From assembly GCF_037975245.1 (NCBI RefSeq), contig NC_092562.1, forward strand, positions 21,655,054 to 21,719,053: a stretch of 64,000 nucleotides of DNA. The letters run 5' to 3'. The position numbers were made by a program, and so were the translations under genes. This document shows positions 1 through 64,000 of the stretch, piece after piece. Numbering within the stretch: the first letter of the stretch is position 1; every line of letters begins with the position of its first letter. The notes beneath the pieces are model-generated. The model did no database searches and was not told the origin of the DNA. It saw nothing but the letters and a program-made list of their open reading frames with translations. Origin of the DNA: Apostichopus japonicus (Eukaryota > Echinodermata > Holothuroidea > Aspidochirotida > Stichopodidae).

Positions 1-367
1 TGGTACGGCATCCCTAATTTTAACCATTACCGCATGAATGATAAATTCCTATGGAGGAAGTGAGCATCGATTCAGAAGTGGTTCTGAGGGGTCATAGCAC
101 TAAAAGTTTACAAACGCGATATTTTCTGAGTAGAATGCGTACAGCAGGTTGTTGTTGTGCTACACTGTAGACTTAAATGAAACTGAAAATCAAATTCTAT
201 TAAAACAGTAAACCACTTGAAATTCAAAAACTTATCAAATTTGGCTTCATTTATGAGCTAAGTACAGTACTCGTCTCCCTGCAAGTCTAGGTGCTCTGGG
301 ATGGTAGAATGAGGGGGGGGGGGGGGAGACTGGAAGTAGTCAGTCATAGAGGGGCGTACATTGCTAG

Positions 368-424
368 AGAAGGTTACCAAGTCACTCTAGGCATGGTAGA
401 GTGCTATGGTTGTGGGGAGAGAGG
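368..424 (+). repeat. Dispersed repeat, inverted partner of 2549-2625
   Basis: The plus strand here (GGTTACCAAGTCACTCTAGG, then CATGGTAGAGTGCTATGG, then GTTGTGGGGAG) resembles the minus strand of 2549-2625 at many positions. Two diverged copies of one repeat therefore sit about 2.1 kb apart in opposite orientation. The family is not recognised. Confidence 0.5.
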
Positions 425-1066
425 GCAGCGAGAAGTAAAGAAAATCATGCAAATTTCCATGTTCCATTTTCTAGAGAAATGTCATGTGTCAACTCAACTG
501 TAAGTTGGAATTAGAATGTACTATTGAATACAAGTTCCCTGCACCTATCAATATGCAGTTGGTTGAAACCAAACTAATTCATGGTGTTTTTTGCAATTAC
601 ATGCCGCTATTTTCTGTAAAAATGTACACGACTTGAGCTAAATACGTACAGGTCCTGTTTTTAAACCTATAGTGCAATGCAAACAATGTGAGAGTAGAAG
701 CTGAAGGTAATTAATGTGCAATTAAATATATGGAAAGACAAATGGTACTAATTAATAGTTTACTTTTTTCCTATTCTGTTCAGTTGATATGTTTTCTCTT
801 AATTTCGATAAATTTCCCTGTATTTGTGGTTTTTGTTATTAAAATTTATTCACTTTAATTGGACTAAAATGAAACAGATTATACTAATTCAGTGTTGAAT
901 TTAGGTGAAGATGATGTATTTAAAAACCATCGGGAAAATGTGGAGAGTCTGATTTTTGGGCTAAAAGGAGGTGACAGTAATTCTTAAAATATTACCAATA
1001 TTCATGGTTCTGTATACTGTCGATAGTTGATTACAAAGGGTAAGAGAGGAGTGGCCCAACCTTCCC

Positions 1067-1116
1067 AAAACTTACTGGTTCTGGTAAATTTACGATGACG
1101 ACACTTACCTGTTTCC
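1067..1116. repeat. Dispersed ~50-bp repeat, copy 1
   Basis: The block AAAACTTACTGGTT ... TTTACGA ... CACTTACCTGTTTCC recurs with changes at 2509-2556. On the minus strand it contains CAG followed by GTAAGT, which imitates a splice donor. Because the same donor-like string recurs in a repeat, I do not take it as evidence of an exon. Confidence 0.5.
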
Positions 1117-2508
1117 GATATAAATGCATTCTGATCTACCTCAGCGTCTAAACTGGTATTCATTCTTGCACTGTGCCCCATATGCAACCTCCCTATTAAC
1201 GGTCACTGTATATAACTACATATACACACAATGTAGTTTCACAGGTTTGGTCATAATGCACAATGCTTCAAATGTGTTTGTCTTTCAGAAGTTTGCATGA
1301 TTTTGAGCCTGAAGTGTTAAATGACAAATCGCTGATCTGGCAATTTCTATAGATTTCTATGTTGACATACTGTATATAGTACCTACAATATGAAGTAGCA
1401 AGGAAAGGTGATTGTTATGTGATTGGTTAGTACTTTGAGATACAGGATTCACTGACTGGCTGGTTAAATGGCCAACTAACAAAAATAGGTTTTTCATTAC
1501 TCAGGTCAGGTGTAATTCCTCTAAAAAAAATATGGGCATAAATTAGAGAGATAATATCATCAATGGGTTTAATTCAAGATCGATGAAGAAAGATTAACGT
1601 ACAAATTATCACATTTTGTTGTGCTCATGTATATTGTTGCGTTAATACACAGCTCTATACTGTAGGTTCTTTACACCAAATTTAGTTTGACAATATGACA
1701 CTATAAAATTAAAACATTGCAGTATTTATGAAACAAAATGTAATTTAAGTAAGCTATAATAACTATCCCTGAAGTCAATTTCATTTTCAATGTCATATGA
1801 ATATTATATCTCCAACTCAGTACTTCCTGCTATTGCTTCTCATATGACCGAGAGGGAACCTTATAATCCTAAGCCACTTGCACCGAAGTTCATCTCTGTG
1901 TTGTAATAATGTGTACACATTATCCAGTACCCTAGGATCATGCAGAGTTATTGAGACAGGTTACAACAATGGATCTATCTTCCTGCCATTCTTCTTTCTC
2001 TACCTCTTTATCTCCTTTCTTATCCACCCAACCATGGCCATCCCTTTATCCAAGTTAATCTTTAACAGTACTATACTTCTCTCCTCAAATAAATCCCTGT
2101 CTTTTGTTCATGTAGGGAGGTGTATTATATGGATAGTAGGATTTACAAGCACAGCCTTAGTTGTCAGGCAAAAGACTCACTATAATTACACTGGCTAATT
2201 CCTTGACTGTATTTAAGTACTTACAACTTAAGAGAGAATTGTTGGGTCACTGTTTAACCAGACAAAAAAGAAAAATCCTTGGTTAAACAAATTGGTGCAA
2301 GAGGCTGGAGGATCAAGTTGAGAACACAATTATGTAAACTTCACTTGAATGAACTAATTCCATGCGGTCGTTGCGGGTCAATACATAGACAATACATAGG
2401 AAATACATAGGAAACAACCACTTATCAACTTAGGCACCTCATTTACCAACAGTCTGCAGCAGTAGTCCTGAATACCGTCCTAAAATAACATAACGTGACA
2501 GGTATTAT

Positions 2509-2556
2509 AAAACTTACTGGTTTATATATTTACGAGTGACCCACTTACCTGTCTCC
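2509..2556. repeat. Dispersed ~50-bp repeat, copy 2
   Basis: Second copy of the block at 1067-1116 in the same orientation, with AAAACTTACTGGTT, TTTACGAG and CACTTACCTGTCTCC in the same order. It runs directly into the inverted repeat at 2549-2625, so both may be parts of one larger element. Confidence 0.5.
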
Positions 2557-2625
2557 CCACAACCTATGCACCACATTCTACCATGTCTAGAATGCCCTGG
2601 TAAACTTTTAACACTGTACACCCTC
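2549..2625 (-). repeat. Dispersed repeat, inverted partner of 368-424
   Basis: Reading the minus strand gives CATGGTAGAATGTGGTGC then GGTTGTGGGGAGACAGG, matching the plus-strand repeat at 368-424. It is a diverged mobile-element fragment of unknown class. Confidence 0.45.
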
Positions 2626-3736
2626 ACTGGCCCTAATGGCCTTCCTTCATTTTTCTACCCACAAAGTGTCTCACTGTGTTTTTCGGAGTTAGGAAAATTT
2701 TCGCAAAATTCGCCCGGAATACCTTGGATTTATACAGGTAAGTGGGGAACGAAGTAAATTATAGACACCCAATATATACTTAGGTCCCATCTGGAACCTT
2801 ACCTGAAAGTAACATGTTTTGTCTACTTTCATCTAGAAAGTAATCAAATTTGACCCAATCAAATGACACAACATATGCTAGCAGTTGCTAATAATTTGCA
2901 ACTTCAAGCCTGTCGTTTTTTGCTACCAACCGACCTGCATAACATTTATATTCACCTGAGCTGATAACATGGTAAAGAAATAACATGTTAGTACTCATGT
3001 CTTAGTTTAAATTGTTGCATTTCATTTGAAAAAGGGAAACCAATGTATTGATTGCTTGTGAACTGCAGTTGACTTCAACAAGATCTTGTTGTACCAGACA
3101 AACTAGGTAATGAAGGAAACAAAATATACCTGTTTCTGTATCGGGTTAAAGTCACTGCTTGGTTGTCATCACACAGACATATTTAATATAATATCTTAGT
3201 TAGCCTGAGAGCTAAATCTATAAATAGATGTAGAAGCTTAATAGTCTTAAGACAACACAGATGCAAACTAAGTAAACAAAACATGTAGTCGCTAACTTTG
3301 AATTGTAGATTCTGAAGGAAGAGTAATTGGGCGATGCCCATGAAGTGGAGTGGGGCGGGGGAGGGGTGGGGGCAATGTTAAAACCTTCCAACCATTTAGG
3401 ATAGGTAGATAGGAAAGTACGGATGTTTACAGGGAGACAGGTAAAGAGAGGAGCGAAATCAATCATTACAACCCAAAACTGAGAGATAAAAAAAAAACAG
3501 GTTCTTAAAAAAAATATAAAAAAATTAAAACAGGACTGTACAGAATTTACTACAGTTTAGCCTACAGCATAAGCACCTACTGAGGAAACCACTTTAAACA
3601 TATATGTGTTTTAGCTAGGCTATACATCAGGCAGGCGAGTTAAGTTTGTAATAAAGAAGGGATAAAAAAAAAAAAATCTTTCCTCAAGGAGTACATGTTA
3701 TCTCACAGTGCAAGCGGAAACTTGCAACTGGGAAAT

Positions 3737-3805
3737 TCACAGTCGACTTGCTGATATTGCAGTCCAGGCAGAGAGAGCGTCGTTGTCAGCAATTTCATCA
3801 TCCAC
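3737..3805 (-). CDS. Candidate terminal exon, weak
   Basis: On the minus strand an acceptor-like CAG is followed by 22 codons and a TGA. The predicted end is acidic at first (VDDEIADNDALSAW) and finishes at SASRL. It begins in phase 0, the phase in which the SAM-domain exon at 11643-11954 ends, so it could be that gene's last exon. The tract before the acceptor is poor in pyrimidines and I found no linking exon. It could equally be chance. Confidence 0.2.
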   Translation of the reverse strand: MDDEIADNDALSAWTAISASRL

Positions 3806-6120
3806 CTGTTCAATATTTTCATAAAGCCAATAGACCATACAGTAGGAGATAACAAGATTCTCAACATGCAGCAGAGGATAAATAATTGGCAAAACCTGCT
3901 GTCATGATTCATCAAATATATATAACATGTACCTAGGGACGTTGTTATCATCGTCCACTGTGCATGTGTACAGGCATTCACATATTTATTATAAGTATGT
4001 ATTAATCAGTTGCTGTCTCACACACATTACATATGTGTGTACACACACTAAACTGCAAATTAAGTACACTCTGGATTCTGGAAATATTCACATGCTACAG
4101 TACGAATAATGAGAGAGCATTTTAGGGTCGAGAATTATTCAATATAATAAAAATGTAGCATAATTTTGATTTATAATAATTAGAGAGTTTGGTTTCTCAG
4201 GAGAATGGTCCTTAAATCCAGTTTTTTCCCCAGCATCCTCCCAACTCTCTCCCTCTATTATCTCTTCCTCCATCTGCAGCGGGCAATTTAATTTGCTTGA
4301 CAGAATTCCAAACGAGTCACAACATGCATCTCCAGTGCAATATGACTACATGAACAAGAATACAGGATTTAGAGAGTTAAGGAGACTTGGCGTTGGAGAA
4401 TTGGATGACTCTCCCTAATCTCCCTGGCCCATTTAGGGCAACTATCACTGTAGTACAGTAGATCATGTGCTCTATAACCCGTACTGCTGTTTCTTGTGAA
4501 TCTAAGTTACGTATACAAATGTGTATGATTCTTACTTTTACATAGAGTAATCAGCTCTTTACAATAATGGAATAGGACGTAAAGGATGTATTTAAAGTAG
4601 AATTTTAGTCTTGAAATATCATAGTCCAAAAGAATAAAAAATAAAGAAAGAGACAATTTTGAGTGCCTGTAATGTTTCTACCACTTTTCTGGTTTTCAAG
4701 ATTTCCCCCTTTAAATTCTGTTAATTCTCTGCAATGCTCCTTTAATGGAGGCTATACAATGAAATTAAATGAATATAACAGTGCGGAACTAAATGTTAAC
4801 ATATATGTTAATCCAATGTTTTATCAATTATTTTTAATCAACTCAACCAAAATATGTTCTTTTAACGACACATTATAACACTAGAGCACCTTGGGACCGA
4901 CATAAAATATATTTTGGTCCTTGCCAATTTATTCCTAAAAATACAGAAATGTGATTCTCACATTAAACTCTTCTGACTTCCCATTGAATTTTGTATTGCA
5001 TCTGTGGGACTGACCTAATTAGATACTTATTTATATTCAAAGTCCAGTCACATTCACGATTGTACATCTTTCCATAATACCAATATGCAAGTTTAATATG
5101 ACCATGACTAGCTTTAACATCAAACTACTGTATAAGCTTTCTGACCTCATCTTTCCATACCAAACAAGGCAATTACAGGATAATATTTTCTCTAAAATTT
5201 GGTAAAAGTTAAGGGTCATCTGTCCAATGCATTATGAACTTGATAAGCCACAGATATTACTATACTGAAGTGCAGTACCTACTGTACAGTACAGTAGCTG
5301 TAGACTTCTACCAGTGCTGCCAGTGGCTGAGTATCCATCTACTGTACACTACCTAATGGCAAGGATGAACGACTGGTGATTTAATGAATTCCACCGGATT
5401 TGAAATTTAGATACAACCGAACTTAACTACGTTTTACTTGATTGTGTTCCACAATGCAGGCGTGCAGTTAATTTAAATGTTAAAGCTGCATGTTGCGTTC
5501 GGTTATTACTTTGTGTCTGAATTCAAACCACGTAATATTCACACATATATCCCAAAGTGTAATCCATCTGACTGTAGATCTATCCGTAAACTTGCTTGAA
5601 AATATTGAATTCCTCCTATAAAACTACTGCTGTTATGAACTGCTTACAAACTTAAAGTCTTTATGCAAATAATTTTGTATTCCACAGATTGAAGGTAATG
5701 TCTTACTTTTGGCATAATTTGCAAACCTTTGCACCAATTCCTGATGAGATTGGAGTGGTCTGAACACAGATTGCATTCTCATGTTCCTTTTCTTTCAAAT
5801 ATTGGTACTGTAGAGTGCTGTGCCATATAGGAATGTACAGTAGCAGATACAATACACAGCTTTAACAGTTAAGCTAGGATCAAAGTAAAGGTATATAATA
5901 GTTCCCTTCAGTAATACGACCACATCACTCACCAACGGTAAAACTGCCTAGAATTTTGACATCAAACGTGACAACTTGTTTATTGTGCATTAAAGTCAGT
6001 ACTACTTAGCAAGATAGGGATTGGAAGGAGGGGGAAGGGCTTCCTCATGCAGAATAATGATCCCCACCATTTTTCCAGTTTCACCATGCAATAAATATCT
6101 AGTACACACGCTAAACTGAA

Positions 6121-6415
6121 TATACAGTACACACAATATACAGTACACACACTATACAGTACAAACACAATACAGTACACGCACTATATAGTACATACAC
6201 TATACTGTACACACACTATACAGTACACACTATACTGTACACACACTATACAGTACACACACTATACTGTACACACACTATACAGTACACACACTATACT
6301 GTACACACACTATACAGTACACACACTATACTGAATATACAGTACACACACTATACTGAATATAGTGCACACTCTATACAGTACAAAAAAACTATACAGT
6401 ACACACACTATATAG
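6121..6415. repeat. 16-bp tandem array, ACACACTATACWGTAC
   Basis: Roughly 18 units of a 16-bp monomer, interrupted in places by short TGAATATAC segments. Successive monomers often alternate between CTATACAGTAC and CTATACTGTAC, giving a 32-bp higher-order unit. The two forms are nearly reverse complementary, so the array can fold into short hairpins. No gene overlaps it. Confidence 0.85.
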
Positions 6416-7315
6416 AGACTTATTGTATTGAGAGAGGGCTCTGAGCAATCAGTCATCAACTTAATCCAGCTTTTACCTAGCTAGCAAACAGTCTGAAAAA
6501 TTTCTAAAACTTGCAAACTGTGTGTAATTTCTCTTAAATTTCTCTGTTCACTTAAAGAAACAGACCTGACTTATTGTAAAGTACTTTAGCAGTCAATACC
6601 TCTGGCTATACATCCGTTTCTTACCAACAGCCATCAAGAAAAAAATGCTCTTAACACAATTTAACCAGAGCTGCTGAATGGGCTTTGACTAGTTTGCCAG
6701 AAATATCAATAGAGACGCCCATTCAGAAGATTACACCAAGCATACACAATCACTTTCTGAATAGTATTCTGGTATATTCAGTCATCCAACTACTAACAAA
6801 CCTCCAGAAAGACCATTTCAAGTTAGAAAGCTTGCAATCTTTACAATATCACACAGCTCACACCCCTTGCTGTGTTATTTGACATTACAAATAGGACAGA
6901 CAAGGTTATTACCAAACAGACCCATGGTTACGTATAGCTCATATTCTTTCTCAGACAGTGTAATTTCTGGAAGTCAAACTGTGGCCAAAGAAGGTAATTG
7001 AAGGATAAAATACTTTTACATTAGCTAGTCTCTCAGGACAAAGATAATAATCCTTTCATCCATAGATGATTAACCTCCCCCCCCCACCCCCACCTCCCCA
7101 AATCTTTAATTACCATTTTGAAGCTGAATCTAAAAAGAAAAAAAATAGGGTTTGCCTGAGCAGGGAAAGGTTGAAGAAGAGGGAGCTACAGTACTAGTTA
7201 ACTGCCATGCCCATTTCCTTTATCCCTATAACATTTTTTATTTTGAATGTAACCAGTGGTAACCATTTCAGTAGATTACGTGCATTCCTCTCTTGTCCCC
7301 AGACAACAACCTTCC

Positions 7316-7375
7316 GCTATCCTCCCCCACCCCACACCCCCACCCCCATCCCCCACACACACACACCTACAAAAA
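7316..7375. repeat. C-rich and CA-rich low-complexity tract
   Basis: A run of CCCCCAC-type sequence passes into (CA)n. It is simple sequence with no coding potential. Confidence 0.8.
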
Positions 7376-8203
7376 TTAAGAAAATATTGCAGTACTGTAT
7401 GTAGGGCTCTATGAGTACTAGAGAATCACATGAACCAATAAAACAAATTGATTTTAAACTATGTGCCTTTAACTAACAATCTGTAGTAGTGACATATCAA
7501 TTTAAATAAAAAAAATATAAATATAAATTTTTCTGTCGGACTAGTAAAAAAGTTAAGAAGTTGCCATTGAATTAAACAATTCATCATTTATTTATGTTTA
7601 GAGGCTGCTCATTTTACTCCAAGAACAAAAGTTCCCTCCCACCTTGATATCAATGGTACAGTAGTTGTATTTTTCATCAGTACTGAGCTGAGCTACCGAA
7701 CAAACAGAACCCCAGGGTTATCTCATGAAATCCGGTTACCCAAGGCCAGTATTAAAGATTGAGGACTAATGGCCTATATGTCAAACAAATATTGTGACTT
7801 ACTGTAATTGAGACTTAAATAAATCATTCAAGTTTAAAGACAAAACCCTTGACAGTAATGAGAAAGCACATGTTCTCATAAATCCTAGGGAGAACTGGAG
7901 AAAGGGTGAGGCCGACTAAGGTTATTTAACAGTTCAACCAGAGCTGCTAAAGCCAAGTAAGTACAGTACTACAGTATCAAGACTGCCTTTAAAATGCCCA
8001 CTCAAAACCAGGGATTTGTTATAAAACTCCCCTGCTGAAACGATGCAGTCAGTCTCAGTGCTTCAGGGGCTCTCAGGCATTCGAGAGACTGTCAGCTGGT
8101 ACTGTATATAGTGCATCTTGACAAGAAAGGTAATGGGTACCTCTTCACAAAATTGGCACCTGAACAGCAAGCCTGATATCTGAACTCTCTTGACTGTCTA
8201 TCG

Positions 8204-8229
8204 GTCTGTCTGTTTGTTTGTTTGTTTGT
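8204..8229. repeat. (TTTG)n microsatellite
   Basis: TCTG units pass into about five TTTG units. Simple repeat in non-coding sequence. Confidence 0.85.
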
Positions 8230-11200
8230 AGCAAGTTTCCTGCAGTCGTGGCAAACTGTGCTGTAGGCAGTACTTTAAGATTGCATCCAGCCGAGCTGCG
8301 TTATATTGACTATGATTATCAGTATCCACGCGCTACATGATAAAGCGAAGCAAACAATGAATTTCCGTTGCTATTCATTATCAATGTATGAGTATTGATT
8401 TTCCAGCCACGAGACAACATTTCATGAAGCATATTTCCAGCTCATCATTATCTACATACATACAATATACATACAATAGGTACAGTATATTATATAGAGT
8501 ATTGCATCACTCAAGTATAATTCTGAAATATGTTAACGTTGCTTCTTCTTTCTTGTCTTTAATTTTTTATTTTCTGTTTTTTGGTCTTAAAGGGTTCTTT
8601 TTGAGATAGTTCCTCTTAAAATTAGTCATACAATATTACATGTGTCCTGAGTCATTTCTAATGTATTGACAAGTTGTTTTATTTTTTTGATATTTTTATT
8701 AACCAATTATAAGAACTGTCACCTGATAAGACATGTCCTTTTCATTAAAAATCTTACAGTACAGATGAATTAAATTCTGTAAAAGTTGGAGTGATCAATT
8801 TGTTAATTACTTTATGTACAGTAGTTTTCCATTCTGAAACACCTTGGTCTTATCAAATGTAAGCCCTTGATTGAGGAGTTTCAAATTTAGAATGGAATGT
8901 CATTAGCTTTCCCTTTTTTTTTGGGGGGGGGGGGAGGGGGGGTTGAGCAAGTGTTAAGCTCTGTCAAGAAACAGGTAAAGCGAGGAAGTGATGGTTATAT
9001 TGTATACTGTGGCAGATACACTGACAAGAAATGACCCTTCACTGACTGAACGTTACAAGTTAAGCAAGAATCAGTACTGAGATACTGTACAAGTGAGCTA
9101 CCAAACTCACAACTTTTCACTACTAATAACAATAATAAGAAATAAAGAACAAAAGATAAGAAAAAAAAACCACAGGATTTAGTAATTCAAAACTTTAATG
9201 ATCACATTCATGGAATCATACACATTCTGTGAATTGTTGACATTCGCAACTTAAGTTTGTTTCATACATGTATGCTGCTGCCATTTTGATCCATCTACAG
9301 TGAATGGATGCAGCATGAAAGTGTATTATAATTTACTGTACTAACAGTCACCACTAATCGCCTTCAATTAAATGTCCAGTCTGGACAGGTTGTTCTCTGC
9401 CTCTCACAGGGATGACAACATCCTTAGAAAACAAAGCAACCAATCTGATCATAACTTTATTTTTTTTTTGAACGGAAGACATACTGAGACTGCTGCACAG
9501 TGCTATCATGTGCTACAGTACCTTGTTAATATGATGATAAAATCTCCATTGATTATTTTTGGTCCTGAATTTTTTTTCCACACTCGACGACAATCAATGT
9601 GAAAAATATTGTGCATCTTTTAGAGCCTTATCAGCACACTACTGTACCTGTGTATCTCGCTTGATTGTGTTTTGTGCATGTTCGTGTAATAATTTCTACT
9701 TGCTCAGCTGAACAACTGTAGACTTACAGACAATCAGTGATAGGCAACAAAAATATAGCCTTGAATCTTATGTACGAAAGCATCGATCCATAAAAATAAA
9801 AAAAATCATCTAATTACATCGCTTGTTTTGTACAACTAACTGACATTGAGACTTGCAATATTTTCAGTTGATATATTAACACCCATGAATATTTACAAAT
9901 TCAAGAACGACACGTGTGCTTGGGATGTATTTTGTCACGTTCCCTTCGTTTCAAAATGTTATGTAGATTTCAAAAATTTAACCAATTTATATAAACTGGT
10001 TCTCCCATGAAGATGGCAATCTATTTACAGTATTAAACACTTTTGTTTTTGAACCTGAAATATTTTTCTTACTTTAAATAATCCCATTAAATATGCATCT
10101 CGATAGCTTCACTGTTCAACTTTCAGTGTACAAAATATCAGCAATGTTTATCTTAATATATATTGAAACAGACTACTTGAAGTTCCCTTTAAGTTTTCAT
10201 GGATTTGACTATATTGCCAACGTATATAAACAAAAGTATCAGCAGGGCAAATTATGTTAGAATAGAAGGTAGTGATCAATTTAGAACTTTAACTTACCAC
10301 TTCTTAATCTTCAAAGTAATATGAAAAATTGATTTTAGTTTGAATAATTAATTAATAATTAGTAATTAAATAACCAATTAATAATATTCTTTTTGCGAGA
10401 AAAACAACAATTGTTCTTAGTTTGAATAATTGAAATCCCATTTTGATCATTACAGTATACTCTGTGTTCTTTTCAAGTAATAAAAATGGTTGCAATGTAA
10501 CAAGCAGCCAGAACTTCCCCAGAAGTATCGCTTTTTCAAGAAAAGGTTGAAACATTTGCCGAATTTGATCTACCTGTATTCACTTTGATCTTTACCCCTG
10601 AGCAACTGTTTTATTCGGATGTACAGTTTGCTGGTAGTGAATATTACAAGACAATTTGACATGGGAGTAGATGAATATGAAAGTACTGCGACTGACACAG
10701 ACTGACAGACTAAATTCCAAAGATCATGTTATATAAAATCTGTTTTGGATGTTGTATCTAAGGCAGCATAAATTACAAATATGAGATATATATTGGCCTG
10801 GAAGGCAGTTAATTTTATGACACTAAAACAGCCACATATATGCACCTGGGAGTAGCGAAATTCGCTGTAAGTTACCCAAGTCAGGAGGCTATCCAATTTA
10901 CAGTTTTAACTTTTTTGGATTTGTACCATTTGGGAGACCATTTCTGATGGAGAGATGTATTTTAAAGACCACCTTACAACTGGCCATGACTCGAACACAC
11001 AACCTTTCAGATGCTACAGATTTAGGTTTAAGTACAGTAATGTCACCGCCATTCATCTACTCTCGGCCGTAGCACTGCATATTCAACACCTTGTTTATTG
11101 TATAGTGTGTTTGGTAGCAGGTACCATTATACAGTATGTAGCAAGGAAAAGTGAAAACAATGGCAGAAACTAACATATATATGTGGACAGAGTATCCAGA

Positions 11201-11642
11201 AGTGCAAGTGCAGGCACATAAGTTAGAAAAAGAATGGACTATTATAACTTTGTACAATGCGATAGTAGATGGAAAGATAGCTATATGGCCCTGCAACATT
11301 TACCTGTTTTAAGGCAGAGGTGGGTAGGGAGGGGGGGGGGGGGTTAGAGATGGGGCATTCATTGTTTACATTTTATCAGAGTTAGGTCTTGTGACGCCCA
11401 AACAAAAGGTACCTTGAATGCAATGGAGTTGAAAATGTTTGTTTAGGGTTTTGCATTTTGTTGATGTATGGGCGGATGGCGCAATAATTACTTAATTTAG
11501 TACGACATGGTCTTCTTTTTTTGCCAAGATGGTCCAAGAGAATCACAGTTGCTATGACATTTCCAAAAAAACTATCCATCAAATTTCACTTTTGATTGCA
11601 ATGCAAGTATTTACTGCACATATGAATATGGTTTCCACTTAC

Positions 11643-11954
11643 CTCAGTATCTCCAATATTATCAGACTGCCCTCGTTCTCTCTCGTCTTCCTCTTCTCTA
11701 GCCATGTTAACGGCTATCATTAACCTTTTTCGGTTCTCTGCCTCTTCGATCAGAAAGTCATCTTGTAAGTCATCCTCTGTTAATGCTCGAAACTTTTCCA
11801 AGTTAAAGTTTTTCGGAAAGAAATTGATTAGATCGGGTATTCCTTTATCCGCAAAGAAACTTTCAAAGTCACTTCTCTCGATGGATGGAGATGCAGTGAA
11901 CTTTGTCCTGATCGGTGGCGGAGGGGATATCTCCTTTGCTCTCTTTGAAATCAT
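11643..11954 (-). CDS. First coding exon, SAM-like domain protein (partial)
   Basis: A 104-codon exon that starts at an ATG preceded in frame by a TAA four codons upstream and ends at a strong donor (GAG followed by GTAAGT, phase 0). Residues 1-28 are basic and proline-containing (SPPPPIRTK). Residues about 29-84 have the pattern of a sterile alpha motif: DFESFFADKGIPDLINFF, then LEKFRALTEDDL, then NRKRLMIAV. SAM domains mediate protein-protein and sometimes RNA binding. Residues 85-104 are highly charged (REEEDERER). Composition is more protein-like than any neighbouring open frame. I do not recognise the family and cannot trace the remaining exons, so this is a partial gene. It could be a chance open frame, but the helix pattern and donor argue against that. 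Confidence 0.5.
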
Positions 11955-12183
11955 CTTCAGAAATTAGTCTCTGCTACCATTGTTCAGACATACCTCCACC
12001 TATTATGCAAGAAAGTATATATTGCAAAAATGCATTGAAGTTTTGATGACTTCATTACTCTAGACTTCTACTTGTTCACAAGAAATAGCTCTTATAATAT
12101 AAATGTCCTGAACAAATATTTTGATGTACAATGACACTATGGCATGATAAACACAGGTCAGTCTACTGTACATAGCAATACAC

Positions 12184-13048
12184 ACCTCCACCAAAACACA
12201 ATAGGAGTCTCAATGTGATGCATCCACACACCAAGTATAAGAAGTATCCATGATTGCTCCCTTGAGACATTTAAGGTTTTCACAGTTTGACCTCAAATGA
12301 CCTTTGACCTACAACAACAGTATTTTTGTAATCAATATGGCAAATCCATATACCACGTATGAGAAGTATCCGTGATTTTTTACAATGAGATCATGTTAAA
12401 AATGTTTTCAGAGTTTGACTGCTAGTGACCCAGATGACCCATGAACTCCACCAAAAACAATTTAGTTCTTCTATTCCATATAAAGCATCCACATGCCAAC
12501 TATGAATTGTATCCATCCTTCCTAACTTGAGATATAGTGTTTACAAGGTTTTCAATATTGACCTCTGGTGACCTTTGACCTCCATTACGAACAACAAGGT
12601 TCTTTCACTCAATATAACACATCCACAAGATAAGTATGAGAAGTATCGATGTCTCCTACATTGAGATATCATGTTCACAAAGTTTTCAGTGTTTGAGGTA
12701 CGTCTGATGACCTGAGATGACCTTTTAATGACTCGCACACATGCCAAGTATAGAAAGAATTCATACTTCCTATCCTGAGATATCGTGTTTACAAGGTTTT
12801 CAGCATTTGACCTTTGGTGACCTCAGATGACCATTGAACTCCACCAAAAACAATACGGTTCTTGCTCTCAATATGGGGCATCCACATGCTAGGTAGGAAT
12901 TTAGTTAGAGTTACCCTTCTGGAGATATGTTTTCAAGGTTTTACACTTTGACCTCTGATGACCCTAAATGACCTCCCAAAAAAACAATAGGGTTCTTCCT
13001 CTTAGTATGGGACATCCGCATGCAAAGTATGAGGTTCATCGAAGGTTG
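12184..13048. repeat. Tandem repeat, ~120-135 bp unit, TGACCT-rich
   Basis: About six or seven diverged copies. Each has a core of TTTGACCTC, then GTGACC, then TTTGACCTCCA, followed by an A-rich spacer, CATCCACA, AAGTATGAGAAGTATC and GAGATATC with GTTTTCA. Copies begin near 12288, 12414, 12551, 12692, 12806 and 12946. Two copies contain the perfect direct repeat TGACCTTTGACCT (12298-12310 and 12569-12581). Related single copies lie in NAGLU intron 14 (22555-22690) and, inverted, in the transporter gene (41975-42190), so the family is both tandem and dispersed. Confidence 0.8.
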
Positions 13049-13059
13049 GAACATTTGTG

Positions 13060-13112
13060 GGTGCATTGTATATATGCACACATTATTGTGGGTGCATTGT
13101 ATATATGCACTG
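13060..13112. repeat. Two-copy tandem repeat
   Basis: The string GGGTGCATTGTATATATGCA occurs twice about 31 bp apart. Each copy holds the palindrome TGCATATATACAATGCA in imperfect form. Nothing else is recognised here. Confidence 0.8.
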
Positions 13113-13478
13113 TATATTGCTTCCCTTCACTCTACCTTAGCTCGCAAAATCCACAAAATCGGTCATTTAAATCAACAATCTGACTAGTACTTTTTAATAA
13201 ACAATCAGCCTAATTTAATTCCATTTATTTAACCGACTTTTAAATATTTGAAGACAGCTGGTGTATCAAATTTTATTACAATTAAAACTATTTATTTAAA
13301 CTATTTAATCAACCTGTACATTAAGACTGTGTATCAATTCCCTAATCTTGTCCTAACTACAATTCAGTCGATCCACCTTCAAACATTTCAAACATCAGAC
13401 TCGTGTAACTATCCTTCCACACGATTCAACGAAAGTTTCACTGATACATTCCTGTACACCACGGTAAAATCCATTCCT

Positions 13479-13492
13479 AAAAGGTACCTTTT
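13479..13492. other. Perfect 14-bp palindrome
   Basis: AAAAGGTACCTTTT is a perfect inverted repeat with no loop. It lies in non-coding sequence between the TGACCT array and the tRNA gene. Its role is unknown and it may be chance. Confidence 0.5.
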
Positions 13493-14735
13493 CACCAGAG
13501 GTTTTGAGCCTTTCTGCCGGAAAGGATCGAAAGCTATGGTGGAAAGGTATGGCGGTATGTACCTATGGAGGAATGGCTCTTGATCCCAGTATGGATCATT
13601 GCATGGTAAAAAGATCCCCAGAACACTATGCATGCCTCAAATCCGTGCTGTACTGTAATGTTAATGCTCAGTCTATAACTACTAGGCCTAACTAGGCTTA
13701 GTTCTAACATGCTACTACAAAACACAAAACACTTAGTTACGGCTATGAAAGGCTCAAGCAATATTCTATCTGACACTACACCAGGCAGTAAAGTAGTATC
13801 CAGCAATAGCCCTTACGTTAGGACTAAAATTACCACTAGTAATAATAATGACATGAGTGGTCACTTGCCCTCACAATATCAGTTACTAAGCTAACGTGCC
13901 TAACATATTACAAGGCTACCAAAGTATCGCCGGCTCAATCAATATGAATAACAATAATATTACCAACGTTTAACCTAACATGTTACTTTACCGGAACGTT
14001 GGGCCAGAACTGTCCTCTTCGAATGCTCGGATCCTCCTTCCATGATCTACATTTTGAAATTCAAAAATTCACTCTAGGACAACGGAAGAAAATTACATTT
14101 ACATCCCAACCAAAATGCCACCGATACTTTCTAAATTTGATAATGCGACTCTTCTGTAACGACTTGACTCACTATCACTGAGTCGTGCGATTCACAACAT
14201 GCCAACGTACTAGATAACATATGTGCACTGTACACTGAGCTGCTTCGGTTCGGGAATTTTAGTTAGCAGTCAGTGTCACTTCACGGTATGTTATAGTATC
14301 TTGTTACGGCAAGTACCTTCTACTACTGGAAGCTTTCAAAATAACTTGCATTGATATTATTACGAAGGTACCAGAATGAGATACCAAATAATTATTTGGC
14401 CCGCTTAACATATTTTTTTATAGAAAAACTGTCAAGGTTTGAGAAAAAGAACAGGTTCAATCTCACATAAAACGTTGGAATTATTGCAGTTGTTAGCCTT
14501 GGTAGTGACAGTACTGTTAAGTGCACCCTCAAATACATACCTACTACTCTCCGTTATCTTTTGGCTTAAAAAAAGTGTCAAAAGTACATCTTGGGATAGG
14601 CATAAGATTGATTGTCATCTTTGTACCCATGAAATCAAAACAGAAAACGTCAATTTTTTCCACAATTTTTATGTGAATGTCAAAAAATTACAAACATGTT
14701 TAATAGTTTTTGCAGTCTTCCCTAAATCTAATGCA

Positions 14736-14807
14736 GGGGTTGTAGCTCAGTGGGAGAGCGCGCGCTTCGCATGCGTGAGGCCCCGGGTTCAATCCCCGGC
14801 AACTCCA
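14736..14807 (+). tRNA. tRNA-Ala (anticodon CGC)
   Basis: A complete cloverleaf can be drawn. The acceptor stem GGGGTTG pairs with CAACTCC (one G-T wobble) and the discriminator base is A. The D arm is GCTC-AGTGGGA-GAGC. The anticodon stem CGCGC pairs with GCGTG around the loop TTCGCAT, which places CGC at the anticodon. The variable loop is AGGCC and the T arm is CCGGG-TTCAATC-CCCGG. Internal pol III promoters are present as an A box (TAGCTCAGTGGG) and a B box (GGTTCAATCCC). There is no intron, and CCA is not encoded, as expected for a nuclear animal gene. Confidence 0.95.
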
Positions 14808-14814
14808 AAGTGTC

Positions 14815-14818
14815 TTTT
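14815..14818 (+). terminator. Pol III terminator of tRNA-Ala
   Basis: Four T residues eight bases beyond the discriminator base fit the minimal RNA polymerase III termination signal. Confidence 0.65.
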
Positions 14819-17581
14819 ACAACATTCAGATGTATCAGATTTAATTGTCTCTTTTCAATCCATGTATAATCCATTGTTTTATCCCTACCACTTTTCCTTT
14901 CACGTATTCTCAACCAATTGCCACATGCATTCATCTTAGTGTGTAGGAATATTGCACTGAGGCTGTAACACTAGCGTGAGAAAACTATAGGGAAATAATT
15001 GCTGCTTAGGGGTTATATTTCCTTTCTTGTTAAAGCATAGTTAAAACACTTCAGAAAGAGAAAACAAAATGTCCAATTATATAGTAAACTACAACTATTT
15101 CAGCAGTTTCCCCCATGTATTCTTGTTCACAATGAAACAACATTAAACAAAGAGATAACAATTGTTTTTGTCATTTAATGACATATGATGTAAATCATTG
15201 CTTCCTGAATTCATCAGTAGATTTATCTACTTGCCAGTTTCCAATGGTCCAAGTTTATATTAAGAACAGTGTTCCAAACTTAAGCAACTTCAGATCCCAA
15301 AGTTGAACTTTTCAAACATACTTATAGACATAGCTTCTTTTGAAAGTTGCATTTTTCCCCATGGGGTTGAAGCAATTATTCACTAATAATAATGCAATTA
15401 GGGATGTGTGGCAAGTATTTAAATTACATCCCATTATAATAGTCTGATCTCTTTTACTGGATATATGAGTTTTGCAGATCGCCCAATCTTCAGTCAAACT
15501 AGAATTGTTCCTCCAATCAGACACAATCATTCTTGAAGTAACGGTCACGTATTATTTCATGTGATTGATTGCTACTTTATTTTTCTTCTAAGTGACCTGA
15601 TTATTACCATTTTAAATATTGAGAGAGGTGCAATCAATCGATCGATCAATCAATGAACGTTGGAAATCTACTTTTCTCATTATTTCTCTTCAGTATTTTT
15701 AAGTTATACTGTAGGATTCCTAGACTACCATATAAATCCCCTGAAGGCTTAGATTTAGGTCTAATATATTTCAGAGAGTTACCAGGATTACACCTGTTAT
15801 TTCAAATGGGAAAGGACAGAACCGTTCTGAGATATCCGTTGTTAAAGCAGCTTTCTGCATTGGGTCAACTGCAGAAATTACCTAGTGTACTGATAAAAAG
15901 CTTGCAACTGATCAAATTAGAAATTTTCAAAATGTTCCAATTTATACTTCACTAAATGAAACTAAACTACGCAAGCTACTGAAACTACATTGATGTGGGA
16001 ATTCAGGAATGAATTACATTGAAAACTGAGTAAAATCAACTTAAAACGCTAATATTAATGAAAGTCATCATGATATCTTCATATAAAAAAATTCAAAACA
16101 TATCATTGTAAGATGAAAACTTGTTTGCATATTTCACGTTGTTTTAATGTGTAGAAAAAAGATATACACAAAGGAAAACATAAAAGTTATTATAAGTAGT
16201 TGTCTAACAAAATCACAAGTTATTAATTATGTTGAGATTAAAAATTATGAGGACTAATCAAATATGTGAGTTGTTGTGTCCAAAATGTAGAGATACATCA
16301 GCAACTGAAGGACAGGGAGGTTAGATTACAGTCACATTAAGCTATCACGTCTAATACTGCAACAAGTTATACAAAAAGTTCAAACTGATTATTGCAACTT
16401 CCAACCAGAAATATAAAAAATTAACAATGATTAAAATGTGTTTTAATTACAATTCAAATGGGAACTTCAAAATATCTAATCTAAAATAGAACCAAGTTTG
16501 AAAGCATGCTGTGGATAATTTACAAACAGCAAGAAAATATTTTTTTATTTGCTGATATATCCATCATAGATTTTGACAAAATTATCACAACATGAAAGCT
16601 ATTATAGCTAGAAGTTTGGAAATTATTTGCTATCAATGCATCCATCACTATCAGAAGTATAACAACACTCCAAGTTGCTACTCCCATTCCAAATGACCAA
16701 CAGATCACACGATGTTTGCAGAATCTGCACAGCCAGAGAGCCAGGTCGGGCCTTGAGAGAATATGTCACCTGGCCACCTTTTACAAGTCTTCATTTACCT
16801 TAAGTATATAATGAAAATAAAACTATATTAATTCTTGATCCCATCATTGCCCAGGCCATGTGGATGTAGCCACGCCCCCCTCCCCCTCCCATCCCTGCAC
16901 TCATCAAGCCTGCACACAAGACTTGTGACTGGGGTTACACTTCAAATTTTTAAAGCAAACGTAAGATTCAAAATCATTAAGTTTTGATAAGAGAAGTTTA
17001 CATTAAATTAAGTGAATATTTTAGAGTCATAATTAGAGTCAAATCAAGCATGATGACACATATTTTGAAAATGATCATGTTCACATTCAACCCAATCTTA
17101 CCATATCACAAATTTTCTGTTTCTGATTTTACATTGTTCTCCATATGTGTTTTGCAAAAGACTTGTTGCAAATTTAGGTTATTTTCCTTCTGTACTATTT
17201 AACCAGGTTACCTGTATTTTTGGCTACAGCACACAATTCTTTCTTTCAGTTTAAACTAATTTGATGCTGAACCATCAGAGCAAGCTATTTCACAGTATTT
17301 TCTCTCGGAATTAGAGTAATTTAATGGCGACAATACTATGTCACTTCCCATGAACTCAGAGGACTGGGGGAGGTTAGCAATAACTTTCAGAAAAGTGATT
17401 ATCATGCATTCTCTGATTAAGTTTCCCTCTCTTTCTGCAATAATAACAGCATTCTGATAACACTGATGTACGAAAAATGATACAAAACAATAATATAATA
17501 TATTTCTCTTAGAGAGAAGGATGGGTGGGCCGGGCATAAAACAACAAAGTAAAAATTTGTGTCAGTAATTTTCACATCCTG
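14819..17581. other. Intergenic stretch between tRNA-Ala and NAGLU
   Basis: AT-rich sequence with no supportable gene on either strand. It contains one diverged dispersed repeat (16744-16840) and a short C-rich tract near 16870. The NAGLU transcript probably ends at the left of the poly(A) signal at 17582-17587. Confidence 0.6.
16744..16840 (+). repeat. Dispersed repeat family C, copy 1
   Basis: Shares the order GGYC, TATGTCACC, then CCTTAAGTATATAATGAAAAT with 23648-23790, 48950-49020 and 52495-52660. All copies are in plus orientation and strongly diverged. This looks like an old SINE-like or other non-coding mobile element, but no pol III boxes or tail are clear. Confidence 0.45.
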
Positions 17582-17587
17582 TTTATT
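17582..17587 (-). promoter_or_regulatory. Poly(A) signal AATAAA for NAGLU
   Basis: AATAAA on the minus strand lies about 90 bases after the NAGLU stop codon at 17678-17680, giving a short 3' untranslated region. An ATTAAA only 7 bases after the stop is too close to be the main signal. Confidence 0.45.
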
Positions 17588-17677
17588 CCTGAGTGATAGC
17601 AAAATATATTTCTAAGTCGTGAATAAACTGCGATCTTTCAAAAATAATTCAAATATCAAAATTGTTTTAATATTGGT

Positions 17678-17859
17678 TTATATCAATAATGATTCTCCTT
17701 GTCCATCCTCCTTGTCTGTTCCGATGTTCTGGTATGAATAAGCAGAGAACAGACGACCGGGACTCTTGACAGAATTGACCAAAGTCGGTTTTCTATTTGT
17801 CCACTCGATGAATGACTTGTACTTCATATACAAAGAGGATGATATCGAAACCGAGTCTC
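17678..17859 (-). CDS. NAGLU: NAGLU exon 19, terminal exon
   Basis: Begins [20 protein letters not shown], matching the human GDTVDLAKKIFLKYYPRW end. About 37 residues follow that have no counterpart in human NAGLU, ending GESLLI and TAA. Its acceptor and first 12 bases also form one edge of the 81-bp minisatellite. Confidence 0.88.
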
Positions 17860-20800
17860 CTGGATTGAGATAAACAAAAGAAATATTTGATTTTGAAGGG
17901 ATATTCCACACTGTGATGGTATGACTGTAATATAGATTACAATATTATTAAACTGAGTCTCCTAGGATAGGATGAGTGAAGGGATATTCTACACTGTGAT
18001 GGTACGACCTATATAGATTACAATATTAGTAAACTGAGTCTCCTAGGATGGGATGAGTGAAGGGATATTCTACACTGTGATGGTACGACCTATAGATTAC
18101 AATATTAGTAAGCTGAGTCCCTTAGGGTGGGATGAGTGAAGGGATATTCCACACTGTGATGGTACGACCTATATAGATTACAATATTAGTAAACTGAGTC
18201 TCCTAGGATGGGATGAGTGAAGGGATATTCTACACTGTGATGGTACGACCTATATAGATTACAATATTAGTAAACTGAGTCTCCTAGGATGGGATGAGTG
18301 AAGGGATATTCTACACTGTGATGGTACGACCTATATAGATTACAATATTAGTAAACTGAGTCTCCTAGGATGGGATGAGTGACGGGATATTCCACACTGT
18401 GATGGTACGACCTATATAGATTACAATATTAGTAAACTGAGTCTCCTAGGATGAGATGAGTGACGGGATATTCCACACTGTGATGGTCCGACCTATAGAT
18501 TACAATATTACAATCTGAGTCTCCTACGATGAGATGAACAAATGAAAGGTTTAATGGGATAGTCCACATTATGAACAGTGGATGATGTTATTGATAATTC
18601 ATATGATTGAATGCAAGATAGGAAATGCTAAATGCGACATTTCTACACTATCAAATACGAAAAATGTTATCAACTTCTCAATTGATTTTGATGCAAAAAA
18701 GAAATGCTAAACAGGTCACCATTACACTTTAAACTATGGATAGAAAATGATGGAACTGGCTAGGATTGGATGGGATGGGAAGCAAAAGAAGAAAATTTTG
18801 AAAGGTGCATTCTACAGTATAAACTAGGATGACAATAATGCTTAAGATTGGAAGCAAACGGGAAATATTCACAGCTCTGGTATTATATACTATAAACTAT
18901 TGATATGGATTCTTTTATTTCATAGTAATACCAAAATGACATGCTGTGTTTTAATTATCAGGGGGCTGATACAAACCTTGTGGAACAGTAGGGTACAAGT
19001 CCCTTGCAAATGTCCAGTTTGATTCCACCTGTAGACTCATGTTGTTGAAAGTTGTCCTGTCAAACTTGGTATGACTGTAAACACAATCCTGAATATAGTT
19101 AGCGAAAAGCCGCCATCTTGAGTAATAGTAACTGTAATTTTAAAGGAGCAACAAAAAAACAAACACAGTAAAAAATAATCATAATAATTGGGTAGGTCAA
19201 GTATAAACATAGCTATTAAATTTTAAGCTGACCAGACATTTTTTGCTTCAGCATTAGTTGTTGTAATACAATATCTGAAAGTAATAATCATAAAATTTAA
19301 AACATTTTGATGGTTAAAACAGATCTTGGTAGCTCTAGATATTTCTTGGATACTTTCAATTTTTCAATCAACCAATATTCTCTTGATTTCATATATACAA
19401 TGGAGAGCACACATAGATGTCTTCCAATGCCATGTGTTGTCGAGAAAGTTTGTTATACTGTTTTAACAATGTTATTTTGAGGCTAAAAGTCTTACGATTT
19501 CTCCACTGATTCTAGACTGAGAGCAGCAGATATCAATTACTACTGCGATAGTTAAACAGATTAAAATCTGTTAGGAGATGTCATTAAATGCTGTTATCAC
19601 CATCCATCCTCTCTGACCTGCAACACCCTTTTCAACATAACCTACCCTACACATATCCCAAAATCTGTATCGATACCTCATCGTTACATTCTACCAATCC
19701 CTACCTCCCCCTATACCCAACTGTCCCCTCTCCATAACCCCCACTCTCTCAATTAACCTACCCTCCAACGACACCTTCCATGCTTTTCAAAACTGCACCA
19801 TACTAATCATAACATTTTACGTTACACGACTGTTGAGTACTTTCATATCTTAACAGGATTTGTAACAATATCACTTTTATGTTTACAACATTATCATTGC
19901 TTCGGTTGGTACCTTTTAAGGGGTTCAAAAAGGAAGATAATAAAACCTTCCAAATTAAATCAAACAGCTAATACATATTTAAGCAAGGACACCAATCATT
20001 CAAATGTGCATGTTTTTTTCATTTCCCTACTTTCCAAAGAAAATTCAATGTTCTAGTATATTTACTTACCTTCCCAGCAGACCACCCCATTCCTTATTGC
20101 CGTAATCCAATATCTGACAAGAAGAAGAGATATACTGTCAGTCTTTTTACCAGTCTTTCTTAAGCCCTCCATGATCCTCCCCCCCTCCTCCCTCCCCCCA
20201 CAGAAAACCACTATTGAGATATCTACTGCCTTCCTATTCATCTTGTACAATTGACCTTCCACCCATATAAAGAAGACAAATCATAAACTCAATCACATTT
20301 GCTGGTACTATTAAAATCTTAATAACATAATATTTTTTAAATAATTTTGATAGTACTTCAACTTTATCCTGCACTAAAATTCTACTATGACGTACATAGC
20401 TCCTTAGCTTAGTGAGTCACGTTTTATTTCAAGCAATGAACCAAAGGTCAACCTTTTTGGGCATATCCCATTTTCATATCTGGTGAATATTTATGTAAGA
20501 AAAAGGTACGAGTGACGCAATGTTGAGCTACAAAGCAAATTCATTAATTACTTCCTCCTTCACCATTGTTTTTGGAATATTCTACAAGCTTGATTAATTG
20601 CAACTTAATGTTGAGTACAAAGTCCGAGGGGTTTGGCAAAATTGCCGGTGAAACTCTAAAAAAAAAGAGCTTCTTTTTCTGGTTAGAGTTTGATGTCATT
20701 CACACATTACCACTTCACTGCACTCCCAGAGTTGACAACCCTCTGACGTTACAAAAAAAAACACTGGTATATTTCTTATTTAATTGTGTGGTTAGACATA

Positions 20801-23800
20801 ACTTTTGCCATATAACATGTAACATTTTACTCACGTTGCCAGAGGGACCCCACAAAGTGATCTGGTTTCTTGCATTGTACTCGTAAAGTTTCTTCTCCTA
20901 TCAGACACAAAAATAATGACGATGTTTTAATTTTCCAATGAATGAATTAACAATACAGATACACTTACATCTAGTAACTGATGTTACGTAGAAGAACATC
21001 CAGAAACAATTCAAGGTAAACACAGCTATAGGCAAACCAGCATGGGTTTTCTCTTGCTGGAGTGGGCTTATGTGGACAAGGGCTCTGGGAATGGGCTCTA
21101 CTTGGGCACTCCCTGTGCAACACCTCTTAATTGCTCAATAAGGTTTCATGTAAAGCAGGAGGGGCTCTAGGTGATTTCCCCAGGTGGAGAGTAGTGCCAA
21201 GTCTGGGGCAGCCCTCAAGTCTGGGGCAACCCTCCCCCACCCCCCCGGGCTGAAGTCAAGCTATCCCCACCCCTATCTCCTGTTCCCTTGTTTTGTTTCT
21301 TCTATCTGCTTCCACCTGTTGTTTGGAACTGTCCAAATTGTTTTTGCTCACCCTATTAAATTTGATCCATTTACATATCATTATTAGTTTATCTGACAAT
21401 TTTTTCCAAACGAGAGAGAAATCATAACATTTTAACTCATAACAAACAACCAATTAGTTTTTTTACTTACATCATCATTCTTTCCTGCCCTCTTTGCTGC
21501 CTCCAGCCAATTACCCAGAAGCCATTTGGAATGAGATGAAGTAATATTGTCCATATCTTGTATAACTTCAAGAAGGCGTTCTCCATACACTCTACAGGAG
21601 AAATAAAACCAGAAAATGAAAACGTTCATAGTGTGGAAAGCCATACATGTAAATATTCATGAACTTGTGCACACCAAAATGAAGAGGAATTATCTATTGA
21701 ATAATGCTGCAACATGTAAAGGAGGTACCACGAATCAGTTATCATGTCTATTTAGTGACATAGTATACCAGAGAGCTGGTTGGCTTTGTGATTTCTTGCC
21801 ATTCAATGTGCTCAAAATTCAAAATAAATATCCGACTGATGTAGAGCTAAGTGAGTTCAATTTGTCCAAGAATTATAAAGTGAGAACCAGAAAAGATCAG
21901 AGATTTCCAGCTCTTATTTATAGCACTCCCTTGTTGGCATCAACCATTTCATTCACTGGTAATGATTTTACAGTATAGAATTTTTACTCCAAAATGTTTC
22001 AATATCCAGAGAGAACAGTCTTCCTATGTGAAATATAGACTCATAGATGTATGAATAAAAGGACAATTTCTTTTAAGAATTTTTAGCTGGCATATCAGCT
22101 CTGCTACCAACCATCCCTTTAATAACTGTTATTTATAAATGAGAGTTACATAACATTGTTTATACACTGTGAAATATTTTCACAACCTACTACCAAAAGC
22201 AAATGTCATCTAGTATAAATCACAGAGAAAATGGCCAATTTTGTGACCATTTGAGATAACCTATTTACCCCTTGAGCCAATTTTTGTACAATTTGAGATA
22301 ACCTGTTGACCCCTTGAAGCTGATCAGAGGGTGAAAACTGGTAAGAGCAGTTTGAGTGCAAGTTTAAAGCAAGACTATCAACTCTTTGAAGCAGATTTCA
22401 TTTCCTGGATGACTGTATGTGTTGTTAAAGTCCTATTGAGCCCCTTCACAAGACTAAACTGACCTGATTCACCAAAAGAAAATCATAGTATTGGAGAAAT
22501 CACAGATTAATTGAAGCTTTAAGTTTGGTGTTTATTTTTTTTTAATTTCATGTTTAAAAGGTTTTCAGACTTTGACACCTGTTGACCTCATCTGACAATG
22601 TGTGTTTGTTGAGATATCTTGTTTACAAGCTGATTTGGATCATTTCCCATCAGACATACAGTTGCAGAGATATGCACATTTTAAGATATTTAACATTAAG
22701 CCACGCCCACTCATTAATATTCACTGCAAATACTAATTGCAAAACCACATCCTCATAACATTTTGTTGGGCAAAATATATGAAGTTACTTGCATCTTCAA
22801 AGAGGAAAAAATTATTTCTTGTACAAAAATTTTGCATTTTGATGAAATTCTAAACACAGAGAACTTTGACAGCTAGGCAAACATTCCAAATGTATTGAAA
22901 TTTCAAGAATAAATCAACGAGAAGATAATAATAGAAAGTAAAGCTCTTGAAGAACATTTGCCGTGATGACATCACAGGCGACCTACTGTTCACCAATTCA
23001 GGTGAAGAATCGAGAGGGATTTCAGCCAGTCAAAATAGATTCCGTTCCTAGATATCAAGACGGGGTTGTCAACCAATAGTTTGGTATATTTTTCTTTGGC
23101 CATATATGTGTCAAATTGTCCGCAGCCGGATATCCCTTTCAGTAATAACATGGCTTACGGCATGATCCTGCTTGCAATATGGCTAATTTGATATCCACAG
23201 TTACACCTATTCAGAATAGTAACATTTCATAAATACTCAAGTTTAGCCCCTCATGTACTTACTTAACCTCGTCAAGGTTCCAATTGTCATAGGCTGCAGT
23301 TAAATTCTGATAACATTCTAAAGAGATATCGTGTAACACCTGCCTCGTTACATCCACCAAGTCATATCTGTTTTAAAAAAAAATTAAATGGTCAAATACT
23401 GCTTTAAACTTGATCTGTGACAAAATATACTTTAGAAATCATCACCTTTTTGTTACTTATGATATCTCTTTTATAATGAGCCATAACATCAGAATAATCT
23501 ACTTTTTCATCTCTCAATTATACTATTAAACAAAAAAAACTGATATTCTGACAATTGTTAATCTTAAAAGGGAATGTATTCCCTGTTAATAAGGAATTCC
23601 AAGACCTGGCGAGTCGAGGACTGGGTAAGGCCATGGGGTGGGGGGAGGGGGACAATTTATGTCACCATGACTACTTTGTGATATAATCATTTGTTAAGTA
23701 TTTTATGGAAATGAGAATAAATTGGTGTCCATTCAATGTTTCCTTGGGCTCCCCAACTGACCCCAGGACCTGTGGCTGCAGATCCTGTGATCTACCTAAC

Positions 23801-26800
23801 AGAAGGTTGCAATGTATTACATATTCGAAATGTGTCTTCAATAGCTTGTGAGTTCTCACATGGTGCATATGGCTAGTGTGTATGCACACACAGATACATA
23901 CATACAAACAAACACTAACATTATTAATCTAATAAACTAAAACAAAGGACATTTTCCTTTGTCTCTGTCAACTTGAAGTTCTTTTTAAGAATGTGACCAA
24001 CTCTATTTCATTGTTTGGAAGAGATTTATTTATCTAACAACATTTCAACCCATCTTATGTTATATTTGAATGATTTTGAAATATTGACCAAAGGTGAACA
24101 GGCAACGTAAGCTGTTCATTGTTGTATGAATATAATGTTAGGGTAAGATTGCAAGTTCAAATATGGTCTCAAAGTTAATGCTGCAGGAATGTAACATGGC
24201 GTCCTTCTGCAAAATGCTCGCTTCTACACGAGCTAAAACGATTAGTTAACAAGAGTGCATTTCCTGACAACCCTGTTGTTGTGGGACGGTCAAATCTTGT
24301 TCTTATATTTTGTCAATTCTGACCTGAAGAGGTCACTTCCGCTGCACTGGTTTTCTGCCCTCAACAATGACTTCCATGCTTTACCGACGCTCCTCCAGTC
24401 ATACCAGACCTTAAGATGGAAGTTAAAACAGGTTTGTTTAAAATGATGTTAAATCGTTCATCATCATAAACACCAACAATAACTTTTTGGTGATAAAAAT
24501 AACAACAGTCGTTACTTCCTACAAGAATTAATTCTCAAAAGTTCAAAAGGCAATCAATTCATCAATTCACTTTAAAAAAAAAATATATATTTAAAACAGG
24601 TAACAATTCCTGTCCTGGACAGTATCTTACTTCTATTTATTTAAAACAAAAAGCAGCATACAGTTGATCAGAAAAAAACTGACAGATCACAGATAGCAAC
24701 CAGACTAAACTGTAGATACTTACGTTTGGAGCAAGTTTAAGGCTGGGTCTCTGTACAGGTATGCCATGGTTATGGTCGCTATGCGTATCCAAGCAGTTGT
24801 AAATGGTGGTGGATAGTAATTGCCAAGCATCGTTAATGTCCTCGTTGCTGACACCATAGCGATTCCTCGAATAATTCCCGACCCTAGCGATGACAAGATG
24901 AAGATGATAATCCAGATAGAAATAGAAATCATAATAATAATTATAATAATAAAAATAGAAATTCCAGAATAGAATAATAAAAATAGAAATTCCAGAAAAA
25001 CCAAATTTTACAATCAGTGATTACTAGTTAACATTGAATAATGACATACCAAACTGTAAGTGGGTTCTCTATCAAAGGGGGAGGAGCTAAAATTACCCTT
25101 TATTGTAAGAAATATCATTAAAGAGTAAATTTTTTTTCACTTTTTGAGTGGTAAATAATATATCACCTGGCTTTGCATAAGGTTGAACAATACCGTTACA
25201 CTACTCTAAACAAAAGTAATTCTTTAATTCCATCAGAGAAGCTGATGACTCATTAAAAAATCGGCTTTGCGATATTGGTACTAACGTAATGATAATGATA
25301 AAAACCCATCCATTTTATCTGATATTGAAGGGCTGCTGCCTGACTTTACAAATTTAAGAAAACCTCATACCTTGCCAAAATAAAGAATACAAACGTTCTT
25401 CTACTTTAAACACCATTCTTGCAATCTCAATTCAAACAGACACAATTGAACCTTACTTTGGTTGCTTAAATAATTACCCTTACATAACATATTAATGGCT
25501 AATGTGGGTTTTTTTTTTATGTTGTTTTAATACTCCATTTAATGAATATCTTTCATAATTTTAAATGGAATGCAAAAGAACAAGTAACAATAACTCAGCA
25601 AATAATTAACGCAATCACAACAAACGTATGAACAAGAACCTTTTCAAGTGTTTAAACAATCTTGCACAATTCATAGATATTTATCTCCATTCAACAAACC
25701 CAAGCATTCTATTTACCTAATTCTTTCTTGCTTAGTTTAAAATTAGATTTTGATTGAGATCCTCAAAATGGAATGCGAGAGTGGAAAAGAAAATACACAT
25801 TTCAACTGTTTTATATAGATATTCAACAGTTTATATAAATATTCAATAGTCTATATAAATATTCAGTAGTCTTTATAAATATTCAGTTCATACCATTCAG
25901 GAACATTCAGATGGTCACCTCTAAATGTAAGGCTATTGAAGAAGTTATAGATGAAATCATTCTGTTCTATTCCTTCTGGAGTGGTTCCCATGCCAACCAT
26001 TGTACTACCTTCAAAGAGCATAGCTTCAAACGGACCCTGTCGACGATGAAAAGAATATTCTACATGACGGATCCATACTGTGGTCAATATTTATCCCCAG
26101 GGTTGATCATAAAATAGAGGTGTTGATGAACCCCATAAGGTCAATCGGGGTTACATTAAGATTTTCGGTTCAGAGCTGACAACCAAAACACAAAAATTAC
26201 AATGACTTTCATCACTTACAAATAAAACTCACAAATCTCCAACCAATCATGAATAGATTTGTTAATGTTCATCAGGCAGATCCATTTATACTGATGATTG
26301 TCTTCAAACTGGAAATTGGGATCTCAAAACCACAGTTCTTGCATTCCAAAAGATGATATTCTGTGAAATGAGCAAACTCTGTTTCACCCTCAGCAAATTT
26401 TTACCTTGTTAACTGCATCCATCCTTCCATACAATCCATGATTTCCACCAAAATTATGCAGCATACACCAGATGAACGGTTGTCCATAAAACGATTTGGT
26501 TGACAGGTAGATAGGGACAGTCTCTGCGGCCAAGTCCAAGACGATCATCCGACCCTTCGAGATACAAGAAGTAAATTACTCTTGAAAAATGATCAGATTC
26601 GACTCAGCCTACACCCTTGGTAGATTTACTTCATCAAGACAATCTTCTACCCTTCAAGATACAAGAAGTAAATTACTCTTGCAAAATGATCAGATTCGAC
26701 TCAGCCTACACCCTTGGTAGATTTACTTCATCAAGACAATCTTCTACCCTTCAAGATACAAGAAGTAAATTACTCTTGAAAAATGATCAGATTCGACTCA

Positions 26801-29800
26801 GCCTACACCCTTGGTAGATTTACTTCATCAAGACAATCTTCCACCCTTCAAGATACAAGAAGTAAATTACTCTTGAAAATGATCAGATTCGACTCAGCCT
26901 ACACCCTTGGTAGATTTACTTCATCAAGACAATCTTCTACCCTTCAAGATACAAGAAGTAAATTACTCTTGAAAATGATCAGATTCGACTCAGCCTACAC
27001 CCTTGGTAGATTTACTTCATCAAGACAATCTTCTACCCTTCAAGATACAAGAAGTAAATTACTCTTGAAAATGATCAGATTCGACTCAGCCTACACCCTT
27101 TGTAGATTTAATTCATCAAGACAATCTTCCAACCCTTCAAGATACAAGAAGTAAATTACTCTTGAAAATGATCAGATTCAAGTCAGCCTACACCCTTTGT
27201 AGATTTAATTCATCAAGACAATCTTCCAACCCTTCAAGATACAAGAAGTAAATTACTCTTGAAAATGATCAGATTCAAGTCAGCCTACACCCTTTGTAGA
27301 TTTAATTCATCAAGACAATCTTCCAACCCTTCAAGATACAAGAAGTAAATTACTCTTGAAAATGATCAGATTCGACTCAGCCTACACCCTTTGTAGATTT
27401 AATTCATCAAGACAATCTTCTACCCTTCGAGATACAAGAAGTAAATTACTCTTGAAAATGATCAGATTCAACTCAGCCTTCACCTTTGTAGATTTACTTC
27501 ATCAAGACAATCTTCCACCCTTCGAGATACAAGAAGAAAATTACTCTTGAAAATGATCAGATTCAACTCAGCCTACACCCTTGGTAGATTTAATTCATCA
27601 AGACAATCTTCCAACCCTTCAAGATACAAGAAGTAAATTACTCTTGAAAATGATCAGATTCAACTCAGCCTACACCCTTTGTAGATTTAATTCATCAAGA
27701 CAATCTTCTACCCTTCGAGATACAAGAAGTAAATTACTCTTGAAAATGATCAGATTCGACTCAGCCTACACCTTTGTAGATTTACTTCATCAAGACAATC
27801 TTCTAACCCTTCAAGATACAAGAAGTAAATTACTCTTGAAAATGATCAGATTCAACTCAGCCTACACCTTTGTAGATTTACTTCATCAAGACAATCTTCC
27901 AACCCTTCGAGATACAAGAAGAAAATTACTCTTGAAAATGATCAGATTCAACTCAGCCTACACCTTTGTAGATTTACTTCATCAAGACAGTCATCCGACC
28001 ATTCGAGATACAAGAAGTAAATTACTCTTGAAAAATGATCAGATTCAACTCAGCCTACACCCTTTGCAGATTTACTTCATCAAGACAATCTTCCAACCCT
28101 TCAAGATAAATTTCTCTTGAAAATGATCAGATTCAACTCAGCCTACCTACACCTTTGTAGAGTTACTTCCTGAATAAAATGACACAAACAGACAGCATCT
28201 TAACATGAACAAATTGCTAATGCCAAATACAGCATAAAAAATTTGCAAAACTAAATGGAAAAAGTAGAAGTAACTTCCAAGTAGAACGTTGAAATTTATG
28301 TTGTATTTATATCCATCCTTAATTCTCTTCATGAGGATCACAAAAACTAATCATTTTTCATGAGATGTAAACCGACTATTGTGTGAAAAATAGTGCGGTG
28401 TGGGTAATATAGCATAGTACTCGGTCAAAAGATGGAATTTAAACTTCCTGACAGAAGATGTGTTTAACAAAGCTACCTAGAGAATAAATTTACATGTAGG
28501 GCAAACTGAGTAGCTTGTAACCTCAACATAAAAAACATGTGGCAATCAACCTGAAAGCTAAACCTCCTTTGGTTTATTTCCCCTCAAGTTGGAAGAGACT
28601 TTCCTTTGGGCCAAAACTTGTTGATTGCTCCTAAATGAAAAAAACAAGCCACCTTGCTATAGCCAGCCATTGATGGAACTCAACCTGTTCCAGGGAATAA
28701 TTTAAGTCTTCAAATTTTGTGTAGCATTTTTGAAGGCACTGAACTTTGTCTTTTATAAAAACTATGGTGCCTGTCTAGCAACAACTGCTATACATCTGTG
28801 GACTTGTATAGCAACTTCACCACTTTTTGTAGCAATTTGCGATGATTCGATGCTGAATTAATTAGTCACCGTGTGCCATAAATTGTATTGCTTCTAAAGC
28901 CTGCAGCTTTCATAAAATTCAACCATATATCGTCTGACATTCTGTATGGTACTACCACAACCATCTTTTGACTAAGTGGTCGAACTGGGCTCGTATTTGG
29001 ATGTTTACCTCTGGGACTGCTTGAAGGAGAGCCTTTATCTGCAGCTGGCCCCAGAACGGAGATCTGAATAACCAGCCCTGCATCAGCCAAACAGCTTTAG
29101 AGTCGTACATGGTCATTCCTTTGAAGACACCCGCGCTGACATTTCTCAGGTAGGAGGGGTCACTAGAAATATGGAAATTAAATTGGTTAATTGGTAGACA
29201 AGCTTAAACCTCTCCAATCACAACCCCGAGGTGATTGGATATTATCATTGCTTGTTACAGTCTTGTGACATTACAAACTAAAATTAATTACTTGAAAATA
29301 ACTCATTATTTATTGGGGAAAAAATAATATATACACTCCTAAAGTGTGAAGTTTATGAAAGATTTGACTAGTTTGAAGCAGACCTTTAGGTAATGTTTGA
29401 TACTTTAGTACAACTACTAAACCTTTAGATACATTTTTTTATGTAACTACTTACAATTATTTATCCAAAATACCCTCTTTCTCAACTCAACCCTCCCCCC
29501 CCACACCTTTTCTTCTAAGCCCAATGTCTCAAAATTATTGAGATATCTTACCTTGATACAGGAGTCATCTCATTAAAGGTATCAGCATTATAGATATGAT
29601 CCAGATCGCCATACTCTTCCTCTTGCTAACATACAAAAACAGAAGAAACCAATAAAATTTACACCCAACTACTTGTTTTTGCTGATGGGGTGAAACAGTT
29701 CAGTTATTAAAGGAAGCATCGTACCATGCTCCAAGTGTCAAAGGAACTCATCAAATGAGGTTACATGGACCATTCACTACTAGAGAATGGGGGAGGGGAG

Positions 29801-32800
29801 GGGGAGGAGGAGGGATGTTGTTCACAGCCACAGCTGCATTCAGCTGGATATTATGTGTTAGCAAGCAGAGTGCCAGACATTAAAATGTTAAGTTTACTTA
29901 CAAATGCCTAATAATCCTAGACTTATCTTGGAAAATATACAAAAACTGGATAATACACATGATATAATACACCTGAAGTAATACATGGTATAATCTTGCA
30001 GAAAGACAGTACAAGACTGCTAAATTGCCTGCTTAAAATTGCCTCTTGGTGTACCTAACAAAAGTAATGTTCAAGGATAGGCCCCAAATCAGCCTGCCAC
30101 CTATCTCCTCCCACTGTTTGGAAAGTTACTGTGTCACTCCCACATATCACAATGTAAAGCTGGCATGGCTCACAAATTCACAGGATGACACAATAATACA
30201 CAAAGATTATAAAAATCGTTTGGGCTGCATTCCTCATGTATGTACCCTTTACAACGATGGGCATGAAAACCCAAACAACCAGAAAGCTTTCAATAATACA
30301 CAATGATTATAATAAACATTTGGGATGCATACCTAATGTACGTACCGTTTAGAGAAAGATAGGTGATGGGCACAAAAACTCAAACAACTTATAATCCATT
30401 CTCAAACCCAGTACCCCTTAGACTGAGACTGAGACTGTAACCATGTGATCTCGACAGGGAATTGATACTACACAGGACCAAGACTTACATATACACCACA
30501 ATAGATTTATATTGTAACATGTGGAAACAGCAACTACGAAATTTCTATAAAAGCCTATCCGTCTAATAATCTACCTGAAAGAACATTGTGTTATATAATA
30601 TACAATTAACTAATTAGCATGCTTTACCATTTTAATAAATGCTGCTCCAACCGTCTTGAATAGAGGATCCGTGGGGTCCAGGAAATACGTGCTGGAAGAG
30701 AAAACAACAGAAAACCATGACGACATACATTCCTGGTCTCACAATTAAAAGTGACAATAAAGAGGAACCACTCTCGAAGAACAATTCTGTTATTTGTCAG
30801 AATGGACAAATATTACAACAAAACATGAAAAACTTCTCGGTGTCACACATTAAGAAGGAGAATTAAAACACCATCAATCAGGCAAGACCAGCGTTTAATA
30901 CCTAACCTTTTCTGCTACTCGAACCCCTATGCAGCTGAATAAAACCCTTGTGCACCCACTTCACTAGCTGTGGATGAATGGTTTGTGCATCAAGTTGTTG
31001 GTTATACCTATGGCTTTGTTTCCCATTCAGTGCTGTCTCACCCCCCACCCCCCCCCCTCAGAGGGTTAAGGGTTTAAGAACCACTGGGCTAGACTAATAA
31101 ACAACAATAAAATTAATGTCATGTCAGTAAATTATGAGGCAATGCTTTATAGTCAACATATACAAACAACAAGCACACACTCTTTGGCTTATGGCCCTAT
31201 ACCCTTAAAATATTTGCATAGAGGAGCAGAGGAAAGTAACCACTTTAAAACAGAGGAATTCAAGGTGATAAGGTCTTGTTTACTGTTTGGTCAGAATATT
31301 TTAGTGACACAGAGCAGCCGATAAGATTGTTTTCCATTTTAGTTTTTGGTCGAATGAAATCAAGAAACCTTGTACATGTTAAATTCCCAGATATGTTTTC
31401 AAAAATGATAAGATATGTCTCAGAAATCATCACACAAGTTTATTTTTTTTGTAACTTACCAGCTAAGATTGCAAGTAAAGTGGCCCCAGGGTGATAACTG
31501 GCTGACATGTGCATTTGGAAACACTCTGTAGAAGTAAAAATGAAAAACGACATCAAAAAGACAGGAAAATATGTTAAGTATATAACAACAGTGCTCAGTA
31601 AATAAGATCCTTTAACTCACAAGTGGTGCAAACCATGGCCTGCAAATTCACTGCAGCCCCTACAAGGTTTCAAATCTCTGTTATTGCGACCTGCAGCATG
31701 TTATGGCAAAAGGAAATCAGTTTAGTGAGTGTGTATCTAGCTGCCAAGGTCCTGCTTCTGACAGGTTTTGTCAACATAACAGATGAACGATGTGCCTCTA
31801 AAAGCTTCTGATCTTTTACTCCACCATATAATGTGAGATTCTCATTTCACAAGAGTTAGGTATATTCCCCAAGTGATTTGGCCTGCGAATTGGGTACAAC
31901 ATTTCTATGTTGCCCGCGAGATCTTTTTAATGCCCATCCCTGCTTTTAAGCGATTCAATATTAGTTCTAGATACTGTATATGCTACAAAGTAAAAAATGG
32001 TAACCTAAAGTCAAACTTTGGCAAGGTGTTCTTCTAATATGACACTTTCAAATACCACTCTAAGATATTTTATCACCTAGTTTGGTCAAACGTCCCTAAA
32101 GAAGTCAGAAAAATACATATCCAAATACCACTCTCGGATATTCCAATCCCGTAATTTGGTCAAAACATTCCTAAAGAAGTTAGAAAAATTCCCGATGGTG
32201 ACAAACTCATGGACATGGACCCTGTTGCAAAGGATATTTAAATAATCCAAAGATGCAGCAAATTTATTAATTTCATTTGGGGGGTGGGAGTGGGGTAAGG
32301 GGTTGGGTAAGCCGAGTCTTAAAACACAAGATATGAAAGAATGAATGGCAGACCGTTTGAATCCTCCTGGGACATGACCAGCGAATCCAGGAAGGACAGG
32401 AATCATTCCAAAAGATTTCATTCGGCGCAGAATCTGTTTCTGAAGAGCCAAGTCAGAATCAAGCCAAGACTGAGGGAGGGGACCTCCCCAGGACCTGATA
32501 TTACCCATTCTTGCCCTGTATACGAGAATAAACAATGGAAAGAAGGAAAAAAAAACTAAATATATATCATTCTGAGTTTCTGAGTCAACATCAAAGCATG
32601 GAAATTGCAAGTTTGATCTCAAAAGGAGCCATTAAAACATTTTAAAGGACATAATCTATAAAACTGTAATACAATACTGTTACAAAAACCTAACCTGTAC
32701 TAAATTTTTGTCTTTCTTGAAAGAATATGATGACTTAAAGTCACTCTTGAATATTCATGATCCTCATAATACAGTAAACCTTAGTTTATTCGGACCTCTC

Positions 32801-35800
32801 TCTTCCTGATCTTATATTATCTCAATCTAATATCGCACCATCCAGTACTGTATAATAATGCACATCAATCGTCACTAAGGCATTGTGTTAAAAGTCTGAG
32901 GCTGAGGGGGCTGCAGCATCACTGCAGCTATTCTGTGCAGGACATAATCCTTTATGCTCTTCAGGCTTCACACAATATGCCCTGCTGCTGGTCTGCAGAA
33001 ATAATTTTTATTGCTTGACATCTAGAATCAGCCTAGCTGAAGCTTTCCTTTTTGACACAGTGACTAATCAAATTGTACAATGATTGACATTCTCCTAACT
33101 TTACAGCACAAAATGGCACAGAGTAAATGCTGACACACTTTAGAGTGCTGTATATTTACACTTTGTGAAACACACTGTTTTTTATGCAAGGCCCATTAAA
33201 ATAACAAAGTATCCTCTAGTATAGGAATCTAGAGTATCCAGATATCTCTCTTCTCAACATTTCTACTACATCCAGGTTTTTACCATTTTACCATACATTT
33301 ACCATAGGTTTACCATAGGTTTACCATAGGTTTACCATACCATACGTTCTGACACACTCAAGTATGCTATGCATTCAATCAATTAAAAAGTATTGCCAAC
33401 TCTGAATTACAGATTTTTGTCTAATCTGTCAAACTTTTGATAGTTTCAATACAACACTACATCTTAAATAGTCCTTCTTTGACTAATGAAGCCCAAAATG
33501 CTAATTAATTACTGTTCCCTGATTTATTAGTTGGAGATGTGAACAGCTATCATACCAGGCAAGAAATGCAGGACCTCCAAAGTGTTTGTCCAAATCCTCC
33601 TGAGTAAGCCCCATCTTGAGGTAGACCTTCTGCCAAATAGCTTCTTGACCATTGAATGCTAGTGGTAAATTGAAACCATTCAGGGCCATCCAATCAATCT
33701 CCTGTTCCCAGCGAGTCCAGTTCCACCAGGTGAACGAATAGCTGGCTGTACAGACGTTCTGATAGTACCTGAATCTGTGTTTGATAACCCAATATTTGAA
33801 GGAATCAATGGCTGCCAGATTATGTGACACTATAGTCACAGGAAGGCAAACAATTTTGTCAGAGAACTGGTAGAACAGCCTTAAGGGGAAGGAGAGATTC
33901 GTTCACAAGTTACCTGCCATCCACAACAACGAGCTAACCACCTCCCCCCCCCCCGCCCTCCCCAACTTCACCTATTCTTAGCGAAAATTGTAATACCAAC
34001 ATTAGGAACAGTGTTCAATACTGATACAGAAGGATTGGTTCAAAAGTAAAAACATAAAAGCTAAGTAAATGTATTAATAAGTCATAAAAATAACTACAAA
34101 TTCCTCCCTCTCCTCCCAAATGAAACCATGTTGTTACATATCCCAGCTTGCAGTGCAATAAATCAGTGGCGGCGGAACCGGGGGGGCTTGGGGGGGCTCA
34201 GCCCCCCCAATGAAAAAGTTGAGGGGGCAAATGCATGATAAGCCCCCCCAATATTTACCAAGGCTCCGAAACGTGCATCTGCCCATTTTTCAATGCATAC
34301 TTGTCGATCTGTCCGATGCACACGTATACTATATAGGTGTAATAATTTTAGTAATTGCTGGGGGACCCTGGTCCCTCGGCCCGTCCCCTGGCTATAGACC
34401 ACATTGTCACCCCAACCGCGTCTTCACACCCCGTGAAAAGTGGAAGCAGTGAGTGTGAGTACCGGTAAGCGTAACACAACTTCGTCTTAGGCCAATGACT
34501 TGCCTCATTTCAGCCAGTTCTCCAACATCCCCTTACTTAGTGGCGGAGCGTCCATATATACAGTCAGGGGCGGATTCCCCCCCCCCCCTCCTGACGGACT
34601 CAAATGGACTGCTGGCGCCCTTTTCAGCTTTTCACTACTTTTAACTTATTCGCGATTATTGACTATTTTATTGCGCTCTCATATACCTATTGACATTTGT
34701 CATATTCTGTTGGTGTAATTTTCCGACAAAATGGCGACGACACCTATTTATTCTCCGTTTATCTGCAAATTAGCAAGGCCCGGAAAGGGTCATTTCCTGC
34801 AATCTAGGGAGTAACTTATACTCAAAAAATTTCTGTACGCTCCGCGCCAACCTGTGGTGGCGCTCCGCTTAGATAGTGTCGAAAGCGCCCATACAGACCA
34901 TTCTTGCCCCCCCCCGACCAATTCCCCTAGCTCCGCCACTGCCCTTGCTACACTCAAAAACGTCTTTGCGAGTACACTACGAGTAATAGCTACTCTCTTA
35001 AAACACCATCGAATATACAAGTTACAATGTTTTTACAGACTTTTACGTGCAATCTGAGAAATTGCAGGCTTGAGACCCATATTTTAGGGCTAGGTATTCA
35101 CAGCATAAAACACTCGGGAAGTGCCGTTTCCGGCCATCTGGGGGTTTGAAAAAAACCCAAAATTTTCTTGTACGCTCCGCGCCAACCAATGGTGGCGCTC
35201 CGCTTAGATAGTCTCCACACATTAGCCCCCCCAATAATTTTTCCGTTCCGCCACGCCTGCAATAAATAGTAGAAACAGAAGCACTATATGTGAATGTGAC
35301 ACTAGTCTGTAACACAAGGGTCGCAAGAAACAAAGGGCAAATTATTGCCAGAACTTCTGCTAGTAAAAACCTTCCTCCACACGTTACCTTTGAGGACTTG
35401 TGACGTTAACCTGACCAGATTTGATGACAGGAAGCTTGCCAGGATCTGGAAGATGTATTCGATTCCCTGACCATGAAATGTGCCCTCCGAATAAGTCGGT
35501 CAAGACATAGTAAAAGCCACGTGCTGCAGCTACTCCGGTATTAGCTTTGATGGAGATCGTTGAGCCATTTGAAGTTACCTTTTAGTATCAAACATGAATA
35601 TTCATTAGTATAACAATCCCCTCCTTAAAAGGTGTGAAGACTCGCCCACAAAGAAACATTTTATGCCGGTAATCTGATCTAGTTTCGAATGAGGTGTAAC
35701 AGAAGTGTTAGACACCACCATCGATACGAGAAAATACACACGCAGCTTGCTACCGTAGGTAATTAGACACTAATGTACAGTCAGTACATACAGCTGCGGT

Positions 35801-37453
35801 CAATACCCACAGCATGGTGTATAAACGATACAGCGATGGACATCTCAGGTCCAGCTAAAGATAACAAGGTATCACATTTCATTACTGTCTGCATTTTGTA
35901 GCGACATGAACAAAACGTCACTTGCAAGCAACAGAAAGTTAACTTTTTCAGATAGCCGCATGCCGTTTGGGGTGAGTCTTCAATGCCTTTAACAAGTCGA
36001 TGAATCATGTAGCCATTACATGCTACAATTAAAGATCTGACACAATCTAGAATATGTGCAGCTGGACAGAGAATATAGCAATGTGATGTGATATATGTTC
36101 TTGGTGGTTAGGACTGTAAAGTTAAAATGTCTATAAAGATCTTCAATATTGGTAGTAAAGCTGTTTATTGAATTCTGAACATGGATGACCATTATCTGAC
36201 TTTTCTAGCATATTTTGGAGTAATGCTGATGCCTGTAAAAGCTTGATTTTTGTACATTGTGGAAGAGAGAAAAACTGATGGATTCTCTGTAAAAGTAGTC
36301 CCAATATACAGATGCCATCATTACTTCTAGCTAATCTAAGATCTCAATGACACAATTAGCTACCTCACCTACACCCCAACGCCCACCCCCAACCACCACC
36401 CTTCCTTGTTACTGACTCCTCCACCGTCACAATGCATTTAAACAAAGAAGAATCAGATAATTAGCCTACACAGACTCACAAAATTGGTCCGCTCTAACTT
36501 TCCACCCTTAACTCCTCCATATGCCCCCGCATGTACTCCCTTCCTTTCCCCTGTCCCTCCCTCCTCCCTTCAAGGAAAAAGGCAACATCTAGTCTAACAC
36601 AGTAAGCATACATGGTCTCATATGACTATGACAATGTTCCTAACCTCGTAGTTGTCTAAATATGAAGAATTAGTAAGGGTTACTGCGACATCAAACTCTG
36701 CAGCTCGCTTCCCTACAAAACGTTGGATGAGCAGTTTGACTGCATCAGCTTGATCAGCTGCAGGTGTTTTACTCCGCAGAACATCCAATGCAGGAAACTC
36801 TACAGAATAGTGAAAACAATAGAAAGTAGCCAATAAAAAAACATGTTTACTTCTGAATAGGTAGAGCTCTGTGTTTCTTAACATTCACCAAACAGTTTCA
36901 CTCCTGGCTTTAGCTAGCCACCTGTATCGTAGTCTGTTAAATGACATAACCACGAATAGATGAAGTAGGAAAGTGTCTGGATACTTGGATATATACAGTG
37001 GAAGTGCATGAAATAAGTCTAGGCCTACATGCACTGAGAAGGGCGGATCGGTGGAAAGGTGTCTTAAATTCATTAATAGATTACAAACAAGGTTCTAGTG
37101 TTACAAATATGTGAAGTACATTAAATGTTCTTGCTTTTGTTAGGTATCCCTCAAGTAGTGCACATAAACCCACTCACTTCAATCCCACCCCCCCTCCATC
37201 CCCCCCTCCCCATTCTACTTCTAGCTTAAACACTGAATGGAAAGGAATACCTGTTAGTATCTTTAACATATTGGCACCAATCTTTTCATCCAGTTTAGAG
37301 AAGTTATAGATAATGGTTGATATTTGAGTATGGTCACTGTTGGTAAATCAGACACCGAGTTTGACCTAACTACCCTAGGGCTACGTTATACCAACCTTTT
37401 CCATGGAGAACAGGAACAGCTGTCATACACAAGAAGAAGAGTAACATGTACAT
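17678..37453 (-). CDS. NAGLU: Alpha-N-acetylglucosaminidase (NAGLU), 19 exons, complete
   Basis: A GH89 lysosomal hydrolase that removes terminal alpha-linked N-acetylglucosamine from heparan sulfate. The joined coding sequence is 2352 bases, or 783 residues; human NAGLU has 743. Exons 5' to 3': 37396-37453, 36645-36799, 35388-35578, 33556-33774, 32354-32515, 31460-31525, 30628-30691, 29552-29625, 29009-29162, 26405-26554, 25894-26036, 24724-24883, 24324-24409, 23263-23367, 21471-21591, 20835-20897, 20070-20113, 18977-19131, 17678-17859. All junctions are GT-AG and keep frame. A signal peptide covers residues 1 to about 18. The N-terminal domain runs to about 135, a TIM barrel to about 480, and the helical C-terminal domain follows. 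The catalytic glutamates of the family (human E316 and E446) correspond to E324 in NADTFNEM and E452 in TPEG. Several N-glycosylation sequons are visible, as expected for a lysosomal protein. The human gene has 6 exons, so this one is far more divided. Exon limits are hand-called and can be off by a few bases. Confidence 0.95.
17852..18560. repeat. Minisatellite, ~81-bp unit x8, at NAGLU exon 19 acceptor
   Basis: Copies begin at CTGAGTCTC in 17953, 18034, 18113, 18194, 18275, 18356, 18437 and 18514, so the period is mostly 81 bp. A proximal, more diverged copy starts at 17852 and overlaps the true acceptor of exon 19. On the minus strand each copy reads CCTAG/GAGACTCAGTTT, while the real junction reads CCAG/GAGACTCGGTTT. 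Degenerate fragments continue to about 18900. The array is intronic and upstream of the exon in the transcript. Confidence 0.95.
18977..19131 (-). CDS. NAGLU: NAGLU exon 18, C-terminal domain
   Basis: Encodes [20 protein letters not shown] then [17 protein letters not shown]. YYxxRWRLF is a family motif. The donor CAAG/GTTTGT opens the intron that holds the 81-bp array. Confidence 0.92.
20070..20113 (-). CDS. NAGLU: NAGLU exon 17, C-terminal domain
   Basis: A 44-base exon encoding [14 protein letters not shown], matching the human ILDYANKQLAGL block. The acceptor is TTGTCAG and the donor AG/GTAAGT. Confidence 0.92.
20835..20897 (-). CDS. NAGLU: NAGLU exon 16, C-terminal domain
   Basis: A 21-codon exon encoding [20 protein letters not shown] plus N. 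The motif NxRxQxTLWGP is conserved in GH89. Both splice sites are in phase 0. Confidence 0.92.
21471..21591 (-). CDS. NAGLU: NAGLU exon 15, C-terminal domain
   Basis: Encodes [15 protein letters not shown] then [16 protein letters not shown], matching the family's FLLGSWLEQA block. The donor is GAT/GTAAGT. Confidence 0.93.
22240..22322. repeat. Two-copy tandem repeat in NAGLU intron 14
   Basis: The block TTTGAGATAACCTRTTKACC followed by CCTTGA occurs twice about 50 bp apart. It is a simple local duplication. Confidence 0.75.
22555..22690 (+). repeat. Single copy of the TGACCT-rich repeat
   Basis: GTTTTCAGACTTTGACACC, then TTGACCTCATCTGAC and GAGATATCTTGTTTACAAGC, follow the same order as the units at 12184-13048. 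It lies in NAGLU intron 14. Confidence 0.6.
23263..23367 (-). CDS. NAGLU: NAGLU exon 14, C-terminal domain
   Basis: Encodes [20 protein letters not shown] and DNWNLDEVK, matching the human YDLLDLTRQ motif. The donor used is AA/GTAAGT. Confidence 0.92.
23648..23790 (+). repeat. Dispersed repeat family C, copy 2
   Basis: Contains TTAAGTATTTTATGGAAATG, AATAAA, CTTGGGCTCCCCAACTGACC and a GATCCTG end. The same order is seen at 52495-52660. It lies in NAGLU intron 13. Confidence 0.5.
24324..24409 (-). CDS. NAGLU: NAGLU exon 13, C-terminal domain
   Basis: Encodes [20 protein letters not shown] then CSGSDLFR. It fills the WYN...AWRLLL region of the family. It was found by reading the reverse strand between exons 12 and 14, and its phases (0 in, 2 out) fit both neighbours. 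Confidence 0.9.
24724..24883 (-). CDS. NAGLU: NAGLU exon 12, C-terminal domain
   Basis: Encodes [29 protein letters not shown] and RPSLKLAPN, matching the human RRYGV and RRPSL blocks. The donor is AAC/GTAAGT, phase 0. Confidence 0.93.
24944..24998. repeat. Two-copy 28-bp repeat near NAGLU exon 12
   Basis: AATAATAAAAATAGAAATTC followed by CAGA occurs twice in direct orientation, about 60 to 110 bases upstream of the exon 12 acceptor in the transcript. It extends the intron's pyrimidine-rich minus strand. Confidence 0.7.
25811..25888. repeat. ~20-bp tandem array at NAGLU exon 11 donor
   Basis: Four units of AGTYTWTATAAATATTCARY stop within about five bases of the exon 11 donor at 25893. Unlike the two long arrays, the unit does not contain the splice site itself. 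Confidence 0.85.
25894..26036 (-). CDS. NAGLU: NAGLU exon 11, second catalytic glutamate
   Basis: Encodes [20 protein letters not shown] then [13 protein letters not shown]. The glutamate after TTP is residue 452 and corresponds to human E446. The donor GAATG/GTATGA is followed within a few bases by a 20-bp tandem array. Confidence 0.94.
26405..26554 (-). CDS. NAGLU: NAGLU exon 10, catalytic barrel
   Basis: Encodes [16 protein letters not shown] and [20 protein letters not shown]. Its acceptor TATCTCGAAG is the last unit of the minisatellite at 26540-28165, and the first 19 bases of the exon are part of the repeated unit. Confidence 0.94.
26540..28165. repeat. Minisatellite, ~96-bp unit x17, at NAGLU exon 10 acceptor
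   Basis: GATCAGATTC recurs at 26591, 26688, 26785, 26881, 26977, 27073, 27170, 27267, 27364, 27460, 27555, 27652, 27748, 27844, 27940, 28037 and 28125, so units are 95-97 bp except the last interval. The proximal edge overlaps the first 15 or more bases of exon 10. On the minus strand the units read TATCTTGAAG/GGT, copying the real acceptor TATCTCGAAG/GGT. Each unit also has an internal inverted repeat, TTTACTTC and GAAGTAAA about 42 bases apart. Long plus-strand open frames here (26783-27154, 27581-28120) arise only because 96 is a multiple of three. Confidence 0.97.
29009..29162 (-). CDS. NAGLU: NAGLU exon 9, catalytic barrel
   Basis: Encodes [16 protein letters not shown] and [16 protein letters not shown], then ALLQAVPE. 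The motif WLMQGWLF is diagnostic of GH89. The donor GAG/GTAAAC opens the intron that holds the 96-bp array. Confidence 0.94.
29552..29625 (-). CDS. NAGLU: NAGLU exon 8, first catalytic glutamate
   Basis: Encodes [18 protein letters not shown]. The glutamate of NEM is residue 324 and corresponds to human E316, a catalytic residue of GH89. The acceptor TTAG is poor, but the donor AG/GTAAGA is strong. Confidence 0.93.
30189..30390. repeat. Two-copy ~102-bp tandem duplication in NAGLU intron 7
   Basis: AATAATACACAAAGATTATA, then TTTGGGCTGCAT and TGTATGTACC, recur about 102 bp further on with changes, along with ATGGGCA and AACCCAAACAAC-like blocks. It lies within the intron between exons 7 and 8. 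Confidence 0.75.
30628..30691 (-). CDS. NAGLU: NAGLU exon 7, catalytic barrel
   Basis: Encodes [20 protein letters not shown] and ends on ATG/GTAAAG in phase 0. It matches the family's LxPxDPxF block. Confidence 0.92.
31460..31525 (-). CDS. NAGLU: NAGLU exon 6, catalytic barrel
   Basis: Encodes [20 protein letters not shown] between CTTCTACAG and the strong donor TG/GTAAGT. The WGHF motif is typical of the family. Confidence 0.9.
32354..32515 (-). CDS. NAGLU: NAGLU exon 5, catalytic barrel
   Basis: Encodes [17 protein letters not shown] and [18 protein letters not shown]. The donor is the weak AAACG/GTCTGC, called because joining to exon 6 restores the codon CGA and the family's RVFP motif. 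Reading through instead leaves the family and reaches a stop. Confidence 0.88.
33274..33340. repeat. 11-bp tandem repeat in NAGLU intron 4
   Basis: About five copies of TTTACCATAGG, the first two diverged. Simple local repeat. Confidence 0.85.
33556..33774 (-). CDS. NAGLU: NAGLU exon 4, start of the catalytic barrel
   Basis: Encodes [29 protein letters not shown]-like [18 protein letters not shown] and [15 protein letters not shown], then GPAFLAW. These are the best conserved GH89 blocks. The donor GCCTG/GTATGA splits the TGG codon. Confidence 0.95.
34164..35259 (+). mobile_element. Non-autonomous hAT-like transposon in NAGLU intron 3
   Basis: Terminal inverted repeats CAGTGGCGGCGGAAC (left) and CAGGCGTGGCGGAAC (right end read on the minus strand) are flanked by a perfect 8-bp target duplication CAATAAAT (34156-34163 and 35260-35267). 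An 8-bp duplication and CAG...CTG termini are the signature of the hAT superfamily. GGGGGGGCT blocks occur inside each end. No transposase frame is present, so it depended on another copy. A second element is nested at 34538-34941. A conserved module ends about 47 bp before the right terminus (35109-35212). Confidence 0.9.
34538..34941 (+). mobile_element. Nested hAT-like element
   Basis: Inserted inside the element at 34164-35259. The ends are TAGTGGCGGAG and CTCCGCCACTG, with a near-perfect 8-bp target duplication CCCTTACT (34530-34537) and CCCTTGCT (34942-34949). It carries its own copy of the subterminal TACGCTCCGCGCCAACC module (34773-34876). It is 404 bp long and has no coding capacity. 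Confidence 0.8.
35388..35578 (-). CDS. NAGLU: NAGLU exon 3, N-terminal domain
   Basis: Encodes residues 72-134, including [20 protein letters not shown] and [14 protein letters not shown], which match the family's STGVAAA and WSG motifs. It ends in phase 2 at CAAAG/GTAACG. Confidence 0.93.
36645..36799 (-). CDS. NAGLU: NAGLU exon 2, N-terminal domain
   Basis: Encodes residues 20-71, running EFPALDV ... [18 protein letters not shown] ... NSSYLDNYE. This is the mature amino terminus; NSS is a glycosylation sequon. The acceptor is CTGTAG and the donor GAG/GTTAGG. Confidence 0.9.
37396..37453 (-). CDS. NAGLU: NAGLU exon 1, signal peptide
   Basis: Starts [19 protein letters not shown], a short hydrophobic signal peptide. 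The donor is AAAG followed by GTTGGT, phase 1. A second in-frame ATG two codons in (37447-37445) is an alternative start. An acceptor-like CTTCTTCTCCACAG ends at 37499, so an upstream 5' untranslated exon is possible. Confidence 0.85.
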
Positions 37454-40400
37454 GATTGTGTTTGTTAGAGCTTTACACAAAGATGTGTTTCACTGGCACT
37501 GTGGAGAAGAAGATGAAAGCAAGTTTCAACTCAATGCAAGATCATACTACAGATTGATATGGTTACCTTTGGAGTTAACTTTAGGGGCATTTAACATGCT
37601 ACCCTGTACAAAGGAAAGTTACAAGTTATACTGTAAGGCACACTCAACCTGCACAACCAGAATATTTGCTTGAATATGACATCTAACCTTGAATGGATAC
37701 CACCAACAGCAACGCGTACATTACATTCAGGCTGATCCCTCGTTTCATATTTTAATTTCAAAGTGATGTAAGTGTGGCCAACATGGTCAAAACTGTACAA
37801 GTAATGGCTATAAACTTGGAAAGTTATTTTTCACCACTGTACTGTAGAAATTTAATTAAAAATTCACATCGGCTGCCAATGTCAATGTTACAACTGTCAA
37901 CGGATGACACCTTATACAGGCTGACTTTACTCAGATACAATGAAGTCTGAATTGCCTTGTGATTTCTTAAAATAAAAGTCACTTTGGAATTGATATTGGT
38001 CAAAGAGAAAACTTCAATGGATTACAATGAACGTGATCAAGTTGCTTGTTCTGATATGCCAAGTCTACAAGTGTTTAGGCTAATGTGTTGCTAGAGTATC
38101 AGGAATAACTTGAGCAATGTGCCCTTTTCCGGTCGCACCAAAAAGTAGGAATAGGGCAAGGCACCTGTACAGTATGTAGTTGATACATTGTTTGTTCAGT
38201 TCAGGGAAATTACCCAAGGCCAATATGAAACACAAAACAGTCTTGCAGAATATACAAGTCATATCCACAATCTTGTCAGAATTATAAAATTACTGTTCTT
38301 TCCCTATGAGTTTGAGAAAGGGGACAAATCATCCAACAAGCCTAGCCTATATCCTACCCATCTTCTTATAAGCCCTGACTGACTGAGTGTTTCTGCATGT
38401 CCAATTTTCACAGGGTACTTGATTATTTTTGTATTGCAAGGAATAAAACTTTATTATAATAATGTTTTTCCATGGTTGGTTGGAACAGTTTCATTTGTCA
38501 ATCATTGTTCAAAGTTATGAGCCTTACATTTAGGCCTATGGTGCAATAACAGGGTCAACCAAGTACATACGGGTAGGCCCTGAGTCCTCACATGACATTC
38601 TATCTTCTGTTGGAGTATCAAGTCCATTCGAGGGAAGGTCTATGCCCTAATATAGGTCATTAAGTGAACACCTGAACCGTTAGTCGTTACTACTTACATG
38701 AACTGAAATTTGAAAATGATTGCAAGCATAACAAGAACAGGCTGAAGTAGAAATTTAGCGCTGTGATGAGGTGAGTCTGTAACGATGTTATTTTTTCGCC
38801 AGTGTGTTGGAACTTTACGGTGTTTACACAGCTCGACCCAGGTACCGACTTGCTTATTATTAGTTATAATTGTAGCAAGCTTCCTTTTGCAATTTTAAAG
38901 TTTGAGCTCTTCAAACTTGAGTGACAGGACTGAGTTACGCCTATAATCTGTCCTTGTTCCGTACCACTAGTAACACAGAGTTCTTGTAAGAGTTCTTGAG
39001 TGGGCGTGGCAAATTATTTTGTGGAAAGTAGAGATCATAGAAATTTATAAGGATAGTACAGATACTTCAATTTGCTATTTGCAAATTTGAAGGCGTGACA
39101 AATTGCTGTGATTCAGCCACGAAACGCTTAGCATTTACTAAAGTAGCAACGATAACGTTGCAGCTGTATAGCGACAAGGATGCTCTCTTTAGACTTAGAC
39201 ATTTGAGGTAACACGGGCTTAGGAGTCATTTTTAATAAGACTTTAACAAATACTTTGTTAGTGTAAACAGGGAGTAGTTGTTTTAACTTCTTAATTGTCA
39301 CAACGGCAGTAGGATTAGAGACCAACCCGAATTTCCTGGCACTTGTCACGGCAACTAGTTAATTTAGGCTTTAGTTGGCCTAGCCTACATTGAACTCACA
39401 TTGAAGTTACAGTACGCATATAGTAGAACTAACACAACAGTTAGTCATTTACACTGTATTCAATCTTGGCAGACAATATGCAGCATATTCAAACCCTTAA
39501 CTTAAGTAGATTAGCACGGTTGTACGAAAAATGACGCACTTAACCTGCTTAGCATGAATATTTTGTTTAAGTACATCAGGCCATGAATGAAGACCATCAC
39601 CAGAATCGGTACTGTAACACAACAGTAATGTTTTACTTAAAATGAGCTACTTTCCAATCTTGGCGACCACTGAATAACTGACAGATTTCAAAAGTGAAGT
39701 GATGTTTATCCTAACATAGGCTGGCAATAAATATTCATACAGTTAAAGATAGGCTTGCCAACAGAAAATGCCTCACAGAGAAACTTTATTTCAGTCCTGA
39801 CCGATTCAATTCCAATAAAACTTGAGAAAAACGATGGCTGTTTTGAAACTTTTATAGAGCAGCAAGTTAAAGGACTGCTGTATATAGACACCAACTATAG
39901 CACGCTATCATGGAAAAGTTTCTTGTGACTACGTAATCATCTGCATCGCCTGCCACATATTTTTCCTTGTATGAGGGTTTAGTGTGAATGCTCTATGATT
40001 AACTACACCAGGGAGCTGCTACTCTAACATGTTTCCACACAGTGTACAACAACACAAAGAGCCTAATGGTGTTAGGAAGCTATGCAGGCTAATTGTTGAG
40101 CCTGAGGTCGATTTACGACCGTAGCAGGTCAATTTACATAATTACAAAACTTTCCTAGCTATAGCATGCTATAATTGGAGCCAATAAAGCACATCTTTAA
40201 GGTAATGTTTTGTTATAAATGTCATCATGTTTAAAAAGTCAGGTCAAAAGTTTGAAAGCTGAAGTTATAACATCCTTTGAACATATTTTGATTTGCTATG
40301 TACTTGTTCTTTCCCTATCAAAAATAGTTTGCTGTTTAATGCAAGCCAGTGATTAAGTTTCATTGTCTTCGTTTTGCTCTATTCCTGTACATTACTTTCA

Positions 40401-40528
40401 GTTCAAAGGACATACGAGAGATGAAGGGAAAAGGTGGGCAACTCTGAAAACACATCATTGTCTGAGGAGACTATATTTGTCACAGATTTGGATTTTAGAA
40501 ATTGTTTACAGATAAAAAAACATTCAAG
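37454..40528. promoter_or_regulatory. Divergent intergenic region between NAGLU and the SLC17-like gene
   Basis: Both start codons face outward from this stretch of about 3.1 kb, so both promoters are expected here. No TATA box or CpG island is obvious to the eye. A candidate acceptor for a 5' untranslated NAGLU exon ends at 37499. A possible upstream start exon for the transporter lies at 40421-40433 (ATGAAGGGAAAAG before GTGGGC). If spliced to 40512 it would add MKGKDKKTFK in frame across a very short intron of 78 bases. Confidence 0.5.
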
Positions 40529-40702
40529 ATGACAAAGACACAATATTTGATATTCCTTTGTGGAATGGCAAACTTTATAAATGCAGCTGACCGAGTTATT
40601 ATGCCGATTGCCATCGTACCTATGTCAGATCTTTACGACTGGGATCTTAAACTCCAAGGATGGATCTTGAGTGCGTTTGCCTATGGCTACATCAGCAGTC
40701 AG
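40529..40702 (+). CDS. SLC17-like exon 1
   Basis: Encodes residues 1-58, starting MTKTQYLIFLCGMANFI and ending GWILSAFAYGYISSQ before GTTAGA. It covers helices 1 and part of 2. An upstream acceptor-like TTTACAG at 40505-40511 leaves room for an earlier coding exon. Confidence 0.85.
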
Positions 40703-43700
40703 GTTAGAGAACTTTTATGTTTCAATGCCACAGTGTTAATGCTTTATCAAATTGGTATGTTAACTAGTTTCCACAAAAGTCGTCTCGGTGGTCAGGACAT
40801 TTCATGCCCAGGAATAACAACCAGGACTGCTACTCTGATGCCAGTGAGATAAGTTGTTTCTGGTGCAATATAAAAAAAACATTTTTGTTAAATTCAGGTT
40901 AGCAAACTTTTACCCCACTATTTACTCTGTAGATATTATTACACTAGAAATTATCTGGACCAGGTGATATTGGAGAGGAGTGCAGTACATTCTTATGGAA
41001 TAAATGAAATCTATGTCAATTGCTGGCCCTGAGTATGGCAATATTCATGAGTAAAACATATTTTCAGTTTTGCAGATTTAGACAAGAATTTTTGAAGTAC
41101 TTAATGTGTTATTGTCAGACTTTAATATCAAACAATTTTTCTGTTCCATTTTGTAAACCACTGAAACGTGTAAGTTGCCATTTGTGGTCTGGGGATGTGG
41201 GGGGGGGGAGGGGGAGTGTTGGTTGCCTTCTTGGGCTGAAAGGTTACAAAATGTTTTGGGTTTGACAACTGTTTTCATTAGGTTCCAAATGCTACTGTAA
41301 ACTAGAGAAATAAATTGTAAAATCCACAACTTTATGTTGCAATAGGTCCATTGTTTCTTCTTCTTATTTTATCTTTATCTTTTTTTGTTGTGTTAATCTT
41401 CATGTTTCCTCTAACATGCTTCTAGACATCTTTGTTCGTTATATCAAAAAGCTTCATAAAGATATTAGTAAACTATTTCTGTCTTATAATTTATAACAAT
41501 TTGTAATCATTTACCACATCTATAGGTACTTGGTGGTAAGGCAGCCCAGCGTTTTGGAGGCAGGGCAGTTCTGGGCATTGCTGTGGCATGCTGGTCCTTA
41601 GCAACTTTCATCACTCCTGCGATTGCCTCTCAGGTTCACGCAGTCATCTTTACCAGGATCATACTGGGATTCGCGGAGGGCTTTTGTCTTCCGACAATTT
41701 TTCATGTCTTTTCCAGCAGCATATTGTTAGAAGAGCGTTCGAAGGCTTTCGGATATTTAGTGGCAGGTGGCTCTGTGGGTCAATGCTTAGCGTCAGTGGT
41801 AAGATATTTCCTGGTTTCCATGACAATTGCAATGCAATCGTGATGTCATGTATGTTTGTGCGTCTTTCCTTGCTTGCAGACTGGATATCTCAAGAAGAGA
41901 AACATCAATGGACATACTTGGTATATCTATGCTCTGATATTTTGATTCCAAAAACCCTGTTGTTTTTGGTGAGCCTGAAAGGTCAAAGGTCAAGATAGGT
42001 CTATAGAGAGGTCTTGATGCAAAAAACTTGTTACAAACATATCATATGAAGGAACAATTGCATGGATGTCAATACTCAGTATGTTGGTACCCCCATGTTG
42101 ACTACAAGATCTTAATTGTTTTCAATACAGTCAAAGATTATGTGAGGTCAGCTTGTAAATGTAATATCTCAATAGTGGAAGCTTGATCAGATCTTATACT
42201 TGTTATGTTGATGTCATTATTGAGTAGCCAAACAAAAGATTCCATATTATGTCGACAGAATTCTCGATGCCTTTGCATATTGTTGTAAATGTTGCCTTCT
42301 TATAATAGTATATGTTATCTGAATTCCCCCCCCCCACCTCCCCCAAGATGGTTCCATCATAATAACATGTACCAAGTTTGAGAATATTGTATACTACTGA
42401 ATACAACGCATCCAATAATCGTGTGTGATATTATATATTTTTTTCAATTTGTGTTATTCTTTATAGATCTGTCCATATATGAGCTGGCCTAACATGTTTT
42501 ACACATTTGGTGCTATCGGTCTGGTATGGGTCGTTCTCTGGTTTATGTTGTACAGCAAGAACATGGAGAGTCTGACCTCTGACCCACAGAAGCTCATGGA
42601 ACAAAAGGTGGGCGCAATTTAACCCAGTCTGGTATATTACCATGGCAACACTTACAGACTTGTAAACAAAATTTGAAGTTTTGAAAGATATTTAATATAA
42701 GAATTTATATAAGATATAAGAAGGCAGTGATATTCATTTGGGCACCCCAGAAAAATGTCACAGGTGTTTAGTTTTGCGTTCTAACGAAAATGCTAGCATA
42801 TTTTGAGTTGTGTGTTCCGTAGAAATCTTTACCTTTCAATGAAGCATACCAACATCTAACTTTAAGGTCAACTGCCCAGATGGTGCCACACCGAATCAAA
42901 CAGATATTCTCTAAATATGTTCTGTTTTTTTTTCCCCGTTTTTTTGTAGGTCGATACCACAGATCAGGTCAGTTGGAGGAGTTACCTATCACATCGCCCT
43001 CTGTGGGCTATATACACCGCTCATTTCTGCATGAATACCTCGAATTATATCATCAGTACCTGGCTGCCGACGTATCTCCAGAAGACGCTCGGAGCTAACC
43101 CACGTGACGTCAGTTTCACTGCGTTGCCTTTCATTGCCAACTCCATCGTTGGTGTAGGTGAGAACCGGCTATTGCTCTTGTTTTTTTTCTGTTAAGAGCA
43201 GGTCTTTGGTTTAATATCAATTGCTGTGACAAAAAAAGGAATATATATTATGATCGTGCTTATTTGTTATTTATTTGTTTATGTATTTATTTATTTATGT
43301 ATTTGTTAATTCTTATTTAGGAAGTTTCCGTACTATTCCTCCTCCTCCCCCCCCCCCCCCCCCGAACGTTGACAGAAAGTAAATAGTATAGAGCTGACAG
43401 CATTAAGATTTTGCAGTCTCTATTTTAGTCCAAACTTGAAAGGAGATTGAAATGACTTTGACTTGTTTCACTGCACGCCATTCAATGTAGTTGTGCGACT
43501 TGTACGATCAAATAAATTGAAAGGCAAATAGATGTGATAGGTTCTGTAGTGTAGTTAATTCAATAACCTATGTGGCTACTTTGATCAAATTTATTTGAAC
43601 CAAGGGCAATGTTTCTCTCTCTCTCTCTCACCCTCACCCACTCCCCCCCCCCCCCAACCCCCTTCATTTTGGCCAGATGTCACTCTCATAGGTAAAGGTT

Positions 43701-46123
43701 AATGCCATCTTCCATTCATTGTTTTCTAACAGAGGCTGATTATAATCTCATTTTAGAAACATTTAATTCTCAACTTCTTACACTTTACAGTTCTCATGTG
43801 CATGTGTACTCATCATGTTACCAGCTGAATAAACCATTCAGAGTGTAGAAAAGTACAACATGACGTCTCTGTAGAAGGAAAACGTTAGCAGCCACCTGGC
43901 TTTAAGAAAGAAAAGAGAAAAGATGTGATCAGAAGTTGATAAAGGCTATATAAATTTAATAATGAAAATGCAACCAGCTACTTTTAATTTGTATTATGTT
44001 GTTTCTTTTACAGTTGCTGGCCACAGAGCTGACTTCCTGATAGCTAAAGGTAGCTGGACCGTTCTATCCGTCCGCAGGTTGATGACAGGTATAGGTCTCT
44101 TGGGCCCTGCGGTCTTTGTTCTGCTCTTTGGGTCCGTCTCCAGTGTTGCTGTCGCGATAAGGTGAGCCCGAGAATAAATCTTGCTTCTTTTAATGTAAAC
44201 CAAACACGATTGCAATGCAGCTATAAATAAAAGAAAAAAACAAACTAAAACATTTCTATAACATGTTTTAAAGACCAAAGACATTGTTATTCAGTACTTC
44301 CTTCATAGAGTTCTCATGAGCTTAAAATCTGTAAGGCATTTAAAGTTAATTCCCGATCAACCACTTTACAAGGTAGAATTACTTTTGCCTCCCACACACA
44401 GCCTTGTTCTGACTGTGCTTACAGTATCTAAGAATTTTCTGCAGCACACTTTGCCCCCACAGAACCCCTCCTTCCCCCACCCTTCTCCCACTCTGCCAAT
44501 ATTTTTTGCTGACCCCCAGGTCGAGAAGCATGGTCTAAACATGACTGTAATAACCGAGTGTATGATTAAGCCAAACGTCTTTCATGATTTTCTTATATTG
44601 TAGCAGGGGGTCATGTAACCTTGAATTCAACCATGAAATCTGAAAACTCTTTTTTCTCTTCTCAGTTATATTTCCATTTCCCTTGGTCTCTGTGCATGTA
44701 ACTCTGCTGGACACCTCAGTAACCATGGCGATGTAGCTCCACACCATTCTGGCATCACATTTGCAGTTTCGAATACTCTTGTAAGTAGGACAGGCATCAT
44801 TTCTGTGTTCAGCAATAAACTTTAAATAAATGGTAAAGGGACTTAACTTTAGATCCTGGCAGGATCTCTTCCAAAGAAGAACTGCTCTAGGCTCTGAAGA
44901 AGTTTCTGTTAAGAACGAAATGTCAGGCCCTCTGAGTTTTATAGATAATACCTACACAGGCCTTTTTGCAGTGGAATATCAGTTTGTTAACAGTTTTATC
45001 TCTCATCGATAACTTTGATATTCATAGGACATTTTCATAGCATATTTATCATGTTAAACACTACAACAGCGGATAAACTGTTGAGATTGTTTATAAAATG
45101 AAAATTTGGCTCCAACATGCAAAGATGTGTGTCAGCATGTGTACACAAAAATTTAGTATTTTCAAGATTTTAGTTGGCAAGCAAAATGTATTACCCTAAA
45201 AAGTGTTATGCAAAATGTAACCATTGAATTATACCATAATAACAGTTAGTCTTTGTAGGTGTCTGGTTCCAACTGTCTGTGTTTACAAGAAACATGAAGA
45301 CTTATTTTTGCTATTTCCAATTTTTTTGGGATACTCTGTAACACTGGAGTGGATTTTTTTTTTGGGGGGGGGAGGGGGGTGAGAGGGAGGAGGGGTGAAC
45401 AGAACTCTTCTTGTCAGTATTCATTCATTTACTTTTGGACCTCCCTCCAGATCTTCAAGTTCCAAATTATTAATTGTCGTAACAATATGTAAACTTTTCA
45501 TGCAATTTGGAGAGAAAACTTGTCAATTGTTTAGTTTCATCACTGCTCATATCAAGTTTTGAGATTGTTAAAATCCTACAATCCCTTAGACATATAAGTT
45601 GTGTGTTCGATGTGAATCTAGTGAAGGCCAACACCAACGTTTCCTCAGCATTAAATAAAACTAATCAAATAAAAAATGGGGAAAAAATGGTTCATAGTTC
45701 ATAATTTCTCTCTTTTTTTTTGTTTTTTCTATGTAACATTGCAGCGTGTCTCTACATCCCTCGTTGTCCAATCTAGCTCAATTTTATACAAAAACTATTG
45801 TAAATTCTGTCACCGGTTGAATAGATCTGGCTTGTATTGTTTGATCTGCCATGTTAAGTTTGACAGGTTATCATTGACCAGTGTAATACTGCTTTGCGCC
45901 TTGAGCACCGTTATCGGTGGATATGTATGGGCTTTATAAATCCTCAGTATTAATATTATTATTATTTCAGGCCACCCTTCCTGGTCTTACAGCTGGTCCA
46001 CTCACTGCTGCTGCCGTGGATTACTTTGGTACGTGGACTCCAGTCTTCCTTGGGGTATCTCTTGTCAATGTAGTAGGTGCAATAGTTTACATATCAGAGA
46101 GCTCAGCTAGTCAAGTTTTATGA
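40529..46123 (+). CDS. SLC17/PHT4-type anion transporter, 7 exons
   Basis: A major facilitator superfamily membrane transporter. Exons are 40529-40702, 41526-41798, 42467-42607, 42950-43157, 44014-44161, 44666-44780 and 45971-46123, joining in frame to 1212 bases (403 residues). Resemblance is to the SLC17 family (vesicular nucleotide transporter SLC17A9, sialin) and especially plant PHT4 phosphate transporters: ADRVIMPIAIVPMS in helix 1, LGFAEGFCLPTIF and EERSKAFG around helix 4, VRRLMTGIGLLGPA in the second half, and NHGDVAPHHSGITFAVSNT followed by LPGLTAGPL near the end. These proteins move anions such as phosphate, nucleotides or sialic acid, using sodium, protons or membrane potential. 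The substrate here cannot be assigned. The sequence starts very close to helix 1, so a short amino-terminal exon may be missing. It is divergent to NAGLU. Confidence 0.9.
41526..41798 (+). CDS. SLC17-like exon 2
   Basis: Encodes residues 59-149. It holds the loop 2-3 motif as GGKAAQRFGGRAVLG, where the usual aspartate is glutamine, then FTRIILGFAEGFCLPTIF and LLEERSKAFGYLVAGGSVGQ. Splice sites are TATAG and GTG/GTAAGA. Confidence 0.92.
41975..42190 (-). repeat. Inverted copy of the TGACCT-rich repeat
   Basis: Contains the perfect direct repeat AGGTCAAAGGTCA (41980-41992), TGTGAGGTCAGCTTGTAAAT and TATCTCAATAGTGG, matching the minus strand of the 12184-13048 units. It lies in intron 2 of the transporter gene. 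Confidence 0.6.
42467..42607 (+). CDS. SLC17-like exon 3
   Basis: Encodes ICPYMSWPNMFYTFGAIGLV, helix 6, and a cytoplasmic segment ending DPQKLMEQK. WPxxFYxFG is a strong family motif. Confidence 0.92.
42950..43157 (+). CDS. SLC17-like exon 4
   Basis: Encodes the central loop VDTTDQVSWRSYLSHRPLWA and helix 7 with HFCMNTSNYIISTWLPTYL, then PFIANSIVGV. The WLPTY motif is typical. The donor is GTAG/GTGAGA, phase 1. Confidence 0.92.
44014..44161 (+). CDS. SLC17-like exon 5
   Basis: Encodes VAGHRADFLIAKGSW then VLSVRRLMTGIGLLGPAVFV, the repeated A-like motif of the second half and helix 9. The acceptor is TTTTACAG and the donor AG/GTGAGC. Confidence 0.92.
44666..44780 (+). CDS. SLC17-like exon 6
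   Basis: Encodes YISISLGLCACNSAGHLSNH, then GDVAPHHSGITFAVSNTL. The N-x-x-D-x-A-P-x-x-S-G signature is characteristic of SLC17 and PHT4 proteins. Confidence 0.93.
45971..46123 (+). CDS. SLC17-like exon 7, terminal
   Basis: Encodes ATLPGLTAGPLTAAAVDYFG and the last helix, VFLGVSLVNVVGAIVYISES, then stops at TGA. The tail after the last helix is short (SASQVL). Confidence 0.92.
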   Translation, partial: ATLPGLTAGPLTAAAVDYFGTWTPVFLGVSLVNVVGAIVYISESSASQVL

Positions 46124-46448
46124 GCACCGATTGCGCAGACGGTACTTGCGATATTTTATACTCGTTTTGTTTCTTTTTCTATTTTTTTTTCTTTTTTTTT
46201 GTGTGACTTTATGAGGTACTGTTTTCCACATTCTATTCATCTTTCTTTCAAGAAAGTAGGAAATTCTGTAAGATTTTCGGTAATTTTTTTCGTGTCTGTG
46301 GTTGACAGACAGTGAAGAGCTAGTTTGGTATCTGACGTATTGAAATAATATGGGTCTGTTTGTATGCAGAGCACTCTGGAGAGGGATAGCCAAGACATAT
46401 ACCACCGTAATGGCTGTTAAACCTAAGGTTGCTAGTTTGAAACAGAAT

Positions 46449-46454
46449 ATTAAA
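46449..46454 (+). promoter_or_regulatory. Candidate poly(A) signal ATTAAA for the SLC17-like gene
   Basis: ATTAAA lies about 325 bases after the stop codon. It is the first common hexamer I see downstream on this strand. Confidence 0.35.
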
Positions 46455-46677
46455 CTGGATTCTTCTTTAACCTTTTTTTTTATTGAAGGATAAGTCGATA
46501 GCGAAACTCACCGTAACTTGAGTGTCTCAGCTATGGTTATATTTCAGAAAAGATAAAAGTGCTTTGGAATGTTGATGGCAGAGAGCAAAGCACTGCAGGG
46601 GCCATCCTATCCATCATTGGGTAGTGCTAGCTTGGATGCTATGTCCTTGAAAGTTCACTTTTTGACAACTTTGAAAT

Positions 46678-47205
46678 ATGAGTGCCATAAACTACATATA
46701 TGAGTACCATAACCTACATGTGTGAGTACCACAACCTACATATAGGAGTACCACAAACTACATGTATGAGTACCATAACCTACATGTATGAGTACCATAA
46801 CCTACATATATTAGTACCATAACCTACATATATGAGTACCATAACATACATGTATGAGTATCATAACCTACATGTATTAGTACCATAACCTACATGTGTG
46901 AGTACCACAACCTACATATAGGCGTACCACAAACTACATGTATGAGTATCATAACCTACATAAATGAGTACCACAACCTACATATATGAGTACCATAACC
47001 TACATGTATGAGTACCAACACCTACATATATGAGTACCATAACCTACATGTATGAGTACCATAACCTACATGTATGAGTACCACAACCTACATGTATGAG
47101 TACCATAACCTACATGTATGAGTACCATAACCTACATATGTGAGTACCAAAAACCTTCATATTTATATGAAGCATATGAATTTATAACCTACATGCATTA
47201 GTATC
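46678..47205. repeat. 22-bp minisatellite, TATGAGTACCATAACCTACATG
   Basis: About 22 copies of a 22-bp unit alternating ATG-TATGAGTACC and ATA-TATGAGTACC variants. The copies degrade after about 47150. It begins about 550 bases after the transporter stop codon and 220 after its candidate poly(A) signal. Confidence 0.95.
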
Positions 47206-48731
47206 TTGACCCTAAGTTGCATCAGTTAGAACCATAATTGCATGTATGATTCTATTCCATTTCAGGTTCAATCCTAAATTGAGATTTTTCACAATAAAAG
47301 TACAGATATTTTAACCCATAGCCATTACCTGCTTTAGAATGGTATCTTATGAAATAAGCTTCTGGGGCTTTTCAAAAGTAGAAAGAAGCTGTCGTGATAA
47401 AACAATATCCTTAGGTCGTTACTAAGCACATAGAGGACAATGGTATATTTAACGAGATCTGTCTGAAGTTAAAAAGGTATTTTAAATACTGCTTTGTATA
47501 ATTTCTATCAATGTTGTAAATATTTTTGCAGACAAGGATTTGGTTCAGCAGCCTTTCATATTGTTTGTTTTTGTCCAATTCATTGTCTTGTTTCATTATC
47601 ATTTAATACACAAAGTTTTGCTACTATTCTCCCACCTCTTATTGCCTTTTCAATGGTTAGTAACAGAACCCACAAGTTTTGGTTCTTAATTAAATTCATG
47701 GAGTGTATATTCAGTTTACACTATAGAAAGTTTTGAAATAACAACAAGCAAGACATTTTTTATCAGTGATAATACCTGTTTGTGGGTCACATATCAAGGA
47801 AAGATTGATGAAAACCCATATTGTCCAATTTAACCAAAATTCTACAACTTCACTAAATTCTAGGCAAAAAACGGTTTGTCAAGTTTGAGCAAGAGCTCGT
47901 ATTCTAACACCTTGTCTTCTGGTGATCCCATCCCATAGTAGTAATCTATACAATGTGAGGATGTAAATGTCTTCTTTTGTCCCACAAAAAAATTTGATAA
48001 TAAATGCCAAGTTTTAGGGATTGATTTTCCAACTTTTGTCAATTGATAATTTTTTCTTCATATCTAACTGACCTGGCATATCAGAAGGTTTTGTTTTGTT
48101 TGTCCAGATTGCAATAATTTGCCATTAATTTTTCTGTTGTTTTTCATTTATTTTAGTTTTATTATAGCAAACTGCTCTTATGACTAAACCAAGGCAGTGT
48201 TTGCAAAGGGTATAAAAAGCATAAACAGAATTTTCCTTAGAGGCAGACTTACAGACTAAATAGGTTCCTTCATCTTTTATTGTTTTCATAACTCACGTTT
48301 CTTTTGCAATTGGCCTTGTTTGAGAGAAAAGGATAAATCAGAAAAACTAAGGAAATAAGTCAAATTTCATATCATGTTTGAATAGTCCAATTCATTTGTC
48401 CTGTATGTTACTTTCTTAGTCTTTTCTGGAGATTGGAGGTAGAGATGGTGAGGTGCAACCACTTATTTTTTTATCACTATGTATTTATTGTGGTTTTTTT
48501 CTTGGGGGGGGGGGGGGATTATTCACTTACTGTACAACTGATTCTAATAAAACCTGAAATTTATTTAACCATTCTTTGAAACAATAAAATAAAAGGCATA
48601 AAAGACAATTAATATTGCTTTGTATTTATTTCTGGTACTGTTGATCTTTCTCTGACAGAGGACTTCAAGTTGCTGGTTATCTTTCATAACCATACTCCAC
48701 TTCCTATGAGTCAGTAGGGAGCAAGTACACA

Positions 48732-48905
48732 GCCAGTTGGGACGATTTGTTATTGCTAATACCTCTCTAAACTGTCCTCCCATTTCATGCTTCAAAGCAC
48801 TGGTATTGACAGTACAAACAGTTCCTACCCTTTATCTGATAGAAACATGATATTCATACTGCTCGTACTGACAATACGAGGGCTCTGAAGCACGAACATG
48901 ACAAT
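48732..48905 (+). repeat. Dispersed repeat family B, copy 1
   Basis: Shares with 55884-56064 the ordered blocks CAGTTGGGACGATTT, ACTGTCCTCCCAT, TTCAAAGCAC, CAGTACAAACAGTT, ATCTGATAGAA and ATACTGCTCGTACTGACA. Probably a fragment of an old mobile element. Confidence 0.75.
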
Positions 48906-48949
48906 ACAGTATTGAAAAAATTGTCCTTACTGGGTGAAGTAGAACCAAG

Positions 48950-49020
48950 TCAGGCCCAAGGGAAATTATGTCATCTGACCCCTATTTGAAGTTTTCCTTA
49001 ATTATATTATGAAATGAGGA
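48950..49020 (+). repeat. Dispersed repeat family C, copy 3
   Basis: CAGGCCCAAGGGAAATTATG, then TCATCTGACC and TCCTTAATTATATTATGAAA, match the order in the copies at 16744 and 52495. It follows a family B copy closely, so B and C may be parts of one element. Confidence 0.4.
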
Positions 49021-52000
49021 TACGTTATTCTGTATGCAATATTTTCTACGGCCCAGAACGGACTCTGGGCCTGGTCTGTATACCCATAACCCCTTTCCTT
49101 CCCTCCCCCATCCCTTCACCTTCTAGCCTGGCCTGTAAGAAGGTATTTATGACGTTTGTAGGTTTGACTGTGATACCTTTATTCAGGGATTTAAAAGCAA
49201 GGAGAGAAGAGATTTATAATGTGACGAAGATGTGGAGTAAGGAAAGTATGTGGAAATGTTGCTCAGTATTATGGATCAACAATAATCAGTCCTAATTTCA
49301 ACAACACTCGACCACGACAAAGTTGTAGATGAGATCGGGAGGGGATAATGAGGGGGCTGGCTGTTGCTCTGTCTCCGAGGTGAATCGGTTTCACACCCAT
49401 CATAATTACACACAAATATTGGTTGGTTCTTTTGAACCTGACCATAGCTTCTAGGTTTCTAACGAAGATTCCTTTTAAGGGTGTATCGGACAAAAAATCA
49501 ATTGGGTGTGGTGCTATGGATTGGGAGGGAAGGAAGATTCTGAAAATTCCATTCCATGCACTACACCTATGGTTAATGGTAAGAAGAGGAGGGGGTGGGG
49601 GAGGGGTAGTTTTATTCGATTTATAACAGTCTGTTACATATCAAATTAATTTGATACCTAAAATTTCTCCTTTCCATTTCTTCAGTTACCAATATTTATC
49701 AATCCAGAACAGACTCAATGCGTTTTACTTTCAAGTAATGCTTGAGTGTCCTGCCCATTACATTAGTCGACCTGATAAAACCTGCTAACTTCCGTTTAAA
49801 ACTCACTGAAACGTGGCAAATTCTTTGTCTTCCTTCTATAAATTCTCGCAAACTAGGACCATGTTGTTTTTTAATTTCGTGGAAGTTCATTGCCAATATT
49901 GATCCTGTTTTCATTTGTTTTGTTTTTAAAGTTCATGCATCCAATTATATTTGCACTTCAAATAGTCAATAAAGAGGTCGAAGAAAGAAAAGAAGCTAAA
50001 CTAAACTGTTCTACACATTGGGATATATTTCCCTCATAAAATTTCAAAGTAAGGATAAAAAATAAGAGGAACACGTGTTTGGAATAAAGGATATATTAAC
50101 GTAAAATCTCTAGTGGTATTATTGAAAGACCATATGGGTTTATTGGTAAATGATTTCACTAAAATGGTTGAACACCTGTTGGCAATAATGTCATTTCTGA
50201 AGAAAGTGGAGTACGTTCATTTGCTGTACGTGCTGTATACATGGTTCAACTAAGAAAGGGACTTTCTAACACATGGGCCTAATGTTACCATGTCGAGTGC
50301 GTTTCCTCCACAGTATACAATTTTCATAACGATATCCATACTATAAAGTTGTAAATAAATGGATTTCACAGTGTCTAACAATCAATGATTATTCAGATAC
50401 CAGGGTGAAAGAATAAGATTTATTTAACATGAACGAAACATCTACAAATCATGGAAAGTCATCGACCGCAAATAATCAAGGTGACAATTTGAACATACGT
50501 TTGAATTAAACGTCTGTAAGTTCTTTGAAACCAAAGTGTGGCTGTGGGAAAAGGTCCGATCTATAGAGATGAGGGGGAGGGGAGGAGGGTGGTAACATCT
50601 TCGACGGGACACTAGACCACTTGAGACTTAGATTTTTAGAGCATACTACAAAATCACCTCAAAACTTACCAACAGCGTGAATCATCTGTGCATTCTGCTC
50701 TAAACATTCCAGTGTTGGAGTGCACAAAAATGCATTGGCAGTTATACATTAGTTTTCTTAATGTCTCAATAACGGGGCGATATTTTATCAGCGTGGGGGG
50801 GGGGGGGGGGGGCACTTCTTAAGTTCAAACTTGGGGCACTTTTCATTTTAAAATGGGGACTTTGAGACATTAAAAAACAAAACCTGGGCTCCGCCGTCTC
50901 TGTTCCCAGTTACCTCATACAGTACTTTTGCATTCACGACTTTCAGACATTGTTCCGAAGTAGTGCCGCCAAGTGGGTTGGGGTGATCAGAGCCGCTCTG
51001 GAAGTGAGTACTTAGATCGATTTACTCTCCATCCCCCCCCCCCCCCCATCAAGATTATCTTGGTAAAGAATATTTACAACGAGTTGAAACATTTAAGCAG
51101 TATAATAAGAACCCAGAAGCTTTCGTGTGTAAGTTTATACATTTATTCTGGTTTTGTCATTTAAATGAAATTTCTTAATTCATATGTTAACTACCTCTGG
51201 TTAGTGGTTTTGACTTCCCAGAGCCAATATTTTGATAGCAGTTATAAAATAAAATATGAGAAACTATTGTGTATTTTCTATTGTGTGGTTCTTTGAAAGG
51301 ACTTGCTATTGAATAATCATCCATATCTTTATTTTCGTGTATTGTTGTCGTTAACAGTGAACCAAATAGAAAAGTTTTATCTTGAGGTTTTTTGAAAATA
51401 TTTTTTATATATACATATTTTTTATATAAGACTTGGTTAGTTGGTCGGATTATACTATATTTTCATTCTCTCTAATAAATGTTATTTTGTCCTTTGGCAT
51501 GAACGAAAATAGTTCTTCCCAAGACTGCCAAAATCATTTTCATCTCAAGGACTTTTGATACTTACTGCAAGTTCTCTTCAAAAAGAGTTTAATTTCGCAT
51601 TGAGTGTAACAACTGGAATATGTCGCTGGTGAGGAGGGGAATTAGAAAAGAGGGTACGTGTGTAGTCAGTCCTCCAGAAAGTTAGATGTAATATGATGCA
51701 TGAAAACAATAGTTTTGTTTCTAAGAACGTTTAAATATGGTGGGACAGTGTCTAAAGAGATTATAGGCTATACGCATGGAGGTATAGGCTATATATATAT
51801 AGATATGTGTGTGTGAGGTAAATTATACTTTACTTTCAGTTTTCTAGATCAATAATTTTAAAGAAGGGAGTATTTGACAGCCGAAAGCCGAGTGTATAGA
51901 AATGGAGTTACATCAGAAACAATGAAACCGTGCATATCAGGGTTATTGGGCTATTGCTCTACCTGGCTAAGTAGCGTGCGCGGTTGCTTTCTCAATCTCC

Positions 52001-52494
52001 AGGAGAAATCTACGGTTTTCCCATCTGAAAAAATATTCCAAAGATATCATATGTGTGGCAGTTTATACCTTTATGATATAACTAGGCCAGTGACCTACCG
52101 TGGCGTCAGCCTTATGTCTGTAGTGTGTGAACAGCAATAAACAGCATTCAACAGGAAACTGGTCAGTGCATGATGAAGCTGCAATATGGTAAATGGCACA
52201 GTTGCGTGTAGTTTTGGAAATCACGTGACACTTGGAAAGGGTACCCTATGGACAATGCATACGGGCGGTGGGTGGAGTGGGGGAGGAGGCAATGCGTATC
52301 GCCTGCTCGTGTTCCCAGAGCCTGCATGTCAACCAATAACTTTCTTACTTTTCTACTCGAAATATCAAGTTTTGACTCTGAGAATTGAAACTTCGACTGG
52401 TTCTTCCATTCTTTTCATACAATAAGTCAATATTTCGACAGTATTTTATGCCACAATCAGCGGCTCAGCACGGTGGAGCCCTTGACCGGCAGAA

Positions 52495-52660
52495 CTATGT
52501 CACCGGGCCCAAAGCAATTTGCACTCTTTCCTTTCTTCCTTAAGTATTTTATGAAAATGTAAATAAACTATTCTTTATCCCATATTTTTCACGGTACCCT
52601 CCATATTTTTCTGGGTCCCCTCGTTGACCCGGGCATTGGTGCTGTATCACCTTGCACTCC
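52495..52660 (+). repeat. Dispersed repeat family C, copy 4
   Basis: TATGTCACCGGGCCCAAAGC, CCTTAAGTATTTTATGAAAA and CTGGGTCCCCTCGTTGACCC parallel the copy at 23648-23790, including the two motif spacings. Confidence 0.5.
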
Positions 52661-53391
52661 CCCATCTGCGTGTCACCATCATTCTTCACCAAGGGATAAA
52701 ATAATCGTGGCGATCGTAACTGTAACGTGTTTAACAGGCAAAATGAATTCAACACGTGTAAATAACATTATGAAGTAGCTTGCCCACTATAGTTATCCGG
52801 TATAGCAGTGCCATTTATGTTTATAGAAGCTGCCACGCACTATATATGTAAAGGTTACCAAACACCAACGAAAACAAATTAATCTTAAATTGATATACCA
52901 CGCCAGCAATTGACATAAAAAAAGCGTTGAAATCAAATATTGAATGAGTTACTAAAATAAGTCAACTGTTCAACCCTCATTCGTATTTGAAAAAAAAAAC
53001 GGCCGATAATGCATGACCAGAGTACGACTTGAATAGGGGCCCGGGGAGAACAGGACAGGACTGGAGTTTCTCCCTTCTTTAAATAAATATTTTACATTTC
53101 TCGTACATGAATATTCACCTGTATGTATAGTAGCCTATAGAAATTCGTCCCATGGAAATTCGAGGCACAAATCAACAGACATATTTCAATGCTAATTTAT
53201 TTAGGCCTATCTAATAAATTACGGACATCACGTGACGATTACAGCCATGAACATTTGACGCTTGCATACTACATTCCACTACATTTGTTCACGAGATTGG
53301 GCCTCCCATCTCAACCCCCCCCCCCCACCCCACACCAATCATAATCAGGTGCGTATCCAGGGGGGGCGTTGGGGGCGCGCGCCCCCCGGGT

Positions 53392-53521
53392 AAGGAAAAG
53401 AGGAGAGAAAAAAAAGAGAAGAAAAAAGGGAAAAGGAGGGGAAAAAAGAAAAGGAGGAGAGGAAGGAAGAGAAAAGAGAAAGAAAAAAGAGAGAAAAAGG
53501 AGAAAACGAGGGAGAAGAAGA
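53392..53521. repeat. ~130-bp polypurine tract
   Basis: Nearly pure A and G on the plus strand, with irregular GGAGAGAAAAAAAAGAGAAG-like sequence and one C near the end. It lies just inside the left end of the hAT-like composite. The minus-strand reading frames over it are low-complexity artefacts. Confidence 0.9.
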
Positions 53522-54058
53522 TAGCCAAGCCCTCGGGAAGAGAAAGATCCCTATTATATACACAGGGTAGCCAGTGACAGATCAAGGATTACGGAGGGGG
53601 TGTGCGCCTCACCCTACCCCTTACCCCGACAACTCCATGTTTGACGTTTCCGTTTTTCCTCTCTCACTAATGTACTTGAACTCGACCGAGTCGTCGGGGA
53701 ACATAACGCATTTCGGGAAGGGGGCGACCGCCCCCCCCCCCCGAGCAAATTTTCTTTATGACATCGCTAGTAATTTCAAAATAGACAATGCTTAGATGCA
53801 ACTTACAAGGCCTGGGAAGTGTCATTTCCAGCGATCTGGGAGGCATTTTCGGCCCAAATTTTTCTTGTACGCTTCGCGCCAACTCATGGTGGCGCTTCGC
53901 TTAGATAGTTTGCCTACAGGCTTCGCCCTCCCTTGGCAATTAATCGCTACACGCCTGTTCGAATTTGTAAAGCAAAGAGCAAATATAACATCATATCAAT
54001 GAGCATTGAAATGCATGTTCCACGATGTACAGCCTCAAAAACTGTCAATGTGTGTAGT

Positions 54059-54488
54059 CAAAGGCGTAGGAGCCAGATTGGATTTGGGGGCTGTAATGAC
54101 TTGCCCGAAAAAAAAGCCAAAATTTTTCGCGCGCGAATCGCGCATTCAACATGTTGATGCCAATATCATATAGGCAAGATCGCTCATTACATTGTATGGC
54201 ATCGTGTACCGCACGGTCCGTCAAAGTTGCACAGTATACCGCCGGATGCTAATGTAAACAACCAAATGTCTAGTGTAGATGGAGAAAAACCATACAGATC
54301 CATTTATGTCAAAACTCTCTTTTACAGTAGTAATGTCGGCCAAGCTTACAACTTTATTTCAATTACCAAGGAGATCATTTTAAGCTATTCATTGCTATTT
54401 ATTTTTCTTTCAGTAGGTGCCCAAAAAAAATGGGAAAACAATTGGGGGGGGGCTGCAGCCCCCGCCTCCTACGGGACCTACGCCTATG
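54059..54488 (+). mobile_element. Nested hAT-like element
   Basis: The termini CAAAGGCGTAGG and CATAGGCGTAGG (right end, minus strand) are inverted repeats. Flanking octamers TGTGTAGT and AGTGAAGT match at six of eight positions, compatible with an aged 8-bp duplication. The right end has a GGGGGGGGGCTGCAGCCCCC hairpin. It is inserted within 53346-55163. Confidence 0.6.
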
Positions 54489-55163
54489 AGTGAAGTGTTC
54501 GGTTTCGATATACCTGATATCGGAAATATCTGCTATTTTTCTGTTCCTTCAACCAAGTTTTGTAAAAGCCATTATAAGAGGTTGCAATATTTCTACACCA
54601 ATAAATTAACTGTGTCTGAATTTTAGAAAATTTCCTCACCAACATTCTTCATCATACTTTCCTCTACTCTTTCAATTTTGACCGGTCTGTTAGGGGTTCA
54701 AGGAGGTTTTTCTATATTGGTTGTCTATAGATTGAATTTTGTGCAACATTATGGCTATGTTTTCAAGTGATTTTATTCACGAGAAAAGTGAATTTTCAAA
54801 TTCTCAACAAGTAATGGGCTTAAAACCTTCAAAAGTGGGGCTTTCGGATATTGTGGGCCGTGACGTAGAATAACCTACAAAAGCAATCATCCATAGGACA
54901 TGCAATCAGGTCGAACATGATGTGTGACTGGTGACAATCTTCAAAAAGGTTATGGATGGAAAAAACTTTTGGGAAATACTTGGTTCTCAGGCAAAAGTCT
55001 ACATCTGGTTGCTCATTTCCAAGCCCGAGAAGTGCCATTTCCGGTGATCTGGGGGGTATCAAAACCAAAAATTTTCTTGTACGCTCCGCGCCAACCGATG
55101 GTGGCGCTCCGCTTAGATAGTAATTCGCGCCCCCCGGGTTAGAAAATCCTGGATACGCGCCTG

Positions 55164-58100
55164 ATAATCACACATATTGAATTATCGTGTCCCTATGTTT
55201 GCTACTGCCTACATGCACGCCAGGTTACCCTGTGTTACCCTGGTGACATTCAGAGGCACCGAATTCAGACATTCTATCATTTGATGAACAACCACCAAGT
55301 TTTACCCGATCAGGCTTATTCTTGAAGGATGGGGTGGGGTGAAGGGGGAGGGGAGGGGTACAGATAATTTGCATTGATATCACCGACACCTATTCAATTT
55401 TTTCAGCATAGCCTGGTTACAATTTTTGAGCTTTAAGAATTCAAAGAGCAATATTAAATAAATAATAAAAGACCATGAATAAAAAATATGGATGAATCAT
55501 CATCTAATGTTATCGAATATTGTCCATGCACTCATGATGAGACGTTCCACCCTTTCTTAAGGTTTGTCTTTAAAACAAGGTCTTTTCAGAATGAGAGAGA
55601 GAGTGAGTTGTATAGGGCCAACGAGTCACTTCATTTCACGGTCGAGTAGAAGTCATTGACTAGAGTCACTGTGTTATTTCTATTGGGACATAACTTCACA
55701 TTCTTCTTCGAGTCACTTGAATTTTAAAACACCCCCTCCCCCCTAACCCACTGATCCCTTCTCTAGAAAAAATATCAATCTGTGTCACTGTCGCAACGAA
55801 GCTTTAATATCACGTCATTTCGCTATTTGGGATTAGGTTTAATGGTTTAGTTGTTCAAGTAAGTTGTATCGATATCTAAAACTGCCAGTTAGGACAATTT
55901 CCTAATGCTAATCCCACTTTATACTGTCCTCCCATACCACCCTTCAAAGCATTCACACTGCCAGTACAAACAGTTTCCTAACCTTGATCTGATAGAAGCC
56001 TGATATTCCATACTGCTCATACTGACACTACGAGTGCTCTGGGTTGGGAGATAACAGCACAGTAAGGTAAAAAAAAATGCCCAACTGTGTGATTTACAAG
56101 TGAGGTTCAGTGAATATGCATGATTTATTATTCATTCAACCATCGCAATCTTCCCGTCATGCACCATTTACAATAGCGATATATGTGTGTGTGAAGTGAT
56201 TGAAAGTACAGAAATTACATACCGGTAGTGATAAATGTCCTCAATCGTGTTAAAACGGTTAATCTTCGATCGGTTAGGTTATCCGCTTACCTCACCCCGC
56301 TCCCCACCCCGGTAACGGGACCAGGTTGAGAGTGGACCAAGTTGTCTCTTAAAAAGTACCGTGGTGCATATGCGCTACTAAAGCAGTTTTTTCTTCTTCT
56401 TTTTAGCTTCACTGTTTGTGTTTAGGTATAGGCAATATTTACTCAGTTAATATGGAAGGCCATTCGTGCATGCTTAAATTTACCCCGTGATTAATTATAA
56501 TACCAAACAGACATTGTTATCACTTTCACCTTCGCCGATTTATTCTCTCCCGAACTTTACTGAGAAAAGTAAACGTACGAGAATGAGGGCAATATTTTCC
56601 AGAATTTTGCAAGTAATTTTGTTCAATAAAAGACCAGCCCCTGCTGTAGGCCAGATTTGTTGTCGTTAAATAATAAATACACTAGTCGATTCAGCCCTAA
56701 GGATATACACGAGTGACTCAAACCTCGACTTTCTATCTATCTATGATCCCATTCAAATTGATTTCCTTACTTCGAAAACTAGAAAACAAGGGAGAAGTGT
56801 TGTTTCAAATATCGAAACTACTACCACAGATTTGTGTTATCTACTTCATTGGATCAACACAATACCGTTAAAGATTTTCTTCGTAAAGCAATTTCATATC
56901 TTGTTCCGTAAATGATAACATGTTGTTTATTTTATTAAAAAAGGCAGATTATCCAACGGGGTGTTTTTAAAATTCTTTCGTTTTATATTGATTCCTACAT
57001 AAGAGTGAAAGTATTTTGGTAATTTATTTCAAACAGTACATTTTACACTTTCATGGAATTACATTCATCGAGATTCCGGAGATTGACACAGAGATATGAA
57101 AAGCATAATAATACCTTGGGTTGTTTGTGATTATAGGGAAAACCGTCCATTATCTACTATCTACATAAAAGTATAGAGCCTCGAAGCATTGTTCAAACAA
57201 ATGAATATAATTAAATTTTCATCGCATGCCTGTACTCGACAAGGTAGTCTTCGCCATAGGAACAAGGAACATCACCATAATGGCCACGTGAATATTCTAG
57301 CATAATCTAGCATAAATGCCGTATCAGTTGCACCTTGAAGACAAAAGTCTTCCAAAGGGTATAAGCCTTCAACGAGAACAGCGACCCCGAACCCCACCCG
57401 CCCCTGACCTATAAACTGGCATATGACCCCACATCCCCAACCATATACCCACTTCTCCTACATAAATCCCATTTCGGTTATCTCGATTAAATGAACATGG
57501 TAATGTTCTAATTCTAACCCTTTCGACTATGAACATATTCTGATATAGTTGCTTAGTGTCCCACCCAAGCGGACCCAAACCGTCATAGCCAAAATGGTAC
57601 TACGAACTCAAACAGACTCCCACAAACACCGAAACCATAGCAACAAACATCTCCAAGTCCCCGCCTAGGTCGCACCATTCAATACCTATAGTTTGAAAAC
57701 GAAGTTTTAAACCTCCTTATAAGAAATTGTTAGTTATTAAACAAAATTTGGTAAATTAATATCCTGGTGAGTGTATACCTTTTTCTCCTTAATTACTATG
57801 CATATAGTAACATGATACTGTATTGCGCTCTACGTGTGTGTCCCTTCTCTTATAACGATACAGTTGTTACCGTCCTCACACACACACGTATTCGACCTAC
57901 CGACCCCGTTTTCATTTTATCTAAGAAAATGAAACCTGGTTTTGTGTCTTAAACGTTGCTATAAGAACTGATGTCACTTGAAAATTCACTTGAAACCTTC
58001 CGTGAACTTGAAAACCAAAGTTTTGCATTCAGGTGTTTTGAACGTTATAAAAATTATTACACTATTTGCTCAAACAATGTAGGCTACGATATTAAGAAAT

Positions 58101-61100
58101 ATGAACTTCCCTGAACCCATAGTACAAGCGTCTTGTGATGCAATGTATAATAAGTACACTTACATATGGTTCCCGAGACCAATACTTTGGAGACAGCTAA
58201 CGTTATATACTTCTATACATATATTAAAAAAAAAATAAATATTATTTTAACCACAAGAACATCATTGATATAGGAATTGCCCTACATGACCTTCAAGTCA
58301 AGTTCAATTTCATTTTACAATTTAACAAGTAGAATGGCCTTTTCATACCGAAACTCACTCCCTATCTACGAAAACAAATATCAAAGGAGTGACCCTGTTA
58401 GGCCCCCTATGAGGGAGTCCTTCAGGGAATTATGACCGGCATTAAAATTATAGGGATGTCCCCCCCCCTCACAAAATGTTTTCTTTAAGGAAGAGGAAAC
58501 AGCTGATCAGAGTGTTGTGTAGTAGTTATATATGCATGTTATATGTTTTTAATGTTATGTTTAAGTTCACGATATGTGATAACGATTTTCACAGCACGTA
58601 GAAAAATTAAAACGTGCACCGTGTATTTGAGGGGGGGGGGGTGGGTGTGGGTGGGGGTCTTTGCATTTTGTTTTAAATCAGAGCAGCGATTGTTGTCAAA
58701 AGAAAAAGCAAGTAAACATTCAGGGTTATTTCACAGAGTTGAATATTTTGTTCAAAGTGACAGGAATATGTAAAAGAGTGGTTTGATGGCCTCAAGATTA
58801 AGCCTTATGTGTTTATATTTGATCTAAACCTATGTTTATGTAACTAATAACTTAATGTTTAATTTGAGAATAATTTGAAGTTGTAGCAAATTCCCAAGAA
58901 ATTCCTCGAGTTTGGAAGCTTCTGCAAAATAATTTCTTAATCATTAAACTTGGGGCAATATGTTCTTTATATCACATCATTCCATAAAGTTTTCATTAAT
59001 CTATTATATGGAGAATATATTCTCGCCACATTACGTCACATTACGTCACCAAACTTAAACCAATCAAACCCTGAGTTATCCTCTTTTTGGTAAGTTCTTT
59101 TCTCAATATACAAAATTCAAGGTGTCACATCGAATGTATAGATTAGAGATCGCAGTAAGGTATACACTATCGATGACTCCGACTGAATTAGTAATTCTGA
59201 ATTGTTAGTTTAACAATAATTTCTTATTTCGGTGATCAATCCTGCAGGGCGGAATCTAATTACATTACTAAGGAAAAGGACTAGAATTAACCTCTATAAG
59301 GAAAAAGAAGGTAAGTCGAAATTACCGTACTTTTTTATATTGCTAATCTGAAGGTTCCGGGTTGAATGCGATCTTTCAATCCTTCGGATGAAGTCGTCCG
59401 TCGGATATATATATATGTTCTCATTTCAAGAAATCGTGATGCTGCCCATTAAAGACATAACAACACCATGGTCACGTGCATCACTGTTCTAATGAGAGGG
59501 GGATGAGAGTGTAGCAGTCCATGTGAGCAAGTTGGATTGATTTTTGTACCCTCGCTCTGTATTGGAGGTGGTCGGTGGATATATGTATTAACTGGAACGC
59601 GACTTAAACTATATTGTATTGGTGTTTTGGGGTAGAAGGGGAGAAGGGTAGAAGGGGAGAAGGGGGGGGGGGGGGCGGCAGGACGGCTGTTAGGAAAGTG
59701 CACGCTAATTGATTTTATAAACAAACACCTACCGAGATGATCATACATCATTTTGAAACTCGTGTCGGGGTGGGTGTGGTGGGGAAGGGGAGTGGGTGTG
59801 AGGCCCTGCAATATCGTTAAACCATTCGCCATCTGATCAATGACGTCATTACACTTCATATCATACTAGGCAACTTCTTTCAGTCGCACGCAGGCTTGTG
59901 CATGCATATTATAGGATTCTTCTGAACACATTCTACGAATCGCCATCTTGAAGCCTCTACCCCCCCCCCCCAACTTACCCCTTCAGAAATAGTAAACACA
60001 AATAGTATGTTAAAACTGGTAAGTTCCCACAAGGTGCTTCAGTAGAGATTTCTACCCAAAGAATTTTTCCGAAACATACTCACGATAGAGAATATGTTCT
60101 TTCAACCACGTAAAATGACCAGATGGTGACAATAAAACGGGATAGACCAGTTAAAACATACGTGACCAGTTTGAATGCTTCTAACATTATTTCGGTTTGA
60201 GAATGACTTATATAATTTTACGATCTTTAATATAGCCATACCGTTTTAGGAGAGTGATGGAATGCATGAGCTATATATTAAGGCGACATCTGTATTTATT
60301 TGTATACAAAATACATACTAATATAACGTCTATTATACTTCAATTAGTCTGTACGCTCATCCTGAATGTGAAATACGTTCAGTGAATCTGTTTATAGTTG
60401 AATATCCGTCTCCGAGTGTAATATGTAGACCTAGAGGTAAAGAAGACGACGAAGAAGGGGGGGGGGGGCAACTTGCTTAGAAACATATCGTCAACTTTGG
60501 GCAATGTTATTGTTTTCCTATATGTGTCTATGTCATGACTTTCCTGCTGGGAAGTTTATGCTTCTGTCTGTAAATTGGTCTCGGAAGTAATTCACATATA
60601 CGTGATAGCACATTTTACATATGTTTTACATTGGTCCCCCCCCCCCCCCAAGGAGCTCGAATATACAAAAGACGTTTTCTTGAACCCATCACGTCATGTT
60701 TTGGTCGAATCGTACGCGTATGCCAAGGAAAGGTTGTAATCATAGGTTTCTTAGAAAAATACCGGGCAATTTACTACCATGAAAGAAACATTAACTGACA
60801 CTTTTTTTTTTATAGCATTCGACAAATTCATAGCAAAATCACCTACATACTTTAGAATAATCTTTGAAAAATATGAGACAAAAGGGGTTGTATATGATAA
60901 AACTTGTATTTTGTTCTATACTTCTGCCTTTTAGCTAATTTCGGAGCCGTATATTTGCATACAGCTCTGGACAAGTTCAGAAACCATATTATGTATGTAT
61001 CTATATATGGCTAATGGATAAGGTTAGTGTTCATTTATAGAGAAAGGAACTCTAGAAAAGGTTGAAGTTCCTTCTCTATCAAGGAACTCTAGATAAAGTA

Positions 61101-64000
61101 GTCGCATAGCGCCCTCGATTTGCAAAGTTTTCCTAACAGGAACTAACGACTTATAATAAACAATGTATGCACTCGCATCATATATCAGGGAGTGGCAATC
61201 ATGTCAAAGGCTTGGGGAGACCATTCTGACCCTCTCCCCCACTACATCCTTTCGCCTAGAGTATATAAGTAGGTAAAACGTCGTGAATCAATGGGAATGT
61301 CTTGTTCCTGCATTAAAATACTTGAAAGTAATCGCTCATTGTATAACCATACCTGTCTTAACTTAATTACACAAGACAGGCTTCGCCATCACAGATGAAA
61401 GGGTGACCACTGTTATAGCGTCTACCTTCAGTTATCTCGATATACCTAGATATGTAGCGGTCCTTGTAGGCTGGTAAACTAATCGCTTAGCGTAAGTTAC
61501 ACATTAGGACGTGGAGAGGCTTTCGTGCTCGATTCAGTGTTTCACAAACAGCAGATAGCAAACGAACAGTGCGTTTGTCTCATAATGCCAACCAGACGCT
61601 GTAATTGAAAAGTTACCCAAAAGTACTGCAGGTGCAAGGCTATAAGCAAAGACTTTCGTGCTACCAGATAATAATGTTATCTTTCATTCATAACTATCAC
61701 CATTTTTTGTGTGTGTTAAGGCCTGGCGGATTGTGAATTTTTCTGGGGGGGGGGGGTGCTTGGGAAAGGAAGGTTAATGTTACTTGAGCTAAACCGTTGA
61801 CCCATCATTCCATACCCGTATCCCTCCTTTCGTCTAGTAGTTATCCCCAACTCCTTCCTTTACACGTACCCAAATTTCTCCCGTGTCTACTCACAATAAC
61901 GTTCTCTTACCCTATCCCTGCTAACATTAACACGAGAGTTGAAAACGAAGCCGTTTACTTCTTTACCTTTCTACACAGTCACGTAGTCCTACCTAGAAAC
62001 TGGTATTATTTGTGGTAACTGTTCCTATGATTGGTAATCTAAACCTGTTACTTCTTGTTAAAAAACCAAACATTTCAGTTGAGTCAAGTTGCAAGCATCT
62101 GGCTTCATTGTCTTCATTGCTTTTAGTTTGTTGACATTTCAAGATTTTTATCTCACTGACAACGACGAGGTGGTAGAAACCAAATCTTTGTGTAGTCTGG
62201 GCACACCTTCGCCAAAAAGTTGCGGTCACAGATAAAAGAATTTCCAGGTATACTTAGCGTGTGAACGTCCGATATTTGCTTTCCATAAACCAATATAGTT
62301 TTCCTACAAACAGTTACCCTAATGAATAGAATGATTATTATGGAAACACTTTGAATATAATTTTGAGTTTGAAAAGTAATCAACAAGGATTTCATATAAA
62401 TACAAACGTCGATTTATTTCATTTGGCGAAGTGCTACTTTAGACTATTTGGAATATCTAGTCAGCCATTCTCTGGGACCAAGTTTCGGCAGGTGAATTAT
62501 TTACGATACTGTCACAATATACTGATTGTTCCGATCCGCTTGGCACAGACGTAGTGTGGATGTATGTTCTATAGTTTACTGAACTGAACGGTGACGGCCT
62601 TGTTAATTGTTTGATGGTTATTGAGGCGACTAACGTTTACGGGAGTGGAGTCTCGTTTTATATATTTGCTTTCTTTTGACTTTTTACAACCTATTCATGA
62701 CCTGTCTTGTTTCGCAAATTTAAGTCAATAAAAGTGTTCACATAAGAAACTACTATTGGCCTTACTTAGGCCTACATTTAAGTTTTGTTGAACGCAAGTC
62801 ACATTCCGACGGTCTTTAACTTAGGAAGCGAAGAATTATTTTAATGTTCCAAATAATGAGATCACTGGGTCATATATGATAGTTATTGATGACTTATCAT
62901 AAAAGTGAAGAATTTCCGTCAACTTGAATATATACGGTGAGTAACATTAGACTTTCACGTAAGTTATCGGTGGGCGTAATCGTAATGTAACTGCTTATAA
63001 CTAGGCTAAATCACTTACCAACAATTGTTTCGTTCGTGCAACAAAATGAATGTTAGGCCCCTGGGCGTAGAATATATTTAGGTTTGGCTCCAACACACAG
63101 ATATACCATGCGAATTAGCTCATAGCTCCAAGTTTTATTCTAAGTTAGATTATTACCTGCAGGTGGGAATGAACTTTGATAGTCCGAACCATGTTAGGAG
63201 ATGGTTTAATACATGTGTAGCCTGTGGGATTGTCTGTATCCTCCATATGACTACGGCAGGCCTAGGCCTACATATTTTTTGCTCAATTAGGCCTAGATAA
63301 GTAATTGTAAACATGAATGATCATGCTGGCATAGCCTAGTATTATCCCTAATGCTAGGATGAAATTTTCAAATGTGATTGACTTGTACACACTACAGGAC
63401 AAGTGGGCACTTCCTCAAGTCTTTTCTTGTATTTGGTAGGAATACTGTATCAGGCAGAAGGCGTACATATATATGCTTATATTTAAATAACAAATGTTGT
63501 ATTGCATCTCCCAAAGGAGAAAGGGATTTTCTTCAGAGTTTATATATGAGAGAATTACATCAAGTTATAAGTACCACATGTATGAGATACCCAGTATATA
63601 TTTTGTACCAGTTGGCTCTAAGTTCCCTAGACCTATAACCCCCCAATTTTTCCCACAAAGGTTACAACTGTTACATATTTCTAGTACACACTTTGGAACT
63701 TCTTGTGATCATAACTCAGACAGAGTTATGTAAATGGTAAAGTTAACATCATATACTAATAGTAAAAGTACTCTCATGGGAATTTTGTGACTGAATGTGT
63801 GGAATTCTTCAGATAACAATTTGGTTGTCTAGTCAAAATGACGACATGTTCAACAAAGGTCAAAACATTTGATGTGTGCTCTAGGAATAATCATTCAACT
63901 ATTTTCCAATTATAACTAGCATGCTAAATGTGGGTCAAAGTAGCACTGTAAATAACCTAGATGCCATTTAGACTGCATCCCAGAAATTTGATATATGTAG
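55164..64000. other. Gene-free stretch
   Basis: I find no credible exon on either strand. Open frames are short and of simple composition. It holds one family B repeat and scattered G or C runs (near 58460, 58630, 59665, 60459, 60637 and 61746). The flanking gene, if any, lies beyond the window. Confidence 0.55.
55884..56064 (+). repeat. Dispersed repeat family B, copy 2
   Basis: CAGTTAGGACAATTTCC, ACTGTCCTCCCATACC, CAGTACAAACAGTTTCC, GATCTGATAGAAGCC and CATACTGCTCATACTGACAC align in order with 48732-48905. Confidence 0.75.

Follow-up and report, generated by a model that had tools for sequence, protein, structure and literature searches.

A minisatellite in a sea cucumber NAGLU gene copies the splice acceptor of the last exon

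Minisatellites that repeat an intron-exon border in tandem within the intron itself have been described in lancelets under the name of 'mirages' (PMC3087553, PMC3902484; published work is cited here and below from excerpts of the papers). In lancelet BflGb6, the 3' end of the intron and the 5' part of exon 2 are duplicated, with six units in one haplotype and three in the other, and the units at the cluster boundary are excluded from homogenisation (PMC3087553). Adh3 and other lancelet loci are cited as mirages in the same paper, and PGBD5 and TnC were added later (PMC3902484). According to the authors, RT-PCR and the Adh3 data suggest normal splicing in lancelets (PMC3087553). In potato RdRp, an intron was gained via a duplication crossing the border of intron 1 and exon 2 (PMC4974935). 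In human ABCA7, a VNTR in intron 18 includes the exon 18 donor, and one isoform retains a single unit; skipping of exon 19 rises with VNTR expansion, whereas retention of the unit is unaffected by length (PMC5954066). No echinoderm border-copying array was found among the matches listed from the open-licence literature, judged by title and the start of the abstract. Here we describe two arrays of this kind in one gene of the sea cucumber Apostichopus japonicus.

The window, that is, the whole stretch of DNA analysed, is 64,000 nucleotides long and carries a NAGLU gene on its minus strand. The parts of the gene that matter here are as follows.

17678..37453, minus strand: NAGLU gene, coding part (37453-17678 in reading direction); 19 exons read from the sequence, forming a single open frame of 783 aa
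17678..17859, minus strand: NAGLU exon 19, the last exon, ending in TAA; gene model, with a tail equal to that of A. japonicus protein P0001 except for one residue
18977..19131, minus strand: NAGLU exon 18; gene model
26405..26554, minus strand: NAGLU exon 10; gene model

The model matches human NAGLU (4xwh; 2.6e-229), with model residues 34-738 aligned. Among the best 120 of 2967 matches, its top relative is A. japonicus NAGLU (93%) and the second is that of Holothuria leucospilota (72%). With the exon 9 stretch set aside, the protein of the window differs from P0001 at six residues (216, 398, 400, 497, 551, and 746), which by itself would place the window in A. japonicus or a very close relative and not in a lancelet. 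P0001 is without much of window exon 9 (29162-29009) and has other residues there, which is perhaps an annotation fault. This deposited A. japonicus NAGLU, itself a predicted protein, contains the true starts of both exon 10 and exon 19. Two exons of the model have poor signals and fit the protein: exon 4 (33774) has a poor acceptor, scoring 0.4 in the smoothed model described below, and exon 5 (32354) has a poor donor, GTCTGC, scoring 1.7.

In intron 18, TRF places an array at 17894-18537 with a period of 81, 8.0 copies, and 94% matches. Alignment of the copies puts the array end at 17848; the TRF call ends early, at 17894, since the last copy is 21 bases longer than the inner copies. On the minus strand the array continues through the true exon 19 acceptor and 12 bases of exon 19. 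Its copies, numbered u1 to u9 in reading direction, were read from one haplotype, and the start of the degraded first copy, near 18600, was set by hand and is approximate.

17848..18601, minus strand: 81-bp acceptor-copying array, eight decoys and the copy with the true acceptor; TRF, direct reading and alignment, outer end approximate
18512..18601, minus strand: copy u1, 5' edge, degraded; identity to the others 63-68%, with the long U-rich stretch largely kept
17950..18511, minus strand: inner copies u2-u8; 78-81 bases, 90-100% mutually identical, without the ~21 bases of pyrimidine tract found in u9
17848..17949, minus strand: copy u9, 3' edge, with the true exon 19 acceptor and 12 exon bases; total length 102 bases and, gaps aside, 83-85% identity with u2-u8

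Eight decoy acceptors and the true site were read directly, confirming an earlier description of this array in the first-pass annotation as a copy of the exon 19 acceptor with about 12 exon bases. The first exon-like bases of the decoys lie at 18523, 18445, 18364, 18283, 18202, 18120, 18042, and 17961, and that of the true exon at 17859. Six of the eight decoys read TAG/GAGACTCAGTTT, the first reads CGTAG/GAGACTCAGATT, the sixth reads CCTAAG/GGACTCAGCTT, and the true acceptor reads CCAG/GAGACTCGGTTT; the splice-site AG is kept in all eight decoys. The copies follow one another in order, and nine acceptors in register are no coincidence.

The two ends of the array differ from its interior. Both edge copies, u1 and u9, have a long U-rich stretch that is absent from the seven inner copies, u2-u8. 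u9 aligns lengthwise with the inner copies with one main gap of ~21 bases. The local alignment of u1 with u9 covers the pyrimidine tract and the acceptor and contains a six-base gap besides two gaps of one base. It scores 41, whereas the best of 1000 single-base shuffles reached 28. u1 is a mosaic: over its final 26 bases it agrees with inner copy u3 at 23 positions (score 37). The array shows concerted evolution inside, with divergent copies at its edges. Fourteen bases of exon 18, TTACAGTCATACCA (19080-19067), are repeated exactly in u9 (17930-17917) and in no other copy, with an E of 0.018 within the window; this match is perhaps due to chance.

These features lead us to regard the array, with good confidence, as a mirage-type minisatellite that arose from a border-spanning duplication, lost its U-rich tract inside and spread, and whose copies are most likely silent. 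One tandem duplication would have taken in the acceptor, with the end of intron 18 before it and ~12 bases of exon 19 after it. Coding and splicing selection would have continued to act on the outermost copy, which holds the true acceptor, and the upstream copies would have turned into intron, free to change. About 21 bases of the U-rich tract may have been lost from one inner copy, and unequal exchange or slippage may then have spread the shortened 81-bp unit, so that the two edge copies now stand apart from the rest. Since both edges carry the long U-rich stretch, the simplest history is a long, border-crossing ancestral unit, followed by inner loss and spread of the short unit; we infer this order of events from the copies themselves.

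A second array lies in intron 9 of the same gene.

26537..28169, minus strand: 97-bp array of 17 copies (TRF count 17.0), which extends 18 bases into exon 10; TRF, gene model, pattern search

Its unit is unrelated to the 81-bp unit, with an alignment score of 14 on either strand and a shuffled median of 14; the two arrays have a like architecture and unrelated units, as had been noticed earlier. The splice-site AG is present in 15 of the 16 intron 9 decoys; the exception, at 28000, reads AT. This second copy of the array (27983-28000), whose own acceptor reads AT, retains exon-like GGTCGGATGA, which is absent from the other decoys. Edge divergence in this array was judged by eye. One of the 18 pattern matches in the search for the array, at 26008 in exon 11, was dropped as unrelated. 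In the rest of the window, no match longer than 14 bases (12-14) was found to the 81-bp unit, the 97-bp unit, or u9. A 75-bp unit is repeated 1.9 times in intron 5 (32049-32189) and touches no exon.

How do these arrays compare with the systems described before? The intron 18 repeat crosses the border and takes in the real splice site, with the array reaching 17848 and exon 19 starting from 17859, and both NAGLU arrays have many copies with the splice-site AG. Like the amphioxus mirages (BflGb6, BflGb9, Adh3, TnC, and PGBD5), as far as these are described in the excerpts, they consist of border copies in an intron, with many cryptic splice signals and edge units that are not homogenised. BflGb6 also shares the acceptor side and the edge pattern of intron 18, in which inner copies are alike and edges divergent (PMC3087553). 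Unlike the amphioxus mirages, the NAGLU arrays belong to another phylum, the echinoderms, occur twice in one gene, and include, in intron 18, a loss of the U-rich tract that is common to the inner copies. Their units of 81 and 97 bp compare with 150-160 bp in BflGb6 and 10-72 bp in Adh3, and their copy numbers exceed the three or six units of BflGb6, by the figures in the excerpts. The duplicated piece in potato RdRp likewise has a putative branch site, a pyrimidine tract, an acceptor, and an exon start; the new intron is spliced there, whereas NAGLU has no known new intron in use (PMC4974935). The ABCA7 VNTR also includes a real splice site, with a unit beginning with its copy, but has a 25-bp unit, lies on the donor side, is polymorphic, and has measured splicing changes (PMC5954066). 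Human internal tandem repeats at exon-intron borders are border minisatellites too, which can give alternative splicing and new introns, but they are located in genes of young segmental duplications and have transcript support (PMC2812944, excerpt). The NAGLU arrays therefore belong to the known mirage class, to which they add a species, a second phylum, evidence from the edge copies on the sequence of events, and a contrast between U-poor and full-strength decoys.

The first-pass annotation took two independent births in one gene as a sign of a shared mechanism. If exon edges were subject to a process of their own, such as breakage or slippage there, such arrays would be commoner than randomly placed minisatellites. 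The window holds only two TRF arrays with a period of at least 50 and at least three copies, and both end inside exons of NAGLU, which speaks for such a process. When each array was slid within its own intron (that of intron 18 taken as 18601-17847, with up to 20 exon bases allowed), an acceptor-side overlap of 1-20 exon bases had a probability of 0.050 for intron 18 and 0.023 for intron 9; for an overlap on either side the values are 0.099 and 0.046. The product of these probabilities is ~0.001 to 0.005, a post hoc figure that assumes independence. The like architecture of several lancelet genes points the same way (PMC3087553, PMC3902484, excerpts). However, two arrays are a small sample, and the test was devised with both already in view. 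Part of the pattern would follow from selection against arrays that extend further into coding sequence, and neither the 81-bp nor the 97-bp array touches a donor. With the sliding values post hoc, we consider a border-specific birth mechanism unlikely.

Copies of single borders were also searched within 1500 bases of each site, with a null of 1500 probes taken from the window after six named repeat zones had been set aside; this is a blunt single-probe test. Among the 18 NAGLU acceptors, only those of exon 10 (score 91) and exon 19 (34, p = 0.026) stand out at p < 0.05. Among the 18 donors, exon 11 (34, p = 0.026) and exon 5 (29, p = 0.038) pass the same threshold, and neither match is a copied border. 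The exon 5 match covers 27 bases, lies close to the exon 4 acceptor, and is probably due to chance among 36 tests. The exon 11 match comes from a 20-bp array of 3.7 copies in intron 11 (25812-25885), which starts 9 bases from the donor. We rejected it as a donor-side mirage, although its score equals that of exon 19, since the exon tail has no homology (shuffle p = 0.33); it lends a border-specific process no donor-side case.

A second alternative concerns the fate of the copies in mRNA. If the decoys were used, a share of transcripts would join exon 18 to a decoy and encode a NAGLU of 728 aa, and copy number would tune that share. A stop codon in the last exon in principle escapes junction-dependent decay, and such transcripts would escape decay in this way. 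The earlier annotation predicted GDSVY followed by TAA and a loss of about 59 residues. The predicted GDSVY-stop holds for five of the eight decoys (728 aa); one would end in GDSV-stop (727 aa), so that six of eight give one or the other, and two would give a 754-aa product. The loss has to be corrected, as the common product is 55 residues shorter than the 783-aa protein. All 16 intron 9 decoys are predicted to stop early, at 382-389 aa.

The strength of the decoys was scored with two acceptor models based on 16 other NAGLU acceptors, that is, on one gene, with exons 10 and 19 excluded from training and with intronic AG sites outside the two arrays as background (863 for the position-specific matrix). 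In the position-specific matrix, the true exon 19 site scores 4.19, u6 slightly higher at 4.93, and the other seven decoys -4.92 to 1.41; built from 16 sites, this matrix seems overfitted. The smoothed model, which we prefer, was built after that result was known. In it, the true site scores 12.2, u1, the best decoy, 9.0, and the seven inner copies 4.5-6.9, corresponding to percentiles of 100, 99.4, and 90.2-96.5 among background AG sites. T counts at -45..-5 are 19 at the true site, 17 in u1, and 10-12 in the inner copies. In a yTnAy scan for branch sites, the true site has only TTTAT at -12, u1 has TTCAT at -20, and five of the seven inner copies have TTCAC at -16 or -17, so that the scan gives the true site no advantage over the decoys. 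Donor scoring covered three array units, with best scores of 0.5 (one inner intron 18 unit), 1.1 (u9), and 2.7 (one intron 9 unit); 18 real donors score 1.7-11.9, and the intron 9 unit falls within their weak end. Overall, signal scoring of the intron 18 decoys against the true site is mixed.

The score of u1 in the smoothed model, that of u6 in the matrix, branch-like motifs no worse than at the true site, and the predicted stops could all be read in favour of decoy use, as could the one-unit retention isoform from the human ABCA7 VNTR that holds a donor (PMC5954066, excerpt). But no decoy reaches the smoothed-model score of the true exon 19 acceptor, and the deposited A. japonicus protein, a predicted one, has the true exon 19. 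The ABCA7 retention isoform was constant with VNTR length, and only exon 19 skipping varied (PMC5954066), and lancelet mirages are reported without splicing disturbance (PMC3087553, PMC3902484), both according to the excerpts. In addition, the part that would be lost includes residues aligned to human NAGLU, where the alignment reaches 738, and for this reason a short NAGLU may be unstable. With the true exon 10 and exon 19 starts both in the predicted protein and the signal scores mixed, a truncated NAGLU from decoy use is possible but unsupported, and it seems to us quite improbable.

In exon definition, a last exon is defined from its downstream end and the nearest good acceptor is taken. 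For this reason, the intron 18 copies are most likely silent in mRNA, and the poorer U-tract of the inner copies possibly helps. In intron 9, 14 of the 16 decoys score 8.5-10.1 in the smoothed model, and the true exon 10 site scores 8.5. The decoys there are not weaker than the true site, so sequence strength cannot explain the choice, and silence would depend on exon definition by itself.

That the acceptor likeness is due to chance, or to a mobile element that happened to end at the acceptor, is barely credible: the TRF end at 17894 does fall short of the acceptor and exon 19 reaches only p = 0.026 in the single-probe test, but u9 aligns over its length with one main gap of ~21 bases, and neither unit was matched over more than 12-14 bases in the rest of the window, to which the search was confined.

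The two arrays offer a contrast within one gene: the decoys preceding the last exon are U-poor, those preceding internal exon 10 are of full strength. Should the pattern prove general, it would mean that amplification of intron-exon borders has happened time and again outside lancelets. New introns could form from such material, and the arrays would be a natural test of how the spliceosome chooses among near-identical acceptors. As a speculation to which we give little weight, arrays that copy an acceptor might be a widespread class among sea cucumbers, and perhaps among other deuterostomes besides lancelets; at sites of weak exon definition, such as a last exon, spread might be open only to units with a weakened acceptor. 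In intron 18, the U-rich tract lost ahead of amplification would then be the trace left by such selection.

Elsewhere in the window, a plus-strand gene for an MFS-type transporter starts near 40529. One of its exons matches Pfam MFS_1, the single match in a Pfam scan of eight other stretches of the window. Downstream of its stop (~46123, placed by eye) lies a 22-bp array of 21.5 copies (46677-47149). A tRNA-Ala (CGC) match on the plus strand at 14736-14807 is a candidate gene or part of a repeat.

Follow-up and report, generated by a model that had tools for sequence, protein, structure and literature searches.

A tandem array of decoy 3′ splice sites at an exon border of NAGLU in the sea cucumber Apostichopus japonicus, with the structural features of amphioxus 'mirages'

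In the window (the whole stretch of 64,000 nucleotides analysed here), an intron of the NAGLU gene runs into its downstream exon through a long row of acceptor-like sites. This raises two questions: where the copies came from, and how splicing would find the real acceptor behind them. The answer that we consider probable is that this array 1 is a 'mirage', tolerated as a by-product of a minisatellite-rich genome, and that its last acceptor is used via exon definition.

The NAGLU exon and the array at its border

The real exon (...AVNK), defined by a PF05089 match and by alignment with human NAGLU, is 150 nt long and lies on the minus strand at 26405..26554. Its first base is 26554, it starts with GGTCGGATGATCGTC (GRMIVL), and its donor is AAG/GTAAAA at 26404. 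The preceding exon (DPSYL...QAVPE), called on the same strand from frame, alignment and donor score, occupies 29009..29166, its start being approximate, and is followed by the donor GAG/GTAAAC with 29008 as the first intron base. The introns flanking the real exon measure 2,454 nt upstream and 368 nt downstream. The joined translation aligns with human NAGLU (4xwh) at E 2e-145, and this alignment crosses the exon junction, the human side reading AVPR-GRLLVLDLFAE. By direct reading, the eighth codon upstream of the exon is an in-frame TAA, and the sole AG past it is the proposed acceptor. Together with the human alignment, these two features place the exon start, by homology, where the first-pass annotation had put it, in phase 0, and its identification of the gene is borne out as well. 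This alignment across the junction shows that the exon predates the array and supplied its copies; birth of the exon from the array is ruled out, its first codons being aligned with the human protein. A NAGLU duplicate was likewise rejected, as a PF05089 search of the genome gave four matches, all inside the window, with the limit that such searches can miss copies. Of nine frames of the window searched against Pfam, two matched, to MFS_1 (41526-41840) and NAGLU, and seven, that of the last NAGLU exon among them, did not. A further array, of 20-bp units, occupies 25812-25885, close to where the next NAGLU exon ends.

Array 1, delimited by TRF and unit comparison, extends over 26537..28169 on the minus strand, in the intron between the exon with its donor at 29008 and the exon that begins at 26554, and includes 16 decoy 3′ splice sites and the real acceptor. 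TRF describes it with a period of 97, 17.0 copies and 94% matches. Its 17 acceptor positions are near-identical sites spaced 95-98 nt, in agreement with the earlier description of ~96-bp units that each hold a copy of the acceptor; the AG, or what remains of it, ends at positions running from 28099 to 26652 for the 16 decoys and at 26555 for the real site. The number of about 16 decoy acceptors holds for the positions; the AG itself is retained in 15 of them. The exception, decoy 2 (28000..28003, minus strand, AAT/G), reads TCTCGAAT at 28001 and is directly followed by the best-kept exon copy of the array, as had been noticed for the distal unit near 27990.

The copies reach into the exon. Each unit contains 18 exon-derived bases, where ~19 had been counted at first. 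Compared with the first 18 nt of the real exon, identity is 16/18 in unit 2, 15/18 in units 1, 3, 6, 9, 10 and 11, and 14/18 in unit 4, and the eight units with a 1-nt deletion have gapped scores of 13-14. Beyond this piece, identity over the next 18 nt falls to 1-3/18 in all 16 units, and the homology border at exon base 18 is sharp. On the same strand, 56 kb of background contained no match to the exon start above 12/18, a value reached at six positions. As likeness covers 18 nt of exon and then ends, the founding segment of the array must have straddled the border, which is the origin proposed in the first-pass annotation. The other end of the founding segment is marked at the distal edge, where direct reading gives TTCAGGAAGTAACTC in the intron and GATGAAGTAAATC in the units.

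Within array 1, units 9 and 10 are identical in the alignment, as are units 12 and 13. The most divergent ones are distal units 1 and 2. Identical neighbours and a divergent distal end are a usual pattern of tandem-repeat turnover; at the proximal edge, however, only 2 columns separate unit 16 from units 12-15. A genome-wide search with the unit (a search that skips very common words) returned 17 matches, every one within the array, and a mobile or satellite repeat is ruled out by this confinement to the NAGLU locus. We propose that a founding segment of ~96 bp, which began within the intron and took in the first 18 nt of the exon, was duplicated in tandem, and that unequal exchange or slippage would then have amplified and homogenised the copies. 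Protein constraint would hold the copy on the exon side, leaving the remaining copies to drift.

Decoy strength and the choice of the last acceptor

Splice sites were scored with matrices whose training set comprised 46 acceptors and 44 donors, all called sites of the Apostichopus japonicus genome; percentiles are rough, because these were the top-scoring candidates close to exons matched by Pfam, those of the NAGLU loci among them. On this rough scale the real acceptor scores 5.7, at the 15th percentile. Among the 15 decoys with an AG, 14 score 5.7-7.6, equal to or above the real site, and the most distal one (28099) scores below 3. Array 1 thus combines border-spanning homology, a single locus, block-wise homogenisation and decoy scores like that of the real acceptor. 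Because the scores match, local sequence does not discriminate between the sites and the choice must depend on context.

This choice is best explained by recognition of the last site across the exon. The previous exon would be spliced to the last acceptor since it alone faces the real donor across an exon of normal length (150 nt), and each of the two flanking introns exceeds 250 nt. The long flanking introns fit last-acceptor use without proving it. In a human survey, long flanking introns favour pairing of those sites that lie nearest to each other across the exon, most clearly for 5′ sites; human 3′ sites prefer the upstream position when introns are short, and with long introns this preference drops significantly (PMC9225289). 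Counting against this reading, classical two-site experiments found the upstream 3′ site preferred (Reed and Maniatis as cited in PMC9225289). Five intronic AGs score 7.9-8.3, above the real acceptor; they fall outside the repeat units proper, with one (28169) sitting at the distal array edge; these AGs and the weakness of the real site itself also speak against exon definition. For amphioxus mirages, regular splicing is reportedly undisturbed (PMC3087553).

What a decoy would yield was read from the joins with the previous exon in phase 0, and a stop follows within eight codons in 16/16 frames. The stop comes after eight codons (e.g. GRMTVLMK) in seven, after GRRLS or GGRLS as TGA in eight, and after a single G as TAG in one. 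Early stops had thus been predicted correctly; their supposed dependence on 96- or 97-bp forms did not hold, as the outcome tracks a 1-nt deletion (GGTTGG to GGT(A/G)G), and units 14-16 are 97 bp long yet give the five-codon form. A transcript using a decoy would probably be wasted or decayed. From decoy to real donor, exon length would range from 247 to 1,694 nt, compared with 150 nt for the real exon. The exons starting at decoys 16, 15 and 14 (247, 344 and 441 nt) are not clearly over-long, so that some leak into the decoys of array 1 is likely. On the exon-definition reading, array 1 would chiefly be tolerated, one of two options raised in the first-pass annotation, and would not be a regulatory device.

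Arrays at other exon borders

NAGLU carries a second mirage array, found by TRF, alignment and a border word. Array 2 (17894..18537, minus strand) has 81-bp units with 8 decoy acceptors and adjoins the last recognised NAGLU exon (17679..17859, minus strand), which is defined by human NAGLU alignment and by the acceptor AATCCAG/GAGACTCGG ending at 17860. Five of the eight decoys read CATCCTAG/GAGACTCAGTTT, the real last exon AATCCAG/GAGACTCGGTTT. Over the whole window and both strands, the border word AGGAGACTCGGTTT is matched at 13/14 or better only in six array 2 units and at the real junction; outside these, a single place has 12/14. The gapped local alignment of the array to its junction is moderate, with a score of 18 that one of 2,201 other windows of the comparison also attains. 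The protein alignment of the last exon spans the junction, the human NAGLU side being QPR-GDTVDLAKKIFLKYY. After a join at these decoys, 6/8 frames stop within five codons and 2/8 read ~30 codons first. If this exon is indeed the last, such transcripts would evade junction-dependent decay and yield truncated protein.

Beyond the NAGLU gene, the survey took in five Pfam families with 13, 15, 15, 16 and 10 exon-centred loci, 69 in total. None of these loci showed a mirage on the acceptor side. Donor-side arrays over a junction were found in a pair of aldehyde dehydrogenase loci (L013 and L014), in one ABC transporter (L049) and in one sugar transporter (L071); a 50-bp array that starts ~50 bp past the matched exon (L070) was excluded as uncertain. 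The sugar transporter array consists of two copies, TTTTTAGACCTAGAG/GTGAGT and TTTTTAGACGTAGAG/GTAATT, with 14/15 exon bases common to both. In the other three, just ~3-8 exon bases are shared, so exon inclusion is weak there. The aldehyde dehydrogenase loci are paralogs and non-independent; for them a decoy donor stands as the junction in the count given below, real and decoy donors both lying in the array. Their exons are identical at 227/234 bases, yet the unit spacing of their arrays differs. Leaving the real donor aside, a GT is present in 11/18 and 11/19 of their decoy donor words.

The junction count took in 53 loci; the NAGLU loci (L001-L004) had been dropped beforehand, as had the 16 kinase loci, most of which are a single long open frame. 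Arrays with a period of at least 20 make up 9.0% of noncoding bases in these loci (14,240 of 159,000). They cover 4/88 distinct called junctions, against 7.9 expected under random placement (P(≥4)=0.96, P(≤4)=0.10). Border arrays are therefore no commoner than chance and perhaps rarer, which makes border targeting needless and speaks for a neutral by-product more than for a process directed at borders. This suggests that mirage-type arrays arise where minisatellites are dense, borders not being specially targeted.

Alternative readings and comparison with known systems

Regulation of NAGLU through nonsense-mediated decay, the other option of the first-pass annotation, is possible. According to this explanation the decoys are regularly used, early stops and decay lower NAGLU output, and copy number tunes the level. 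The stops in 16/16 decoy frames are those of regulated poison splice sites in decay-coupled alternative splicing, the decoys score as high as the real acceptor, and reduced expression and increased exon skipping accompany longer alleles of the human ABCA7 VNTR (PMC5954066). However, the acceptor tracts of the decoys are not obviously better kept than the rest of the unit, with 3/20 variable columns in the last 20 nt, 9/60 in the middle and 6/18 in the exon-derived part. Moreover, the ABCA7 isoform that retains a repeat unit is described as unchanged by array length (PMC5954066), and border arrays show no excess over chance in the survey. We therefore consider decay-based tuning unlikely.

A broader proposal would make mirages a standing feature of sea-cucumber genes, with a few percent of junctions lying in arrays of cloned sites, recognition across the exon combined with self-silencing by acceptor and donor proximity, and NAGLU array length setting a small heritable decay leak. 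As a whole, we regard it as rather improbable. Its self-silencing component has also been weighed separately. Ten donor-like words GAA/GTAAAT (26629..28078, minus strand; units 1-4, 7 and 12-16) follow the decoy acceptor positions by 22-23 nt, and factors bound at both ends of so short a pseudo-exon might hinder each other, from which only the last acceptor, before the true exon, would escape. The word scores 7.3, at the 41st percentile of called donors, and is kept in all of units 12-16, which adjoin the real exon. But it is absent from units 5, 6, 8, 9, 10 and 11, which read GAATTAAAT instead of GAAGTAAAT, and, as it comes from the founding intron segment, its presence requires no selection. 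Self-silencing is accordingly very doubtful. Recursive splicing at AGG/GTAGAA was considered too and rejected for its low donor score (11th percentile). Finally, in a genome so rich in minisatellites exon likeness might arise by chance, or the array might be an assembly error, but this is scarcely credible given that eight units match the exon at 14-16/18 where the 56 kb of background offer 12/18 at most, structured differences between units, and the building of an Apostichopus japonicus assembly resembling this one from HiFi reads (PMC10344927).

The preferred reading, a tolerated mirage whose last acceptor is used, relates the locus to a known class. Judged by its sequence, the NAGLU array carries the structural features of amphioxus mirages as they are described in PMC3087553: array 1 stands at an intron-exon border, each unit holds exon and intron bases, and 15/16 decoys have an AG. 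Amphioxus mirages were reported in Adh3 and in the globins BflGb6 and BflGb9 (PMC3087553); a further account added PGBD5 and cited troponin C (PMC3902484). Like the NAGLU array, they are tandem, minisatellite-like copies of a border with AG or GT in many units. They occur in acceptor-side (BflGb6) and donor-side (BflGb9) forms, and their inner units are homogenised and edge units divergent (PMC3087553). In size, the 16 NAGLU decoys compare with 3-6 repeat units in two BflGb6 haplotypes (PMC3087553). Unlike the amphioxus cases, the host is an echinoderm, two arrays share one gene, and they are known here from sequence alone. The mitochondrial contig of the host (16,099 bp), read from its translations, has the gene order cox1-nad4L-cox2-atp8-atp6-cox3-nad3-nad4-nad5-nad6(reverse)-cytb ... 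nad1-nad2, an arrangement of sea urchins and sea cucumbers; of these genes, only cox1 has a family-model match. The new elements are thus a sea-cucumber mirage host, a second mirage in NAGLU and donor-side arrays in other genes. Our searches of open-licence papers turned up no report on mirages outside amphioxus, although human ABCA7 is mirage-like, and the NAGLU case extends mirages from amphioxus to an echinoderm.

The VNTR in intron 18 of human ABCA7 is likewise an exon-adjacent minisatellite whose unit includes a splice site and whose alternative products stop early. It differs in lying on the donor side, in its 25-bp unit, and in that its influence on expression and on exon skipping has been measured; the account in PMC5954066, as far as it goes, does not describe it as copied exon sequence. 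It is nonetheless a precedent for an exon-side VNTR that can affect expression in human (PMC5954066). Internal gene duplication as a route to intron gain (cited in PMC3087553) also resembles the NAGLU case in that a duplicated border gives spare splice sites, with the difference that no NAGLU decoy was seen to have turned into a real exon edge. Such arrays could supply material from which new introns arise, an idea put forward for the amphioxus globins (PMC3087553). The experiments on competing 3′ sites (Reed and Maniatis as cited in PMC9225289) share with NAGLU near-equal tandem sites among which position and exon context decide, but the NAGLU arrangement is natural and sets 16 upstream competitors, in place of one, ahead of the real site. 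With so many near-equal natural 3′ sites, how the right one is marked becomes directly testable in a living gene.

Arrays at NAGLU exon borders

NAGLU contains a second mirage, that is, a tandem array of copies of an intron-exon border: in an 81-bp array on the minus strand (window 17894-18537), the acceptor belonging to the gene's last exon is copied. A 20-bp array (window 25812-25885) is found no more than tens of bases from the putative end of the NAGLU exon downstream of the 150-nt one (26405-26554, minus strand), and it could be a degenerate donor-side mirage.

Other repeats and mitochondrial-type DNA

The window also contains a 22-bp array of 21.5 copies (46677-47149). Two open frames (35046-35405 and 54832-55167, minus strand) have in common the stretch VGAERTRKF and look like copies of a single interspersed repeat. 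Elsewhere in the assembly, several COX1 pieces containing TGA codons lie at about 14.7-31.2 kb on C29, which is a second contig with mitochondrial-type DNA in addition to the mitochondrial contig C35.

ALDH and transporter loci

Two ALDH paralogs on contig C22, separated by ~1 Mb and on opposite strands, bear donor-side arrays (L013 1727-2743 and L014 453-1524) at the equivalent exon. These exons are identical at 227 of 234 positions, and the spacing of the array units differs between the two loci.

In an ABC-transporter locus, a 145-bp array of 2.2 copies starts at the donor of an exon (L049 1179-1502). In a sugar-transporter locus (L071), a two-copy 40-bp duplication on the reverse strand spans the donor of an exon that ends near 1698, with 14 of 15 exon bases retained; it looks like a mirage in its first stage.
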